Source: Deltaproteobacteria bacterium (GTDB lineage Bacteria > Desulfobacterota > Syntrophia > Syntrophales > Smithellaceae). From it: DNA of 55,000 bases. The position numbers and the translations under genes are program-made. This document shows, in pieces, positions 1 to 55,000 of this stretch (positions are counted from its first letter, which is position 1; every line of letters begins with the position of its first letter). The DNA lies in contig JANYAY010000026.1 in NCBI GenBank assembly GCA_025361065.1, positions 1 to 55,000 on the forward strand. The letters run 5' to 3'. The notes beneath the pieces are model-generated. The model was not told the DNA's origin, searched no databases, and worked only from the letters and a program-made list of their open reading frames with translations.

Positions 1-121
1 CCGACAAACATTATCGCTATGTCAAATGGCTCTTGCTTTTACTCCCGAACCAAATCCTATCTCTCTTTTCATTTATCCGTGCTAGTTTTCATAAAACTTT
101 TGACACTACCTTTTTTTACTG
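1..121. other. left-edge stretch without a supported gene
   Basis: This AT-rich stretch lies downstream of mlaD on the minus strand. Only very short open frames are visible. The next gene of an mla operon would be expected here in the minus direction, but no start with a ribosome binding site is convincing within the few bases available. Confidence 0.4.
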
Positions 122-577
122 CTATTGTTTTTTTACTTCTCCGAAAGCATACTTACCGATGAGTTCCGATATATCCACGGGTGCTTGCGTTTCGGTTATG
201 GTTCCACGATTTCCCAGGGGAGAACCAGCCCCGCCGGGGTCAATGCTCAGGTACCTGTCGCCAATCAGGCCTTCTGTCTTTATGGAGGCAATAGCGTCGT
301 CATATATTTTTATGTTCTTCTTAATTTTCATTTCGACTATCGCCTTTTGATTTTCCTGATCCATGGTGATTCGTTCCACCTTGCCAACCTCAATACCCAG
401 AATATCTACAGGGTTGCCGACTCGCAGTCCGGTAACCGAAGTAAAACGGGCTATGAGCGAGTAGGAGTCATCACCCAGCAAAGAAACATGGCCGAGTTTA
501 ATGGTCATATATCCTATACAAAGCAGTCCGAAAACGATAAAGATGCCGACAATTGTTTCCATAGAGTACTTTTTCAT
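122..577 (-). CDS. mlaD: MlaD-like MCE-domain lipid transport protein
   Basis: This 151-residue protein has one N-terminal membrane anchor (about residues 5-25, rich in I, F, V, G) and one MCE domain (about 35-120) with the typical G-L-R-x-G-x-P-V-x-x-x-G-I-x-V-G-x-V segment and the later G-L-I-G-D-R-Y-L block. MlaD proteins form an inner-membrane-anchored ring that carries phospholipids between the Mla ABC transporter and the periplasm. The start at 577 was chosen because GAGGAG precedes the ATG at good spacing; the open frame extends further upstream but that part overlaps mlaF and is not MCE-like. The ATG overlaps the mlaF stop (ATGA), so the two are translationally coupled as the last genes of an mlaE-mlaF-mlaD operon. 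The length is normal for the family. Confidence 0.9.
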   Translation of the reverse strand: MKKYSMETIVGIFIVFGLLCIGYMTIKLGHVSLLGDDSYSLIARFTSVTGLRVGNPVDILGIEVGKVERITMDQENQKAIVEMKIKKNIKIYDDAIASIKTEGLIGDRYLSIDPGGAGSPLGNRGTITETQAPVDISELIGKYAFGEVKKQ

Positions 578-1830
578 CTGTTCACTCCTCGTCTTTCTAC
601 GCATTGCAGCCGTCCAATTTCTTTTTGTTGAGACTTGGCCGCATCGATAACGGAATCTATTTCGTCCAGAGGTTGCCCCTGAGCAACGCCTGCCATGATC
701 GTAAGTTCGACGCATTCCTCCTGGGACACCAGCTTGCGGTATAATGCCCAAATGTCATTATTTCCCTTTCCCTGGAAATCTTTGATAAAATCCAGCAGGA
801 TGCTTTGGGCATCCGCAATATCCGAATAAGGAAGCATTGTAATAACTTCATTTATTCGGTGGCGGGTGGAAAAACCGCCGCTGGGACCAAAGTGCTTATC
901 AATATATAATCCCATAGAATGAATTGCTTCCTGCACCGCATCATGGCCTAATCTTGTCATGATGGTATTTAGTTCCTCCAGCGTAAATATTACAACGCAA
1001 TAATTTTCCCCAAACTCCCGGCGCTTCAATTGGGCATGATTAAGAATTTTGAACTGTCGTTTAGAATAAAGGCCGGATAATTCTTTCTGCAGCGCCTCCA
1101 GGCTATGGATGACTTCATCTTTAAAGGGGTGGTCGAAATTCTCCAGTTCTTCCGGAGTACCCTGAAAAACTATCTGGCGATCATAAAGGGCCAGAATACG
1201 GTTGGAAATAAAATATACATCCGGTATTTCATGACTGACCAGGATTGCGGTAAAACCGAATTTTCTCTGGTACTGGGCGATCATGCTCAGGATCGCATTT
1301 TTCCGGACAGGATCCTGCCCGGAAGTGGGTTCGTCGAAGAGAACTATTTGGGGATCGTTGATCAACGCACGGGCCAGCGCTACCCGCTTTTGCATGCCTC
1401 CGGAGAGTTCAGCGGGAAACTTGTTGATTGCGTCGCCGAGTTCTGTTTGTTCAATTCTCACCAGGACACGTCTGTCTATTTCCGCTCTGCTGAGGTTTGT
1501 CGTTTCCTGGAGGGGTAAGGCAATATTTTCATAGACGGTCATGGAGTCGAAAAGAGCATTGTCCTGAAACATGTAACTCATCTGGGCGAAGGATGTACCG
1601 ATCTCGGTTTTTTTCATTCCGTTAAGAGGTTTTCCCCGGAAAAGAATGGTTCCTTCATCAGGCAAGATAAGTCCGATCATTTGTTTGAGAAGAAGACTCT
1701 TCCCTGATCCACTTAGACCGATTATGGTTGTAACCTCTCCCTCATACAATTGCAAATTAACGCGCTCCAGTATTGTCCGGGAGCCGAAACGCTTGGTTAC
1801 GTTTTGAAATTCAATCAATGGAGTATTCAT
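574..1830 (-). CDS. mlaF: MlaF-like ABC transporter ATPase with C-terminal degenerate GGDEF-like domain
   Basis: The first ~250 of 418 residues are a standard MlaF ATPase: Walker A GLSGSGKS (38-45), Q-loop near 89, signature LSGGMQKR (142-149), Walker B IVLFDEP (162-168) and the switch His in LVSH. Family members usually end near 250-270. Here ~150 residues follow that read like a diguanylate-cyclase fold without its catalytic motif: L-G-H-D-A-V-Q-E-A-I (about 294-303) fits the GH..GD..L helix, R-I-N-E-V-I-T-M-L-P (325-334) sits where GGDEF-x-x-L-L-P would be, and V-E-L-T-I-M-A-G-V-A..AAKSQ fits the C-terminal S-x-S-I-G-V-A..AK region. Role as ATPase is known for the family; a regulatory or nucleotide-sensing role of the tail is inference. 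Start chosen at the ATG 8 bases after mlaE. Confidence 0.88.
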   Translation of the reverse strand: MNTPLIEFQNVTKRFGSRTILERVNLQLYEGEVTTIIGLSGSGKSLLLKQMIGLILPDEGTILFRGKPLNGMKKTEIGTSFAQMSYMFQDNALFDSMTVYENIALPLQETTNLSRAEIDRRVLVRIEQTELGDAINKFPAELSGGMQKRVALARALINDPQIVLFDEPTSGQDPVRKNAILSMIAQYQRKFGFTAILVSHEIPDVYFISNRILALYDRQIVFQGTPEELENFDHPFKDEVIHSLEALQKELSGLYSKRQFKILNHAQLKRREFGENYCVVIFTLEELNTIMTRLGHDAVQEAIHSMGLYIDKHFGPSGGFSTRHRINEVITMLPYSDIADAQSILLDFIKDFQGKGNNDIWALYRKLVSQEECVELTIMAGVAQGQPLDEIDSVIDAAKSQQKEIGRLQCVERRGVNR

Positions 1831-1838
1831 TGGTCTCT

Positions 1839-2687
1839 CTATATTAGAAGTGAAGTCACAATATAATCCGATATCAGAATCAGCACACAGGAAATCACAA
1901 CGGCGGAGGTTGTGGAAAGACCGACCGCCTTGGCGCCACGACCATCCAGACGCATGTGCGCAAAATAACCCTGGTAACAACAGACGGTAGAAACGATCAG
2001 GGCAAAAACTACCGCTTTAACTAGACCGTCCGAGATATCTTTCATCTCCACATTGGCCTGAATACTGTGAAAATAAGTGCCTGCATTCAAACCTAGAAGA
2101 ACCACACCCGATATGTATCCGCCGATTATGCCGATTAGATCAAACACAGTAGTAAGAATCGGAAAGCTGATGATGGAAGCGGCGATTTTCGGGCTGATGA
2201 GATATTTAAGCGGATCAATACGCATGGTTTGCAGGGCGTCAATTTGTTCGGAAATGCGTTGTATACCTATTTCTGCGGTAATAGCGGAACCTGCCCGGGC
2301 AGTAATCATGATGGCTGCCAGCACCGGTCCCATCTCCCTGATCAGAGAAAGGGCAACAAGTGTACCTACTGCTCCTTGGGCGCCGAATTTGACCAGGGCA
2401 TGATAAGACTGGAGGCCGAGAACCATTCCGGTAAACAAGCTGACCAGCATAATGATGGTTGTGGACCGAGCCCCAATGTAGTAGAGTTGCTGAATTATCT
2501 TGGACAACTGCTTGGAACGAAAAATCTTCCCCAGTGACAAAAAGAGAAAAATGGTCACGGCGCCTATATTACTGACCCAATTAATTACTGCCCCTCCGAT
2601 AATAGAGAATGGCCTTGATAACAACATGCCAAGCTGCCGTTTTGCTTCAATTTCCTGACTCTTTTGATTATTTGCAGCAAGCGCCAT
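1839..2687 (-). CDS. mlaE: MlaE-like ABC transporter permease
   Basis: MlaE/YrbE family permease of the Mla phospholipid transporter, first gene of the minus-strand operon. It has about five hydrophobic segments, the family motif L-V-S-L-F-T-G-M-V-L-G-L-Q, then a conserved E-M-G-P-V-L-A-A-I-M-I-T-A-R-A-G-S-A block and the L-I-S-P-K coupling region. The ATG at 2687 is preceded by AAGGAAA; an in-frame TTG at 2759, also with AAGGAA upstream, would add 24 residues of low-complexity sequence, so the exact start is uncertain. It is separated by 8 bases from mlaF. The gene is divergent from maf. Confidence 0.9.
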   Translation of the reverse strand: MALAANNQKSQEIEAKRQLGMLLSRPFSIIGGAVINWVSNIGAVTIFLFLSLGKIFRSKQLSKIIQQLYYIGARSTTIIMLVSLFTGMVLGLQSYHALVKFGAQGAVGTLVALSLIREMGPVLAAIMITARAGSAITAEIGIQRISEQIDALQTMRIDPLKYLISPKIAASIISFPILTTVFDLIGIIGGYISGVVLLGLNAGTYFHSIQANVEMKDISDGLVKAVVFALIVSTVCCYQGYFAHMRLDGRGAKAVGLSTTSAVVISCVLILISDYIVTSLLI

Positions 2688-2784
2688 TAGACCGGATTTC
2701 CTTGGATGCATGTAGTTATAATAATTTGAGATGTTAACATTGGCAACTTTATTTGGCAAGAAATTCCTTTTTTACAATTTGCAA

Positions 2785-2812
2785 TTGACAGAAATTACTA
2801 TCTTTGTAATAG
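2785..2812 (+). promoter_or_regulatory. sigma70-like promoter for maf-yggS
   Basis: TTGACA (2785-2790), 16-base spacer, TAATAG (2807-2812), 33 bases before the maf start. The -35 is a perfect consensus match and the -10 is partial. It lies in the divergent intergenic region with mlaE. Confidence 0.5.
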
Positions 2813-2845
2813 AAACAAATAACAAGGAATTCCGGGATAATTATA

Positions 2846-3439
2846 ATGACCATCAGCATATCCAGCCCGTTCATTTTAGCCTCGGCATCACCCCGCCGGC
2901 AGGAATTGCTGCGTGCGGTAGGATTGAAGTTTAAAACAATACCCGCTCACGTCAATGAAGACTATATTAACGGAGAAAGTCCGCGGGAGCATGTCCAAAG
3001 ACTGGCGCGGGATAAAGCACTTGCTATCGCTCGTAAATATCCGGCGTCCCGGGTGCTGGGCGCCGATACGATAGTTGTTATTGACGGTTTGATTTTAGGC
3101 AAACCCAAAAACAAAACGCAGGCCCGGCAAATGCTGGAGAGACTCAGCGGCAGAGAGCATAAAGTATTCACCGGTTTTACTCTCAGCCATATGGCTTCCC
3201 GATTTATAAAAACGAAAGTTGTTCAGTCGGCGGTGCAATTTAAACCAATCAGCTCCGCAGAGCTGGAATGGTATATATCTTGCGACGAACCATACGATAA
3301 AGCCGGCGGCTATGCCGTGCAGGGTAAAGGTGCCTGCTTTATTAAATCCATCCGCGGATCTTATACCAACGTAATTGGTCTGCCACTTTGCGAAGTATTG
3401 GAAGAATTGCAAAAATCAGGTGCGCTCCATTTTGGGTAA
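2846..3439 (+). CDS. maf: Maf-family nucleoside triphosphate pyrophosphatase
   Basis: This 197-residue Maf/HAM1-superfamily enzyme hydrolyses non-canonical or m7G/UTP/dTTP-type nucleotides to monophosphates (family knowledge; the subclass cannot be set from sequence alone). Visible motifs are the N-terminal F-I-L-A-S-A-S-P-R-R-Q-E-L-L substrate loop (about 9-22), V-L-G-A-D-T-I-V-V with the catalytic Asp near 73, L-G-K-P (84-87), and Y-D-K-A-G-G-Y-A-V-Q-G-K-G (near 150-162). Length is normal. It is followed after 6 bases by yggS, a common pairing in this group, and a good promoter lies just upstream. Confidence 0.93.
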   Translation: MTISISSPFILASASPRRQELLRAVGLKFKTIPAHVNEDYINGESPREHVQRLARDKALAIARKYPASRVLGADTIVVIDGLILGKPKNKTQARQMLERLSGREHKVFTGFTLSHMASRFIKTKVVQSAVQFKPISSAELEWYISCDEPYDKAGGYAVQGKGACFIKSIRGSYTNVIGLPLCEVLEELQKSGALHFG

Positions 3440-3445
3440 TTTTCT

Positions 3446-4249
3446 ATGGTCACAGATATAGCGGCAAATATTAATTTAATTCGGCAAAAAATCGCCGTTG
3501 TCTGCGCGCATTGCGGGCGTGATCCGCATTCCGTAGCACTGATGGCTGTAACCAAAACCGTACCCGCAGAACTCATTTTGCAAGCAGTGGATGCAGGCAT
3601 CACCCTGCTGGGTGAAAATTATGTCCAGGAAGCAAAAGAAAAAATCGCTTCTGTGGAGGCTGTTCAAAAATGCTCAGATGCAAGGCGCGCAAAAACAGAA
3701 TCGCGAGACGTATACATTAATACGTTGAGTGATGATGTTTGCAGCGCAACGCCGCAGATGGGCGTTTTTCAACAGCCTCAGTGGCACCTGATCGGCCATC
3801 TCCAGACCAACAAAGCAAAATACGCCGTAAAGCTATTCGACTCAGTTCATTCCGTTGACCGTCAGGAACTGGCGCAGGAATTGGATCGGCGGGCAAAAGC
3901 CGTCAGCCGCAAAATGAACATTCTGATCGAAGTCAATGTCAGCGGAGAACAAACCAAAAATGGCGTTCCCGCGGCTGATGCCCTGGAATTAATTAAACGC
4001 ATCGCTTCTTTGGATAATCTAACCGTGCGCGGACTGATGACCATGGCTCCCTATTCCGACAATCCCGAAACCTCCCGTCCTTATTTTCAGGCGCTGAGAC
4101 GTCTGCGCAATGACATCATCCGGGAAGGAATTCCCGGCATTCAAATGGATGAGCTTTCCATGGGCATGACTGATGATTTTGCCGTTGCCATCGAAGAAGG
4201 CGCCACAATTATACGCATCGGCAGAGCAATATTCGGCACCCGTCAATAA
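3446..4249 (+). CDS. yggS: YggS/PROSC-type PLP homeostasis protein with in-frame repeat insertion
   Basis: YggS proteins bind pyridoxal phosphate and buffer its level in the cytoplasm. Family blocks are present: M-A-V-T-K-T (33-38, PLP lysine), G-E-N-Y-V-Q-E-A (56-63), W-H-L-I-G-H-L-Q-T-N-K (113-123), E-V-N-V-S-G-E (about 165), L-S-M-G-M-T-D-D-F and the final I-R-I-G-R-A-I-F-G-T-R. The protein is 267 residues instead of the usual ~230. The excess is a single block, residues about 71-111, which is encoded exactly by a 120-bp palindromic repeat (3658-3777). The reading frame stays open through it. The block falls in a loop between a helix and the W-H-L-I-G-H strand, where the family varies in length, so the protein may well still fold. 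Confidence 0.93.
   Translation: MVTDIAANINLIRQKIAVVCAHCGRDPHSVALMAVTKTVPAELILQAVDAGITLLGENYVQEAKEKIASVEAVQKCSDARRAKTESRDVYINTLSDDVCSATPQMGVFQQPQWHLIGHLQTNKAKYAVKLFDSVHSVDRQELAQELDRRAKAVSRKMNILIEVNVSGEQTKNGVPAADALELIKRIASLDNLTVRGLMTMAPYSDNPETSRPYFQALRRLRNDIIREGIPGIQMDELSMGMTDDFAVAIEEGATIIRIGRAIFGTRQ
3658..3777. repeat. family B palindromic element inserted in frame in yggS
   Basis: The element is 120 bp. Its ends are near-perfect inverted repeats: GGCTGTTCAAAAATGC at 3658-3673 against GCGTTTTTCAACAGCC at 3762-3777 (14 of 16 pair). Inside are CAAGGCGCGCAAA, GAGACGTA, a small TA-rich palindrome and TTTGCAGCGCAACG. The same internal blocks occur in the intergenic element at 44577-44742. The length is a multiple of three and it has no stop in the yggS frame. 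Confidence 0.85.
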
Positions 4250-4300
4250 TATCTCATAACGCGTCGCATTCTCAAGCCAAAAGCCTATTATGTTAGTGCC

Positions 4301-5332
4301 CTATACGGGGGAACGTCTTGCGCCCTTATGCTTTTTTGCTCTGTAAAGCATGGCGTCCGCTTGTTTCAGGAGTGCGCTGGCATCGTTAATCCCCTCTTCT
4401 ACGCAGGATATACCAAAACTTATTGAAACCGAAATGGGAATGCCTTCAAAATCCAGGGGATGATCAACAAAAAAAGATTGCATTCGGAGAGCCAACTCCG
4501 ATGCCTTACTAATGGCTGTACTGGGAAGAACAACTATAAACTCATCGCCGGCGAATCGCGCCACAACATCACTTCCCCGGGTCATGAGTAATAAATTAGA
4601 GGCTATATACTTGAGGACATGATCACCTGCTTTATGACCATATTGGTCGTTGACTGTTTTGAAATCATCAACATCGATGAAGACCACTGTCAGCGGAGTC
4701 GCGTATCGTATGGCCCGCTCAAATTCTCTCTTGAGTACCTGTTCCAGTACCCTGCGGTTGATTAATTCCGTGAGGGGATCTCTTGACGCTAAAATGTTTA
4801 GTTTTTCATGAGCCAAAACATTGGACAGACAAATAGAAACAATCGTTGCCAGCTGTTTGAGCAGGGTTGCATCCATTTCCGGTTTGTAGCGAGAATCAGA
4901 ATCGTCGCCGTGATTTAGACTCCCGATAATTTCTCCATCCAGAGTCAGGGGAGCGATGGCCAGAGACTGTATGCTGTTTTCATACTGCTGGGGAAGCAAT
5001 ACCCGGAAAGCTCGCAGATTATTATTCACCAAAATAGGATCTGTTGAACTATGGGTAATCGCCAGAAACGCCTCCCTGGTGATGAGATTCGTGCGCTCCT
5101 TGAGGATTTCCGACGGCACTGATTTCAGGATCATGTCGGTGACGTCACTACTGTCAATCAGCGATATCCACACATAGGGAATGTCCCGTTTATTCTGGAT
5201 TTCCGTCAACAGCTTTTCCAGAAAATCCTTGAAGTTCAAAATGGATAAAACACTTGCTTCTATCTCGAAAAATTTCTGGGCAATTTCCAGATTTTTCTTC
5301 AATGTTTCTATGATCTGTTCCCTGTTGTTCAT
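4301..5332 (-). CDS. diguanylate cyclase with N-terminal DUF484/GAF-like sensor
   Basis: This 343-residue soluble protein begins with a coiled helix (1-30) and a DUF484/GAF-like domain (about 35-172; block L-A-I-A-P-L-T-L-D-G-E-I-I-G-S-L near 124-139). A GGDEF domain follows (about 182-343) with D-P-L-T-E-L-I-N-R-R, F-I-D-V-D-D-F-K and the active-site motif AGDEF at 261-265. Replacing the first Gly by Ala is seen in active cyclases. An RxxD product-inhibition site (RGSD, 252-255) sits five residues before it. It should make cyclic di-GMP in response to an unknown cytoplasmic signal. It converges on yggS. No clear ribosome binding site precedes the ATG. Confidence 0.9.
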   Translation of the reverse strand: MNNREQIIETLKKNLEIAQKFFEIEASVLSILNFKDFLEKLLTEIQNKRDIPYVWISLIDSSDVTDMILKSVPSEILKERTNLITREAFLAITHSSTDPILVNNNLRAFRVLLPQQYENSIQSLAIAPLTLDGEIIGSLNHGDDSDSRYKPEMDATLLKQLATIVSICLSNVLAHEKLNILASRDPLTELINRRVLEQVLKREFERAIRYATPLTVVFIDVDDFKTVNDQYGHKAGDHVLKYIASNLLLMTRGSDVVARFAGDEFIVVLPSTAISKASELALRMQSFFVDHPLDFEGIPISVSISFGISCVEEGINDASALLKQADAMLYRAKKHKGARRSPV

Positions 5333-5532
5333 GCACGGTGTCTTTCACTGGAAGGTTGACGAGAATTACAATATGCTCTGACCCGCCCATGATGAAGCTT
5401 TCAAAACGTAAGAGCGATTACAATCGTCTCTTTCCGGAGTCAGTAAAATGTCGCCCTTGAAGAAAATTCTTTATTGCAAGCAGTTATAGTTGTAAGAAAT
5501 TTTATGGGGCCTTTACAAACAACAAAAAAAGG

Positions 5533-6327
5533 TCATTCCAGCAAGCCTTTTCGGAAAGCCTTTATGTACTCCATGCAAAACTCATCCTTTCCCATCAGCA
5601 TCAAAGCTGCTTTCATAACACTGATAAGCTTTTTGTCCGTAGGATCAAGTATGGCTGCGTCGAGTCCCCGCGCAATAGCCTCTGCCAGAAGTGTACGATT
5701 AATCAACCTGCGCTGGGGAAGCCCATGGGAAACGTTTGTGAGTCCGCATATAGTATGAACGCCATTAAATTGCTTCATAATTATTTCTATGGCATCCAGG
5801 GTTGCACATACCGAATTCGTATCCGTTCCCACCGGAAAGACCAGAGGGTCGATATATATTTTATCTATGCTCACACCCGCTGACGTGAGCTTTTCGACCA
5901 GACGTCCCGCAATTTCCACCTTTTCCTGAACATTTTTCCCTATCTGTCCTTTAGTCTGGCAAAGACCGATAACAGTTGCCTGATATTCAAGAACAAGAGG
6001 CAAGATGCTTTCCAGGCGAGATGGTTCCAGGGAAATGGAATTAATCATGGGAGGATTTTTCACCCAAGGAAGAACTTCTTTGATGACAGCCGGATCAGGA
6101 CTGTCGAGGCACAAGGGAAGTTCCGTAACTTCCTGCACAGTTTCAATCACCCATTTGAGGCATTGTGCTTCTTTGCCCATAAATGCCGCTGCGTTAACAT
6201 CTATATAGTCGGCACCTGCATCGCTCTGGGCTTTGGCCTCATTTTGAATGTGTTCCTTATTTCCGGCAGCTATGGCTTCAGCGATAGATTTGCGGGTGGA
6301 ATTAATTTTTTCACCGATGATGATCAT
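5533..6327 (-). CDS. methyltetrahydrofolate:corrinoid-protein methyltransferase
   Basis: This 264-residue pterin-binding TIM-barrel protein resembles AcsE/MtvA/MetH-type methyltransferases. It moves methyl groups between a corrinoid protein and tetrahydrofolate. Family blocks visible are I-I-G-E-K-I-N-S-T-R (3-12), A-G-A-D-Y-I-D-V-N (37-45), L-C-L-D-S-P-D (71-77), P-M-I-N-S-I-S (93-99), D-P-L-V-F-P-V-G-T-D and G-L-T-N-V-S-H-G-L-P-Q-R near 195-206. It lies 112 bases downstream of the UroD-corrinoid fusion gene on the same strand. In that setting it likely takes the methyl group from the corrinoid domain to THF, feeding C1 metabolism. The direction is inference. Confidence 0.9.
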   Translation of the reverse strand: MIIIGEKINSTRKSIAEAIAAGNKEHIQNEAKAQSDAGADYIDVNAAAFMGKEAQCLKWVIETVQEVTELPLCLDSPDPAVIKEVLPWVKNPPMINSISLEPSRLESILPLVLEYQATVIGLCQTKGQIGKNVQEKVEIAGRLVEKLTSAGVSIDKIYIDPLVFPVGTDTNSVCATLDAIEIIMKQFNGVHTICGLTNVSHGLPQRRLINRTLLAEAIARGLDAAILDPTDKKLISVMKAALMLMGKDEFCMEYIKAFRKGLLE

Positions 6328-6439
6328 AATAGCCTCTTTTCTGTTTTACACTGTCAAGAAAGCTGATCAACCAGGCCTGCGTCTCCGGTTGTCGGCACAG
6401 ATGTTGCTGGCAGATAAGATTTGCCGGCGCCCGATTCCA

Positions 6440-8389
6440 TTACTTCAATAGCTGTTTTACAATATCCACCGATGATGCAGCGTCGGCAGCGTATGCATCA
6501 GCCCTGATTTCGTCCGCATATGCTTGTGATACGGGAGCGCCGCCTACTATGATTTTCAGGTCTTTCGATACTTTGCGCACCTCATCAATCACCTCTTTCA
6601 TGTACGGCATGGTGGTAGTCAGCAATGCGGAAAGCCCGAGTATTTTGGCATCATTGTGTGTCTTCACTGCCTCGATAAATTTTTCATTACTAACATCTAT
6701 TCCGAGATCGATTACTTCATAACCGGCCCCCTCGAGCATAACTGCGACGATATTTTTGCCGATATCGTGCATGTCCTCCCTGACGGTTCCAATCAATATT
6801 TTGCCCTGTCTCTCGGTGTGAGTTTCGGCAAGCTTAGGCTTAATAAGCTCGAGACCAACCTTCATGGCGCGTGCAGCCAGGAGGACTTCGGGTATGAATA
6901 TCTCGTTGCGCTTGAATTTTACGCCCACCGGTTCCATACCGGCTACCAGCCCCTTGTATAAAATATCACCAGGCTTGATATTTTGCAGCAGGCACTGTTC
7001 TACCAACTTTTTAACTGAAGGGGTATCTCCTTCCTCGACCTTCATTGCAATCTGTCCAAGCAATTCCCTATTCGGACCTGAATATTCCCTTAGTTCAGTA
7101 TCTTTTTGCAAATCTTTCTTAGCCTCCTTTTTTGTAACCGCAACCTTTGCTGTCTCATCGCTTGCAGTCTGTTGCTGTTTACCTGTTAATGGCAGCCTTC
7201 CTTCTTTCTGAACCCTTTCCGCGATACGCAACAAGCGATCAAAAGACGCATCCGGAGGAGTTGAATCCGCCGTACCAAAAATAAGGCGATCTCCGGGAAT
7301 TAAGTCTCTGAAGCATCCATCAAGAAATGCCTCAAATTCATCTTTTCCGGTAGAAACCTCGAGAAGCATGCTTTCCGGTATTCCTCCCATGATGGTGATT
7401 CTGTCTTTCCATCTTCTGTAATATTCCGCTATCTTCACTTTGGTCATGGGATACGGCGTGACCGATTCGGCAACATCGACACCACAATTATAAATAGCAT
7501 CCATTAGCCCGAGATTTTCTCCGTCCGTATGTGTAGCAAATATTTTACCTTTACTGTGCAATGCAGCAGATACCTTTTGCAACCACGGGCTTAGTTCTTT
7601 TTCAAAATAGGGCGGATAGGTCAGCATGTCATCGTAATTTGCCCCCCATAATACAACTTCAGCCGGGGAATCAGCTACGATGCCCAGAACCTTGTCAAAA
7701 TACACTTCTATCTTATCCGCCAGTTCCCTCATTTCACGATAATTGTCATTGTATTCATAGAAAAACATTGTGGTATCAATCAAATCTTTTTGAATCATAT
7801 GCATCGGGGAGGCTGCCAGGGTTGCTCCTCCGACCGCCACGACACCTTCTTCCCCTACTTTATCGATATATTCCTTGCAGGTATCATATTGTTTAAAAAC
7901 CTCGATGTTTTCAAATATACATCCGACAATCTTATAATCAGTGACTTTTTTGATAGCATGTTCCTGCACCCAACCCAGAGAAGAACCAGAGCGCTTACCA
8001 GCATCGGTAAGCCCCCCGATCGTCCGTACCATTCCCATAGGAGTATGATACTCGATAATTTGCATACCCTGCTTGTTTGTTGATGTAACCACTTTGATAT
8101 TATCCGAAAATTTCCAGCCATATGCTGATTGCTTAAAATTGAAAAGACCGATAGCACGATGAAGAACATCGTCCATACTGCTCACATCAGCAAAATTGGG
8201 AACCATGTGATACAAGGGCCAACCCTCAGCACGCGATATGTCATCCGGCATCATTCCTTCATATTTTTTCGGTAGAGTGCCCCTTGTGGCATTACTCAGC
8301 CACCAGAGGTCTAACCTGGGCACAAACGGGATAAAATCGACCATCTCGCCTTGCATCGTCTTCAGAATCCTTTGCTTGTGAGTCATCAT
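6440..8389 (-). CDS. UroD-type methyltransferase fused to corrinoid-binding protein
   Basis: This is a 649-residue cytoplasmic fusion. Residues about 1-390 are a uroporphyrinogen-decarboxylase-superfamily methyltransferase (MtaA/MtbA/vanillate-demethylase type), starting H-K-Q-R-I-L-K-T-M-Q-G and containing H-T-D-G-E-N-L-G and G-G-I-P-E. A charged Lys/Glu/Ala linker (about 395-430) leads to a methionine-synthase-type cap and a B12-binding Rossmann domain (about 435-649) with the base-off cobalamin motif E-D-M-H-D-I-G-K-N and the later V-G-G-A-P-V segment. Methyltransferase and corrinoid protein are usually separate polypeptides, so the fusion would keep the donor site next to the cobalt. The substrate, for example a methoxylated aromatic, cannot be read from sequence. 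GGAGG precedes the start. Confidence 0.88.
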   Translation of the reverse strand: MMTHKQRILKTMQGEMVDFIPFVPRLDLWWLSNATRGTLPKKYEGMMPDDISRAEGWPLYHMVPNFADVSSMDDVLHRAIGLFNFKQSAYGWKFSDNIKVVTSTNKQGMQIIEYHTPMGMVRTIGGLTDAGKRSGSSLGWVQEHAIKKVTDYKIVGCIFENIEVFKQYDTCKEYIDKVGEEGVVAVGGATLAASPMHMIQKDLIDTTMFFYEYNDNYREMRELADKIEVYFDKVLGIVADSPAEVVLWGANYDDMLTYPPYFEKELSPWLQKVSAALHSKGKIFATHTDGENLGLMDAIYNCGVDVAESVTPYPMTKVKIAEYYRRWKDRITIMGGIPESMLLEVSTGKDEFEAFLDGCFRDLIPGDRLIFGTADSTPPDASFDRLLRIAERVQKEGRLPLTGKQQQTASDETAKVAVTKKEAKKDLQKDTELREYSGPNRELLGQIAMKVEEGDTPSVKKLVEQCLLQNIKPGDILYKGLVAGMEPVGVKFKRNEIFIPEVLLAARAMKVGLELIKPKLAETHTERQGKILIGTVREDMHDIGKNIVAVMLEGAGYEVIDLGIDVSNEKFIEAVKTHNDAKILGLSALLTTTMPYMKEVIDEVRKVSKDLKIIVGGAPVSQAYADEIRADAYAADAASSVDIVKQLLK

Positions 8390-8430
8390 CTTGATATCCT
8401 CCAGGAAGTTATTGCGCCTCGCTGTTAGCG

Positions 8431-8459
8431 AGCTTAAATTAGCCGGTCACGATTGTCAA
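8431..8459 (-). promoter_or_regulatory. candidate promoter of the UroD-corrinoid gene
   Basis: On the minus strand, a perfect TTGACA (8459-8454) is followed after 17 bases by TAAGCT (8436-8431, weak -10). A hairpin CTCGCT-AAC-AGCGAG (8432-8418) lies next in the leader, about 30 bases before the start codon. Confidence 0.35.
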
Positions 8460-8528
8460 TTATAAAATAACCACAACGACGCAATGCGGAAAATTGCCGG
8501 CTGACGGTTGTCTTGCTTTTGGCATACA

Positions 8529-8586
8529 ATCAACCACCTCGCGAGCTCGCTGCGGATAATTAATGCTCGTCGTGCGTGAGCGGGAT
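8529..8586 (+). repeat. family A REP-like repeat, copy 1 (short form)
   Basis: It begins ATCAACCACCTCGCGAGC and ends GTGAGCGGGAT, with a central segment close to TTAATGCTCGTC. Same orientation as the copies at 18282, 22971 and 42772. It is intergenic, between two divergent methyl-transfer genes. Confidence 0.75.
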
Positions 8587-8688
8587 AAAAGATAATTGCC
8601 CCTGGACAAATCTTTGCTTTGGTTGTTGACAAGAACAGAATGCTGATTTACACACAACAGCAACATAAATTACTGACGGAATCATTGA

Positions 8689-9408
8689 ATGAATAAATCG
8701 GAAATAATTAATAATGTTTTTACATATCGATTTTCTTTTAACGAACTGGCAATAACCCGTTCTAAGCTCGAAGCGCTAATGGGTTACAAGCCCGGTTCCG
8801 CTCCCGAATCATTATCCCCGATAATAGAAAAAATACTTTCCCAGGCCGACGATTACTGTAATATTCAAGGTGGATTTATCATTAAAGATGATCTCAGATT
8901 TGACAAGGATAATCATAATTTGTCAGTTGGAAAAGTCGATTTTAACCTTCAGGAAATTGTGTACAGACAGGTAAACAAATCCGAGAAAATGGCCATATTT
9001 GCCTGCACTGCAGGAGCGGGGATCAGCGATTGGTCAAAAAACCTTATGGCCGAAGGCGACCTGACAACAGGCTATATTGCTGATGTGGTTGGCTCAGAAG
9101 TAGTTGAGACCGCCATGGATAAGATACAATTAATGCTTTCTGAACAGATGTCGGCAACTCAATTAAAAATATCCAACCGGTTTAGTCCTGGATATTGCGG
9201 CTGGAATGTATCCGAGCAGCACAAACTGTTTTCTTTACTGACCGAAAATTTTTGCGGCATAAAATTGTCCAAGTCCGCTCTAATGCAACCGATAAAATCA
9301 GTGAGCGGCATTATTGGAATAGGTAGGAACATCCGCTATAATTCTTACACCTGCAAGATTTGCGATATGCCTAATTGCCTTTACCGCGGCAGAAGAATAT
9401 CAGCATAA
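8689..9408 (+). CDS. B12-dependent methionine synthase activation-domain-like protein
   Basis: This 239-residue protein resembles the stand-alone form of the MetH activation domain: R-F-S-P-G-Y-C-G-W-N-V-S-E-Q-H-K near 160-175 matches the S-adenosylmethionine-binding block, and M-Q-P-I-K-S-V-S-G near 203-211 matches the second conserved segment. The C-terminus has a cysteine cluster, C-K-I-C-x4-C-x-Y-R. In MetH the domain supports reductive remethylation of inactive cob(II)alamin. Beside the corrinoid fusion it most likely reactivates that protein, which would fit the absence of a RamA-type activase here (inference). It is divergent from the fusion gene and starts at ATG; no strong ribosome binding site is visible. 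Confidence 0.82.
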   Translation: MNKSEIINNVFTYRFSFNELAITRSKLEALMGYKPGSAPESLSPIIEKILSQADDYCNIQGGFIIKDDLRFDKDNHNLSVGKVDFNLQEIVYRQVNKSEKMAIFACTAGAGISDWSKNLMAEGDLTTGYIADVVGSEVVETAMDKIQLMLSEQMSATQLKISNRFSPGYCGWNVSEQHKLFSLLTENFCGIKLSKSALMQPIKSVSGIIGIGRNIRYNSYTCKICDMPNCLYRGRRISA

Positions 9409-9500
9409 GCTCGCTGGCCAAATAATAAAGGATTTAAGCTCAGGCTTGATCATGAATACATCCTTTGGCGATTAATTTTTTTTGCCGATCAAAAAGCAAA

Positions 9501-10805
9501 TCAATTCACCTGCTTTCGGGCTTCTATTTTTTCCACAAGCAGCGCATCGGAATTATAGAAAAAAGAACCGATAAAAAAGAGAACTCCTGCCAATAATGCA
9601 AATAGCGGCAGGCAAACCATTGCCGTTTCCAATCCAAAGGCATCGGATAGGGCGCCAATTACAGGAGGCCCGAGTGCGCTGCCGAATATGTGTTGAATGA
9701 TTACGCATAAGCTCAGAGAAACAGCCCTTATGCCGGGATGGACAACATCCTGGGTAACGGCTACTGCTGCAGGAACAAAAGACACTGCGGCAATACCTAC
9801 GGCAAGCAGAACTGCATATTGAATATTACCTCTAAAAAAAGTAAACGCGATAAAAATGAGAATTGCCGTTACGCATGAAGATATTGCCGGAAAAAGAAGT
9901 CGTGCATTGTTTCTCTTTTTCAACCATTTGTCCGCCAGATATCCTCCTAAAGGAGCTCCGACTATGGCCAGCAGCATTATTGCGCCGCCTTTTGTCGCGG
10001 CCTTGCTCATTGATATTCCTTCGACTCTTTGAAAATAACTGGGAAGCCACGTCAGCATCGCTGTGGTCACAAACGTATTTGCGGCAAATGCGAGGTTGTT
10101 GAATAAAAGCGTCTTATTCCCCAATAAATGCTTTGCTATTTCCTTCCAGTGCATCCTCGATTCAGTATTCCCATTGCCCGTTTCTGTAAACCTTGTCAGC
10201 ACAATGGTTTCATAATCTTTTGCATAGAAGAAAAGCAACGCTATGACAATACCGGGAACGGCCACAATACCCAATGCGTGACGCCATCCAAAATGTTCTG
10301 CAATAATTCCACCCAGAGCAATGCCCAGAGCACTACCCAGGGGGATAGAGGCATTCCATATTCCCAGGATCTTCGCTCTTTTTTCTTTGGGAAAGAGCGA
10401 AGATATCATGGCGGTTCCACCCGGGGCGTAACCTGCCTCGCCGATGCCGATGGCTGTTCTGGCGGCGAAAAGCTGCCCAAAGTTCTTCGTAAAAGCGCAA
10501 ACAAGTGTGGCCACACCCCATAAAAAGGCCATCATACCTATACTTTTAATCCGGCTCCATCTGTCAATCAGAATGGACACCGGCAAAGTAAAGATAAGAA
10601 TCGACCAGTAAACGGCGGAAACCAATAGACCGCACTGCGTGTCGGTAATTCCCCATTCCAGTTTGAGAAAAGGAAAAAGTGAGACAATAATCATCCTGTC
10701 CATGTAATCAAACATGTAGAGCAGGAACAACAATGTAAAGATGGAATACGGGGATGATATGAGCGTATGCTTTGGGGAAAATGCCGGGTTATTAATAGAG
10801 TCCAT
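9501..10805 (-). CDS. MFS transporter (ACS/sugar-acid-like)
   Basis: This ~434-residue major facilitator has about 12 hydrophobic segments. The early loop D-R-W-S-R-I-K-S-I-G and the block G-I-G-E-A-G-Y-A-P-G-G-T-A in transmembrane segment 4 resemble the anion:cation symporter type. The start at 10805 overlaps the end of the upstream UroD-type gene by 14 bases, so the two form an operon. The setting suggests it imports a methylated or methoxylated organic acid for the corrinoid system, but substrate cannot be assigned from sequence. A longer start 18 bases upstream is possible. Confidence 0.85.
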   Translation of the reverse strand: MDSINNPAFSPKHTLISSPYSIFTLLFLLYMFDYMDRMIIVSLFPFLKLEWGITDTQCGLLVSAVYWSILIFTLPVSILIDRWSRIKSIGMMAFLWGVATLVCAFTKNFGQLFAARTAIGIGEAGYAPGGTAMISSLFPKEKRAKILGIWNASIPLGSALGIALGGIIAEHFGWRHALGIVAVPGIVIALLFFYAKDYETIVLTRFTETGNGNTESRMHWKEIAKHLLGNKTLLFNNLAFAANTFVTTAMLTWLPSYFQRVEGISMSKAATKGGAIMLLAIVGAPLGGYLADKWLKKRNNARLLFPAISSCVTAILIFIAFTFFRGNIQYAVLLAVGIAAVSFVPAAVAVTQDVVHPGIRAVSLSLCVIIQHIFGSALGPPVIGALSDAFGLETAMVCLPLFALLAGVLFFIGSFFYNSDALLVEKIEARKQVN

Positions 10806-11871
10806 ATTTTTTCGTTGCCTCAAACATTGCGATACAGTTTTCCGGGTTTACTCCCGGATGGAGAGAGTTGGAATCACACAGGATATAACCACCGCCCTTT
10901 GCTGCAACATCAATGGCCTGCCGGACTGCGGCCTCAACCTGCTCCGGGTTGCCTTTTGTGAGAAGCTCTTTACAATCTATATTCCCCAGCAGACAGATTT
11001 TATTTCCATAAGCATCCTTGACCTTTTTCAGATCCATCCCGGCTTGTGGTTCCAGCGGATTTATGCCGTCATAGCCGGAATCGATAAGGACATCCATTAT
11101 CGACCAGAGATTGCCGTCACTATGGCGAACAACCTTCAGTCCCAGATGATGGGCACGCTCTACGAGCTTTTTATTGTAGGGATTGACAAATTCCATAAAA
11201 TGCTTCGGGGAGATGAGAAGGTTGTTGGTTGTGGCGATATCATCTTCTACAACAAGAACATCGATACCGGCAGAGACTAACAGATCAAGCTGTTTTAAGT
11301 TGTATTCCGTAACCATGGCCGAAATACGATGAATAAATTCCGGCTCCTCATACATTTTTATCATATAGTTTTCCATTCCGGTCAACCTCCAGCTGTGCAC
11401 AAAGACGCCGCGCATCAGCCAGAAAAGAGCAACTTCTCCTTTAAACCTGTCTCGGGCAAGATCAAGCAAAAGAAGATGTGCGCGCTCGGGTTCCGGTATC
11501 GGGAAATGATTAAGGTCAACAACATTAGTTAAAGGATGACCGATCGGAACAGGAAGGCCGTGGGGATTGCGCCTGTATATAACACCCCAATCATCCTTGA
11601 CGTCTAGCCCATTGATTTCAATTTCGTGACCAATCTCAAAAGAAGTAAACCCATCAACGCCAAACACTTCATGAAGAAGAAAAAGGGTATCCAGCAGCTT
11701 CATTTTCTCGGAATCGTTCATTTCATAAAACTGTTTGGATTCAGGCAGCCCCTCGGTAATATGTTTCCCGATACCGATAATTGGAGCCTCATTAATTCCA
11801 TGAATATACAGAGGTACGCGGTCAGGTTGCCGGATACTCAGCGCCGAAATAATCCGCTCTTTACTATTCAT
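10792..11871 (-). CDS. UroD-family methyltransferase
   Basis: This 359-residue uroporphyrinogen-decarboxylase-superfamily protein is of the corrinoid methyltransferase type. It begins M-N-S-K-E-R-I-I-S-A-L, typical of the family. Candidate zinc ligands are the His of V-V-R-H-S-D-G (about 247) and the Cys residues of G-N-I-D-C-K-E and I-L-C-D-S-N-S-L-H-P-G, in the order seen in MtaA/MtbA-like enzymes. It has no corrinoid domain, unlike the fused paralogue at 6440-8389. It could act on a different substrate with the fused corrinoid domain in trans. AAGGAG precedes the ATG, and the gene leads the UroD-MFS operon. Confidence 0.85.
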   Translation of the reverse strand: MNSKERIISALSIRQPDRVPLYIHGINEAPIIGIGKHITEGLPESKQFYEMNDSEKMKLLDTLFLLHEVFGVDGFTSFEIGHEIEINGLDVKDDWGVIYRRNPHGLPVPIGHPLTNVVDLNHFPIPEPERAHLLLLDLARDRFKGEVALFWLMRGVFVHSWRLTGMENYMIKMYEEPEFIHRISAMVTEYNLKQLDLLVSAGIDVLVVEDDIATTNNLLISPKHFMEFVNPYNKKLVERAHHLGLKVVRHSDGNLWSIMDVLIDSGYDGINPLEPQAGMDLKKVKDAYGNKICLLGNIDCKELLTKGNPEQVEAAVRQAIDVAAKGGGYILCDSNSLHPGVNPENCIAMFEATKKYGLY

Positions 11872-12299
11872 ACTGCAACTCCTTCTCTGTTAATGCCGTA
11901 TTAAAAAAACTGATGACAAATTCGCTCCAATATTTTAATCCCGCAGCTGCGGGACGAGCGTTAATTCTCCGCAGCCTGCTGCGATATAATGACGTTCATT
12001 TCATACCTCGACAGCTTGCCGCAAGGTGGTTGATTATTGTACTGCAATGGTGTTGCAGCATATCATTGGGGGCAAACTAAATACAGTCAAGAATTACGTT
12101 GCTGCATTTTTTTAATTCTGTATCAATAATTCAAGGCTGGCGGTCAACCGGATCAGCTTTTTCTTCAATTCTTCTTAATCGGACAACAAACGTTATCGGA
12201 GTGAGATCGTCTTACGCGAGTTGACTGCAAATTGTTATCGCATCAATATTCTGAATCCGAAATTACTCATTCATTGGTAAAAGCATTGCAAACCGCAAA
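11872..12299. other. 428-bp intergenic region with a family A repeat
   Basis: It holds the family A repeat at 11938-12034. The remaining ~260 bp before the radical SAM gene are AT-rich with a small TGCAA-TTGCA hairpin near 12045, and show no coding frame I can support. Confidence 0.6.
11938..12034 (-). repeat. family A REP-like repeat, copy 2 (long form)
   Basis: Read on the minus strand it starts ATCAACCACC and ends with a GCGGGAT boundary. Compared with the short form it carries an extra internal segment containing TGAAATGAACGTCATTATAT, which is shared with copy 3 at 18282. Confidence 0.75.
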
Positions 12300-13748
12300 T
12301 CATTTCTCCGGTTCAAACTGATTTTTAGCCGACCAAAACGACGGCAGGTGACGCAGTAAGTACAGGATGCTTTTGCGGTGTTGCCAGAGGCGTTTACGGA
12401 ATTTTTTGCGCCAGCCGCAATCCGAATAAAAGCGCTTGACGTGTTCATTGTAAAGTTGATCGAGCCTTTCTTTTGATGCAATTCCCTGCGGCACGAAAAC
12501 AAAATTCAGGCAATTCATCAGCCGCCAGTTTTCATCAAAAGTGCCCTCTTCATTGATTGTCAGCCAGAGCGGCGCACCGGGAAAAGGCGTAAATTTAGCC
12601 ATATTCATATCATCGAGCCCCAGTGAAATAATAAAATCGGATGTTCGTTGAATGGATTCTTCGGTTTCTCCCGGCAGGCCCATCATGAATAATCCTTTTG
12701 CCCGCAGGCCCGCCGCCTGAATGCGCCGCACCGTATCGCGCACCTCGGTAAGCGAAACGCCGGATTTGTGCCGGTTAAGCATTTGCGGATCGGCGGATTC
12801 AATCCCCAGCGAAACCATCAGACAGCCGGCATCTTTGAGCATCTTCAGAAGATCATCATCGGTATAACCGACACGCACGGCGCAGTTAAAATTAATCCCC
12901 AGAGGGAAGCGGGTGAGTTTATCGCAAAGCTCCACAATGCGCGGACGGTTGGCCGTGAACAAATCGTCATAAATATTGATGTGCCGCACACCGAATTTCG
13001 TCCGCAGATGCTTCATGTGCTCATAGATGTAATTTGCCGAATTATAGCGAAACCCTTTTTTGAAAACGGAACGGTCGCAATAAGAGCATTGGAACATGCA
13101 CCCCCGCGAGGTAATCATTGTTGAACCGGGCGTATTTACATAGCTGAACAGGGGTAAATGGTAGTCATGAGGAAAACCGGCCAGCTTTTCGTAGGCCGGA
13201 AAAGGCAGGCTGTCGAGATTGGCAATTTGCGGACGCGGTTCATTGACAATGACTTTAGCTCGCTCACGCCGGATGAGGCCTTTAATTGCCGCAGCATCGA
13301 GACCAGCGGCAAGCTCCGTCATCGTGATTTCACCTTCTCCGGCGACAAGATAGTCCAAGGACGGATATTTCTCGAGCAGTTTGCCCTGCAGCGCCGACAC
13401 ATGGACACCGCCGCAGACAGTTATAATATCGGGAGAATGCTCTTTAATTTTTTGCGCGAGACTCGCGGCATCAGGAAAAGAAGAAGTAGTCGCCGAAAAA
13501 CCGGCAATCTGCGGCTCGTAGGCCAGAATTGCCTTGGCTTGCTCACTTAGATCAACCGGTGCATGGGGACCGAGGCAATCGTAAACAAATACATCGTGGC
13601 CTTCCTTTTCCAGATAGGCGGCAATAGAAAGCAATCCCTGCGGCACCATCCGGTTGGCGATGTCGGTAATATCCGTTTTTCCGGGAAACCAGTTAAAGCC
13701 GCGCGGATGAACAAGAACTATGCGTTTTTTGGGCTCAGATGAAATCAT
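12300..13748 (-). CDS. B12-binding-domain radical SAM enzyme
   Basis: This ~482-residue protein has a cobalamin-binding domain (about 1-140; I-V-L-V-H-P at the start, I-T-V-C-G-G-V-H near 110) and a radical SAM barrel with the 4Fe-4S motif C-M-F-Q-C-S-Y-C (about 207-214, CxxxCxxC). The family carries out methylations and other radical reactions, as in BchE and hopanoid enzymes. It is the last gene of the minus-strand lipid-like cluster and probably modifies that product (inference). The start is uncertain: the ATG used here begins M-I-S-S-E-P, while an in-frame ATG 15 bases upstream lies inside the 29-bp repeat of GIY-YIG unit 1. Confidence 0.85.
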   Translation of the reverse strand: MISSEPKKRIVLVHPRGFNWFPGKTDITDIANRMVPQGLLSIAAYLEKEGHDVFVYDCLGPHAPVDLSEQAKAILAYEPQIAGFSATTSSFPDAASLAQKIKEHSPDIITVCGGVHVSALQGKLLEKYPSLDYLVAGEGEITMTELAAGLDAAAIKGLIRRERAKVIVNEPRPQIANLDSLPFPAYEKLAGFPHDYHLPLFSYVNTPGSTMITSRGCMFQCSYCDRSVFKKGFRYNSANYIYEHMKHLRTKFGVRHINIYDDLFTANRPRIVELCDKLTRFPLGINFNCAVRVGYTDDDLLKMLKDAGCLMVSLGIESADPQMLNRHKSGVSLTEVRDTVRRIQAAGLRAKGLFMMGLPGETEESIQRTSDFIISLGLDDMNMAKFTPFPGAPLWLTINEEGTFDENWRLMNCLNFVFVPQGIASKERLDQLYNEHVKRFYSDCGWRKKFRKRLWQHRKSILYLLRHLPSFWSAKNQFEPEK

Positions 13749-13756
13749 TCTTAAAT

Positions 13757-13785
13757 CTGTCATTCCCGCGCAGGCGGGAATCCAG
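13757..13785. repeat. dRS3-like 29-bp repeat, unit 1 left end
   Basis: The core ATTCCCGCGCAGGCGGGAAT is itself palindromic and fits the pattern ATTCCC-N8-GGGAAT of neisserial dRS3 repeats. It is flanked by CTGTC and CCAG. The inverted partner is at 14119-14147. Confidence 0.85.
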
Positions 13786-13804
13786 TCTCTTTATTTTTAT
13801 AAAT

Positions 13805-14092
13805 CTAAATTATTTCGTTATATAAATCTTTCCATTCCGGATTCATCTCTTCAATGCAACGTATCTTCCATTTTCTGTTCCACTTCTTCATATGCTTTTC
13901 CCTTAAAATAGCTTCTTCTACATCTTGATAGATTTCGTAGTAAACAAGATAGTGCACATTATATCTCTTAGTAAATCCATCTAAAATATCTTGTTTATGC
14001 TCATATATTCTTTTAATTAAATCAATTGTTACGCCTATATATAATGTTCCGTTCTTTTTGCTGGCAAGAATATAAACGTAGTAATTTTTCAT
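13805..14092 (-). CDS. small GIY-YIG nuclease-like protein (unit 1)
   Basis: This 95-residue single-domain GIY-YIG protein of the UPF0213/YhbQ-like type has Y-V-Y-I-L-A-S-K-K-N-G-T-L-Y-I-G-V-T at the start (the GIY..YIG equivalents), an R-I-Y-E-H-K block carrying the conserved Arg and His, E-E-A-I-L-R-E-K with a candidate metal-binding Glu, and a W-N-R-K-W-K basic patch. It is much more AT-rich than the neighbouring genes and about 75-80 percent identical to the copy at 15251-15544. It lies alone between inverted repeats. Its role may be repeat mobility or DNA processing; that is inference. Confidence 0.88.
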   Translation of the reverse strand: MKNYYVYILASKKNGTLYIGVTIDLIKRIYEHKQDILDGFTKRYNVHYLVYYEIYQDVEEAILREKHMKKWNRKWKIRCIEEMNPEWKDLYNEII

Positions 14093-14118
14093 CAGATGAT
14101 AGAATTACTTCATTTTTC

Positions 14119-14147
14119 TGGATTCCCGCCTGCGCGGGAATGACAGA
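14119..14147. repeat. dRS3-like 29-bp repeat, unit 1 right end
   Basis: Inverted copy of 13757-13785, with core ATTCCCGCCTGCGCGGGAAT. It lies 12 bases from the end of the ketosynthase-like gene. Confidence 0.85.
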
Positions 14148-14158
14148 CTATTATATTA

Positions 14159-15181
14159 TTATTCTGTAAATGCAGCCACCAGCGCCTGTTTTCCCGAACC
14201 CTGACAATTGTAATGGATATAAAAGGCATTTTCCGGGCCCAGCATAGCCCGGGCCAGGCCAAAGGCGGCAGCCGTCGGATGAATTCCGCAAGAAGGCAGA
14301 TAATCTTCAATAATCCAGCCTAGCCGCCGCCAATTTTCTGCATCAACCTCCTGCACGCGGAAACCGGCCAGCAGGTGTGGCCTTACCCCTGTTAAAGAAA
14401 TTCCGGCATTCCCGGTAGTTGCAGATAGAAATTCAGCGCAGTTCTTCCCGATTATTTTGCTTCGCGAAAAACCCTGCGGTGACATTAATTTATCAGGAAA
14501 TTCTACGGCCAGGATCTCGCCTAACTTTTTCCCGCTACTATTGCCCACCAGCAGCCAGGAACTGCCTTCGCCCATGGCGAGCTCGCGGGCATTATCCGCA
14601 GTCAAATTCATCCGTTCACGATAATCCGCAACTGTCGGCGTAAAGACATCGCAGCCGCCAACGAGCGCCAGATCAATTGCGCCGCTTTCCAGATAACTTT
14701 GCGCCAGCCATAACGCCGATTCAAAAGATAACTCTTCTTGAGAAATGGTGAGCACCACTCCCTTGACTTCACAAATTTTTGCCAGAAAAAAAGCTGCTGC
14801 ATTGCTCACGGAATTGGCAAACTGCATCGGGCTGGGAAAGCCACCATCATGTTTGAATACCTGCTTGATAAAGGGCAGGATTTCATCGACATTGCCTAAG
14901 CCTGTCGACAGGAAAATGCCGATTTTTTTATCTTTTAAATCTTCCGGCGGCACGCTTTTCAGACACGTCAATGCTCCGCAGCAGACCAGTTTGATAAACC
15001 GTCCGGCCCGCCGCAGCGGCTGACCCATGATTTCCTGCACCAGAGCATCGGCGGATAGCGGCAGCAGGGCTTCATCCCACGCCTCATCACTGTTGGGTTT
15101 AAGCGCAGGCCCCAGGTAACTTGCCGCCAGAACCGGCATTGCCATATTAAGCTTCTTTTGTTTTTTGTTGTCTATGCTCAT
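14159..15181 (-). CDS. ketosynthase-like protein lacking the active-site cysteine
   Basis: This ~340-residue beta-ketoacyl-synthase-fold protein has family blocks F-A-N-S-V-S-N-A-A-A, L-A-L-V-G-G-C-D-V-F and, near the C-terminus, a degenerate region without HGTGT or GHT-type catalytic histidines. Where ketosynthases have the nucleophile (T-x-S-x-A-C), this has T-I-S-Q-E-E, so Cys is replaced by Glu. It is probably a non-catalytic partner of the intact ketosynthase at 15630-16799, like a chain-length factor (inference). The start is uncertain among 15181, 15145 (M-A-M-P-V-L) and an ATG at 15208 that lies inside the repeat of unit 2. Confidence 0.78.
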   Translation of the reverse strand: MSIDNKKQKKLNMAMPVLAASYLGPALKPNSDEAWDEALLPLSADALVQEIMGQPLRRAGRFIKLVCCGALTCLKSVPPEDLKDKKIGIFLSTGLGNVDEILPFIKQVFKHDGGFPSPMQFANSVSNAAAFFLAKICEVKGVVLTISQEELSFESALWLAQSYLESGAIDLALVGGCDVFTPTVADYRERMNLTADNARELAMGEGSSWLLVGNSSGKKLGEILAVEFPDKLMSPQGFSRSKIIGKNCAEFLSATTGNAGISLTGVRPHLLAGFRVQEVDAENWRRLGWIIEDYLPSCGIHPTAAAFGLARAMLGPENAFYIHYNCQGSGKQALVAAFTE

Positions 15182-15201
15182 AATTATTTGTGTTCGTATT
15201 G

Positions 15202-15230
15202 CTGTCATTCCCGCGTAGGCGGGAATCCAG
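15202..15230. repeat. dRS3-like 29-bp repeat, unit 2 left end
   Basis: Core ATTCCCGCGTAGGCGGGAAT, one base different from the unit 1 left end. It contains an ATG in frame with the downstream ketosynthase-like gene. Confidence 0.85.
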
Positions 15231-15250
15231 TTTTTTTGTGATAGTGTTTT

Positions 15251-15544
15251 TCAAATTATTTCATCATACAAATCATTCCATGCTGGATTTCTCTCTTCAA
15301 TAATTTTTATTTTCCATTTCCTGTTCCATTTCTTCATCTGTTTTTCTCTTAAAATTGCTTCTTCTACATCTCTGTGTAATTTATAATATACGAGATTATG
15401 GACATTATATTTTTTTGTAAATCCATCTACAGCTTTTTGTTTATGTTCATAAATTCTTTTTACTAAATCACCGGTAACACCAATGTATAATGTCCCATTC
15501 TTTTTGCTGGCAAGGATGTAAAGGCAATAATTTTTATCAGTCAA
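15251..15544 (-). CDS. small GIY-YIG nuclease-like protein (unit 2)
   Basis: This 97-residue paralogue of the unit 1 nuclease has Y-C-L-Y-I-L-A-S-K-K-N-G-T-L-Y-I-G-V-T, R-I-Y-E-H-K, the Glu-containing E-E-A-I-L-R-E-K and W-N-R-K-W-K. All candidate catalytic positions seen in copy 1 are kept, so both copies seem to be under selection. It has no ATG near the N-terminus; the likely start is a TTG at 15544, with no clear ribosome binding site. It is AT-rich compared with the flanking ketosynthase genes. Confidence 0.86.
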   Translation of the reverse strand: MTDKNYCLYILASKKNGTLYIGVTGDLVKRIYEHKQKAVDGFTKKYNVHNLVYYKLHRDVEEAILREKQMKKWNRKWKIKIIEERNPAWNDLYDEII

Positions 15545-15563
15545 GCTTAATTACCTTTTGTCT

Positions 15564-15592
15564 CTGGATTCCCGCCTGCGCGGGAATGACAG
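15564..15592. repeat. dRS3-like 29-bp repeat, unit 2 right end
   Basis: Identical over 29 bp to the unit 1 right end, with core ATTCCCGCCTGCGCGGGAAT. It lies 37 bases after the ketosynthase stop. Confidence 0.85.
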
Positions 15593-15629
15593 CGTGAAAG
15601 TGGGAATGACTACCAAACATCTCTTCGTA

Positions 15630-16799
15630 TCACTCTTTTATTATCAAATAACTCGTACAAGTTCCGCCGAAGCCGAAGAAAGTAAAGAGGTATGCGCCGG
15701 CGGCGGCCGGAGTATTAGACGGTGACGGCGCAAAACCGATTTCGGGATCGACTTCTTCAAACCCGAAGCTGCGGGGAATTATCCCTTCTTCACAGCAGGA
15801 AAGCCACACCGCTGTCTCCACCGCACCGGCAGCCCCCAGAGTATGCCCCAGGGCGCCTTTGAGTGACACCACCGGAGGAAGTTTTTCCCCGAAGAGCTTC
15901 AGCAAGCCCCGGCCTTCGGAAAGATCGTTGTCTCTTGTGCCTGTACCGTGGGCCTTAATTGCCACAATGTCCCGCCCTGATATTTCTGCTTTATGCAGAG
16001 TGTGCAAAATAACATCTTGCACCAGTTCACCATCGACACCTGCCGAGGTAAGGCTGTCCGTGCCATTGAACAAATAGCCCCCGGCAAACTTATATTTTGC
16101 CCCGCCCGGAGAAGATGTTTCGTTTTGCTCCAGAATCACCGCTGCCGCTCCTTCTCCTATCTGCATACCGGAGCGCTTATTACAAAAAGGCCGGCACTTA
16201 TCATCATCATACAAAAGCAGACTGGCAAAACCGTGTAAAGTAAGGTTTAACAGCGGTTCATAACCGACAACTATTGCCCTGCGGATTTTCTTTTGTTCCA
16301 GAAGTTGTGCGGCAACGACTAAAGCATGCGAGCTGGAAACACAGGCCATGCTGAAGGTCATCGCTATTCCCCCTATTCCATACTTCCGGCTGATCCAGTC
16401 GGATACTTCGCCGGGCCCGCGGTTGCGGCAGACAATGGCGGGTGATTCTTTGTCCGGGTTTTTCCGCACTGTTTCCGTAAACTCGTATTCATTACGGATA
16501 AAAAGACCTCCCGTAGTTCCGACAAGCAGGCAGGATTCGGCAATTTCCGTCTGTGAGAGGCCGGCGCGATTTATGGCTTCCGTAAGAACGCAATCGAGCA
16601 TTGCCCAGGATTTATCCATCGCATTGCCTTCATGTGGAATTTCAAAAGCCTTATAATTGTGATTGATCAAATGTGTAGAAAGGCAAGCGGCGGCTGGTGC
16701 GACAAGACCGGCAATCAAATTTTTTGCCGACTCCTCTGCGCTCCAGCCCAAAGTTGTTACTGCGCCCCAACCCCGAATGCAGATATCGCTCGTCGTCAC
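15630..16799 (-). CDS. beta-ketoacyl-ACP synthase (FabF-like)
   Basis: This 389-residue condensing enzyme has a complete triad: Cys153 in S-M-A-C-V-S-S-S, the first His in A-H-G-T-G-T and the second in L-G-H-T-L-G-A-A-G. It elongates an ACP-bound chain by decarboxylative Claisen condensation. It starts at a GTG overlapping the ACP stop (GTGA), so the two are coupled. Sequence spacing and the adjacent Cys-less partner resemble type II polyketide, aryl-polyene or specialised fatty-acid clusters rather than the housekeeping fab operon. No ketoreductase or dehydratase gene is in the window, so those steps would be supplied elsewhere. Confidence 0.9.
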   Translation of the reverse strand: MTTSDICIRGWGAVTTLGWSAEESAKNLIAGLVAPAAACLSTHLINHNYKAFEIPHEGNAMDKSWAMLDCVLTEAINRAGLSQTEIAESCLLVGTTGGLFIRNEYEFTETVRKNPDKESPAIVCRNRGPGEVSDWISRKYGIGGIAMTFSMACVSSSHALVVAAQLLEQKKIRRAIVVGYEPLLNLTLHGFASLLLYDDDKCRPFCNKRSGMQIGEGAAAVILEQNETSSPGGAKYKFAGGYLFNGTDSLTSAGVDGELVQDVILHTLHKAEISGRDIVAIKAHGTGTRDNDLSEGRGLLKLFGEKLPPVVSLKGALGHTLGAAGAVETAVWLSCCEEGIIPRSFGFEEVDPEIGFAPSPSNTPAAAGAYLFTFFGFGGTCTSYLIIKE

Positions 16800-17107
16800 T
16801 TTTTAACCTTCGGTGCGGAAATGACAAAATCGGCCAGAGTATCAAAAGACTGCATTGCTTTGGCCGCCGTCGAGGCATTTTTCAGTTCCACCCCAAACTG
16901 ATACCTTAATTCCATGGCAATTTCCATGGCATCAAGGCTGTCGAGTTTAAGAGGCCCCGGCCCGTTGATAAAAGGAACATCAGTGGGCACATCTTCCGGT
17001 TTTACATCTTTCACTTCACAGGCTTTGATAATCATTTCCTTCAGTTTAAAAATAAGATCTTCCCGTGACGCTACATTCAAATCTTTTAAATCCTGATTTA
17101 CATCCAT
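16796..17107 (-). CDS. acyl carrier protein
   Basis: This 103-residue ACP carries the phosphopantetheine site at Ser57 in L-K-L-D-S-L-D-A-M-E. It is longer than the housekeeping AcpP (~78 residues), with an N-terminal helix extension. Residues around the site are less acidic than in AcpP, as in dedicated ACPs of specialised pathways. The start overlaps the ABC permease stop by 10 bases and the stop overlaps the ketosynthase start, so it sits tightly inside the operon. Confidence 0.9.
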   Translation of the reverse strand: MDVNQDLKDLNVASREDLIFKLKEMIIKACEVKDVKPEDVPTDVPFINGPGPLKLDSLDAMEIAMELRYQFGVELKNASTAAKAMQSFDTLADFVISAPKVKK

Positions 17108-18234
17108 TTAATTCGTCTCCCCGCTATATAAAAACAAAATAGCGCAAAAATCGTCAAAACAACTAACTTGGGTAAAATATAGCTAAATGACGCTTCGCGC
17201 AAAAATACATCCAGATAAGCCTGATGCGCCCAATACATCGGTGAAATCATTGCCAGATTCTTCATCACCGGCGGCATGACAATATGCGGCACCATAATTC
17301 CGCCGAACACTCCCGCCAGCACCGCGCCGGTCGCAGCCAGCGTCGATGACTGCTCCGGTGTCCGGGCCAATGCGGCGACCAGCACGCCAAACCCTGTGGA
17401 TGCTGCCGCTGCGACTAGCGTAATCGGCACCAGATGCCAGGGGTGTTCACCCAGATTAAAAGGCAGGCCCGTGACCTGCGGCATCACATAAACACCGACT
17501 ACCACCATTAAAACAAACTGGATCAGGTTAATCAGATAATACGGTATTAGCTTTCCTAATGCAACTAAATTGGCGCCGACCGGATAAGTAAAAAGCCGCT
17601 GCAAAGTACCGTTATCTTTCTCCCGCAAAAAGCCGATAGACATGGGAATAGCAATAAAAAACATGGCAAAGATAGACCAGCCCGGGACGCTTTGCTGCAA
17701 GGGGCTGGGGAATTGCGTATTTTTCTTTGTTTTCTCAACAACAAAATTTGCCGCCATTACGTCAATGTCATCTACCCCCATGATTACTCCCGCTGTCAGA
17801 CTGGCAATAAGCGAGCGCAGGGCTATCTTATAGCCGGCATCCAGCACCGGATCAAATTGAATTTCGACGGGCTTTGTGCCGTCGCCAAATCCTTCCGGGA
17901 TCAAAACAGCAGCATGCGCCTTGCTATATTCAAAGAGCTTGTCATTGTCATAACCATTGGGCCTTTTGATTAGTCGAATTAATTTATTGGAGCCTATTTT
18001 GCCTTCGAGTTGCAGGGCTTTCGGGTCACGGCCGGCATTTTCCAGAACCAGGGAAATCGGCTGACCGGTAACTTTATCCACATATACGCTCTGGAGCGCC
18101 AAAGACAGGAAAAAAATCAGCGCCACCGGCATCAAAAAAAGCAAAGGAATAGTCTGGCGGTCGCGCAGCAAAACCAGCAGCTCTTTGCGGATCAGTTCTT
18201 TTAATTGCCGAAAAATCAAGTTACGTTCACCCAA
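17098..18234 (-). CDS. ABC-2 type transporter permease
   Basis: This ~378-residue ABC-2 (YhhJ/YbhR-like) permease has one N-terminal transmembrane helix (about 28-50), a large extracytoplasmic domain (about 50-185) and five further helices in the C-terminal half, including F-L-R-E-K-D-N-G-T-L-Q-R-L, the usual coupling segment. With the ATPase at 18565-19284 it should form an exporter for the cluster's product or its lipid carrier. The start is a TTG without a clear ribosome binding site, so the first residues are uncertain. A 330-bp repeat-bearing gap separates it from its ATPase. Confidence 0.87.
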   Translation of the reverse strand: MGERNLIFRQLKELIRKELLVLLRDRQTIPLLFLMPVALIFFLSLALQSVYVDKVTGQPISLVLENAGRDPKALQLEGKIGSNKLIRLIKRPNGYDNDKLFEYSKAHAAVLIPEGFGDGTKPVEIQFDPVLDAGYKIALRSLIASLTAGVIMGVDDIDVMAANFVVEKTKKNTQFPSPLQQSVPGWSIFAMFFIAIPMSIGFLREKDNGTLQRLFTYPVGANLVALGKLIPYYLINLIQFVLMVVVGVYVMPQVTGLPFNLGEHPWHLVPITLVAAAASTGFGVLVAALARTPEQSSTLAATGAVLAGVFGGIMVPHIVMPPVMKNLAMISPMYWAHQAYLDVFLREASFSYILPKLVVLTIFALFCFYIAGRRIKWM

Positions 18235-18281
18235 TAAAAAATATTTTTTATACTACGCCCTGATGATTCACAAAAACGGAT

Positions 18282-18383
18282 TAACCAACCACCTCGCGAG
18301 CTCGCTGCTGAGGCATGAAATGAACGTCATTATATCGCGAGCGAACTCACGAGAATTAACGCTCGTCCCCAAGTGAGCGGGAT
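18282..18383 (+). repeat. family A REP-like repeat, copy 3 (long form)
   Basis: It begins AACCAACCACCTCGCGAGC, carries the extra TGAAATGAACGTCATTATAT segment of the long form, then the GAGAATTAACGCTCGTCCCC block, and ends GTGAGCGGGAT. Confidence 0.78.
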
Positions 18384-18459
18384 TCAATGCAGAACGCGGC
18401 GGCAGTGAAACTCCCATTCCGCAAGCGAAGCATAGCGGAATCGGTAAGTTGAACTATCC

Positions 18460-18546
18460 TGCGCCGGCTGTGGCCAGGAGGAGTCCCGTAGACGTATCTA
18501 AAATACGTCGAAGAAGCCGCCGGCGCGGCCAACAAAGTTAGGCGCA
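18460..18546. repeat. palindrome C element
   Basis: Ends TGCGCC and GGCGCA are inverted; the centre is a perfect GACGTAT-ctaaa-ATACGTC hairpin (18491-18509). GC-rich arms with GCCGGC and GGCC motifs pair around it. The layout resembles family B. Confidence 0.6.
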
Positions 18547-18564
18547 GAAGAATCGGTTTTTGCC

Positions 18565-19284
18565 TTATTCATCGCGCAATCCCCGCCCCGTCTTTTCCAG
18601 GAAAAACTTTTCCAGATTATCAATTGCAGCCATATCGCCTCCGAAAACGACTGTCCCCCTATCCATCATCGTCACCCGGGAGCAGAGGCGCTGCGCCTCA
18701 TCCATTATGTGGGTACAAAGCAATATTGTCATTCCCGCCGCGTTGAGGGAGGTGAGTGTTTCATAGATATGATGACGGCTCTGGGGATCGACACCGACAG
18801 TTGGTTCATCCAGGAGCAGCAGTCGGGGTTCATGCAACAATGCTACGGCCAGGTTCAAGCGCCGCAGCATTCCACCCGAATAAGTGGAAACTTTTTTATG
18901 TGCATAGGGGCCAAGTCCTGTTTCTTCCAGAACGGCGGCAGATCGCTTCCGCAGTTTTCCATAGGTCAAGCCGGCCATTACGCCGAAGAACCGCAGATTT
19001 TCCGCCGCTGTCAGGGAGGTGAATACGGAGATCGGTTGAGGAGCATAGCCGATGTTTTTTAAAGAAGTTCTCTCACATGCTTTATCGCCATAGATTGCTA
19101 CTGAGCCTGTATAACCCCGCAATTGTCCGGTAATAACACGCATCAGGGTGGTTTTTCCCGCACCATTGGGACCGAGCAGAGCATGCATTTCACCATCGGC
19201 AACGGAGAGGGAAAAGTTTTGCAGTGCACATTCAGTGGCAAGATCATAGAAAAAAGTTATAGCGGAAATGTCCAGCGCTTTCAT
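18565..19284 (-). CDS. ABC transporter ATP-binding protein
   Basis: This 239-residue CcmA/NodI-type ATPase has Walker [10 protein letters not shown] (about 39-47), signature Y-S-G-G-M-L-R-R-L (about 136-144), Walker B L-L-L-L-D-E-P (about 159-165) and the switch His in L-C-T-H. It pairs with the ABC-2 permease downstream and overlaps the BtrH-like gene by 4 bases (ATGA). The exported molecule is presumably the lipid or polyketide-like product of the cluster. Confidence 0.9.
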
Positions 19285-20315
19285 GCCTTGAGCTTCCCAA
19301 CAACTGAACGCAGGCTTCTGAATAGCTCCTCTTCACGTCCCGCGCAAATCATCATCAATCCTCCCGCTTTGTCGAAAGTAACTTCTGACTGGCCTCTTTG
19401 CTTGATGATACGTGCGGACACTATGGCAAACTCCCTCCAGATGTCGCCTATTGCAGTCATTTTTGCGGATAAAAGGGCAAGATCATCCGAACCGAAGAGT
19501 TCTGCGGCTTCTTGAAGGAAAGCCGCGTACATATAGCGGAATCCTGCGCCGCCTGTGCCGACCTCCTCCTGCATCCGGACGATACTGGACAGTTCACGGC
19601 AGGCTCCCTGAAAACCAAGTTTATCGGGGCTTTTAATTACTTTTTTAGCCAGGAAGCGCATCCCCCGGATGCCGAAAATCGGCAGAGGAATCCGGAGCAT
19701 CATATTACAGGTATCTTTCATGCCTTCTATACAGGCTCTACGCAGGTCAGGCGCAAGCACCACTGATTGCGGGTAATACATAAAGCCGTGCGATTCCAGA
19801 GGGCCATGGGCGAATCGCGCCCGCTCCAGGTCTTCCGCTGGACAATCCACCGGCGACTCGAGCATCGGATCGCTCAAGCGAAAACCGTTTTCAATCTCAT
19901 GCAGAACTACAACATTGTGTCCATTGAACTGAAAGCGGAAACGGTTGGGAAAATAGGAAAGCCAGTAAATATTGGTTGTCAAACCGACAATCTGTCCCGT
20001 CTGAAGAACGCGCCTCAACGCGTCCATCCCTTTTTGAGGATTGCGGAACCGTGCGGTAATAAATTTACACCCCAGTCGTTTGGCGGATTTGCGAAAGACT
20101 GCTCCCGGCTGAGACCGAAACGTGCTGATAGTCACACCAGCCATTTTCACAAATGGCAAATGGCCGAAAAAAATTCCACTGCCGATGCCAAAAATCATTG
20201 GTTCGGAGATTTCCACTCCTTTGTCCCTCAACAAAGCGGAGGTAACACCACTTTCACAATGGGCGGAATGCTTATGGATAAAAGGTTTTCCGCCCGCTGT
20301 TATTTCTACGCTCAT
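19281..20315 (-). CDS. BtrH N-terminal-domain protein
   Basis: This 344-residue cytoplasmic protein resembles the butirosin BtrH N-terminal family (papain/transglutaminase-like), with H-C-E-S-G-V-T-S-A-L near residues 18-27 carrying the candidate catalytic Cys, and G-H-N-V-V-V-L-H (about 132-139) with candidate His residues. In BtrH the domain transfers an acyl group from an acyl carrier protein to an amine. Here it lies in an operon with ACP and ketosynthase genes, so acyl transfer from the ACP is a reasonable guess. A ribosome binding site (GAAAGG) precedes the ATG. The C-terminal half is mostly helical and unassigned. Confidence 0.78.
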   Translation of the reverse strand: MSVEITAGGKPFIHKHSAHCESGVTSALLRDKGVEISEPMIFGIGSGIFFGHLPFVKMAGVTISTFRSQPGAVFRKSAKRLGCKFITARFRNPQKGMDALRRVLQTGQIVGLTTNIYWLSYFPNRFRFQFNGHNVVVLHEIENGFRLSDPMLESPVDCPAEDLERARFAHGPLESHGFMYYPQSVVLAPDLRRACIEGMKDTCNMMLRIPLPIFGIRGMRFLAKKVIKSPDKLGFQGACRELSSIVRMQEEVGTGGAGFRYMYAAFLQEAAELFGSDDLALLSAKMTAIGDIWREFAIVSARIIKQRGQSEVTFDKAGGLMMICAGREEELFRSLRSVVGKLKA

Positions 20316-20335
20316 CTACTGAATGTTACCTTTCA

Positions 20336-20731
20336 TTAAGTTGGTACGGTTTTCAATTCTTCTCGCGTCACCGCCATTGCCCGCGCATAACGGTCTAAAA
20401 CAGACGTTTCAAGTTTGGCAAAAACCTCGGGACGCAAATGCCTTTTTAGCCTGAATTTGGTGATGCCCGCTGTTTTAGCCAGAATCTCCGGTGTCATCTG
20501 ACGGAGCTCCATGTGATAGCAAAGCGGACTTTTCGAGCCGGCCAGCACTGCCTGTCTGGTTACTTCCAGACTGGCTGCCATTTCATCAACGGCCAGGCCG
20601 TTGACTACAGCTTCAACATCCCAGCCGGAACTAGGCACGATGACATACTTGCCCTCGTCGTTGAGCGCGTAACAGGCGCGTTTCTTGCCTTCATAGTAAG
20701 TAATGTCCTGCGGTACTTCATTAGCCTTCAT
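20336..20731 (-). CDS. small protein with HTH-like C-terminus, function unknown
   Basis: This 131-residue protein shows no named family I can assign. The first half is a mixed segment (Y-Y-E-G-K-K-R-A-C-Y-A-L-N-D-E-G-K-Y) suggestive of a small beta domain; a middle helix-turn-helix-like stretch (V-D-E-M-A-A-S-L-E-V-T-R-Q-A-V) and the last ~50 residues (I-L-A-K-T-A-G-I-T-K-F-R-L-K-R-H-L) resemble XRE-type helices. It lies 20 bases upstream of the BtrH-like gene and may regulate the cluster. The coding potential is supported by position, spacing and the GGGCGGAAA leader. Confidence 0.65.
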   Translation of the reverse strand: MKANEVPQDITYYEGKKRACYALNDEGKYVIVPSSGWDVEAVVNGLAVDEMAASLEVTRQAVLAGSKSPLCYHMELRQMTPEILAKTAGITKFRLKRHLRPEVFAKLETSVLDRYARAMAVTREELKTVPT

Positions 20732-20805
20732 TTTCCGCCCTGCCCATGAACATCTTTATTTGCCAATTATTCTTATACTAATTTTATAGGAGAGCAAAGG
20801 AAAAT

Positions 20806-21708
20806 CTATTTTGCCGGGTATTTATCAAAATTGCTTGTTTTTTTACCGAGAAACGGCTCAAAGTGATGCCACTCGAAGGGATGGGCGCTCGCAAAACGGG
20901 CGAGATCGTCGGCATAAATCTGTACTGATTCCCGCACCGCTTTTTTTCGATCACCGCGTGTGGCGGCAAAAACCTTCCGGCCCGGGGAAATCCTGACATG
21001 ATAAACCCCTTCCGCATCCTGATTAACGAAAAAAGTCAAAAGCGGCGCGCCCGTCATCAGGGCAAACAAATGCGGCACATCCGGGAGTTTCGCTTCATGA
21101 CCTAAAAAGTCAACCACCTCATAACTTTGTTCACCCCAGAGACGGTCACCCGTCATGGATACAATACCGCCTTGCCGCAGGAAATTAATGCCCGGGAGCA
21201 GAGCAAAAGGCGACTTTTCCTTCTCGGACGTGGCAACTATGCGAATGCCGCTTTGGGCAAGCTTTTCTTTTTGAATACGCTCAACCTGCTCTTTGTGTTT
21301 GGCTCCCAGGTAAAGCATAATCGGCAGCCCTTTGCGGTTGAGCATTTGTGCCGCCAGCTCCCAGTTGCCGATATGCGACATAATCACAATCGCACCGGTC
21401 TTTTTTTCCACCGCTTCATCCAGATATTCCCAGCCTTCTTTGACAAATACGATTTCATCTTCGTTTTGCCTCACAAAGCGATGGAGATAGACATCGGTAA
21501 AATTATGATATTGTTTCCATACGCAGTATAAATGATAGAAAAAGCTCCGCCCGGAAAAAAGGGCACGGTAGAATTTCAGGCTGTCCGCCACGCGTGTCGG
21601 AAAAAGAAAAAAGTATCCGGTGGCTATAAACCAGGAAAAAGTGCGGAAAAACCAGACACCCAGGTGCTGCGATAAATAGATCGCCAATTTGTAGAAGTAT
21701 TTTTTCAT
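20806..21708 (-). CDS. LpxL/HtrB-like acyltransferase
   Basis: This 300-residue lysophospholipid/lipid A acyltransferase-fold protein has one N-terminal membrane helix and the catalytic H-x4-E motif in M-S-H-I-G-N-W-E-L (about 109-117), followed by the family's G-D-R-L-W (near 190). Such enzymes transfer acyl chains from ACP to a glycolipid at the inner membrane. It heads the minus-strand cluster with dedicated ACP and ketosynthase, so it more likely decorates or anchors the cluster's product than acts in lipid A synthesis (inference). It begins 17 bases after the MscS gene. Confidence 0.84.
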   Translation of the reverse strand: MKKYFYKLAIYLSQHLGVWFFRTFSWFIATGYFFLFPTRVADSLKFYRALFSGRSFFYHLYCVWKQYHNFTDVYLHRFVRQNEDEIVFVKEGWEYLDEAVEKKTGAIVIMSHIGNWELAAQMLNRKGLPIMLYLGAKHKEQVERIQKEKLAQSGIRIVATSEKEKSPFALLPGINFLRQGGIVSMTGDRLWGEQSYEVVDFLGHEAKLPDVPHLFALMTGAPLLTFFVNQDAEGVYHVRISPGRKVFAATRGDRKKAVRESVQIYADDLARFASAHPFEWHHFEPFLGKKTSNFDKYPAK

Positions 21709-21725
21709 ATAAATAATTGTATCCC

Positions 21726-22787
21726 TTAAGATGAATGTCCCTCATGCTGAATAAAGAATGTTCTCGCGGGATAGGCAAATTCAATTGCGGCCTCCTGGAA
21801 ACGGCGAAACATTTCCAGATTGATCTCCTGTTGTATATCCATATAAAGATTATAGTCCTGGCTTTTTACAAAGTAGACAACTTCAAAATTAAGCGCTGAT
21901 TCACCGTACTCCTTGAAATGAACTCGGTCAAAACGCACTTGCTGCTGCTTGCGGACTATTTCCCGGATCATATCGTTGATAAGCGGTAATTTTTCCGGTG
22001 GCGTCTGGTAGGTAACTCCGAAACTAAAGACAATGCGTCTTTCCACCATCCGTTTAAAATTCTGTATGCGGCTCTTGAGCAAATCGTTATTGGAAAAGAT
22101 CAGCTGTTCCCCCCCCAGACTGCGCAGACGGGTTGTTTTCAGACCTATATGCTCTACAGTCCCCTTCAACTGGTCAACTACTATAAAATCACCGATTACA
22201 AATGGTTTATCAATAACGATAGACAGGGAGGCAAAAAGGTCGCCCAGAATATTCTGTGCGGCCAGAGCCACGGCAATGCCGCCAATCCCCAATCCCGCAA
22301 TCAGACTGGTGATATTGACGCCCAGATTATCGAGCATCAGAAGCAGTGCGATCGACCACAACAGAAGTTTGCTGATAAAACCAAGTACGGAAATCGTGGT
22401 AGCACTGGCAGCGTCATCCGCCTTTCTTTTTTTAACATTAACACTGATTATAAAATTAATTCCACTGCCGACCCAGAAGGCTATCTGGATAATCACGACA
22501 ACAAAAACTAATTTATTCCATATTTTAAGAATATTCAGCGGCAAGACAAGAAAATTGGAACCGATATAAATGGATACAATGAAAAGGAAAAATATTTTTG
22601 TTTGGGAAAAAACAGCCCGCAGCAGGTCGTCGATTGGCGTCCCGGTGCATTTGGCCGGGCCGGACAAATGCCGGGTTATAATTTTTTGTATAAGTATCAA
22701 ACTAAGAAAAGTGACGAACACCGCGCAAAGGGCGATAAGCCAGGTTTGCATTGTATTCCCAAAGAATATATTCCCCAAAAACGTCAT
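21726..22787 (-). CDS. MscS-family mechanosensitive channel
   Basis: This 353-residue protein has five predicted N-terminal membrane segments rather than three and the pore-lining helix G-L-G-I-G-G-I-A-V-A-L-A-A-Q-N (about 167-181), followed by L-G-D-L-F-A-S-L-S-I-V-I-D-K-P-F and the beta domain. It releases solutes on hypo-osmotic shock. GGAGAGGG precedes the ATG. It lies directly upstream of the acyltransferase and may share its transcript. Confidence 0.9.
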   Translation of the reverse strand: MTFLGNIFFGNTMQTWLIALCAVFVTFLSLILIQKIITRHLSGPAKCTGTPIDDLLRAVFSQTKIFFLFIVSIYIGSNFLVLPLNILKIWNKLVFVVVIIQIAFWVGSGINFIISVNVKKRKADDAASATTISVLGFISKLLLWSIALLLMLDNLGVNITSLIAGLGIGGIAVALAAQNILGDLFASLSIVIDKPFVIGDFIVVDQLKGTVEHIGLKTTRLRSLGGEQLIFSNNDLLKSRIQNFKRMVERRIVFSFGVTYQTPPEKLPLINDMIREIVRKQQQVRFDRVHFKEYGESALNFEVVYFVKSQDYNLYMDIQQEINLEMFRRFQEAAIEFAYPARTFFIQHEGHSS

Positions 22788-22908
22788 TACCCTCTCCTTG
22801 CAGAGTTATATTTATAAAATTGTTTATTATCAATCATGTTGCAGTGCAATCATTATTTACTATTTCCCTTACTATAAACAAGGGCGCAATATCTTACCGA
22901 AAAAATAC

Positions 22909-22937
22909 TTGACATGCAAACGGCACTTTCTTATATT
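22909..22937 (+). promoter_or_regulatory. sigma70-type promoter upstream of galT
   Basis: TTGACA (22909-22914), 17-base spacer, TATATT (22932-22937): near-consensus. The transcript would run through family A copy 4 before galT, giving a leader of about 175 bases. Confidence 0.6.
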
Positions 22938-22970
22938 TCACCTGCAAGAAAGCAATGTCTTATCAAATTA

Positions 22971-23029
22971 ATCAACCACCTCGCGAGCGAGCTCACGAGA
23001 ATTAACGCTCGTCCCCAAGTGAGCGGGAT
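22971..23029 (+). repeat. family A REP-like repeat, copy 4 (short form)
   Basis: Begins ATCAACCACCTCGCGAGC, contains GAGAATTAACGCTCGTCCCC and ends GTGAGCGGGAT; nearly identical to the matching parts of copy 3. Confidence 0.8.
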
Positions 23030-23121
23030 CAAAGACCATCCGGTAATATAATCATGCCGCTCAACAGTGCATTGCGGCATACTCCAGGCGCAGTTCATCA
23101 CCATAATTTTGCGAGGACATT

Positions 23122-24153
23122 GTGAACCTTTTTTCTCATCCCCATCGTCGCTACAATCCACTCACCAGCGAGTGGATTTTGGTCTCACCTCACCGTGCGG
23201 ATCGTCCCTGGCAGGGGCAGGTGGAAAAGCGCCCACCCGAATCGCGGCCTCCCTACGATCCGGGGTGCTACTTGTGTCCCGGCAACGAGCGCGCCGGCGG
23301 CAACCGTAACCCTCCTTACGAAAGCACTTTTGTCTTTCAGAACGACTTTGGCGCAATGCTGCCGGATACGCCCCCGTCGGAACTGGACCGACATGATTTG
23401 TTGCGAGCTGCCAGCGAGCGCGGCCTCTGCCGCGTGATATGTTTTTCTCCCCGGCATGACTGGACATTGCCCGTTATGCCCTTATCAGACATCCGTCGGG
23501 TGGTTGATGTGTGGGCCCGGCAGACTGTCGAATTGGGCGCTCTGGACTATATTCATCACGTGCAGATATTCGAAAACAATGGTGCGATGATGGGTGCCAG
23601 CAGCCCCCATCCTCACTGCCAGGTGTGGGTCAACGAGCACGTCCCGACCGAACCGGCCAAAGAGCTGCGGTCGTCTTCGGCATATCTTGATAAATATGGC
23701 ACATGCCTGTTGTGCGATTACATGGCGCTGGAACTGGCGGAAGGTGAGCGCATTGTATTGCTAAATGAGCACTTTGTGGCGCTGGTACCGTTCTGGGCGG
23801 TGTGGCCCTTCGAGATGATGGTGCTGGCACGGCGGCATATAGGCAGTTTGCCTGATCTGACCGGCCAAGAACGTGATGCGCTGGCCGACATCATGAAACG
23901 GCTGACCACATGCTACGACAATTTGTTCGCGGTGTCGTTCCCGTATTCAATGGGCTGGCATCAATCGCCCACCGACGGCGACAGCCACATTGAAGCACAT
24001 TTGCATGCCCATTATTACCCGCCGCTGTTACGCAGCTCCACAGTGCGCAAGTTCATGGTAGGCTATGAGATGCTGGGCAATCCTCAACGCGACCTCACCG
24101 CCGAAACTGCCGCGGAGCGTTTACGGCAAATGAGCGAAGTCCTGTACCGTTGA
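23122..24153 (+). CDS. galT: galactose-1-phosphate uridylyltransferase
   Basis: This 343-residue Leloir enzyme exchanges UMP between UDP-glucose and galactose-1-phosphate. Visible sites are the zinc-type C-Y-L-C (about 49-52), the [10 protein letters not shown] block, the nucleophile His165 in H-P-H-C-Q, and the C-terminal H-L-H-A-H-Y-Y-P-P. Length is normal. It starts at a GTG with GAGGAC upstream. Together with galK it is clearly GC-richer than the GH genes that follow and the MscS gene before, so the pair was probably acquired together. galE is not in the window. Confidence 0.95.
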
Positions 24154-24248
24154 GCATAACGTCCTGTCGGCAATGGCCGAAAATGGCGGACACAACAAAA
24201 AAGTAATTATGATTATCATCATGGACATCTATGGAGAAGCCAAACCCG

Positions 24249-25391
24249 ATGAATCGCAACGACATTCTCTCTGGCCATTTTGCCCGCAACTTTGCTGGTA
24301 AGCCCGACCTGATCGTACGCGCACCGGGCCGTGTGAACTTAATCGGCGAGCACACTGATTACAATGACGGCTTTGTGCTGCCGATGACGATCGACTACGA
24401 CGTCCGCATAGCCGCCTGCGCGCGGCCCGACCGCACGGTGCGCCTTTATTCCGCCGACATGAACAAGCACGACACTTTTAGCCTCGATGATGTGCGCCGC
24501 CTAGGCGACAAGCCAACCTGGGCTGATTATGTGCGCGGCGTAGCCGCCGTCTTGCAGCAAGCAGGCTTCAGGCTGCGCGGCATGGACGCTGCGATCTCCG
24601 GAAATGTACCTCGCGAAGCGGGCCTGTCGTCTTCGGCAGCGCTGGAACTCGCGGCGATCACCGCCTTTCGCCGGTTAAACGCTCTCGAGCTCGACCCCGT
24701 GCGCGCGGCAATCCTGGGCCAGCGCGCCGAAAACGAGTTTATCGGGATGCGGTGCGGCATTATGGACCAGTTCATCTCGTCATTGGGAAAAGCCGACCAC
24801 GCGTTGCTGATTGACTGCCGCAGCCTGAGCTACGAGCCGGTGTCCATGCCGGCAGGCGCGAGCGTGGTCGTGACCGACAGCGCTATCCGGCGCGAACTTA
24901 CGGACAGCGCCTATAACAACCGCCGCGCGCAGTGCGAAGAAGGTGCGCGTTTGATGGGCGTCAAAGCTTTGCGCGACGTGAGCGAAGAGATGTTGGAGGC
25001 ACACCAGGCCGATTTGCCCGTTGTGACCGCGCAACGCTGCCGGCATGTGGTCACCGAAAATCAGCGCACACTGGACAGTGTCAAGGGGCTCAAGCGCGGC
25101 GACCTGGCCGCGGTAGGCGAACTGATGAACGCCTCACACGCCAGTATGCGCGATGGATTCGCGATCACTACACCCGAAATTGACACGCTGGTGGAGATTC
25201 AGCAGAATACGCCGGGCTGCTTTGGAGCGCGCATGACGGGCGGTGGCTTTGGCGGCTGCACCGTGGCGCTAGTGCGGGACGACGCTCTACCGGCGCTGGT
25301 GGCAGCGATCGAGGCACAGTATCCGGCGCGCACCGGCAGGACACCTCAAGTTTACGTCTGTCGCGCCGCAGATGGCGCTGGCCTGGCCTGA
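24249..25391 (+). CDS. galK: galactokinase
   Basis: This ~380-residue GHMP kinase phosphorylates galactose with ATP. The galactokinase signature G-R-V-N-L-I-G-E-H-T-D-Y-N-D-G, the phosphate loop G-L-S-S-S-A-A-L-E and G-A-R-M-T-G-G-G-F-G-G-C are all intact. The start at 24249 is preferred because GGAGAAG lies 9 bases before it; an ATG 18 bases upstream is also in frame. It follows galT after ~95 bases and shares its high GC. Confidence 0.95.
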   Translation: MNRNDILSGHFARNFAGKPDLIVRAPGRVNLIGEHTDYNDGFVLPMTIDYDVRIAACARPDRTVRLYSADMNKHDTFSLDDVRRLGDKPTWADYVRGVAAVLQQAGFRLRGMDAAISGNVPREAGLSSSAALELAAITAFRRLNALELDPVRAAILGQRAENEFIGMRCGIMDQFISSLGKADHALLIDCRSLSYEPVSMPAGASVVVTDSAIRRELTDSAYNNRRAQCEEGARLMGVKALRDVSEEMLEAHQADLPVVTAQRCRHVVTENQRTLDSVKGLKRGDLAAVGELMNASHASMRDGFAITTPEIDTLVEIQQNTPGCFGARMTGGGFGGCTVALVRDDALPALVAAIEAQYPARTGRTPQVYVCRAADGAGLA

Positions 25392-25485
25392 GAAGCGAGG
25401 AACCTTATACTAAAAAAACCTTTATGGAATGATTTGGCGTATAACTTGAAATAGCAGAAGCAGGTTTACAAGTCGGAGGTTCGTA

Positions 25486-26778
25486 ATGGCACACTTTGTT
25501 TTAAAAAAAGACCTGAAACTTGGTGTAGCAACGGCGGCCACTCAGATTGAAGGCGGCGATACGGGCAGCAGCTGGAATGACTGGTATAAAAAGGGCAGGA
25601 TCAAGGACGGTTCGAATCCGGCAAGAGCAAATGACCATTACAATCGTTTCCGGGAGGATACGGATTTACTTGCCTTTATGGGAATGGAGATTTATCGTTT
25701 CGGGGTCGAGTGGAGCCGGATCGAGCCCGAGGAGGGGAAATTTTCTCAGGAAGCTCTTAGCCACTATCGGGAAGAAATACTACTGCTGCGGGAGAGGGGA
25801 ATAATGCCGCTTCTTACACTTCACCACTTCACCAATCCTTTGTGGTTTGAACAAATCGGCGGGTTTGAAAGCGCAAGAGCGGAAGAGATTTTTTTGCGCT
25901 ATGTAGAGAAAGTTGTTGGTTTTGTCGGTGATATCGTCAGCGAATATATCACTATTAACGAGCCCAATGTATATGCGACAAATTCGTATTTTTTCGGTGT
26001 CTGGCCTCCCGGCAAATCTTCCTTTAAATCCGTAATTCGTATTTACCGGAATTTCACAAGATGCCATGTCGGCGCGTACAAATTAATCCATAGCCTGCGC
26101 AGCAAAATGGGGTTTTCCGATACTCAAGTGAGCTTTGCCAATCACATCAGAGTTTTTGAACCAAAATGCCGTTTTAATCCGTACCACATAATCTGCGCAG
26201 TTTTGCTGCGTCAACTTTTTCAGACGGCAATCACCAAGTCTCTGTCTTGGGGTAAAAAAGCTTTCCCGATCGGCAAGATCAAAGACATTACGCCCGGTAA
26301 ATACTACGATTTCATCAGCATCAACTACTATTCGCGAAGCACGGTGGCGAGCTTTGCCGACGGCGTAAAAAGGGGCGCTCCGCTAAATGATTTGGGCTGG
26401 GAGATATATCCCGCAGGCATCGTCGAGAGTGCCAAAATGTTATATGACCTGTACAAGGCTCCGATTTATATCACGGAAAACGGGACTTGCGACAATGAGG
26501 ATAAATTCCGCTGCCGATACATTTTTGAACATTTAAAGGCAATTGCCGAAAACCATTTACCAATAACGCGATATTATCACTGGTGTTTTATAGATAATTT
26601 TGAATGGATAGAGGGCGAAAGTGCGAGATTCGGTTTGGTTCATGTCGATTATGAAACGCAGAAACGGACGATAAAGCGCAGCGGTAATTTTTATACGCAA
26701 ATCATCCGCGAACACGGAGTCAGCGAATATTTATTCAATGAATATGCCAACCAGGAATACAAATTCGGTAATGACTGA
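25486..26778 (+). CDS. glycoside hydrolase family 1 (beta-glucosidase/beta-galactosidase type)
   Basis: This 430-residue cytoplasmic GH1 enzyme has acid/base Glu159 in I-N-E-P-N and nucleophile Glu331 in I-T-E-N-G-T. There is no signal peptide. It begins G-V-A-T-A-A-T-Q-I-E-G-G, typical of the family. In this neighbourhood a beta-galactosidase or beta-glucosidase role feeding galK/glk is likely; exact specificity is not readable. GGAGG precedes the ATG. The following GH13 gene starts 3 bases after its stop, so the three hydrolases form an operon. Confidence 0.92.
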   Translation: MAHFVLKKDLKLGVATAATQIEGGDTGSSWNDWYKKGRIKDGSNPARANDHYNRFREDTDLLAFMGMEIYRFGVEWSRIEPEEGKFSQEALSHYREEILLLRERGIMPLLTLHHFTNPLWFEQIGGFESARAEEIFLRYVEKVVGFVGDIVSEYITINEPNVYATNSYFFGVWPPGKSSFKSVIRIYRNFTRCHVGAYKLIHSLRSKMGFSDTQVSFANHIRVFEPKCRFNPYHIICAVLLRQLFQTAITKSLSWGKKAFPIGKIKDITPGKYYDFISINYYSRSTVASFADGVKRGAPLNDLGWEIYPAGIVESAKMLYDLYKAPIYITENGTCDNEDKFRCRYIFEHLKAIAENHLPITRYYHWCFIDNFEWIEGESARFGLVHVDYETQKRTIKRSGNFYTQIIREHGVSEYLFNEYANQEYKFGND

Positions 26779-26781
26779 TCA

Positions 26782-28440
26782 ATGAACTCTCGTTGGAAAA
26801 ACACTATTGTTTATCAAATCTATCCCCGGAGTTTTCAGGATAGCAATAATGACGGCATCGGTGATTTGCCGGGCATAATCAGTCGCCTTGATTATCTGCA
26901 GGAGCTGGGCATAAATTGCCTCTGGCTGTCTCCGGTTTACAAATCCCCTAATGATGACAACGGTTATGACATCAGTGATTATAGGGACATCAATCCCGAG
27001 TACGGTACCATGGAGGACATGGAAAACCTCATTGGCCGGGCCAAATCCAGGGGGATAAGCATAATTATGGATTTGGTTATCAATCATACATCCGATGAAC
27101 ATGAATGGTTTGTTAAAAGCCGTGACAAGAAAAGTCCTTACCGGAACTATTATTTTTGGTGCGAAGGGCACAACGGAAAACCGCCGAATAACTGGACATC
27201 ATTTTTTGCCGAGGATGCCTGGCAAAAGGATGAATCTTCCGGCGAATACTATTTGCATCTTTTCTCGAAAAAACAGCCGGATTTAAACTACCACAACCCT
27301 TCCGTACTGGAAGAAATAAAAAATATCATGCGTTTCTGGCTCGATAAGGGAATCGCAGGCTTTCGGTGCGATGTTATCAATATCATCTGGAAATCATCTC
27401 TGCAAAACGGCAGAAGGAGGCTTATTCTAACCGGAAGAGAACACTATCTGTCACAAGACGGTGTCCATCAGATTCTTAAAACTCTGCGCAAAGAAGTGCT
27501 TTCTTCCTACGATTGCTTTACGGTTGGCGAAACCGTTTTTGTCACGCCGAAAACGGCAAAAGATTTTTGCGACGAGAGTGCGCAGGAACTCGACATGGTT
27601 TTTTCTTTTGAACACATGGAATGCGACCAGATAATAGTTAAATGGTTTAAAAGGAAATTCCAACCGCAGCGGCTGTTTAAAGTTTTGGCCAAATGGCAAA
27701 GCGAACTTTCCTGGAACGCCCTATACTTCGAAAACCACGACCAGCCGCGCAGTGTTTCTCGTTTTGTTATTGACGGGAACTTTCGCGCGCCGGGCGCCAA
27801 AGCCTTAGCCATGATTCTTTTAACTCTTCGCGGAACCCCTTTTATTTATCAGGGTCAGGAAATTGCCATGACCAATGGCGATTGGAATTCCCTGGATCAA
27901 ATCCAGGATATCGAATCACATAATGTCTACCGCCTGGCGCGAAAACTCGGGTTTTCTGCAAAGTATGCGTGGAAAATGATAAAAAAAACGAGCCGCGATA
28001 ATGCGCGCACGCCCATGCAATGGGAATTTGCCCCGAACGCCGCCTTTTCGCCGGGACACCCCTGGCTTCGGGTAAATGATAATTATCGTGATATAAATGT
28101 GGAAGCCCAGCGCCGGGACAAAGATTCCGTTTTGTCATTTTATCGAAGCCTGATTGTTTTTCGCCAGGGTTCACAAGTTCTGATTAATGGCGGTTTCAGA
28201 GCAATTAAGATTAAGAGGAACCTGTTTGTTTACGAACGGTTTCTGGAATGTAATGCCGCTGCCGGTGCGAAAACCGGAAATGATAATGTTGTCCGGGTGG
28301 TCATAAACTTTAGCAGAAAAAAGGCTGAATATCCATTTAATGGCAGGGTCTTGTTTTCGACAGCAAATCGTAAAAGCTATGATGGAGTGCTCTCGCCTTA
28401 CGAAGGCGTGATTTTAAAGGCAGGAGAAACAGAAAAATGA
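26782..28440 (+). CDS. GH13 alpha-glucosidase (oligo-1,6-glucosidase/trehalose-6-P hydrolase subfamily type)
   Basis: This 552-residue (beta/alpha)8 enzyme has the four GH13 regions: D-L-V-I-N-H-T-S, G-F-R-C-D-V-I with nucleophile Asp197, V-G-E-T with acid/base Glu250 and F-E-N-H-D-Q with Asp320. N-terminal W-W/K-N..V-Y-Q-I-Y-P-R-S-F and G-I-G-D-L-P-G-I are typical of the oligosaccharide-hydrolysing subfamilies. No signal peptide, so it acts on imported alpha-glucosides. Its stop overlaps the GH36 start (ATGA). Confidence 0.92.
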   Translation: MNSRWKNTIVYQIYPRSFQDSNNDGIGDLPGIISRLDYLQELGINCLWLSPVYKSPNDDNGYDISDYRDINPEYGTMEDMENLIGRAKSRGISIIMDLVINHTSDEHEWFVKSRDKKSPYRNYYFWCEGHNGKPPNNWTSFFAEDAWQKDESSGEYYLHLFSKKQPDLNYHNPSVLEEIKNIMRFWLDKGIAGFRCDVINIIWKSSLQNGRRRLILTGREHYLSQDGVHQILKTLRKEVLSSYDCFTVGETVFVTPKTAKDFCDESAQELDMVFSFEHMECDQIIVKWFKRKFQPQRLFKVLAKWQSELSWNALYFENHDQPRSVSRFVIDGNFRAPGAKALAMILLTLRGTPFIYQGQEIAMTNGDWNSLDQIQDIESHNVYRLARKLGFSAKYAWKMIKKTSRDNARTPMQWEFAPNAAFSPGHPWLRVNDNYRDINVEAQRRDKDSVLSFYRSLIVFRQGSQVLINGGFRAIKIKRNLFVYERFLECNAAAGAKTGNDNVVRVVINFSRKKAEYPFNGRVLFSTANRKSYDGVLSPYEGVILKAGETEK

Positions 28441-30770
28441 TTGAATTGAAAGACAATGTTTTTTTCCTGGGTACGGACAATACAAGCTACATTTTCAGAA
28501 TAACAAAATATAATCACCTCGAGAGTGTTCATTACGGCGATCTGATCCCCCCGGATAATATCGACTCTTTATTACTGAAACATACCGCCTCGATCGGCAG
28601 CAGCGTCGCTTATAACAGCGAGGATGAAAAATATTGTTTGGACACATTAACCCTCGAGTATTCCGGAATCGGCAAAGGAGATTACAGGCATTCTCCTGTT
28701 GAGATTCGCATGCCGGACTCATCTTTCGTCTGCGATTTTACCTATATTGATCACCGTATTCTGGACGGGTACAAAGCAAGTGAAACGCTGCCTACTGCTT
28801 ACGGCGAAAGGAGCGATTGTCAAACTCTGGAGATTAAACTGGAGGATAAAGCCAATAGTGTTTCTCTTTTTATGTATTATACGGTTTTCCCGGCTACCGA
28901 TGTAATAACAAGAAGAGTTATTTTAAAAAACAATAACCCAAACTCCCTGCACATTCGCAAGCTCATGAGTTTTATGCTGGATCTTAATATACCGGGACCC
29001 GTTATGCTGACTTTGGATGGAGGCTGGATTAAAGAGGCCAACAAGCATGTCCGTCAGCTTTCTTACGGATTATACGTTAACGAATCAACTACCGGTGCAT
29101 CCAGCAATCGACATAATCCGGGCATAATTTTGCATGGCAAAGAAACTTCAGAAAATTACGGAAATGCCTATGGTTTTAATTTAGTATACAGCGGCAATCA
29201 TTATGAAGCCGTCGAGATGAACAATCATGATTTAATTCGGATCATGTCCGGGATTAACCCGCATTGCTTTGACTGGACGTTGGAAAAAGACGAATTCCTG
29301 GAGACCCCCGAGGCTGTAATGACCTTTTCCGCAAAAGGTTTAAATGGTGTCAGCGGGCATTTTCATAATTTTATCAATAATCACATAGTAAGAGGCGATT
29401 TTAAAGGCAAAGAGCGGCCGGTCCTGATAAATAACTGGGAAGCGCATTTTTTTAAATTCACCCAACGAAAACTGCTCAGACTGGCGCGGCGGGCAAAGTC
29501 TTTGGGCATTGAGCTTTTTGTGTTGGATGACGGATGGTTCGGGCAGAGAAACAACGACAGGGCGGGGCTGGGAGATTATAACGTTAACAAGCGAAAATTC
29601 CCTCGCGGGCTCTCCTCTTTTGCCGGAAAGTTAGACAAAATGGGGCTTTCGTTCGGTCTTTGGTTTGAACCGGAAATGGTAAATGAAGACAGTGATTTGT
29701 ACCGCCGGCATCCCGAGTTTGCGATAAAACTGCCCCGGAGATCCCCATCATATGGCCGAAATCAATTGGTCCTTGACCTATGTAATCCGCAGGTACGCGA
29801 TTACATTGTTGCCAATGTTCGGGCTGTGCTGGAAAGTGCAAACATTTCTTACGTTAAGTGGGATATGAATCGTCATATAAGCGACATGTTTTCTCCCGTT
29901 TTGCCTCACCAAGGCATGTTTTTTCACCGCTACATCCTCGGGTTGTATGATATCTTGACCAGAATTTTTTCCGATAAGCCTCAGATATTATTAGAGAGCT
30001 GCTCCAGCGGTGGCAATCGCTTTGATTTAGGAATGCTTTGCTTTTCGCCGCAGATTTGGGCATCCGATGATACCGACCCGATAGAGAGACTTAAAATACA
30101 AACAGGGCTGAGCTACTTTTATCCGCTTTCTTGTATCGGTGCTCATGTTTCCGGCGCACCACATCAGCAAACCCTGCGCGCAACTTCCCTGGCGACACGC
30201 TTTAATATGGCTTGCTTCGGTAATTTGGGATATGAACTTGATTTAAAGTATTTATCTCACGCGGAAAAAAATGAAGTAAAAAAACAAATTGCCTTTTATA
30301 AAGAACATAGAAAAGTCCTGCAATTCGGCAAGTTCTACCGGTTTGACCGAACAAAAGACAACAAACAAAATCTGCTGTGTGTGTCCGCCGATCGCACGAA
30401 GGCCATTGCCGGTCATTTTCAAACCCTGGCTACGGCCAGCGAAAGCAATGACATATTACCCGTAACCGGGCTTAACCCGTCACGAAAGTACACTCTACAA
30501 ACATTCGGGCAGGGTCTTTCCATCAAAAGATTCGGCGCGCTGATTAATCACCTTCTACCCTTTAAGGTTCATCCGGAAGGTCTTTTAGTGCGCATGGCAG
30601 ATAAATACTATAGATTACCCGATTGCCAGGAATTCTACGTTGCCTCCGGATCTGCTTTGCATGCCGGAGTAAGGCTCAATAACCAGTTTATGGGAACTTG
30701 GTATAACAACCAAACCCGCCTGCCCGGAGATTTCGGATCATATTTGTATCTTATCGAAGAAAAGGCGTAG
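28437..30770 (+). CDS. GH36 alpha-galactosidase
   Basis: This 777-residue enzyme matches full-length bacterial GH36: an N-terminal beta-sandwich (1-320), D-D-G-W-F-G-x-R near 360, nucleophile Asp476 in K-W-D-M-N-R, and acid/base Asp544 in S-D-D-T-D, with the E-S-C-S-S-G-G-N-R-F-D block between. It removes alpha-1,6-galactose from melibiose- or raffinose-type sugars in the cytoplasm (no signal peptide). It delivers galactose to GalK/GalT upstream and glucose to the glucokinase. Four-base overlap with GH13. Confidence 0.94.
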   Translation: MIELKDNVFFLGTDNTSYIFRITKYNHLESVHYGDLIPPDNIDSLLLKHTASIGSSVAYNSEDEKYCLDTLTLEYSGIGKGDYRHSPVEIRMPDSSFVCDFTYIDHRILDGYKASETLPTAYGERSDCQTLEIKLEDKANSVSLFMYYTVFPATDVITRRVILKNNNPNSLHIRKLMSFMLDLNIPGPVMLTLDGGWIKEANKHVRQLSYGLYVNESTTGASSNRHNPGIILHGKETSENYGNAYGFNLVYSGNHYEAVEMNNHDLIRIMSGINPHCFDWTLEKDEFLETPEAVMTFSAKGLNGVSGHFHNFINNHIVRGDFKGKERPVLINNWEAHFFKFTQRKLLRLARRAKSLGIELFVLDDGWFGQRNNDRAGLGDYNVNKRKFPRGLSSFAGKLDKMGLSFGLWFEPEMVNEDSDLYRRHPEFAIKLPRRSPSYGRNQLVLDLCNPQVRDYIVANVRAVLESANISYVKWDMNRHISDMFSPVLPHQGMFFHRYILGLYDILTRIFSDKPQILLESCSSGGNRFDLGMLCFSPQIWASDDTDPIERLKIQTGLSYFYPLSCIGAHVSGAPHQQTLRATSLATRFNMACFGNLGYELDLKYLSHAEKNEVKKQIAFYKEHRKVLQFGKFYRFDRTKDNKQNLLCVSADRTKAIAGHFQTLATASESNDILPVTGLNPSRKYTLQTFGQGLSIKRFGALINHLLPFKVHPEGLLVRMADKYYRLPDCQEFYVASGSALHAGVRLNNQFMGTWYNNQTRLPGDFGSYLYLIEEKA

Positions 30771-30814
30771 TATCTATTTACAATATTCAGCAATATAAAG
30801 AAATCCGCCGGGCT

Positions 30815-31843
30815 TTATTTCCGGTCATCTTTGCCGCTTAAGGCCAATCCGTAACAGGCTGCTCCCAGAAGAGACGCCCGCGGATTCATAATAACATGAA
30901 CCGGAATTCTTCCCAGGAGTTCCGACATCCGTCCCTTGCGCCGGAAGGCATCCATAAACAATCCCTTTTGCAGCAGCGGAATAATGCGGGGTGATATTCC
31001 TCCTCCCAGATAGACTCCCCCCGAGGCCATAACCCTGAGAGCCATATTCCCGGACTCCGCACCCAGAATCGAGATAAACGTTTGCAGAGTAGCGCGACAA
31101 AGTGGGCAGGGTCGGTCATCATCAAGAGCCGACTGAATTAGTACCGGTACAGGATCATCAACTGCGGTTAATAATCCGGCAAGCCAGCCGGGCTCTGCGG
31201 CGTACCCGCTGTCTTTCAGGTAATTGTAAATATTCGGCAAACCGTTGCCGGAGCAGACGCGCTCATAGCTCACATGATCGAAACGAGTCTGGAGATAACT
31301 AAGCAAGCCCGCCTCTAAGGCGTTCGTTGGAGCAAAATCTGCATGCCCCCCTTCGGAAGGATAGGCCCGATAACTTGTTTCGTCGCGGGTAAGATAGGCT
31401 TCGCCAAGGCCGGTGCCCGGAGCAACTATGGCCATGGCGCCTGCGTGATCCACAATACCCTCGTTGAGTGTATAGAGATCGCTCATTTTGAATGACGGCA
31501 CAGCACAGGCGCAGGCCGTCAGGTCGTTTTGCAGATGAACAGACGAAAAGCCCAACGCCGAAGCCAGGGCCGATTCATCCATTATCCAGGAAAGATTCGT
31601 CATTTTTGCCCGGCCATTCATCACAGGCCCTGCTACGCCAAAGCTCGCATAATCGGCATTTATCCCGCGTCCCTGACGGGAAAGGAATTCCCGAACGAGC
31701 GATTCCAGGCTGGAATAATGATCACTGGGGAAGTTAGCCTCCACAAGCGGGGCATCCAGCCCCTTATCTGACGAAAAGATAGCCAGTTTGGTCTTTGTAC
31801 CGCCAATATCGCCCGCTAAAATATTTACGATCTGCTTGCTCAA
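30815..31843 (-). CDS. glk: glucokinase (Glk family)
   Basis: This ~342-residue glucokinase of the proteobacterial Glk type has the ATP site G-D-I-G-G-T-K-T-K (about 10-18), Q-N-D-L-T-A with the catalytic Asp, A-P-G-T-G-L-G and P-S-E-G-G-H-A-D-F. The likely start is a TTG at 31843 just before I-V-N-I-L-A-G-D-I-G-G-T, with GGAG upstream; the longer open frame adds a 39-residue non-homologous tail. A 22-codon reading frame with a good ribosome binding site ends by overlapping this TTG (TTGA), so translational coupling is possible. It converges with the GH36 gene and probably phosphorylates the glucose released by the hydrolases. Confidence 0.88.
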   Translation of the reverse strand: MSKQIVNILAGDIGGTKTKLAIFSSDKGLDAPLVEANFPSDHYSSLESLVREFLSRQGRGINADYASFGVAGPVMNGRAKMTNLSWIMDESALASALGFSSVHLQNDLTACACAVPSFKMSDLYTLNEGIVDHAGAMAIVAPGTGLGEAYLTRDETSYRAYPSEGGHADFAPTNALEAGLLSYLQTRFDHVSYERVCSGNGLPNIYNYLKDSGYAAEPGWLAGLLTAVDDPVPVLIQSALDDDRPCPLCRATLQTFISILGAESGNMALRVMASGGVYLGGGISPRIIPLLQKGLFMDAFRRKGRMSELLGRIPVHVIMNPRASLLGAACYGLALSGKDDRK

Positions 31844-32050
31844 GGGGAATATTCTCCGCTCCGGGCGGGGTTTTCCGATCCCGGGAATCTGCCCCGTCCA
31901 TAAACCATTCCGGTTCTCCTTCGATGGGTTGCACAAACTGCACGACAGTATAACGCTCAATATCCGTCAGGGCAATTCCCGGCAAATATTGGCCTTGTTT
32001 CCCGCATCTGCCGGCCGGGGATGAATAAAAGATATTTCCCCTTGATCCAT

Positions 32051-35000
32051 TTAACCTTGCGCTTTCTTCCCGACAAACCATTTTTCTTCCACGCCGACGG
32101 TGGGAGAAGCGGATACAATAGTCGAGAAACCGGCGGAAACCATAAAACCGGCAATTTCTTTTTCGCTGCGGAAACGTTCCGGGGTATGAGTATATCTTAA
32201 ACGGAATGATTCGATCCAGCGTTTCCAGGGTACTTTTATATCCGAAGGAACAGTCGCGCGAATGAGCAGTGTTCCACCTGTCTCCAGTTTTTCATAGATC
32301 TTCCGCAATACAGTTTGCAGTTCTTCCCGGGAAATCAAATGCAGCATATCCAGCATCATGACGGTATCAACTTCGCCCTCAACATCGGGCAAATCGGGAG
32401 CTCTGCCCACTTCTACCCTTCCTCGGTCGCCGATAACAAAAGAGGCAATACGCACCCTGTCGCCAGCGGGCTCCAGACCATATACTTTTGCTGCGGGATA
32501 AATTTCCAGCAGCCATACCGCCGGGATTCCATAACCACAACCGATATCAATTATTCTGCGGGGATTTTGCACATAAATATCGAGCTCTTTAAACATTGGA
32601 TCTATCTTCATTTTAAAGCGGGCAAAAAGTCTGGGATAAGCTTCCAAATGACGGTAACGCAAAACTGCCCGGCGAAAATGTTCTTTTGAGCCGGCCGTAA
32701 GCTGGCCGGCAGGAAAAGTAAACGGTGCATAAATTTTCATCACCAGAGTGGGCAGAATGAAATAAGCTCCAATGATCGAATAGCCAATTCCCAAAAGAGA
32801 AGTTAGACCGATGCTGTGCAACAGGGAGTGCTGTGCAAAAGCCAGTACGCCAAACCCGATCAGCGTCGTAAAAGAAGCCAGAAACATCGCCATTTTAATT
32901 GTATCCATCGCCGGATGGTTTTCCTCACGATAACGCTGGTAGAAGCAAACATAATAAATAGAGTAATCAATTCCCATGCCCATAATGACAATCCAGAGCA
33001 TAATGCTGGGGATGTCCAGCGGATGGCCGATAATCTTCATCGTCCCCAGCGTTGAGACCAAAGCAAAGGCAATGGGAGCCAGCGCGACGAGGGATAATAG
33101 CCAGTCCAGATAAAATAAAAATACAATCAGCACAATGCCGATGCTGGTAATCAAGGCAATTTCCAGAAAGATCTTCTGGAGCGAATCTCCCAATCTTTTG
33201 TTAAACAAACCAACATCAAATATCCTGGCGAGACCCGTAGGGACAAGGCGGGAGAAGAAATCCTCCGCATTATAATTTTTCCCGGTTGCAAGTAAGCTAA
33301 GTTGTATATATCCGCCATCATTTTTCGTAATTCCGAAAACTTCAAAATACTTTTCCGGTATCTCCCCTGGTTGCAGATTTTTATTGTTGATAATTTCCCG
33401 GAACGGTTCAAAAGCATCGGGAGCAAAACCAGTCTCCCGCGCCGCCGTATTCATGTCCATCTTTAGTTTGGCCAAACGCTCCGGGCTCCAGAAATTGCGC
33501 CAGGCTTTGAGGTTTTCCCGGCCGGTCTCCTTTGAGGGAAACAACAAAGAAGGGAGAAATGCGGAAGATAATTTACCCGCTTGCACATCTTTTGCTAATA
33601 ACGGCAGCAACTGATCGTTTTTTTGCTGCAACCCTGAAATATCCGGAGCCTGCAAAAAAACATAACACTTGCCGGAAAGATCGCCCCACGTCTTTTGTAT
33701 ATTATCATCGGCAGCAATTGTTTCTTTGCTAACGGAGTTCATGGAGTTGATATCCACATTGAATACGGGCCGGGCAAAGAAAAGCATCAGCAAACCAAAG
33801 GCAAGCGCAGTAATCAGCTTCCACTTTGCCGGGGCGGAAATCTTCTTTATGGCATTGGAAAGAAAAGGGTTGCTCGATCGGGCAGCCGCAGGCATCGTTG
33901 GAAATATTATGGGAAAAACGAAATGAACAAAGATCAAGGCAAATGCCACACCGAGGGCTGAAAACACGCCGATTTCCGCCAGTATTTTGAAGTCACTGAT
34001 CAGCAGCAGAAGAAACGCGCCGACTGTTGTCAGCACCGCCAATAATTCCGCCGACCAAACTTCCCGCGCGACTTCCTTACCGTAAGTTTCTTTGGGCTGA
34101 TCTAAAAAAAGCAAATAGGTAATTCCTAAATCCACGGTAAAGGCCATAATGGCACCGCCAAAACCGACAGCGACTATGGACATGGACTTAAAGAAAAAGG
34201 AACAGACAAATAAAGCGGCAATAGCCCCCACCGTCGAGGGGAGGAGCGCTAAAAGGCCGATGAGTGGCCGGGGAAACGCAAATAAAAGTAAAAGGGCAAT
34301 ACCCAGAGTAGTTAAGATAATGGCGATACGCGTATCACGCTTAGCGGTGGTTTCATTATCCAAAGCGGCACGGTAAACACCTCCGGAATTGAGCGAATAT
34401 TTTTCGCCTTTTAATGCCGGATCTGCCGCCAATCCTTTTTCTATATCTTTGAGAAGCGCTGATATTTTGGCGCCGGTGGCGGTATCCGTTCCCGATCCGG
34501 CAATTTTCGCGATGATAAGGACATGTTTGCCATCTTCCGAAATTAATTGGCCCCGATAAAATTGGGCCTTACCTGCGGGCAGAAGTGCCGACAGTTGCCC
34601 CAGGATGATCCCGGAAAAACCCAGCGGATCTCTGGAGATCATCGTGCTGCGACCGATTCCTTCGAGTTGTTCCAAGCTCTGCCTATTTTGACGTATCGCT
34701 GCTCTTATGCGACTTGACTCCAGGAGCGGCTTGATTTCTTTTTCCAGCGCCTCCGCACTAAAAAGAAGCGGGAGACGATCCGTCACCTTTGCCATCAACT
34801 CCGGAAAATACCTGGCCTCGTCATTAATCCCGACTTTGGTAAAAAGACCGCTTCTTCCGAGCTTATCAGTGACAATTGCCGCCGCCCCGACCAGTGCGTC
34901 TCTGTCCACTGATTCCCGACCAAGATCAATAAACAACCGGTCCTGGATGGGTAGATGCTTGATGATCAGACGCGCATCGGATAATACCGGATCGTTTTGC

Positions 35001-35125
35001 GGCATTGATTCCAGGATGTCGGTTTCAATCTTTAGATGGCTGGATTCCCAGACAAATAACAGCGCTACGACAAAAGCAACTATTACAACTATCGGCCATT
35101 TTATTTGATATTTACGTAGTGGCAT
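32051..35125 (-). CDS. MMPL/RND-family exporter fused to a SAM-dependent methyltransferase
   Basis: This ~1024-residue protein has two fused parts. Residues 1 to about 800 form an MMPL/RND exporter: a first membrane helix, a large periplasmic loop, five more helices, then the same pattern again. About 830-1024 is a class I methyltransferase with I-I-D-I-G-C-G-Y-G-I-P-A (motif I) and M-M-L-D-M-L-H-L. MMPL exporters with linked methyltransferases occur in aryl-polyene and related lipid clusters, and this gene reads in the same direction as the ACP/ketosynthase cluster 10 kb away, so it may be its displaced partner (inference). The start M-P-L-R-K-Y was chosen over a TTG 78 bases upstream; neither has a clear ribosome binding site. 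Confidence 0.85.
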   Translation of the reverse strand: MPLRKYQIKWPIVVIVAFVVALLFVWESSHLKIETDILESMPQNDPVLSDARLIIKHLPIQDRLFIDLGRESVDRDALVGAAAIVTDKLGRSGLFTKVGINDEARYFPELMAKVTDRLPLLFSAEALEKEIKPLLESSRIRAAIRQNRQSLEQLEGIGRSTMISRDPLGFSGIILGQLSALLPAGKAQFYRGQLISEDGKHVLIIAKIAGSGTDTATGAKISALLKDIEKGLAADPALKGEKYSLNSGGVYRAALDNETTAKRDTRIAIILTTLGIALLLLFAFPRPLIGLLALLPSTVGAIAALFVCSFFFKSMSIVAVGFGGAIMAFTVDLGITYLLFLDQPKETYGKEVAREVWSAELLAVLTTVGAFLLLLISDFKILAEIGVFSALGVAFALIFVHFVFPIIFPTMPAAARSSNPFLSNAIKKISAPAKWKLITALAFGLLMLFFARPVFNVDINSMNSVSKETIAADDNIQKTWGDLSGKCYVFLQAPDISGLQQKNDQLLPLLAKDVQAGKLSSAFLPSLLFPSKETGRENLKAWRNFWSPERLAKLKMDMNTAARETGFAPDAFEPFREIINNKNLQPGEIPEKYFEVFGITKNDGGYIQLSLLATGKNYNAEDFFSRLVPTGLARIFDVGLFNKRLGDSLQKIFLEIALITSIGIVLIVFLFYLDWLLSLVALAPIAFALVSTLGTMKIIGHPLDIPSIMLWIVIMGMGIDYSIYYVCFYQRYREENHPAMDTIKMAMFLASFTTLIGFGVLAFAQHSLLHSIGLTSLLGIGYSIIGAYFILPTLVMKIYAPFTFPAGQLTAGSKEHFRRAVLRYRHLEAYPRLFARFKMKIDPMFKELDIYVQNPRRIIDIGCGYGIPAVWLLEIYPAAKVYGLEPAGDRVRIASFVIGDRGRVEVGRAPDLPDVEGEVDTVMMLDMLHLISREELQTVLRKIYEKLETGGTLLIRATVPSDIKVPWKRWIESFRLRYTHTPERFRSEKEIAGFMVSAGFSTIVSASPTVGVEEKWFVGKKAQG

Positions 35126-35262
35126 GCAAACCAAGAAATTTATGCAGTTTTTAATCTCAGAAGTTGTCTTCCTAAACCATATTTTCCGGTGAGCCGCAAG
35201 CAAAAAGAGACTTAATTAGTCGTTTCTTCTACCACCTTCTCTTATAGAATAGACAGACCGTA

Positions 35263-35439
35263 AAATTTGAGCTCCCTAACCCCGCGACACTTCGTTTTGC
35301 CCCGATAAGTTCATCTAGCAAATTTCCGTTCACTTCGTTCCTGAAATTTGAGCTCCCTAACCCCGCGACACTTCGTTTTGCGGGATAAGTTCATCTAGCA
35401 AATTTCCGTTCACTTCGTTCCTGAAATTTGAGATGAACT
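35263..35439. repeat. tandem ~80-bp repeat ending in a long inverted repeat
   Basis: Two adjacent units start AAATTTGAGCTCCCTAA at 35263 and 35344 (81 and 80 bp; they differ mainly by CCCC against GGG) and a third begins at 35424. The last unit forms a hairpin: AGTTCATCTAGCAAATTT (35388-35405) against AAATTTGAGATGAACT (35424-35439). Confidence 0.8.
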
Positions 35440-35629
35440 AAAGAAATTTTACCGAGATGACGATAACAACGTCAAGCGAGTGATCTGGGGTGTTCGCGAA
35501 TCGATCACGAAAGCGGAATCGAATAAATTAAAATTACAGCGGTTGACTTAAGGACTCGATCCTCCAGAACCGAAATATATTATTCACCGATTCCAGCCAT
35601 AATGACCTGGCGGCACTTGCGGAACTCGT

Positions 35630-35665
35630 TACCCCTCAGAGCGCTCCTCCGGGGGGTATTTTTTT
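35630..35665 (+). terminator. rho-independent-type terminator with no upstream gene
   Basis: TACCCC (35630-35635) pairs with GGGGTA (35653-35658), with an inner GAG/CTC stem, and is followed by seven T (35659-35665). It could end a small RNA or a leader transcript before the CheY-TPR gene. Confidence 0.45.
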
Positions 35666-35799
35666 GCTCCTTGAATCTCTATCTATTGATTACCGGTAAA
35701 ATCCGCAAATATGATAGCAGATAAGGTAAATTTACTTCTTGCTCATTGCATAGCATAGCAGGCTTTAGTCAACGAGACACAATTGATCGGGAACTTCCA

Positions 35800-37431
35800 A
35801 TGAAAACAGACTACCCGCAGAACATGAGTCTGAAAACTAAAAAAGTGCTCGTTATCGATGACTTTTTTAATTTCCGTCTGAACTTGAAAAATATGCTGCG
35901 TTCCTTCGGCGTTATTCACATGGATGATGCCGCCACAGGAGAAGAAGCAATCAGGAAAATGGCCATACGCAGATTTGATGTTATTCTCTGTGATTACAAT
36001 TTAGGTCAGGGGAAATCAGGTCAGCAGGTTCTGGAAGAAGGCAAATTTCGGGATTATATCCATTATTCCACTATTTTTATTATGGTCACTGCGGAAAATA
36101 CGCTGGAAATGATTATGGGCGCGGCGGAATATCTACCGGATGATTACTTAATGAAACCTTTTGCCAAAGAAATGCTGGAAAAGAAGATAAAGCATCTTAT
36201 TGAAAAGAAGGAAAACTTCACAGATATTGAAAAGGCTCTGACCGTAAACAATTATTCCCGGGCGGTTTTGTTGTGTGATGATCTGATAGCAAAATCTCCG
36301 CGCAACCTTTCGGAAATAATGAAACTGAAAGGGGAAATTCTACTGAAAAAAGGTGCATACAAGGAGGCGGCCGCTTTTTTCGACAAGATGCTGCTGATGG
36401 GAAATGTTCTCTGGGCAAGGATAGGACGGGGCAAAACCTTTCTCATGACAGAGCAATATCAAGAAGCTAAAAATATCTTTGAAAGCATTATCGCGCAAAA
36501 TGATAAAATAATGCCTGCTTATGATTACCTCGCCAAAACACTGTTAAAGATGAATAACCCCGGGGATGCACAAGCAGTGCTGATGAAAGCAACAGGCATC
36601 TCGCCGCTGGCTATCCTGCGGCAAAAAAAACTGGGAGACCTCGCCTATCATAACGAAGACTATTCGACCGCTGAAACTGCCTACAAATCAGCAGTGGCAC
36701 AAGGAGAATATTCCTGTTTTAAAAGTCCTTCCGACTATACCAATCTGGCCAAGACTTTGGTCCAGCATGATAATCCGCAGGAAGGGTTAAATGTTCTCGC
36801 CACAGCACGTAAAGTTTTTCCGGAGGATAATAACGCACGGCTGCATATCAAACTGACAGAAAGTTACGTTTATAAAAAAAACAACAAAGATGCTGAAGCG
36901 CGAAGCGCGATTGCCGAAGCGCAAAAGACCATGGAAGATTTAGCCGGACAAATTCCTTCCGATCTGAAACTGGAATTGGCCAGAGCTTACATTATTAATG
37001 GTGAAAATGAAAAAGGTACGGAAATAATCAAGCAGATAGTTCAGGATAATCATGACAACAACGAAATGCTGGACAACGTCCGCCTGGTTTTTCGGGAAAC
37101 CGGCATGGAAGATAAAGGCCGGAAGATTATCGAGGAAAACAGGCAGGAAATAATCAGGCTGAATAACGAAGGTGTCCAACTGGCCCGGGACGGCAAGCTG
37201 CCGGAAGCAATTGCTTACTTTGAGAGGGCGGCCTCTCATTTGCCGGAAAATAAAATCATCAATGCTAATGCGGCACATATTCTTATGCTTTTCATGAGAG
37301 AAAACAGCGCCAATGAGCAAAATTTAGATGATGTGAAAACTTATCTTGACAGAGTAAGAAAAATTGATGAAAGTTACAAAGATCTCCCAATGCTCTTAGC
37401 AATGTACAATGAGCTGCTTCCTGAGGGTTAA
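35800..37431 (+). CDS. CheY-like receiver protein with TPR repeats
   Basis: This ~543-residue protein has an N-terminal receiver domain (about 12-135) with V-I-D-D near 17-20, phospho-acceptor Asp65 in L-C-D-Y-N-L-G, Thr in M-V-T-A and Lys in L-M-K-P-F. A tetratricopeptide array follows to the C-terminus (repeated L-x4-Y-x2-A/A-x2-L-x-P patterns). No output DNA-binding domain, so it signals by protein contact. It is followed after 2 bases by a histidine kinase. The ATG at 35800 (M-K-T-D-Y) is preferred over one 54 bases upstream. Confidence 0.88.
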   Translation: MKTDYPQNMSLKTKKVLVIDDFFNFRLNLKNMLRSFGVIHMDDAATGEEAIRKMAIRRFDVILCDYNLGQGKSGQQVLEEGKFRDYIHYSTIFIMVTAENTLEMIMGAAEYLPDDYLMKPFAKEMLEKKIKHLIEKKENFTDIEKALTVNNYSRAVLLCDDLIAKSPRNLSEIMKLKGEILLKKGAYKEAAAFFDKMLLMGNVLWARIGRGKTFLMTEQYQEAKNIFESIIAQNDKIMPAYDYLAKTLLKMNNPGDAQAVLMKATGISPLAILRQKKLGDLAYHNEDYSTAETAYKSAVAQGEYSCFKSPSDYTNLAKTLVQHDNPQEGLNVLATARKVFPEDNNARLHIKLTESYVYKKNNKDAEARSAIAEAQKTMEDLAGQIPSDLKLELARAYIINGENEKGTEIIKQIVQDNHDNNEMLDNVRLVFRETGMEDKGRKIIEENRQEIIRLNNEGVQLARDGKLPEAIAYFERAASHLPENKIINANAAHILMLFMRENSANEQNLDDVKTYLDRVRKIDESYKDLPMLLAMYNELLPEG

Positions 37432-37433
37432 AC

Positions 37434-38126
37434 ATGACCGATAAAATGGACTTCTCGGACATACTGGCTTCAACGCTGCACGACACCAAAAATTCACTGG
37501 GACTTCTCTTTAACAATCTGGAAGATATAATTGATAATTGCCGTGAGCAGAAATGTCCTTCCCATGTGGAATTCTACAAACTGCAATATGAAATTAAACG
37601 TTTGAATCACAGTTTAATCCGTCTGCTCTCCCTTTATAAAGCCGAAAAATCGCAACTGGCCATTAATATCGACTATCATTCGCTCAGGGATATTCTGGAA
37701 GATGCGTCCGTCCAGCATGAATCCCTGCTGAATGCTCGGGGGATAACAATTGAAACGGATTGCGACCCGGCCCTTTTCTGGGCTCTCGACCGCAACCTTA
37801 TCGCCGGGGTTCTGGATAATGTTATAAATAATTCTTTCCGTTATACGAAGGAGAAGGTTAAAATCAGCTCTTTTGTGGAAAACGGCTATCTTGTTATGCG
37901 GATTGAGGATGACGGTGCAGGTTATCCGCCTTCCATGCTTTTTAATGAAAAGAATAATCCTGAATTTAAAAAGGGAATAGATTTCCAAACCGGCAGCACA
38001 GGGCTCGGGATTTATTTCTCGGTAATGGTTTCCGCCATGCATAAGAACAACGAAAAGAGCGGTTTTATATCTATTGCCAACGGCGGCACCTTAAACGGCG
38101 GAGTTTTTTCTATTTACATACCTTAA
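37434..38126 (+). CDS. small cytoplasmic histidine kinase
   Basis: This 230-residue soluble kinase has a phospho-acceptor His in S-T-L-H-D-T-K-N (about 17), an N box N-V-I-N-N-S-F-R-Y-T, a G1 box E-D-D-G-A-G-Y and G2 G-S-T-G-L-G-I-Y-F. It has no sensor or membrane segment. It lies between the CheY-TPR gene and a TPR gene and probably phosphorylates the receiver upstream. Confidence 0.88.
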   Translation: MTDKMDFSDILASTLHDTKNSLGLLFNNLEDIIDNCREQKCPSHVEFYKLQYEIKRLNHSLIRLLSLYKAEKSQLAINIDYHSLRDILEDASVQHESLLNARGITIETDCDPALFWALDRNLIAGVLDNVINNSFRYTKEKVKISSFVENGYLVMRIEDDGAGYPPSMLFNEKNNPEFKKGIDFQTGSTGLGIYFSVMVSAMHKNNEKSGFISIANGGTLNGGVFSIYIP

Positions 38127-38142
38127 CCTAAGGCGGAAACAA

Positions 38143-38964
38143 ATGGCGGGAAAGATCTCCAACATCAGTGAACTTTTTCATCGCTTTCATGCGTGTGAAT
38201 TGCACGTCAAACAGGGCAAGATTGCTTCCTGTTTAATTTCCTTTAAAGAAATTATCGACCGGATGCCCGCTATTCCCATAACCGACAAAGATAAGAAAGA
38301 ACTCCATGAAGGTATTGAGAGCTTTCTTAAAAATCTTTCCGCACATAAAAAATTCAAAGAAATCTTCGGAGAAGTTACCTTCGGAGATACCGATCTCGCC
38401 ACAAATCTGGAATTCATTAAAAGTATGATTATAGCAGAAGAACAGGAAATTGTTCAAAAAATAGAGAAGGATGAACAAGCAGCCGAAGAGCAAAGACTGG
38501 AAATTGGAGAAGCCGCAGAAAAGAAAAAAGAAGACATTAATCAGAAAACAATAGAAGCCATTAAGTTGATTGATGAAGGAAACCTGCCCCCGGCATTGGA
38601 AATAATCAAAGATGATGAAGAAATAAAAGAAAGAATTATTCTCCACTATAACACAACAGGTATGCAGAACCGTGAGGCAAAAAACTTTACTGAGGCTGTT
38701 AATAATTATTCTAAAGCGATGTCCGTATCTCCGCAGGATGAAAATTTACACTATAATATAGCTCGCGCTTATTTTGAGGAAGGGAAGCCCGACAAGGCGG
38801 AAGAGTTCCTGGGAAAGGCACTGAAGTTAAATCCGGAATTTAAAGAAGGCAAATTGCTTTATGAGTACTTACTGAAACTTTCACAGGCTAAAGCTCATAA
38901 AAGTAGTGACAGTGGCGGAAAAACAGGAAGGCTTTTCCATAAGATCTTTTCTTCAAAGAAATAA
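38143..38964 (+). CDS. TPR protein with coiled-coil middle
   Basis: This 273-residue protein has an N-terminal helical region, a strongly charged coiled-coil stretch (about 98-150, rich in Glu and Lys) and two or three TPR repeats (about 165-250, with N-Y-S-K-A-M-S-V-S-P and K-A-L-K-L-N-P-E-F). No signal peptide. Its position suggests a scaffold for the kinase/receiver pair. Confidence 0.8.
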   Translation: MAGKISNISELFHRFHACELHVKQGKIASCLISFKEIIDRMPAIPITDKDKKELHEGIESFLKNLSAHKKFKEIFGEVTFGDTDLATNLEFIKSMIIAEEQEIVQKIEKDEQAAEEQRLEIGEAAEKKKEDINQKTIEAIKLIDEGNLPPALEIIKDDEEIKERIILHYNTTGMQNREAKNFTEAVNNYSKAMSVSPQDENLHYNIARAYFEEGKPDKAEEFLGKALKLNPEFKEGKLLYEYLLKLSQAKAHKSSDSGGKTGRLFHKIFSSKK

Positions 38965-39210
38965 ATCGTTCACATCGTATTCCTAAAAACACCAGCCTTA
39001 TGCTGCAACAGGGAACAGGTCTATTTGTTTTGTTGACAACATTAACTATTTTGCTGATGAATAATCAAGCGTGATGTAAATGAGACCACATTCCAGCTTG
39101 TATTTAACCTGCCCGCCATGCTATTCATAACTACCCGAATAAAAAAATTGTGTCTGAATTATTGGGAAACAGTGACATAATCCCGCAAATGTAAAAAAGG
39201 AAACTAAGCA

Positions 39211-39963
39211 TTGGACGCTGCCGAAGTATCAAGAGAGGATTTATTCAAAGCCTGTGAATCTTTATTCGGAACAGATATTGACGTATCTGTCGAATTTCTC
39301 CGTTATCTGAAGCCTGACGGTGTAAAAGCTGCTTTTCGCAGGAAGGCGCTGGAGACTCATCCTGATCGCGCCGTCATCCTCGCCGGCAAGAAGGACTTCC
39401 TGGAGATACGTTTTAAAGAGATCAACATGGCCTACCAGCTTCTGCAGGAATTTCTCAGTCACCCCTGGAAATACTCGCTCGATGAAAAAGGCGCCATTTA
39501 TGAGCGCAAGCAGCAACCAGTCAGGCCGGCCGCTCGCAGGAAAACACACAGTGCCCAAACGGAACCCCTTTATCGGGGCCGGATGCCGTCAAGAAGGCTT
39601 TTGTTCGGACAATATCTTTACTATGCAGGGAATATCTCTCTGGCCAGTATGATTAAGGCGATTGTCTGGCAGAGATTGCAGCGGCCTTCCGTCGGCGCCA
39701 TTGCCTCAAGCTGGGGATGGATAGAGGGTGCGGACATTCTTGATGTTTTACGTTCCCGCCGTTACGGTGAAAAATTCGGCGAGTGTGCTCTCCGCAGCGG
39801 CTATCTTTCCCAATATCAATTATCGTTATTGCTGAACCGGCAGCGGGCAATTCAGCCGCAAATAGGTGCATATTTTATTGAACAGGGAATGATTGACTCT
39901 CTGCAGCTTTATCAAGCAATTGCCGAGATGAAGAAGCACAACAAAAAATTCTGGTCTTACTAG
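39211..39963 (+). CDS. J-domain-like protein with helical C-terminal domain
   Basis: This 250-residue protein starts at TTG with AAGGAAA upstream. A J-like domain spans about 15-88: H-P-D at 50-52 preceded by F-R-R-K-A-L-E and followed by F-K-E-I-N-M-A-Y-Q-L-L. The C-terminal ~120 residues repeat a short pattern (L-F-G-Q-Y-L-Y-Y-A-G.., F-G-E-C-A-L-R-S-G-Y-L.., I-G-A-Y-F-I-E-Q-G-M-I) like the MshEN/GspE N-terminal fold, which in some proteins binds cyclic di-GMP; this assignment is tentative. It may bring DnaK to a partner of the neighbouring signalling proteins. Confidence 0.75.
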   Translation: MDAAEVSREDLFKACESLFGTDIDVSVEFLRYLKPDGVKAAFRRKALETHPDRAVILAGKKDFLEIRFKEINMAYQLLQEFLSHPWKYSLDEKGAIYERKQQPVRPAARRKTHSAQTEPLYRGRMPSRRLLFGQYLYYAGNISLASMIKAIVWQRLQRPSVGAIASSWGWIEGADILDVLRSRRYGEKFGECALRSGYLSQYQLSLLLNRQRAIQPQIGAYFIEQGMIDSLQLYQAIAEMKKHNKKFWSY

Positions 39964-39992
39964 CTATCCCCATTTACAATTGTAGTTGCTTC

Positions 39993-40020
39993 TTGATCGG
40001 ATTTGCAGTTAGAATATAGT
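39993..40020 (+). promoter_or_regulatory. sigma70-like promoter of the selenoprotein gene
   Basis: TTGATC (39993-39998), 16-base spacer, TATAGT (40015-40020), 21 bases before the ATG at 40042. It suggests the small gene is transcribed on its own. Confidence 0.45.
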
Positions 40021-40041
40021 CACCACATCGCTGAGGTGAAA

Positions 40042-40338
40042 ATGAAAAAGGTTGTCAGTATATTTTTTTGCATTTTGTTTTTTGTAACTGTTCCCTCAGC
40101 AGTTTGGGGAGGAGAGAGAATCATCCAGTTGAATATTCCCGGTTGTTCGGCTTGAAACTCTAATGCCAGGATAGGTGCTATCCTGAAAAAAAATGCTGGA
40201 GTAAAAAAACACGAGACTAAGGGAAATGATCTGTTGGTTGTTACTTTTGATGACGAGAAGACCACCCTCGGCATGATTATCAATGAGCTCAAAAAGGGGA
40301 AATTTACAGCAACTGGCGAACCAATTTATTTAAAATGA
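40042..40338 (+). CDS. candidate HMA-like exported selenoprotein (CxxU) with in-frame TGA
   Basis: Read with TGA as selenocysteine, this is a 98-residue protein: a signal peptide (1 to about 24; M-K-K, hydrophobic core, A-V-W-G-G), then a heavy-metal-associated-like beta-alpha-beta-beta-alpha-beta domain. The metal-site motif C-S-A-U is at 35-38 (TGA at 40153-40155), where HMA proteins have CxxC. After the TGA the frame stays open for 60 codons with a normal domain continuation (I-G-A-I-L-K-K-N-A-G-V, then L-L-V-V-T-F-D-D-E-K-T-T, then G-K-F-T-A-T-G-E-P-I) and ends in TGA. GAGGTG precedes the ATG and a candidate SECIS hairpin follows the internal TGA. Function is probably periplasmic metal or redox handling. 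A nonsense mutation is the alternative, made less likely by the hairpin. Confidence 0.8.
40167..40185 (+). promoter_or_regulatory. candidate bacterial SECIS hairpin
   Basis: CAGGATAG (40167-40174), loop GTG, CTATCCTG (40178-40185): a perfect 8-bp stem. The first loop G is at 40175, with 19 bases between it and the internal TGA. This falls in the 16-37 base window known for bacterial SECIS elements, which need a G in a small apical loop. Confidence 0.7.
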
Positions 40339-40368
40339 GCCGATAAGTATGAAAATATTGGTTTGCCG

Positions 40369-41445
40369 TCACAGGTATTTTCCCAGTTTTTTTGCTTCCA
40401 GAATATCAACTATTTTTTTAACATCCTGAGAATTACCTTTCTGGCAGATGAGAATAGCATCTTTAGTATCAACGACAATCAAATCTTTTACACCGGCAAG
40501 AGCAATCAGCTTTTTCGGACTGTAAACAAGAGAGCCGGTGCTCTCGGTGGAAATTACACAACTGCCGCCGATAAATGCATTGCCGTTGTCATCTTTGGCC
40601 GATATTTCCCAAAGGGCATCCCAACTGCCCACATCGCTCCAGCCGAAATCTCCTTTGACAATATAAACATTATCTGCTTTTTCCATAACGCCATAATCTA
40701 TGGAAATTGGAACAAGACTTTTATAAATCCTGCGTAAAGCCGATTTTTCTCCGGGCAATCCCAGCGTTTCGTTAATAGTTGTCAACCCTGAATATAAATC
40801 AGGCATTAGGCGGGAAATTGATTTTAAGATAGTTGATGCCTTCCAGATAAACATGCCGCTGTTCCAATAAAAATTGCCGCTTTGTACAAACTCCTGCGCT
40901 TTTGGGAAGTCAGGCTTCTCGCGAATTGACTTCACACGGAAAACCTCTTCTTTGGTCCCGCTTTCAATAGAATCTCCCTGTTCAATATAACCAAAACCGG
41001 TTTGCGGGCTCGTTGGTTTAATCCCGATAGTAACCAGTGCATCCCCACCAGCTGCCGTTTGTGCCGCAGCTTGGATGACTTGCCGAAATTTACCGGGATC
41101 GGCAATGGCATGATCGGAAGGCAATACAACCATAATGTCGTCACCGGCCTTTTTCATGATATGCAGCGCTGCCAGGCCGATGCAGGGTGCGGTATTTCTG
41201 CCTTCCGGTTCAATAATAATGTTGGTGGAAGGGATTGCGGGAAGTTGGTTCATAAGGGAACGGGCGTGCTTCCTGCCGGTAACAACCAGAATGTTGTCGG
41301 GTGGAATCATTGGCAATATGCGGTCAACAGTTTCCTGAATGATGGTTCGATCGCTGATGATGTCCAATAAGTGTTTCGGTTTTTTCTCTCTACTGCGCGG
41401 CCAGAATCTTGTTCCCCGTCCACCAGCCATAATAACAGCATACAT
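40369..41445 (-). CDS. manC: mannose-1-phosphate guanylyltransferase
   Basis: This 358-residue nucleotidyltransferase makes GDP-mannose from mannose-1-phosphate and GTP for surface polysaccharides. The signature G-G-R-G-T-R-F-W-P-R-S-R-E-K-K-P-K lies at 8-24, with later E-P-E-G-R-N-T-A-P and W-S-D-V-G-S-W-D blocks. It lacks the C-terminal phosphomannose isomerase domain found in bifunctional ManC/AlgA proteins. The start at 41445 is chosen because AAGGAG precedes it and it begins the M-Y-A-V-I-M-A-G-G strand. It converges with the selenoprotein gene. Confidence 0.92.
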   Translation of the reverse strand: MYAVIMAGGRGTRFWPRSREKKPKHLLDIISDRTIIQETVDRILPMIPPDNILVVTGRKHARSLMNQLPAIPSTNIIIEPEGRNTAPCIGLAALHIMKKAGDDIMVVLPSDHAIADPGKFRQVIQAAAQTAAGGDALVTIGIKPTSPQTGFGYIEQGDSIESGTKEEVFRVKSIREKPDFPKAQEFVQSGNFYWNSGMFIWKASTILKSISRLMPDLYSGLTTINETLGLPGEKSALRRIYKSLVPISIDYGVMEKADNVYIVKGDFGWSDVGSWDALWEISAKDDNGNAFIGGSCVISTESTGSLVYSPKKLIALAGVKDLIVVDTKDAILICQKGNSQDVKKIVDILEAKKLGKYL

Positions 41446-41575
41446 ATTGATAAGCTCCTTATAATTGAACAGCCTGGAGAAGAGAATATATTTCAATATC
41501 TCCGAATTTATTTACATTATTTTGTATAATACAATCAGTCTTGCAAATTCAAGCAATAAACGATAGAAAAAATTT

Positions 41576-42766
41576 ATGGCAACATTAAACTATCCGGAAA
41601 TAACATTGAAAAAAGGGCGGGAAGCAGCACTACTGCGTGGTCATCCGTGGGTGTTTTCCGGGGCAATTGCAGCAGTTAAAGGAGCACCCGATGCCGGCGA
41701 TATTGTTGTAGCTAAAGACTCAGCGGGCAGGCCGCTGGCCTTAGGTTTCTTCAATCCCCGCACAGATATAGCTTTTCGTGTTTTGACCACAAACAGTAAT
41801 ATAATTATTTCTCCGGATTTCTGGTACAAACGAATCCAGAGCGCCTGCGGTCTGCGGCAAAAGATTATCAACTCCCAGACCAACGCCTATCGTCTGATTA
41901 ACGCTGAAGGCGACGGCTTTCCCGGATTGATCGTTGACGTCTATGACTCCACGCTGGTCATTTCCATTACAACCGCCGGAATGGAAAAACAGAAAAAACA
42001 CATTGTCGATGCCCTTATCTCTCAATTAAACCCGGCAGTGATTTATGAACAAAGTCAGGGCCGGTCGCGCATTCTGGAGGGACTGGAAAACAATACTTGT
42101 TTTCTGCAAGGCGATGATAAATCCGGCCCGGTTGCGATCAAGGAAAATGGACTTCAATTTGCAGTTGACTTTATTGGCGGACAAAAAACCGGGTTCTTCC
42201 TCGATCAGCGCATCAACAGGGAAAAGATCGGAGCTCTGAGTTACAATGCCCATGTGTTGAATTGTTTTTCCTACACCGGAGCTTTTTCTGCTTATTGTGC
42301 CGCCGGTGGGGCCAAGCGTGTTGTATCACTGGATATATCCAAAACTGCCTGTGGAGCTGCCCGGGGAAATTTACAGCGTAATGGCTATTCCAGTGAAGTG
42401 CATCCGGTAGTAGAGACAGATGTTTTCACTTATTTGCGCAACATGCAGGAAAACCATGATCTGATCATTCTTGATCCTCCGGCCTTTGCCAAAACTAAAA
42501 GAGACGTTGCCAAAGCATCACGCGGCTATAAAGAAATAAACTTACAGGCTCTCAAAAGGCTTGTTCCGGGAGGAATACTGGCGACATTTTCCTGCTCTAA
42601 TTTTATTGATGAAGATCTGTTCTCAAAGATTATTCTCGGTGCGGCAAGGGATGCCAGAGTCGATCTGCGGGTGCTTAACCGATTGGAGGCAGGGCCTGAT
42701 CATCCCGTCCTGCCGGGACATCCGGAAGGACGATATCTCAAAGGATTACTGCTGGCGGTCTCGTAA
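41576..42766 (+). CDS. rlmI: RlmI-type 23S rRNA cytosine methyltransferase
   Basis: This 396-residue protein has an N-terminal PUA domain (about 1-75; L-L-R-G-H-P-W-V-F-S-G-A-I) and a class I methyltransferase with N-C-F-S-Y-T-G-A-F (motif I), and L-D-P-P-A-F-A-K (motif IV). The family, E. coli RlmI/YccW, makes m5C in 23S rRNA; some homologues modify other positions, so the exact site is family knowledge only. Length is normal. A TATAAT box at 41525-41530 lies 45 bases upstream. Confidence 0.88.
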   Translation: MATLNYPEITLKKGREAALLRGHPWVFSGAIAAVKGAPDAGDIVVAKDSAGRPLALGFFNPRTDIAFRVLTTNSNIIISPDFWYKRIQSACGLRQKIINSQTNAYRLINAEGDGFPGLIVDVYDSTLVISITTAGMEKQKKHIVDALISQLNPAVIYEQSQGRSRILEGLENNTCFLQGDDKSGPVAIKENGLQFAVDFIGGQKTGFFLDQRINREKIGALSYNAHVLNCFSYTGAFSAYCAAGGAKRVVSLDISKTACGAARGNLQRNGYSSEVHPVVETDVFTYLRNMQENHDLIILDPPAFAKTKRDVAKASRGYKEINLQALKRLVPGGILATFSCSNFIDEDLFSKIILGAARDARVDLRVLNRLEAGPDHPVLPGHPEGRYLKGLLLAVS

Positions 42767-42771
42767 AAATA

Positions 42772-42829
42772 ATCCATCACCTCGCGGGTTCTCTTACGAG
42801 AATTAACGTTTATCCCGCTTGAGCGGGAT
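42772..42829 (+). repeat. family A REP-like repeat, copy 5 (short, diverged)
   Basis: Begins ATCCATCACCTCGCGGG, has GAGAATTAACG and ends TTGAGCGGGAT. Directly downstream of rlmI. Confidence 0.65.
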
Positions 42830-42939
42830 GACGATACAACCTCGGCGGCCTGTGGTGAGGTTCATTTAATAAAACCCTTGACGGTTTTTTGTTTTTTCGT
42901 CAAGCTGCAAATATGAATAGTAAATCAGGGGAAAAATTG

Positions 42940-43182
42940 ATGCGCTGTCCCCGTTTGGGACACGAAATCACCTTATCCTATTGCTTACAGGAATCAGTCG
43001 ATTTGCCCTGTTCGCGAATTGTGCCTTGCTGGTCTTCTGTCTTGGATATAGAAACTTATCTGCAAGAACAACTGCCGCCTGAGTTATGGCAGAAATTTAA
43101 TAATTTTCAATCAAAGGATAAGCTTACAAGCATTATTGAACTGATTGCGGCAGCGAAAGCGAAAAACCACGGGTATGAATAA
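42940..43182 (+). CDS. small Cys-rich conserved-looking protein, function unknown
   Basis: This 80-residue protein has four cysteines in the N-terminal part, C-P-R-L-G, Y-C-L, L-P-C-S, P-C-W, spaced like a small metal or Fe-S site, then helices. The ATG at 42940 has GGGGA 10 bases upstream; an ATG 27 bases earlier is possible. It lies 15 bases before rarA and reads the same way, so they probably share a transcript. I do not recognise its family by name. Confidence 0.65.
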   Translation: MRCPRLGHEITLSYCLQESVDLPCSRIVPCWSSVLDIETYLQEQLPPELWQKFNNFQSKDKLTSIIELIAAAKAKNHGYE

Positions 43183-43197
43183 TTTGGAGTTTCACTA

Positions 43198-44550
43198 ATG
43201 AAAACTTTGGATTTGTTCAGTCTGGGAACTGAAAGTGATGTAGCGGCCTCAGCGCCGCTGGCGGAAAGGATGAGGCCAAAGACTATTGCGGAATATGTCG
43301 GCCAATCCCATCTTTTAGCCGAAGGCAGCCTGCTTAGGCGGTCCATCGAAGAAGATAAATTATTTTCCATGATTTTCTGGGGGCCTCCCGGTTCCGGGAA
43401 AACAACCCTTGCCCGCATTTTAGCCAATGAAACAAAATCATTCTTTGTCAGCTTTTCTGCTGTTCTTTCCGGCATAAAAGAGATTCGGGCGGTAATAGAT
43501 GATGCCAGAGAATTATGGGAGAACAAAAAGAAAAAAACCATCCTCTTTGTCGATGAAATTCATCGTTTCAATAAAGCACAGCAGGATGCATTTTTACCGC
43601 ACGTCGAAAGCGGTTTGATTACCCTGATCGGCGCTACTACCGAAAATCCTTCCTTTGAAGTCATTGCTCCTCTTTTATCACGGACAAGAGTTCTGCTTTT
43701 GAAACCGTTTTCTGAAGATGATTTAATAACTATTGTGGAAAATGCCTTAAAGAATGAACCCAGGGGTTTGGGGAAATTTGCGATTACCGTTGATTCCGAT
43801 GTCCTTCATTACATTGTAAGCTTGTCCGATGGCGATGCGCGCAGTGCTCTCAATAATTTGGAAGCAATTACAGCCATAGTACAAAATCTACCTGCGGGAA
43901 AAAGAATAATTACCAAGAAATTCGCCCAGGAAGCATTGCTTAAAAAAGCACTTCTTTATGATAAGGATGGCGAGGAACATTACAATTTGATCTCTGCTTT
44001 TCATAAGAGTTTACGCGGCAGTGATCCGGATGCCGCCTTGTATTGGTTGGGTCGGATGCTTACCGCCGGAGAAGATCCTCTTTATATCGCCCGTCGGATG
44101 ATCCGCTTTGCCTCCGAAGATATTGGCAATGCCGACCCACAGGCACTGACAATTACCGTTGCCGCCCAACAGGCTTTTCATTTTATCGGTTTGCCGGAAG
44201 GCGAGCTGGCGCTCGCTCAGGCGGCAGCTTATCTGGCGACGGCACAAAAAAGCAACTCACTTTATATAGGCTATGGCCGGGTTAAAGAGATAATAAATAA
44301 AACAGGTTATTTGCCTGTGCCGCTGCACATTCGCAATGCTCCCACAAAATTAATGAAGGAGCTTGATTACGGCAAAGATTATAAATATGCCCATGATTAT
44401 AATGATGCTTATATACCGCAGGAATACCTGCCGGACAAATTGCAGGGACAAAAATTTTATCAACCCAAAGAAATCGGCCAGGAAAAAATCATTAAAGAAA
44501 GAATAGAAATATGGCAGCAGAAGAAGAATTCAGTTAAAGATGGCAAATAA
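43198..44550 (+). CDS. rarA: replication-associated recombination protein A (RarA/MgsA)
   Basis: This 450-residue AAA+ ATPase of the clamp-loader class acts at stalled replication forks. It has R-P-K-T-I-A-E-Y-V-G-Q near the start, Walker A G-P-P-G-S-G-K-T-T (about 60-68), Walker B I-L-F-V-D-E-I-H-R-F-N-K-A-Q-Q-D and sensor G-A-T-T-E-N-P-S-F, all family-typical. The C-terminal domain with R-M-L-T-A-G-E-D-P-L-Y-I-A-R-R is complete, and length is normal. Confidence 0.94.
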   Translation: MKTLDLFSLGTESDVAASAPLAERMRPKTIAEYVGQSHLLAEGSLLRRSIEEDKLFSMIFWGPPGSGKTTLARILANETKSFFVSFSAVLSGIKEIRAVIDDARELWENKKKKTILFVDEIHRFNKAQQDAFLPHVESGLITLIGATTENPSFEVIAPLLSRTRVLLLKPFSEDDLITIVENALKNEPRGLGKFAITVDSDVLHYIVSLSDGDARSALNNLEAITAIVQNLPAGKRIITKKFAQEALLKKALLYDKDGEEHYNLISAFHKSLRGSDPDAALYWLGRMLTAGEDPLYIARRMIRFASEDIGNADPQALTITVAAQQAFHFIGLPEGELALAQAAAYLATAQKSNSLYIGYGRVKEIINKTGYLPVPLHIRNAPTKLMKELDYGKDYKYAHDYNDAYIPQEYLPDKLQGQKFYQPKEIGQEKIIKERIEIWQQKKNSVKDGK

Positions 44551-44576
44551 TTTGCTGTATTTTTTCAACCACAATA

Positions 44577-44742
44577 TACGACTTCGCAAAAAGTTCCAGA
44601 GACAAGGCGCGCAAAGCACGAGGAATGAGACGTACTTTTACGTACGTCGCAATAAGCCTGCCCCGTGCTGGACACGGGGAGAGTTGCAGCGCAACGTCAC
44701 CTGAAGGTGATAAACAGTATATGGACTTTTTCCGAAGTCGTA
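44577..44742. repeat. family B palindromic element (intergenic)
   Basis: A 166-bp element with terminal inverted repeats: TACGACTTCGCAAAAAGT at the left and ACTTTTTCCGAAGTCGTA at the right. Inside are CAAGGCGCGCAAA, GAATGAGACGTA, a GTACG palindrome, CCCCGTG-CACGGGG and GTTGCAGCGCAACG. The CAAGGCGCGCAAA, GAGACGTA and TTGCAGCGCAACG blocks are shared with the element inside yggS. Confidence 0.78.
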
Positions 44743-44751
44743 AAAAAAGGA

Positions 44752-44778
44752 AAGGGGCGCTTGGTTAGTGCGCCCCTT
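44752..44778 (-). terminator. inverted repeat, terminator-like on the minus strand
   Basis: AAGGGGCGC (44752-44760) and GCGCCCCTT (44770-44778) pair perfectly over 9 bp. On the minus strand the stem is followed by TCC and seven T; on the plus strand it is not. No minus-strand gene precedes it. Confidence 0.35.
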
Positions 44779-45108
44779 AATCTGAAGAGTGAAGGCCTTT
44801 TGCCTTCCTGGTTTGTTTTGCTGTCGGCCAATCACGCCCGTTATGTTTAGTCGACAATCATAAACCTTTCCATTATGTTAAGCAGGTACTATGCCATACT
44901 TATCTGCTGCGATATAAGTATTTGAAATCAAAGATAAATAATTAATAATAGCCCTGAAAAGCATTAAACGGGACCATTATTTCGCGGCAAGAAATGTCGA
45001 AATCTATATCCCAAGATTAAAAAACAGCAATGAAAACATCAATGTATATCTAAAGCTGCTTTTCGTCAGGCATTCGACAAAATTGTCGGGCTTCCTGCGC
45101 AATAATCG

Positions 45109-45139
45109 TTGACTTTTGTTGGGAATCGCTTAGTATAAT
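45109..45139 (+). promoter_or_regulatory. candidate promoter of the two-component operon
   Basis: TTGACT (45109-45114) and a perfect TATAAT (45134-45139), 19-base spacer (long), 28 bases before the kinase ATG. Confidence 0.45.
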
Positions 45140-45167
45140 CAGCAAAATCAGTTTGTTGAGGACATAA

Positions 45168-46958
45168 ATGTTTTCTTTCAGGAAAAAAGAATTGGTGATT
45201 AGCCGGAAAAACCTCAAATATAACGGCACTTTTTTACAGCCATGGGCTGTTGCCATTGTTTCGGCTGTGTTGGTTGTCTTAATCCTTGTCATGGGTTTTC
45301 TCGACCTTAGAAGAAGTGACTCTAATCTGGTTGGTTTCATGGAAGATCAGGCATTGAGTACGATTAGCGTATTGCAGCGCTTAACGGAAGAAAATTTAAA
45401 AAGTATAATTACCGTGACTGACAAAAAAGGTTCAAACATAAAAACAGCCAGTCAGGAGGAAGCAAATTATTCCAAAAGATGGGTTATTGATGCATTAACC
45501 GAATTCGGCAGTCAGATAGATAAGGAATGGAAAAAAGGGAAGATAAACAATAATAATCTCAAAAAATTGGCGGCTGATAATAAATTCTGGTATTTGGCCG
45601 TTCTCAATCGAAAAGGGCAAGCTGTTTACCAAAGCGGACATTTACAAACGAACATGCTCGACAAAAATGAATTGAAAAAAGACGGGCGAAAGTTGACAAC
45701 AATTGATCTGATAGAAAAAATTCGTGCCAAGCAGGGCATTGGCTTTGTAGCCCTGCGGCGCAAGGATAACAGCGGTACCGTCGTCATCAATCTGGATAAG
45801 CCGGGTTTGATTTATTGGAGTTTAAAGGTTGCCGTCGAAAGAGGCATAAAGAAAATCGGCGAAGGCCACGGAATAGCTTATCTCCAGATAATAGATGATC
45901 AGAATAAATTGCTAAGCGGCATCGGCCAGTTGACGAAAGGATTAAGCAGTAATGACTTTAATTTCCCGGCAATTATGTCGGGAAAAGTAAGAATTATCAG
46001 CAGAAAAGTGAATTCCGGCGACAGCAAAATTCTGGATATGGCAGCGCCCTTGTACATAGATAAAAAGATTGTCGGGATCGTGAGAATCGGCCTCGACCGC
46101 GGTTCGATGGATAATATTATTGCGGAAAACCGTCAAAATATCTTTGTCTTTATGATTTTTGTAGTTCTCATCGCGATATTATCCATGTGGCTTTTGTATC
46201 ACGACCAAAACAAGCATCTGTCCGGAATTATTGAGATGGAAAGAAGACTGGAAAAGGCCGAAAGGCTTTCGTCGCTGGGACAACTTGCCGCCGGCGTGGC
46301 ACATGAAATCCGCAACCCGCTCAATGCCATCAGTATGGCCACACAAAGATTAAAAATGGATTTTGTGCCTGCCGACCCGAATAAAGCCGCTGAATTTCGG
46401 AACCTTTCCGGAGTCATCCGGGATGAAATCAAACGCCTCAATGGAATAATTGAAGAATTTCTTTCGTTTTCCAAAAGCCGTAGGCTTCAGCTCAGTGATT
46501 TTTCGGTAATTGACGTTTTACAAAAGATTGTCAGCCTGATTCAGGAAGAAGCATCAGTCCGCGGCATAACCATTGAAACTAGGTGGCGCGAAAAGCAAGT
46601 CATAATTCCCATGGACGTCAACAAACTGCAGCAATCGTTTCTCAATTTGATTAAAAATGCCCTGGAATCTATGCCGGCAAAAGGTAAAATTACCATCACC
46701 GTCGATAAAGAAGGCAAGAATTACATCCTGGTTAGCATTTCCGATACCGGTTGCGGTATGACGGCAGAAGAAATTGAAAAGATTTTCAGCCCCGAATATA
46801 CAACTAAAGAAAAGGGGGTAGGCCTGGGAATACCTTTGGCCAGTGAGATTATCCGCGGACATGGCGGAGAAATCCGGGTGATTAGCAGAAAAGGGGAAGG
46901 AACAACATTTGAAATTGTTTTGCCCCGGGAAAGGCTCAGTGAAAAATCTTCTTCCTAA
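45168..46958 (+). CDS. membrane sensor histidine kinase
   Basis: This 596-residue kinase has a first membrane helix (about 24-45), an extracytoplasmic sensor of ~280 residues with a Cache-like pattern, a second helix (about 325-346), a phospho-acceptor His379 in A-H-E-I-R-N-P-L-N-A-I, an N box L-I-K-N-A-L-E-S-M and G boxes (D-T-G-C-G-M, G-L-G-I-P-L). It belongs with the NtrC-type regulator 13 bases downstream. The signal it senses is unknown. Confidence 0.92.
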   Translation: MFSFRKKELVISRKNLKYNGTFLQPWAVAIVSAVLVVLILVMGFLDLRRSDSNLVGFMEDQALSTISVLQRLTEENLKSIITVTDKKGSNIKTASQEEANYSKRWVIDALTEFGSQIDKEWKKGKINNNNLKKLAADNKFWYLAVLNRKGQAVYQSGHLQTNMLDKNELKKDGRKLTTIDLIEKIRAKQGIGFVALRRKDNSGTVVINLDKPGLIYWSLKVAVERGIKKIGEGHGIAYLQIIDDQNKLLSGIGQLTKGLSSNDFNFPAIMSGKVRIISRKVNSGDSKILDMAAPLYIDKKIVGIVRIGLDRGSMDNIIAENRQNIFVFMIFVVLIAILSMWLLYHDQNKHLSGIIEMERRLEKAERLSSLGQLAAGVAHEIRNPLNAISMATQRLKMDFVPADPNKAAEFRNLSGVIRDEIKRLNGIIEEFLSFSKSRRLQLSDFSVIDVLQKIVSLIQEEASVRGITIETRWREKQVIIPMDVNKLQQSFLNLIKNALESMPAKGKITITVDKEGKNYILVSISDTGCGMTAEEIEKIFSPEYTTKEKGVGLGIPLASEIIRGHGGEIRVISRKGEGTTFEIVLPRERLSEKSSS

Positions 46959-46971
46959 AGGATAAAAACCA

Positions 46972-48333
46972 ATGCGGAAATTATGCATTCTTATTGTTGA
47001 CGATGAAAAATCCCAAAGAGAATTGTTACGCGATTTTTTGCGCTCTAAAGGTCACACCGTAGCGGAAGCGGAAAACGGTGAAACCGCCATCAAATTTGTT
47101 CAAAACGGACATTTTGACCTGATCCTGCTGGATTATAAAATGCCCGGCATGGATGGGTTGCAGGTACTCAAAGAAGTAAAGCGCATCAATCCGGAAATCG
47201 ATGTCGTTATTATTACCGCCTTTGGCACAATTGAAACAGCGGTGGAAGCTATTAAGGCCGGAGCAATCGATTATATAACCAAACCGGTGGATTTAGAGGA
47301 AGTATTACTGATTCTCGACCGCGTAATGGACAGAAGAAAGCTGATACGGGAAAACGACCTGTTAAAAGAAGAGTTAGGCAAAAAAGGGATTACTGCCGAA
47401 AAAATAATTTATAAAAGCCCGCAAATGACGGAATTGATTAATATGGCGAGCCGGGTTGCGGCAAGCCAGGCATCGGTTTTAATCCAGGGGGAAAGCGGAA
47501 CCGGAAAAGAGCTGCTGGCAAGACTGATCCACCAATTGAGCCCCCGCGACCAAAAGCCAATTATCGTTGTGAACTGTGGCGCCCTGCATGAAAATCTGCT
47601 GGAAAGTGAATTATTCGGCCATGAAAAAGGATCTTTTACCGGAGCAACTTCCCGTCGGATCGGCCGGTTCGAGGAGGCCGATGGCGGCACTCTTTTCCTT
47701 GATGAAATAGGAGAGCTAAGCCCCACAGTCCAGGTTAAACTGTTGCGTTTTCTGCAAGAAAGGGAAATTCAGCGTCTGGGCAGCAATGTAAATATCCATG
47801 TTGACGTTCGGGTCATCAGTGCAACCAACCGCGACCTGGAAGTGCAGGTTAAAGAGGGAACTTTTCGCGAAGACCTTTTTTACCGGTTAAAAGTTGTAAC
47901 TATGGTGTTGCCACCGCTGAGGGAACGAAAAGAAGATTTACCTCTTTTAATCAATCATTTCGTGGAAAAATTCTCTCGGGAAAATGGAAAAAATATTAAA
48001 GAATTGACTGCGGAGGCGCGCGACCTGCTTTTGAAATACAATTATCCGGGGAATGTAAGGGAACTGATTAACATTCTGGAACGGGCCGTCGTAATCACAC
48101 GTGATGAATATATAGCTTCCGAAGATTTACCATTCAAGTCAGCGTCACTTGCAGAATCTTCCGAGAGAAAGCTATCCGGTACGCTGCGCGACTCCCTGGA
48201 AAATCTAGAAAAACAATTAATTGATGAAGCAATGAACAAGTCCACAGGTAACCAGACCAAGGCTGCCGAGATTCTGGGCATGTCGGAGCGGATGCTGCGC
48301 TATAAACTGAAGAAGTATAATTTAAAGCACTGA
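46972..48333 (+). CDS. sigma54-dependent response regulator (NtrC family)
   Basis: This 453-residue regulator has a receiver domain with Asp54 in L-L-D-Y-K-M-P-G, then an AAA+ domain with Walker A G-E-S-G-T-G-K-E, the sigma54-contact loop G-S-F-T-G-A (a GAFTGA variant) and L-F-L-D-E-I-G-E-L. A Fis-type helix-turn-helix ends the protein (G-N-Q-T-K-A-A-E-I-L-G-M-S-E-R-M-L-R). It activates sigma54 promoters when phosphorylated by the kinase upstream. A diverged, truncated copy of its last ~75 residues lies at 53232-53460 beyond the liv operon. No certain sigma54 promoter was found near liv. Confidence 0.93.
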   Translation: MRKLCILIVDDEKSQRELLRDFLRSKGHTVAEAENGETAIKFVQNGHFDLILLDYKMPGMDGLQVLKEVKRINPEIDVVIITAFGTIETAVEAIKAGAIDYITKPVDLEEVLLILDRVMDRRKLIRENDLLKEELGKKGITAEKIIYKSPQMTELINMASRVAASQASVLIQGESGTGKELLARLIHQLSPRDQKPIIVVNCGALHENLLESELFGHEKGSFTGATSRRIGRFEEADGGTLFLDEIGELSPTVQVKLLRFLQEREIQRLGSNVNIHVDVRVISATNRDLEVQVKEGTFREDLFYRLKVVTMVLPPLRERKEDLPLLINHFVEKFSRENGKNIKELTAEARDLLLKYNYPGNVRELINILERAVVITRDEYIASEDLPFKSASLAESSERKLSGTLRDSLENLEKQLIDEAMNKSTGNQTKAAEILGMSERMLRYKLKKYNLKH

Positions 48334-48358
48334 CCGGGGCAATTAGTCCAAAATCTCC

Positions 48359-48387
48359 TTGACTTACAAGGGTGCTTAAAATATGCT
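48359..48387 (+). promoter_or_regulatory. sigma70-type promoter of the liv operon
   Basis: TTGACT (48359-48364), 17-base spacer, TATGCT (48382-48387). AAGGAGGT (48441-48448) then provides a strong ribosome binding site for the first gene. Confidence 0.5.
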
Positions 48388-48453
48388 CCGCAGTCAAGAA
48401 ATACCTAGGAAAGCATTACGATTCCAACCCAAACCCCAATAAGGAGGTCCCCG

Positions 48454-49731
48454 ATGGTTCATTACAAGTCCCTTATTAAACCCTGGCTTCTGGTCGTCGC
48501 GGCGCTATGCGCGCTCTCCGGTGTCGTCCCGAGCCCGGCCCTGGCCCAGGAAAAAGTCATCAAAATCGGCACGATTTTCCCCCTCACCGGGCCCGTAGCA
48601 CTGGCGGGCCAGCGCTGCAAGGCGGCCGTGGAGACAGCAGTCGAGATTCTAAATAATAAATACCCCAACATCAAAGTACCCCTGGCCGACAAGAAAGGCT
48701 TCCTTGACGGGTACAAGTTCGTCCTCGTCCACGCCGACAGCCAGGGCAAGGCCGACGTGGGCAAGGCCGAGGCTGAACGGCTGATCAACCAGGAAGGCGT
48801 GTGGGGCCTCATCGGCGCCTACAACAGCTCCGTGAGCATGCCGGCGAGCTTCGTAGCCGAGCGCGCCAAGAAAATCTTCATGTGCGGGGCATCCAGTTCG
48901 GCGGCATTGACCCAGCGCAATATGAAATTCTTCTTTCGCACGGCGTCCACCGACGAGATCGAATCCCACGAGTTCGTCGAGGTCCTGAAATGGCTCAACA
49001 AGACCCAGAAGAACGCCAACATCAAGACCCTCGGTCTCATCTATGAGAACTCCGTGTTCGGCAAACACGCCGCCGAGGAAGCCAAGAAGGCGGCGGCGGC
49101 CGGCGGCTTCGAGGTCATCACTGACGTTCCCTTCACGCCCGGCGCCACCAATCTCGACAGCGAAGTGCAGACCATGAAATCCAAGAACCCCGATGCGCTC
49201 TTCGGGGCCGTGCTGGGAGCGGACTACGCACTGATGGTTAAGACCATGAAGAAGATGAACTGGAACCCCAAGGTGTCTCTCAACTACTGCAGCGGCTATC
49301 AGGATCCGGTCATTGCCAAGCAGCTTGGCCCGGATGCCAACTTTTTCATGGGTTCGACGGGCTATTCCCCACAGTTTTCCAAAATGATGCCCGCCGTGGC
49401 CGAGGTGGAGAAGATCTTCAAGACCAAGACGGGCGGTGTGCCTTACGACAGCGACAGCATCCAGGAATCCGTGGCTATGTTCGTCCTGGCCCAGGCCATT
49501 GAGAAGGCCCGGTCCCTGGACCCTGAGACGGTGGCCAAAACCCTGTACGCCAACACATGGACTTCCCCACTATCCCTGAGCGGTAAGGTGGCCTTTGCCC
49601 CGGGCGGCCAGAACAAGCTCTCGCTTAGCATCATCACCCAGCTTCAGGGCGGCGAGTACAAGCGGATCTTCCCGAAGGAGAGTGCAGACTCCAAGGCGGT
49701 CTTCCCCATAACGGCGTGGGATAAGCGATAA
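48454..49731 (+). CDS. branched-chain amino-acid-type ABC substrate-binding protein
   Basis: This 425-residue protein has a clear signal peptide (1 to about 31; L-L-V-V-A-A-L-C-A-L..A-L-A-Q) and then a Peripla_BP_6 fold starting I-K-I-G-T-I-F-P-L-T-G-P-V-A. It captures branched-chain amino acids or related small carboxylates in the periplasm; ligand cannot be set from sequence. It is the first gene of a complete, GC-rich operon (binding protein, two permeases, two ATPases). Confidence 0.92.
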   Translation: MVHYKSLIKPWLLVVAALCALSGVVPSPALAQEKVIKIGTIFPLTGPVALAGQRCKAAVETAVEILNNKYPNIKVPLADKKGFLDGYKFVLVHADSQGKADVGKAEAERLINQEGVWGLIGAYNSSVSMPASFVAERAKKIFMCGASSSAALTQRNMKFFFRTASTDEIESHEFVEVLKWLNKTQKNANIKTLGLIYENSVFGKHAAEEAKKAAAAGGFEVITDVPFTPGATNLDSEVQTMKSKNPDALFGAVLGADYALMVKTMKKMNWNPKVSLNYCSGYQDPVIAKQLGPDANFFMGSTGYSPQFSKMMPAVAEVEKIFKTKTGGVPYDSDSIQESVAMFVLAQAIEKARSLDPETVAKTLYANTWTSPLSLSGKVAFAPGGQNKLSLSIITQLQGGEYKRIFPKESADSKAVFPITAWDKR

Positions 49732-49803
49732 CAACCGCGGCATGCCATAAACCGAAACGATGCCGGGGGCCTCGGGCTCCCGGCATCGCCATTTAGAAAC
49801 CCT

Positions 49804-50664
49804 ATGGAAACACTGCTTCAAGTACTGCTGGACGGCATGCTGAACGGCATGCTCTATGCCCTGGTCGCAGTCGGGCTATGCCTGATCTGGGGCGTCATGG
49901 ACGTGATCAACTTTGCCCACGGCGAGTACCTGATGATCGCCATGTACGTCAGTTACTGGCTGGGCTTCCTGCTCAAGGTGGACCCCCTCATCTCTCTGAT
50001 CGCGGGTGGTATTTTCATCTTCATACTGGGGGCCATGACCTATTGGCTGATCATCCGCTATACCATCGGCAAACCCCCGCTTTCGGCTCTCCTGGCCACC
50101 TTCGGACTGGCCATGCTCCTCAAGAATCTCTGTTTGAACCAGTTCAGCCCCAATTTTCGCATCCTCTCCGGCACATGGCTGGGGGATAAGACTTTTCAGT
50201 TGGGCTTCCTGATTGTTCCCGTTCCCCAGTTGGTAACGGCCATTGTGGCGCTGGTCATCGTGGGCCTGATCTACGGCATGACCAAAAGCACGCGCTTCGG
50301 CTGGGCCGTCCAGGCCACGGCCCTGGACAAGGAGGCCGCCGAGCTGATGGGCATCAACACCGAACGAATCTATTTCCTGATCTTCGGCATCGGCGGGGCC
50401 ACCGTCGGCATCGCAGGGGGCCTCATGCCCACCTACCTCGCCGTACACCCGGAGGTCGGCACAATGTTCAGCCTGATCGCTTTTGTCTGCGTAGCCATGG
50501 GTGGCTTCGGCAGCATTCCGGGGGCATTGGTGGCGGCGCTGCTCATTGGCATCGTCGAGGCCCTGAGCGGCTTCTATATCGCCCCGGTCTTCAAGTATGT
50601 GGCTGTGTTCGGGCTTTACCTCGCCCTCGTCTTCCTCCGGCCCAAGGGGATTTTCGGATGGTAA
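49804..50664 (+). CDS. livH: LivH-type ABC permease
   Basis: This 286-residue inner-membrane permease has about eight hydrophobic segments, the N-terminal D-G-M-L-N-G-M-L-Y-A-L-V-A-V-G-L, and the family motif E-A-A-E-L-M-G-I-N near 178-186 that contacts the ATPase. Second gene of the liv operon; 72 bases after the binding protein gene, 4 bases before livM. Confidence 0.93.
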   Translation: METLLQVLLDGMLNGMLYALVAVGLCLIWGVMDVINFAHGEYLMIAMYVSYWLGFLLKVDPLISLIAGGIFIFILGAMTYWLIIRYTIGKPPLSALLATFGLAMLLKNLCLNQFSPNFRILSGTWLGDKTFQLGFLIVPVPQLVTAIVALVIVGLIYGMTKSTRFGWAVQATALDKEAAELMGINTERIYFLIFGIGGATVGIAGGLMPTYLAVHPEVGTMFSLIAFVCVAMGGFGSIPGALVAALLIGIVEALSGFYIAPVFKYVAVFGLYLALVFLRPKGIFGW

Positions 50665-50668
50665 CCCT

Positions 50669-51691
50669 ATGAATCACCGCGCGCTGAAACGCAAAGACCT
50701 CTTCTGGCTCGCCCTCGTGGTGCTGCTGGCCCTGATGCCGGCCGTGTCCGCCGTAGCGACGAACACCTTTCTCATGCACGTCCTCATCCTGATCCTCTTG
50801 TTTTCCGCCATGGCCCAGACCTGGAACATCATCGGCGGATACGGGGGCCAGACATCCTTCGGGCATTCGGTCTTCTTCGGGATCGGGGCCTACGGCGCGG
50901 GCATGGCAGTGGTCACCTACGGACTCAGTCCCTGGCCCGGGATCGGGATCGGTATGGTGGCGGCGGCGGCGGTGGCCGTGCTCATCAGCTACCCCTGCTT
51001 CAAGCTCAGCGGCCACTATTTTGCCATTGCCACGTTTGCGATCGTGGAGATCTTCCACCGGATGTTCCTGGTCTGGTACTGGGTGGGCGGCGCTCTGGGA
51101 CTGGACTACCCCGTGGTCGAACAGGGGCTCAAGAACTTCATGTGGTATGACACCAAGACCGGCTACTACTACGGCGCTCTGGCGCTGTTCGTGCTTGTCT
51201 TCGGCATCGTGCGGTTTCTCGAATCTCATCGCTTCGGCTACTACCTACGGGCCGTGCGGGAGGGACAGGAGACCGCCGAGTCGCTCGGGGTCAACAGCCA
51301 GGCCATAAAGCTCACGGCCATGGCTCTCTCGGCCGCGCTGGCGGCCATGTGCGGCGCCTTTTTCGGACAGTATAACCTGCGCGTTGATCCGTCAATGGTC
51401 ATGTCCCTGGACATGTCGATGAAGTTTGTTCTCGTCACCATCCTGGGCGGGGCGGGGACACTGGCCGGACCGCTCCTCGGGGCGGCGGTGCTGATCCCGC
51501 TTCAGGAATACACCCGGGCCCTGTGGGGCGGTCTGGGCGGCGGCGTGGACCTCATCGTTTTCGGTGTGCTGATCATCATCATCGTCATCAAACAGCCGGC
51601 GGGCATCAGCGGGATGGTCCGCGACATTGCCAAACACATCGAACGGCGCCGGGCCGCCGCAAAAGGGGGAACCTCCATTGACGCTCCTTGA
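50669..51691 (+). CDS. livM: LivM-type ABC permease
   Basis: This 340-residue permease has the family's G-Q-T-S-F-G-H-S-V-F-F-G-I-G-A-Y near 65-80 and the coupling motif E-T-A-E-S-L-G-V-N. The start at 50669 is chosen because it follows the livH stop by 4 bases; the open frame extends 24 codons into livH. The end overlaps the livG start by 14 bases. Confidence 0.92.
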   Translation: MNHRALKRKDLFWLALVVLLALMPAVSAVATNTFLMHVLILILLFSAMAQTWNIIGGYGGQTSFGHSVFFGIGAYGAGMAVVTYGLSPWPGIGIGMVAAAAVAVLISYPCFKLSGHYFAIATFAIVEIFHRMFLVWYWVGGALGLDYPVVEQGLKNFMWYDTKTGYYYGALALFVLVFGIVRFLESHRFGYYLRAVREGQETAESLGVNSQAIKLTAMALSAALAAMCGAFFGQYNLRVDPSMVMSLDMSMKFVLVTILGGAGTLAGPLLGAAVLIPLQEYTRALWGGLGGGVDLIVFGVLIIIIVIKQPAGISGMVRDIAKHIERRRAAAKGGTSIDAP

Positions 51692-52436
51692 AGTCCGCGA
51701 AGTGACGAAAAAATTCGGCGCCCTGGTCGCCAACGACAAGGTGAGCTTCACCGTAGATCCCGGGACGATCGTCGGTCTGATCGGACCGAACGGCGCCGGC
51801 AAAACCACTCTGTTCAACTGTATCTCCGGCCTGTACGCGATTAGCGCCGGACGGATTTTTTTTGACGGCACCGAGATCACGGGGCTCCCGTCCTTCCGCA
51901 TCGCCCGCCTGGGTGCGGTCCGCACTTTTCAGGTCGTGCGGCCGCTCAAGGAGATGACGGTCTTCGACAACGTCCTGGTGGGCGCATTTCTACAGGGGGC
52001 CGGAAATGCCCGGGCCCGCGCAACGGCCGAGGAGTGCATCCGCATTTGCAACCTGACTGAATATGCCGACAAGCCCGCCGGCGATCTGCCGATAGGAGGC
52101 AAAAAACGCCTCGAGCTTGCCCGGGCCCTGGCAACCGGTCCGAAACTGCTGATGCTCGACGAAGTCATGGCCGGCCTGACCTCTACCGAGGTCAAGGGCG
52201 CCATGGAGGTGATCCATGACATTCGCCGCAAGGGCATCACGCTCCTCATCGTCGAGCACATCATGGAAGCCATCATGCCGATCGCCGACAAGGTCGTGGT
52301 CCTCGACGGCGGCATCAAGATCGCCGAGGGTCCACCCGACCGGATTATCGATGACGAGCGCGTGATCTCGGCCTATCTGGGCACAAAGTTCAGTCGCCGC
52401 CTGCAGGCCAGGAGGGAGGAGAGCAAGCATGCCTGA
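51678..52436 (+). CDS. livG: LivG-type ABC ATPase
   Basis: This ~252-residue ATPase has Walker [10 protein letters not shown] (about 37-45) and Walker B L-L-M-L-D-E-V-M-A-G-L. Its signature reads L-P-I-G-G-K-K-R-L-E, whereas livG proteins usually have L-S-Y-G-x-Q-R; the Ser to Pro change at this conserved place is unusual. The start is a TTG with GGGGGA upstream; a longer open frame begins inside livM. Confidence 0.9.
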   Translation: MTLLEVREVTKKFGALVANDKVSFTVDPGTIVGLIGPNGAGKTTLFNCISGLYAISAGRIFFDGTEITGLPSFRIARLGAVRTFQVVRPLKEMTVFDNVLVGAFLQGAGNARARATAEECIRICNLTEYADKPAGDLPIGGKKRLELARALATGPKLLMLDEVMAGLTSTEVKGAMEVIHDIRRKGITLLIVEHIMEAIMPIADKVVVLDGGIKIAEGPPDRIIDDERVISAYLGTKFSRRLQARREESKHA

Positions 52437-53145
52437 ACCGATTTTGAGTCTGGCCGACGTGCACGCGGGCTACGACGGGGTGCCGGTGGTCTTCGGGGTT
52501 ACTATGGAGGTCATGGCGGGCGAATTGGTGGCTGTCGTCGGGGCCAACGGGGCCGGTAAGACCACCACCATGCGCTCCATCGTCGGCCTGAATAACCCGC
52601 TTGCCGGCGTCATTCGTTTCGCGGGCCGGGACATATCGCGGCTCCGCGCCCATCAGACCCTTGCACTCGGCATCAGCTACGTGCCCGAGGGGCGCCGCGT
52701 TTTCGCCAAACTATCAGTCGAACAAAACCTCTTGCTGGGGGCCTACACCGAAAAATCGAAAGCGGAGATCAAGCGGCGGCTGGAAGAGATGCTGGAGCTT
52801 TTCCCCGTGCTGAGAGAGCGATCGAGCCAGACAGCAGAGACTTTGAGCGGCGGTGAACAGCAGATGCTCGCTATCGCCCGGGGGTTGATGTCCCGTCCCA
52901 AGCTGCTCCTCCTCGATGAGATGTCCCTGGGCCTGATGCCGGCCCTGGTGGAGAAGATGATGGAGACCATTGTGGCTATAAACAAAAGTGGGGTCACAGT
53001 GCTCCTGGTCGAGCAGATGGTCCAGGAGGCCCTGGAGATCGCCCATCGCGGTTACGTGCTCCAGAGCGGGCGGGTCGTTCATACGGGAAGCGCGCAGGAA
53101 CTTCTGGACTCCGAGGATATCCGCCGGGCCTATATGGGCATGTAA
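52429..53145 (+). CDS. livF: LivF-type ABC ATPase
   Basis: This 238-residue ATPase has Walker A G-A-N-G-A-G-K-T-T, signature L-S-G-G-E-Q-Q-M-L and Walker B L-L-L-L-D-E-M-S-L-G-L, all typical of LivF. It overlaps livG by 8 bases and closes the operon. Confidence 0.94.
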   Translation: MPEPILSLADVHAGYDGVPVVFGVTMEVMAGELVAVVGANGAGKTTTMRSIVGLNNPLAGVIRFAGRDISRLRAHQTLALGISYVPEGRRVFAKLSVEQNLLLGAYTEKSKAEIKRRLEEMLELFPVLRERSSQTAETLSGGEQQMLAIARGLMSRPKLLLLDEMSLGLMPALVEKMMETIVAINKSGVTVLLVEQMVQEALEIAHRGYVLQSGRVVHTGSAQELLDSEDIRRAYMGM

Positions 53146-53231
53146 TCCCGACTCTCCATTAGACACGGTCAGAAAGGCAGGATCGGTGATGGTTGCGGAA
53201 GTTATTAATCAAATGGAACCATCCCGAATAT

Positions 53232-53460
53232 TTTAAAAACACAATTATCCGGGAAATGTCCGGGAATTGATCAACATTCTGGAACGGGCTGTCGTCATTA
53301 CCCGCGATGAATATATTACCTCTGACAATTTACCTTTCAAATCATCATCTCTTTCTGAATCTTCCGACAAAAAATCACCCGGCTCACTGCACGAATCACT
53401 GGAAGATCTGGAAAAACAATTAATTGATGAAGCAATGAGACAGACCGCAGGTAACCAAAT
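53232..53460 (+). pseudogene. truncated copy of the NtrC-type regulator C-terminus
   Basis: This 229-bp fragment encodes N-Y-P-G-N-V-R-E-L-I-N-I-L-E-R-A-V-V through K-Q-L-I-D-E-A-M-R-Q-T-A-G-N-Q. It aligns base by base with 48034-48260 of the intact regulator at roughly 80 percent. Both ends stop abruptly: the left in the AAA+ domain, the right in the middle of the DNA-binding helix, just before the radical SAM gene. No start codon or promoter is visible. Confidence 0.85.
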
Positions 53461-53476
53461 CGATTTGTGCAGGCAA

Positions 53477-55000
53477 TTAATGGATTATCTGTTCTTTAAC
53501 CGCAAATTTCAGAAATTCATAAATCTTCTTTTTATCTTTTATTTTTCCCTTTTCACAAACCTGCCGGAGGGAATCGCTGCCTGTCAATGAGCTCAGCAGC
53601 CTGCTTAGATTGCTATCTATTATCAATGCCTGAACAGCGCCGCCGCAATTATAAACCACCAAGTATGTTTTCCGGGTGGAATAGTTATCAAGGAACGCTG
53701 CAAATGTAAGTTCGCCGACATTCAGCAGCTCATCAAAATCATATTTCAATGTCAGGCAAATAGTGCCGGGTGATAAACAAAATACTGTTTCCTCATTAAA
53801 CTCATCGCTTCTTGCCGCAATGAGCGGTCCGGCAAAAAGCGAACGGTTCAACGCACCATGAATTACAATTATGTCCTTCATAACAGGGAAGAGATTCTTT
53901 TTGTTATGCTTAATGAACTGCTCTTGAACAAAAGAAGATTGCATGGCCGTAATCTCTTCCCTCGAGAGTTGAAGCGGCCCTTCGCACGGTGACAAATAAA
54001 CTGCAAAATCTGCAAGAAAGTCATAGGGATCAATTTTGAGAGTCTCCAGGGCCATGAACAGCCAGCCCGCAGCGCCACCGCGGTTGTAAAAAATTTCACA
54101 GGCGTTTTTCAGACATTCCGCTTGTGCCATTGCTAATTCGGAAAAACCCGGCGAAGAAATCAGTGTGTAAGGAGCATCCGAAAGGAAGTTCAGGCAGAAT
54201 GATTCTGCATTATCGTGAAGGGCAGTTCCCGGTATCACCGCCAAAGGGAAAATATCGAGATGGTTCGGCTGCAAACGGAGAGCATAATTCAGGCTCTCTT
54301 GAAATCCGGCGGGGGTATCGCCCGGCAGCCCATAGATCAAGTCCAGTCCAAAAATAACACCGGCAGAGTTGAGCAGCGCTATCTTTTCCGCGTATTGAAC
54401 TGTGTCTATTGTTCTGTTGACATTGGCGAGTACTTCGGGGATAGCGCTTTGCAGCCCAATCTGGAGACTGCAGTGAACTTCGGCAAAGAGTTCGGCGATT
54501 TCTCGGTCGATAAATTCCGTTCTTATTTCCATAGTAAAATGAATAAACGGAGTTGTTTGAAGAATCATCCGCAGAATTTTTTTTGCCCGCTTGATGTCGC
54601 TGTTAAATGTCGGGTCCAAGACAAACACATGGTTTACTTTTTTTGCTTCGAAGAGTTCCAATTCCTTTTCAATACGCTCCAGCGAAAACTGCCTTACACC
54701 GGCCACACCCCGTGATTCGAAACAAAAACCGCATTTAAAGGGACAGCCGCGAGAGAGTTCCCACAACAGACCGGGATAGTTGTCCGGATTAATTGCAGAT
54801 GTGAGATACGGCGAGGACAGAGTGTCAAGATCAATGACGGGCTGCTGGTCATTCCCTTCCGAGACCTGCACACCTTTCATAAATACACCGGGGATGCCTG
54901 CAATGGTTTCGCCGATGAGCAGCCTGTTCATTACTTCTGTCAGAACGATCTCGCCTTCACCTTTAATGACAAAGTCCAATGGTGCGCAATCGAGCAGTTT
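53477..55000 (-). CDS. B12-binding radical SAM protein (partial, cut at right edge)
   Basis: At least 507 residues are visible; the frame remains open to the window edge, so the N-terminal cobalamin-binding domain is mostly outside. The radical SAM motif C-P-F-K-C-G-F-C (CxxxCxxC, about residues 80-87 from the first visible Met) is preceded by E-L-S-R-G, and F-V-I-K-G-E-G-E near the edge matches the end of a B12-binding domain. The C-terminal ~200 residues are unusual and unassigned. It resembles, but is not closely similar to, the enzyme at 12300-13748. It may be linked to methylation of a lipid or peptide; substrate unknown. Confidence 0.85.
   Translation of the reverse strand, partial: KLLDCAPLDFVIKGEGEIVLTEVMNRLLIGETIAGIPGVFMKGVQVSEGNDQQPVIDLDTLSSPYLTSAINPDNYPGLLWELSRGCPFKCGFCFESRGVAGVRQFSLERIEKELELFEAKKVNHVFVLDPTFNSDIKRAKKILRMILQTTPFIHFTMEIRTEFIDREIAELFAEVHCSLQIGLQSAIPEVLANVNRTIDTVQYAEKIALLNSAGVIFGLDLIYGLPGDTPAGFQESLNYALRLQPNHLDIFPLAVIPGTALHDNAESFCLNFLSDAPYTLISSPGFSELAMAQAECLKNACEIFYNRGGAAGWLFMALETLKIDPYDFLADFAVYLSPCEGPLQLSREEITAMQSSFVQEQFIKHNKKNLFPVMKDIIVIHGALNRSLFAGPLIAARSDEFNEETVFCLSPGTICLTLKYDFDELLNVGELTFAAFLDNYSTRKTYLVVYNCGGAVQALIIDSNLSRLLSSLTGSDSLRQVCEKGKIKDKKKIYEFLKFAVKEQIIH

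Follow-up and report, generated by a model that had tools for sequence, protein, structure and literature searches.

A candidate family of small HMA-like selenoproteins in the Syntrophales

Can an in-frame TGA that interrupts a short reading frame be taken as a selenocysteine codon, and what might the resulting protein do? The question is raised by a locus in a 55,000-nucleotide stretch of a Smithellaceae genome (hereafter the window; GenBank assembly GCA_025361065.1, contig JANYAY010000026.1, positions 1 to 55,000), where positions 40042..40338 of the forward strand would encode an HMA/MerP-like selenoprotein of 98 amino acids, followed by a TGA stop. A sequence-only reading had described this frame as interrupted by a single TGA, and this is borne out, as TGA occurs within the 98 codons only at codon 38 (40153..40155, forward strand), a column occupied by TGA or Cys in relatives. 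The surrounding motif is G34-C35-S36-A37-U38, in which Cys35 (40144..40146, forward strand) is the partner of the putative Sec38. The N-terminus (40042..40110, forward strand) resembles a signal peptide, with K-K, a hydrophobic core and small residues before residue 24; this pattern recurs in relatives, and the confidence of the structure model described below is low over this part. Of the expression signals proposed earlier, the ribosome binding site is plainly visible (GAGGTG, 40033..40038, forward strand), with similar sites in many relatives, whereas the promoter amounts to a weak sigma-70-like consensus match (TTGATC-16-TATAGT, 39993..40020, forward strand) that agrees at 9 of 12 positions, the stretch holding four promoter-like sites against a mean of 1.3 in shuffled versions. 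The open reading frame list contains no forward-strand ORF of at least 60 amino acids overlapping the gene, so a standard gene caller would miss or truncate it. An Rfam search of the window returned nothing at gathering scores.

Downstream of the TGA lies a hairpin (40167..40185, forward strand) exactly as the sequence-only reading had described it: an 11-nt spacer (40156-40166), a perfect 8-bp stem formed by 40167-40174 (CAGGATAG) and 40178-40185 (CTATCCTG), and a GTG loop (40175-40177). Its energy is -9.0 kcal/mol, and the 51 nt from 40154 fold with a z-score of -3.59, a value equalled by none of 200 shuffles. Bacterial SECIS elements are described as having a loop of 3-9 nt, a stem of 4-16 bp, a G in the first two loop positions, a spacing of 16-37 nt and a minimum free energy of -7.5 or lower (PMC13188914, Fig. 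2 legend); the window hairpin, with a loop of 3, a stem of 8, G as the first loop base and a spacing of 19, falls within this description. Among the 1863 TGA triplets on both strands of the window, an 8-bp hairpin with a 3-nt loop at +11 follows only this one, and 20 have such a hairpin anywhere in the allowed range. The hairpin by itself is thus an event of about 1%, and it is conservation that decides.

Conservation was assessed in 99 Syntrophales genomes, a set that includes the genome of the window and counts the window locus itself (L009). Homologues were found in 73 of the 99, with 81 matches in all. Exactly one in-frame TGA is present in 78 of the 81, and the three that lack it all carry Cys instead (CxxC in G014 and G002, CxC in G098), giving the conserved Cys/TGA column that the earlier reading had set against random stops. 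All 73 homologue-bearing genomes keep a TGA copy, including G014, G002 and G098. Five exact duplicate loci were dropped before counting, and a profile recovered two extra TGA loci (L098 with CxxU, L100 with CxU); among 76 distinct TGA loci, the motif is CxxU in 69, CxU in 6 and YxxU in 1 (L085). Two pieces in G011, each at the end of a contig, may be parts of a single gene. A subset used for alignment (A1) comprises 63 of 78 TGA loci, leaving aside close relatives, fragments, two fused members and L098.

These counts bear on the reading that the locus is a pseudogene or an assembly or sequencing error, or that the real gene is an antisense frame at 40020-40292. The window genome (3.95 Mb, 97% complete) is in 186 contigs with 3.9% estimated contamination, and the antisense ORF does extend over 90 amino acids; yet a TGA copy persists in 73/73 genomes. 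The sense frame shows no further stop between codons -30 and +46 in any of 67 loci, while the antisense frame is open in only 20 of them (67 of 70 loci were compared, the other three being skipped by the edge rule of this comparison). Purifying selection is evident after the hairpin, where the median dN/dS is 0.14 (72/91 pairs), compared with 0.29 upstream (74/91 pairs of the same loci); these medians describe 14 of 70 loci, the remaining pairs being saturated. On conservation, dN/dS and open-frame counts, we reject the pseudogene, sequencing-error and antisense readings, which we regard as extremely improbable.

Named relatives of the gene occur in a delta-proteobacterial MAG (AlinenLipids) and in Smithella sp. 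SDB_sulfate1, Smithella belonging to the Smithellaceae within the Syntrophales. When named genomes were scanned, 15 loci came up: L040 and L041 carry TGA, and the other 13 are MerP-like, have no TGA at the site and bear gammaproteobacterial names in nearly all cases. A profile search across the phylum found matches in 117 of 395 genomes; many of the weak ones are free of TGA and sit within frames 650-950 codons long, which were read as P-type ATPases. Beyond the order, the TGA-containing matches among those read were L125, L127-L131 and a UxxU protein (L140), of which L131 breaks up after the motif, and two further rows with TGA came from G275 and G429. Among the gene-bearing genomes of the order, G084 is a single contig of 3,179,300 bases. 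In L096, the protein C-terminal to Sec contains NINGVILVER and YGDQGVTVTYDDDR.

The hairpin is conserved along with the codon. Seventy loci carry TGA at the CxxU column; covariation was scored over 69 of them (68 distinct sequences), L105, which matches L066 letter for letter in this stretch, being omitted. Across the eight pairs, 93.8% of cells are paired, and six pairs show compensatory changes on both sides. None of 500 shuffles reached the observed paired percentage, number of covarying pairs or covariation score, and 2 of 500 did so for further pair types. The weakest pairs are those at the ends, the outermost being unformed in 16 and the innermost in 15 of the 68 sequences, and all 69 triloops begin with G. 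Synonymous variation is also depressed over this segment (codons 39-49 have a pS of 0.12, where the upstream and downstream values are 0.60 and 0.65); Arg43 (40168..40170, forward strand), invariant as Arg in the 63 A1 rows, is encoded by AGG in 67 of 70 loci, although long ORFs of the window use AGG for 12.6% of their Arg codons. The Cys paralogues L101, L102 and L103, the last two from G014 and G002, lack the hairpin, with folding z-scores of -1.1 and -1.5 for L102 and L103. Measured against the conserved motif, the TGA of CxU members is shifted upstream by one codon; the hairpins of this class were inspected one by one, the covariation score covering the CxxU-column loci. That the unannotated gene with its in-frame TGA is a real selenoprotein gene can be held with very high confidence.

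The sequence-only reading had named selA, selB, selC and selD as a test of its claim, and all four are found in the window genome: a canonical selC; selA (608 bits) and selB (364 bits), each over its curated cut-off; and selD (379 bits, likewise over its cut-off), which carries a single in-frame TGA of its own. An apparent second selB with stops at C103 was discarded, as it is a 399-codon frame that reads by eye as EF-Tu. Across the order, 91 of 99 genomes have selA; of the 73 gene carriers, 67 have it, and the six that do not are 67-94% complete.

The same genome contains a second, divergent tRNA-Sec-like gene (G000:C127:12460-12553, reverse strand; L161/L177), with a UCA anticodon, U73 and no encoded CCA, features that fit the selC* tRNA-Cys class described in PMC7609411. 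Contamination is judged an unlikely source because the tRNA recurs in relatives: similar genes stand among L166-L194, and a model of it gives 34 matches in 32 of 99 genomes, a search in which strict filters may have lost some matches. The anticodon is UCA in 27 of the 30 matches that were read, GCA in 2 (called tRNA-Cys) and GGA in 1; all 30 sequences end in U, and one of them, L195, has a differing body and was not called by ARAGORN. Some copies adjoin YedE/YedF-like genes (eight neighbourhoods, by eye). A tRNA-Cys(UCA) of this type could read UGA38 wholly or partly as Cys, yielding a CxxC protein or a Sec/Cys mixture, and its occurrence in the window genome and in relatives, mostly with UCA, lends this some plausibility. 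We nevertheless consider it improbable, since the tRNA model finds nothing in 44 of the 73 gene-bearing genomes (29 of the 32 matched genomes carry the selenoprotein gene), the 97%-complete window genome has one SelB over the cut-off with no selB* found, and it holds a canonical selC and a selD with TGA alongside a hairpin of canonical SECIS type.

Read as selenocysteine, the codon belongs to a protein whose HMA-like fold, as claimed earlier, is upheld by profile matches and a structure model. The family profile matches MerP, CopZ and the HMA domains of copper ATPases. Against Pfam HMA (PF00403), the window protein scores 14.7, below the gathering score of 24.8, with only residues 40-88 aligned; the domain is found at E <= 0.01 in 21 of 63 A1 members and exceeds the gathering score in two fused relatives (29.5 in L095, 33.9 in L100). 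The structure model (mean pLDDT 77.3) has the order beta-alpha-beta-beta-alpha-beta, with helix 1 from residue 38, and its top Foldseek matches are a CopA domain, MerP and a copper-binding protein, three matches reaching E <= 0.001. Because MerP-type pieces were part of the input alignment, this support for the fold is not fully independent.

The register of the motif is another matter. The earlier placement of the TGA, precisely on the second cysteine of the HMA CxxC site, does not hold: two alignments set Cys35 against the Met of GMTCxxC (or the equivalent residue) and U38 between the two HMA cysteines, and the GMxCxxC metal motif is absent from the window protein. Within the family, the Cys paralogues L102 and L103 have a CxxC of their own, and it is to the second Cys of this motif that Sec38 corresponds; no Cys occurs within five residues after Sec in any of 76 proteins. 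In the fused CxU members, the Pfam match would, by our own count against the HMA consensus, put U near the first HMA Cys. The partner cysteine is lost in some members, with Tyr replacing it in 1 of 76 proteins (L085, YxxU) and GGU (L127) or VVU (L128-L130) in distant members; among the latter four, a SECIS-like hairpin folds in L127 and L130, and L128 and L129 show none clearly. After residue 24, 71 of the 74 family proteins longer than 80 amino acids have a single Cys, the exceptions being one fragment, L085 and the fused L095. It is Sec, rather than Cys, that is the constant residue of the family.

How does this family relate to selenoproteins already described? Among named profiles, the best is MerP (TIGR02052), also a small HMA-fold protein, which matches 62 of 63 A1 members at E <= 0.01; the window protein differs in scoring 34.6 bits against a cut-off of 92.55, in being without GMTCxxC and in having no MerT partner. 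NF041115 is likewise an HMA-like profile of (seleno)proteins, but its motif is UxxU where the present family has CxxU, and the window protein reaches 14.4 bits against a cut-off of 95. A MerP-like UxxU protein with two in-frame TGAs and a signal-peptide-like start in another genome (L140:1477-1779, forward strand) stands nearer to it at 80.8 bits, still below 95. The MerT/CopZ fusion-like selenoprotein profile NF045683 resembles the family in that its C-terminal part matches HMA-type domains (7 of 63 A1 members at E <= 0.01), but it includes a MerT part and has a cut-off of 375 bits; it was set aside as the parent family, 0 of 297 genomes exceeding the cut-off and many of its matches falling on HMA-type stretches within long frames. 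SelW-like and other CxxU thiol selenoproteins share the motif and a redox reading; SelW-like CxxU selenoproteins have a thioredoxin-like fold, and none of the profiles of these thiol selenoproteins matched the window protein, which passed no NCBIfam model.

In the literature, the 2008 GOS survey lists a selenoprotein family named ‘Mercuric transport protein MerP’, represented in those samples by two selenoprotein sequences and by no Cys homologue (PMC2398784, Table 2); that table gives no motif, and its sequences may belong to the Syntrophales family. Reviews of 2022 and 2026 include MerT, P-type ATPase and UxxU metal-binding selenoproteins, the word MerP being absent from the portions of text available (PMC9312934, PMC13188914), and the available portion of PMC12013277 contains no word beginning with mercur or HMA. 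A 2006 table gives 19 selenoproteins for Syntrophus aciditrophicus, none of those tabulated being MerP- or HMA-like (PMC1794560). Our literature search, which covered most papers less than in full, found no description of the family in Smithella or Syntrophales. A MerP selenoprotein family is already on record, and the Syntrophales family, well supported as a selenoprotein, can be placed with it as a variant of the same general kind.

The gene is solitary at most loci: Maf is transcribed away from it on one side, and on the other a mannose-1-phosphate-guanylyltransferase-like gene runs towards it. Clustering of neighbouring ORFs among the 76 loci gave Maf at 54, the guanylyltransferase-like gene at 53, a YggS-like gene at 48 and an RlmI-like methyltransferase at 34, the last two sitting further out; the families were checked on the L011 and window copies, and at some loci the contig stops within the neighbourhood. 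The window locus keeps the guanylyltransferase and methyltransferase side, and a DnaJ-domain protein (39211-39963, forward strand) lies upstream, where most relatives have Maf. The Maf, YggS, guanylyltransferase and RlmI-like neighbours say nothing about function. Other arrangements occur at a few loci. Two CxU members are fused to a Thioredoxin_9 domain (L095:1467-2201 and L100:1563-2297, both reverse strand), which reads WCPDS in L095 and WSPDS in L100, the first Cys thus having been lost in L100. Directly upstream of another family member is a DsbC-like protein with an in-frame TGA in a UxxC motif, D-P-D-U-P-Y-C (L075:1139-1924, forward strand). A PpiD-like foldase lies 3 nt upstream in L093 and is also found in L099, where it was read from its start only. 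In L089, the upstream gene encodes a dihydrolipoyl-dehydrogenase-like flavoprotein; no signal sequence was seen on it, so it may act in another compartment. These few fusions and neighbours, a handful of cases, may point to a role in thiol redox or folding.

The computations support the gene, its recoding, the SECIS element, the decoding machinery, the conservation and the fold class, whereas export, a redox role and partners are what we infer. SelB and Sec-tRNA would decode UGA38 as selenocysteine because of the hairpin at 40167-40185, and after export Sec38 would sit at the N-terminus of helix 1 in a beta-alpha-beta-beta-alpha-beta domain, with Cys35 three residues before it; in general, the mature protein would have no further thiol. 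The most likely task would be periplasmic selenol/thiol redox, not mercury shuttling to MerT, with a Cys35-Sec38 selenenyl-sulfide exchanging with disulfide-handling partners. The fold counts against this, being that of metal chaperones and not of a classic oxidoreductase. Taken as a whole, the description of the protein as an HMA-like, exported selenoprotein with a periplasmic selenol/thiol redox role is the one we favour, with moderate confidence.

Metal binding is the principal competitor. The sequence-only reading had proposed an altered affinity for Hg, Cu or Ag, or else a redox role. Its mercury component is unsupported: the CxxU motif is out of HMA register, the protein falls below the MerP cut-off, and MerT (PF02411) occurs in 1 of 99 order genomes and is absent from that of the window; for the remainder, metal and redox alike, the proposal would rest on inference. 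As a soft-metal or metalloid ligand, Cys35-Sec38, or Sec38 bridging two molecules, could bind Cu(I), Ag(I), Hg(II) or a related ion, for periplasmic buffering or hand-over to an efflux ATPase. The nearest folds and profiles (MerP, CopZ and copper ATPase domains) agree with this, as do the metal-type selenoproteins already listed (NF041115, NF045683, MerT and P-type ATPase UxxC), and a frame of 830 codons in the window genome gives two HMA-type matches and was read as a P-type ATPase from its length. Set against it are the displacement of the motif from GMxCxxC, the lack of a following Cys in 76/76 proteins, the loss of the Cys partner in some members, the rarity of MerT, and neighbours that are mostly housekeeping rather than resistance genes. 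We regard ligand binding of this kind as possible and clearly less likely than the redox role.

The locus adds a small selenoprotein family, present in most of the searched genomes of one order, that standard annotation would cut short. It shows Sec within an HMA-like fold at a displaced site, with Sec constant instead of Cys, and the family looks testable in a cultured syntroph. The co-resident tRNA-Cys(UCA)-like gene turns UGA decoding in the Syntrophales into a testable question as well. Here a more speculative picture, which we offer as a doubtful one, is of a Sec-centred HMA-fold enzyme, old in the Syntrophales and with Sec more conserved than its thiol partner, that in Smithellaceae-type genomes is combined with a Sec/Cys switch through selC* tRNA-Cys(UCA). 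If true, a SECIS-marked UGA in an exported protein would act as a selenium-dependent switch between Sec and Cys.
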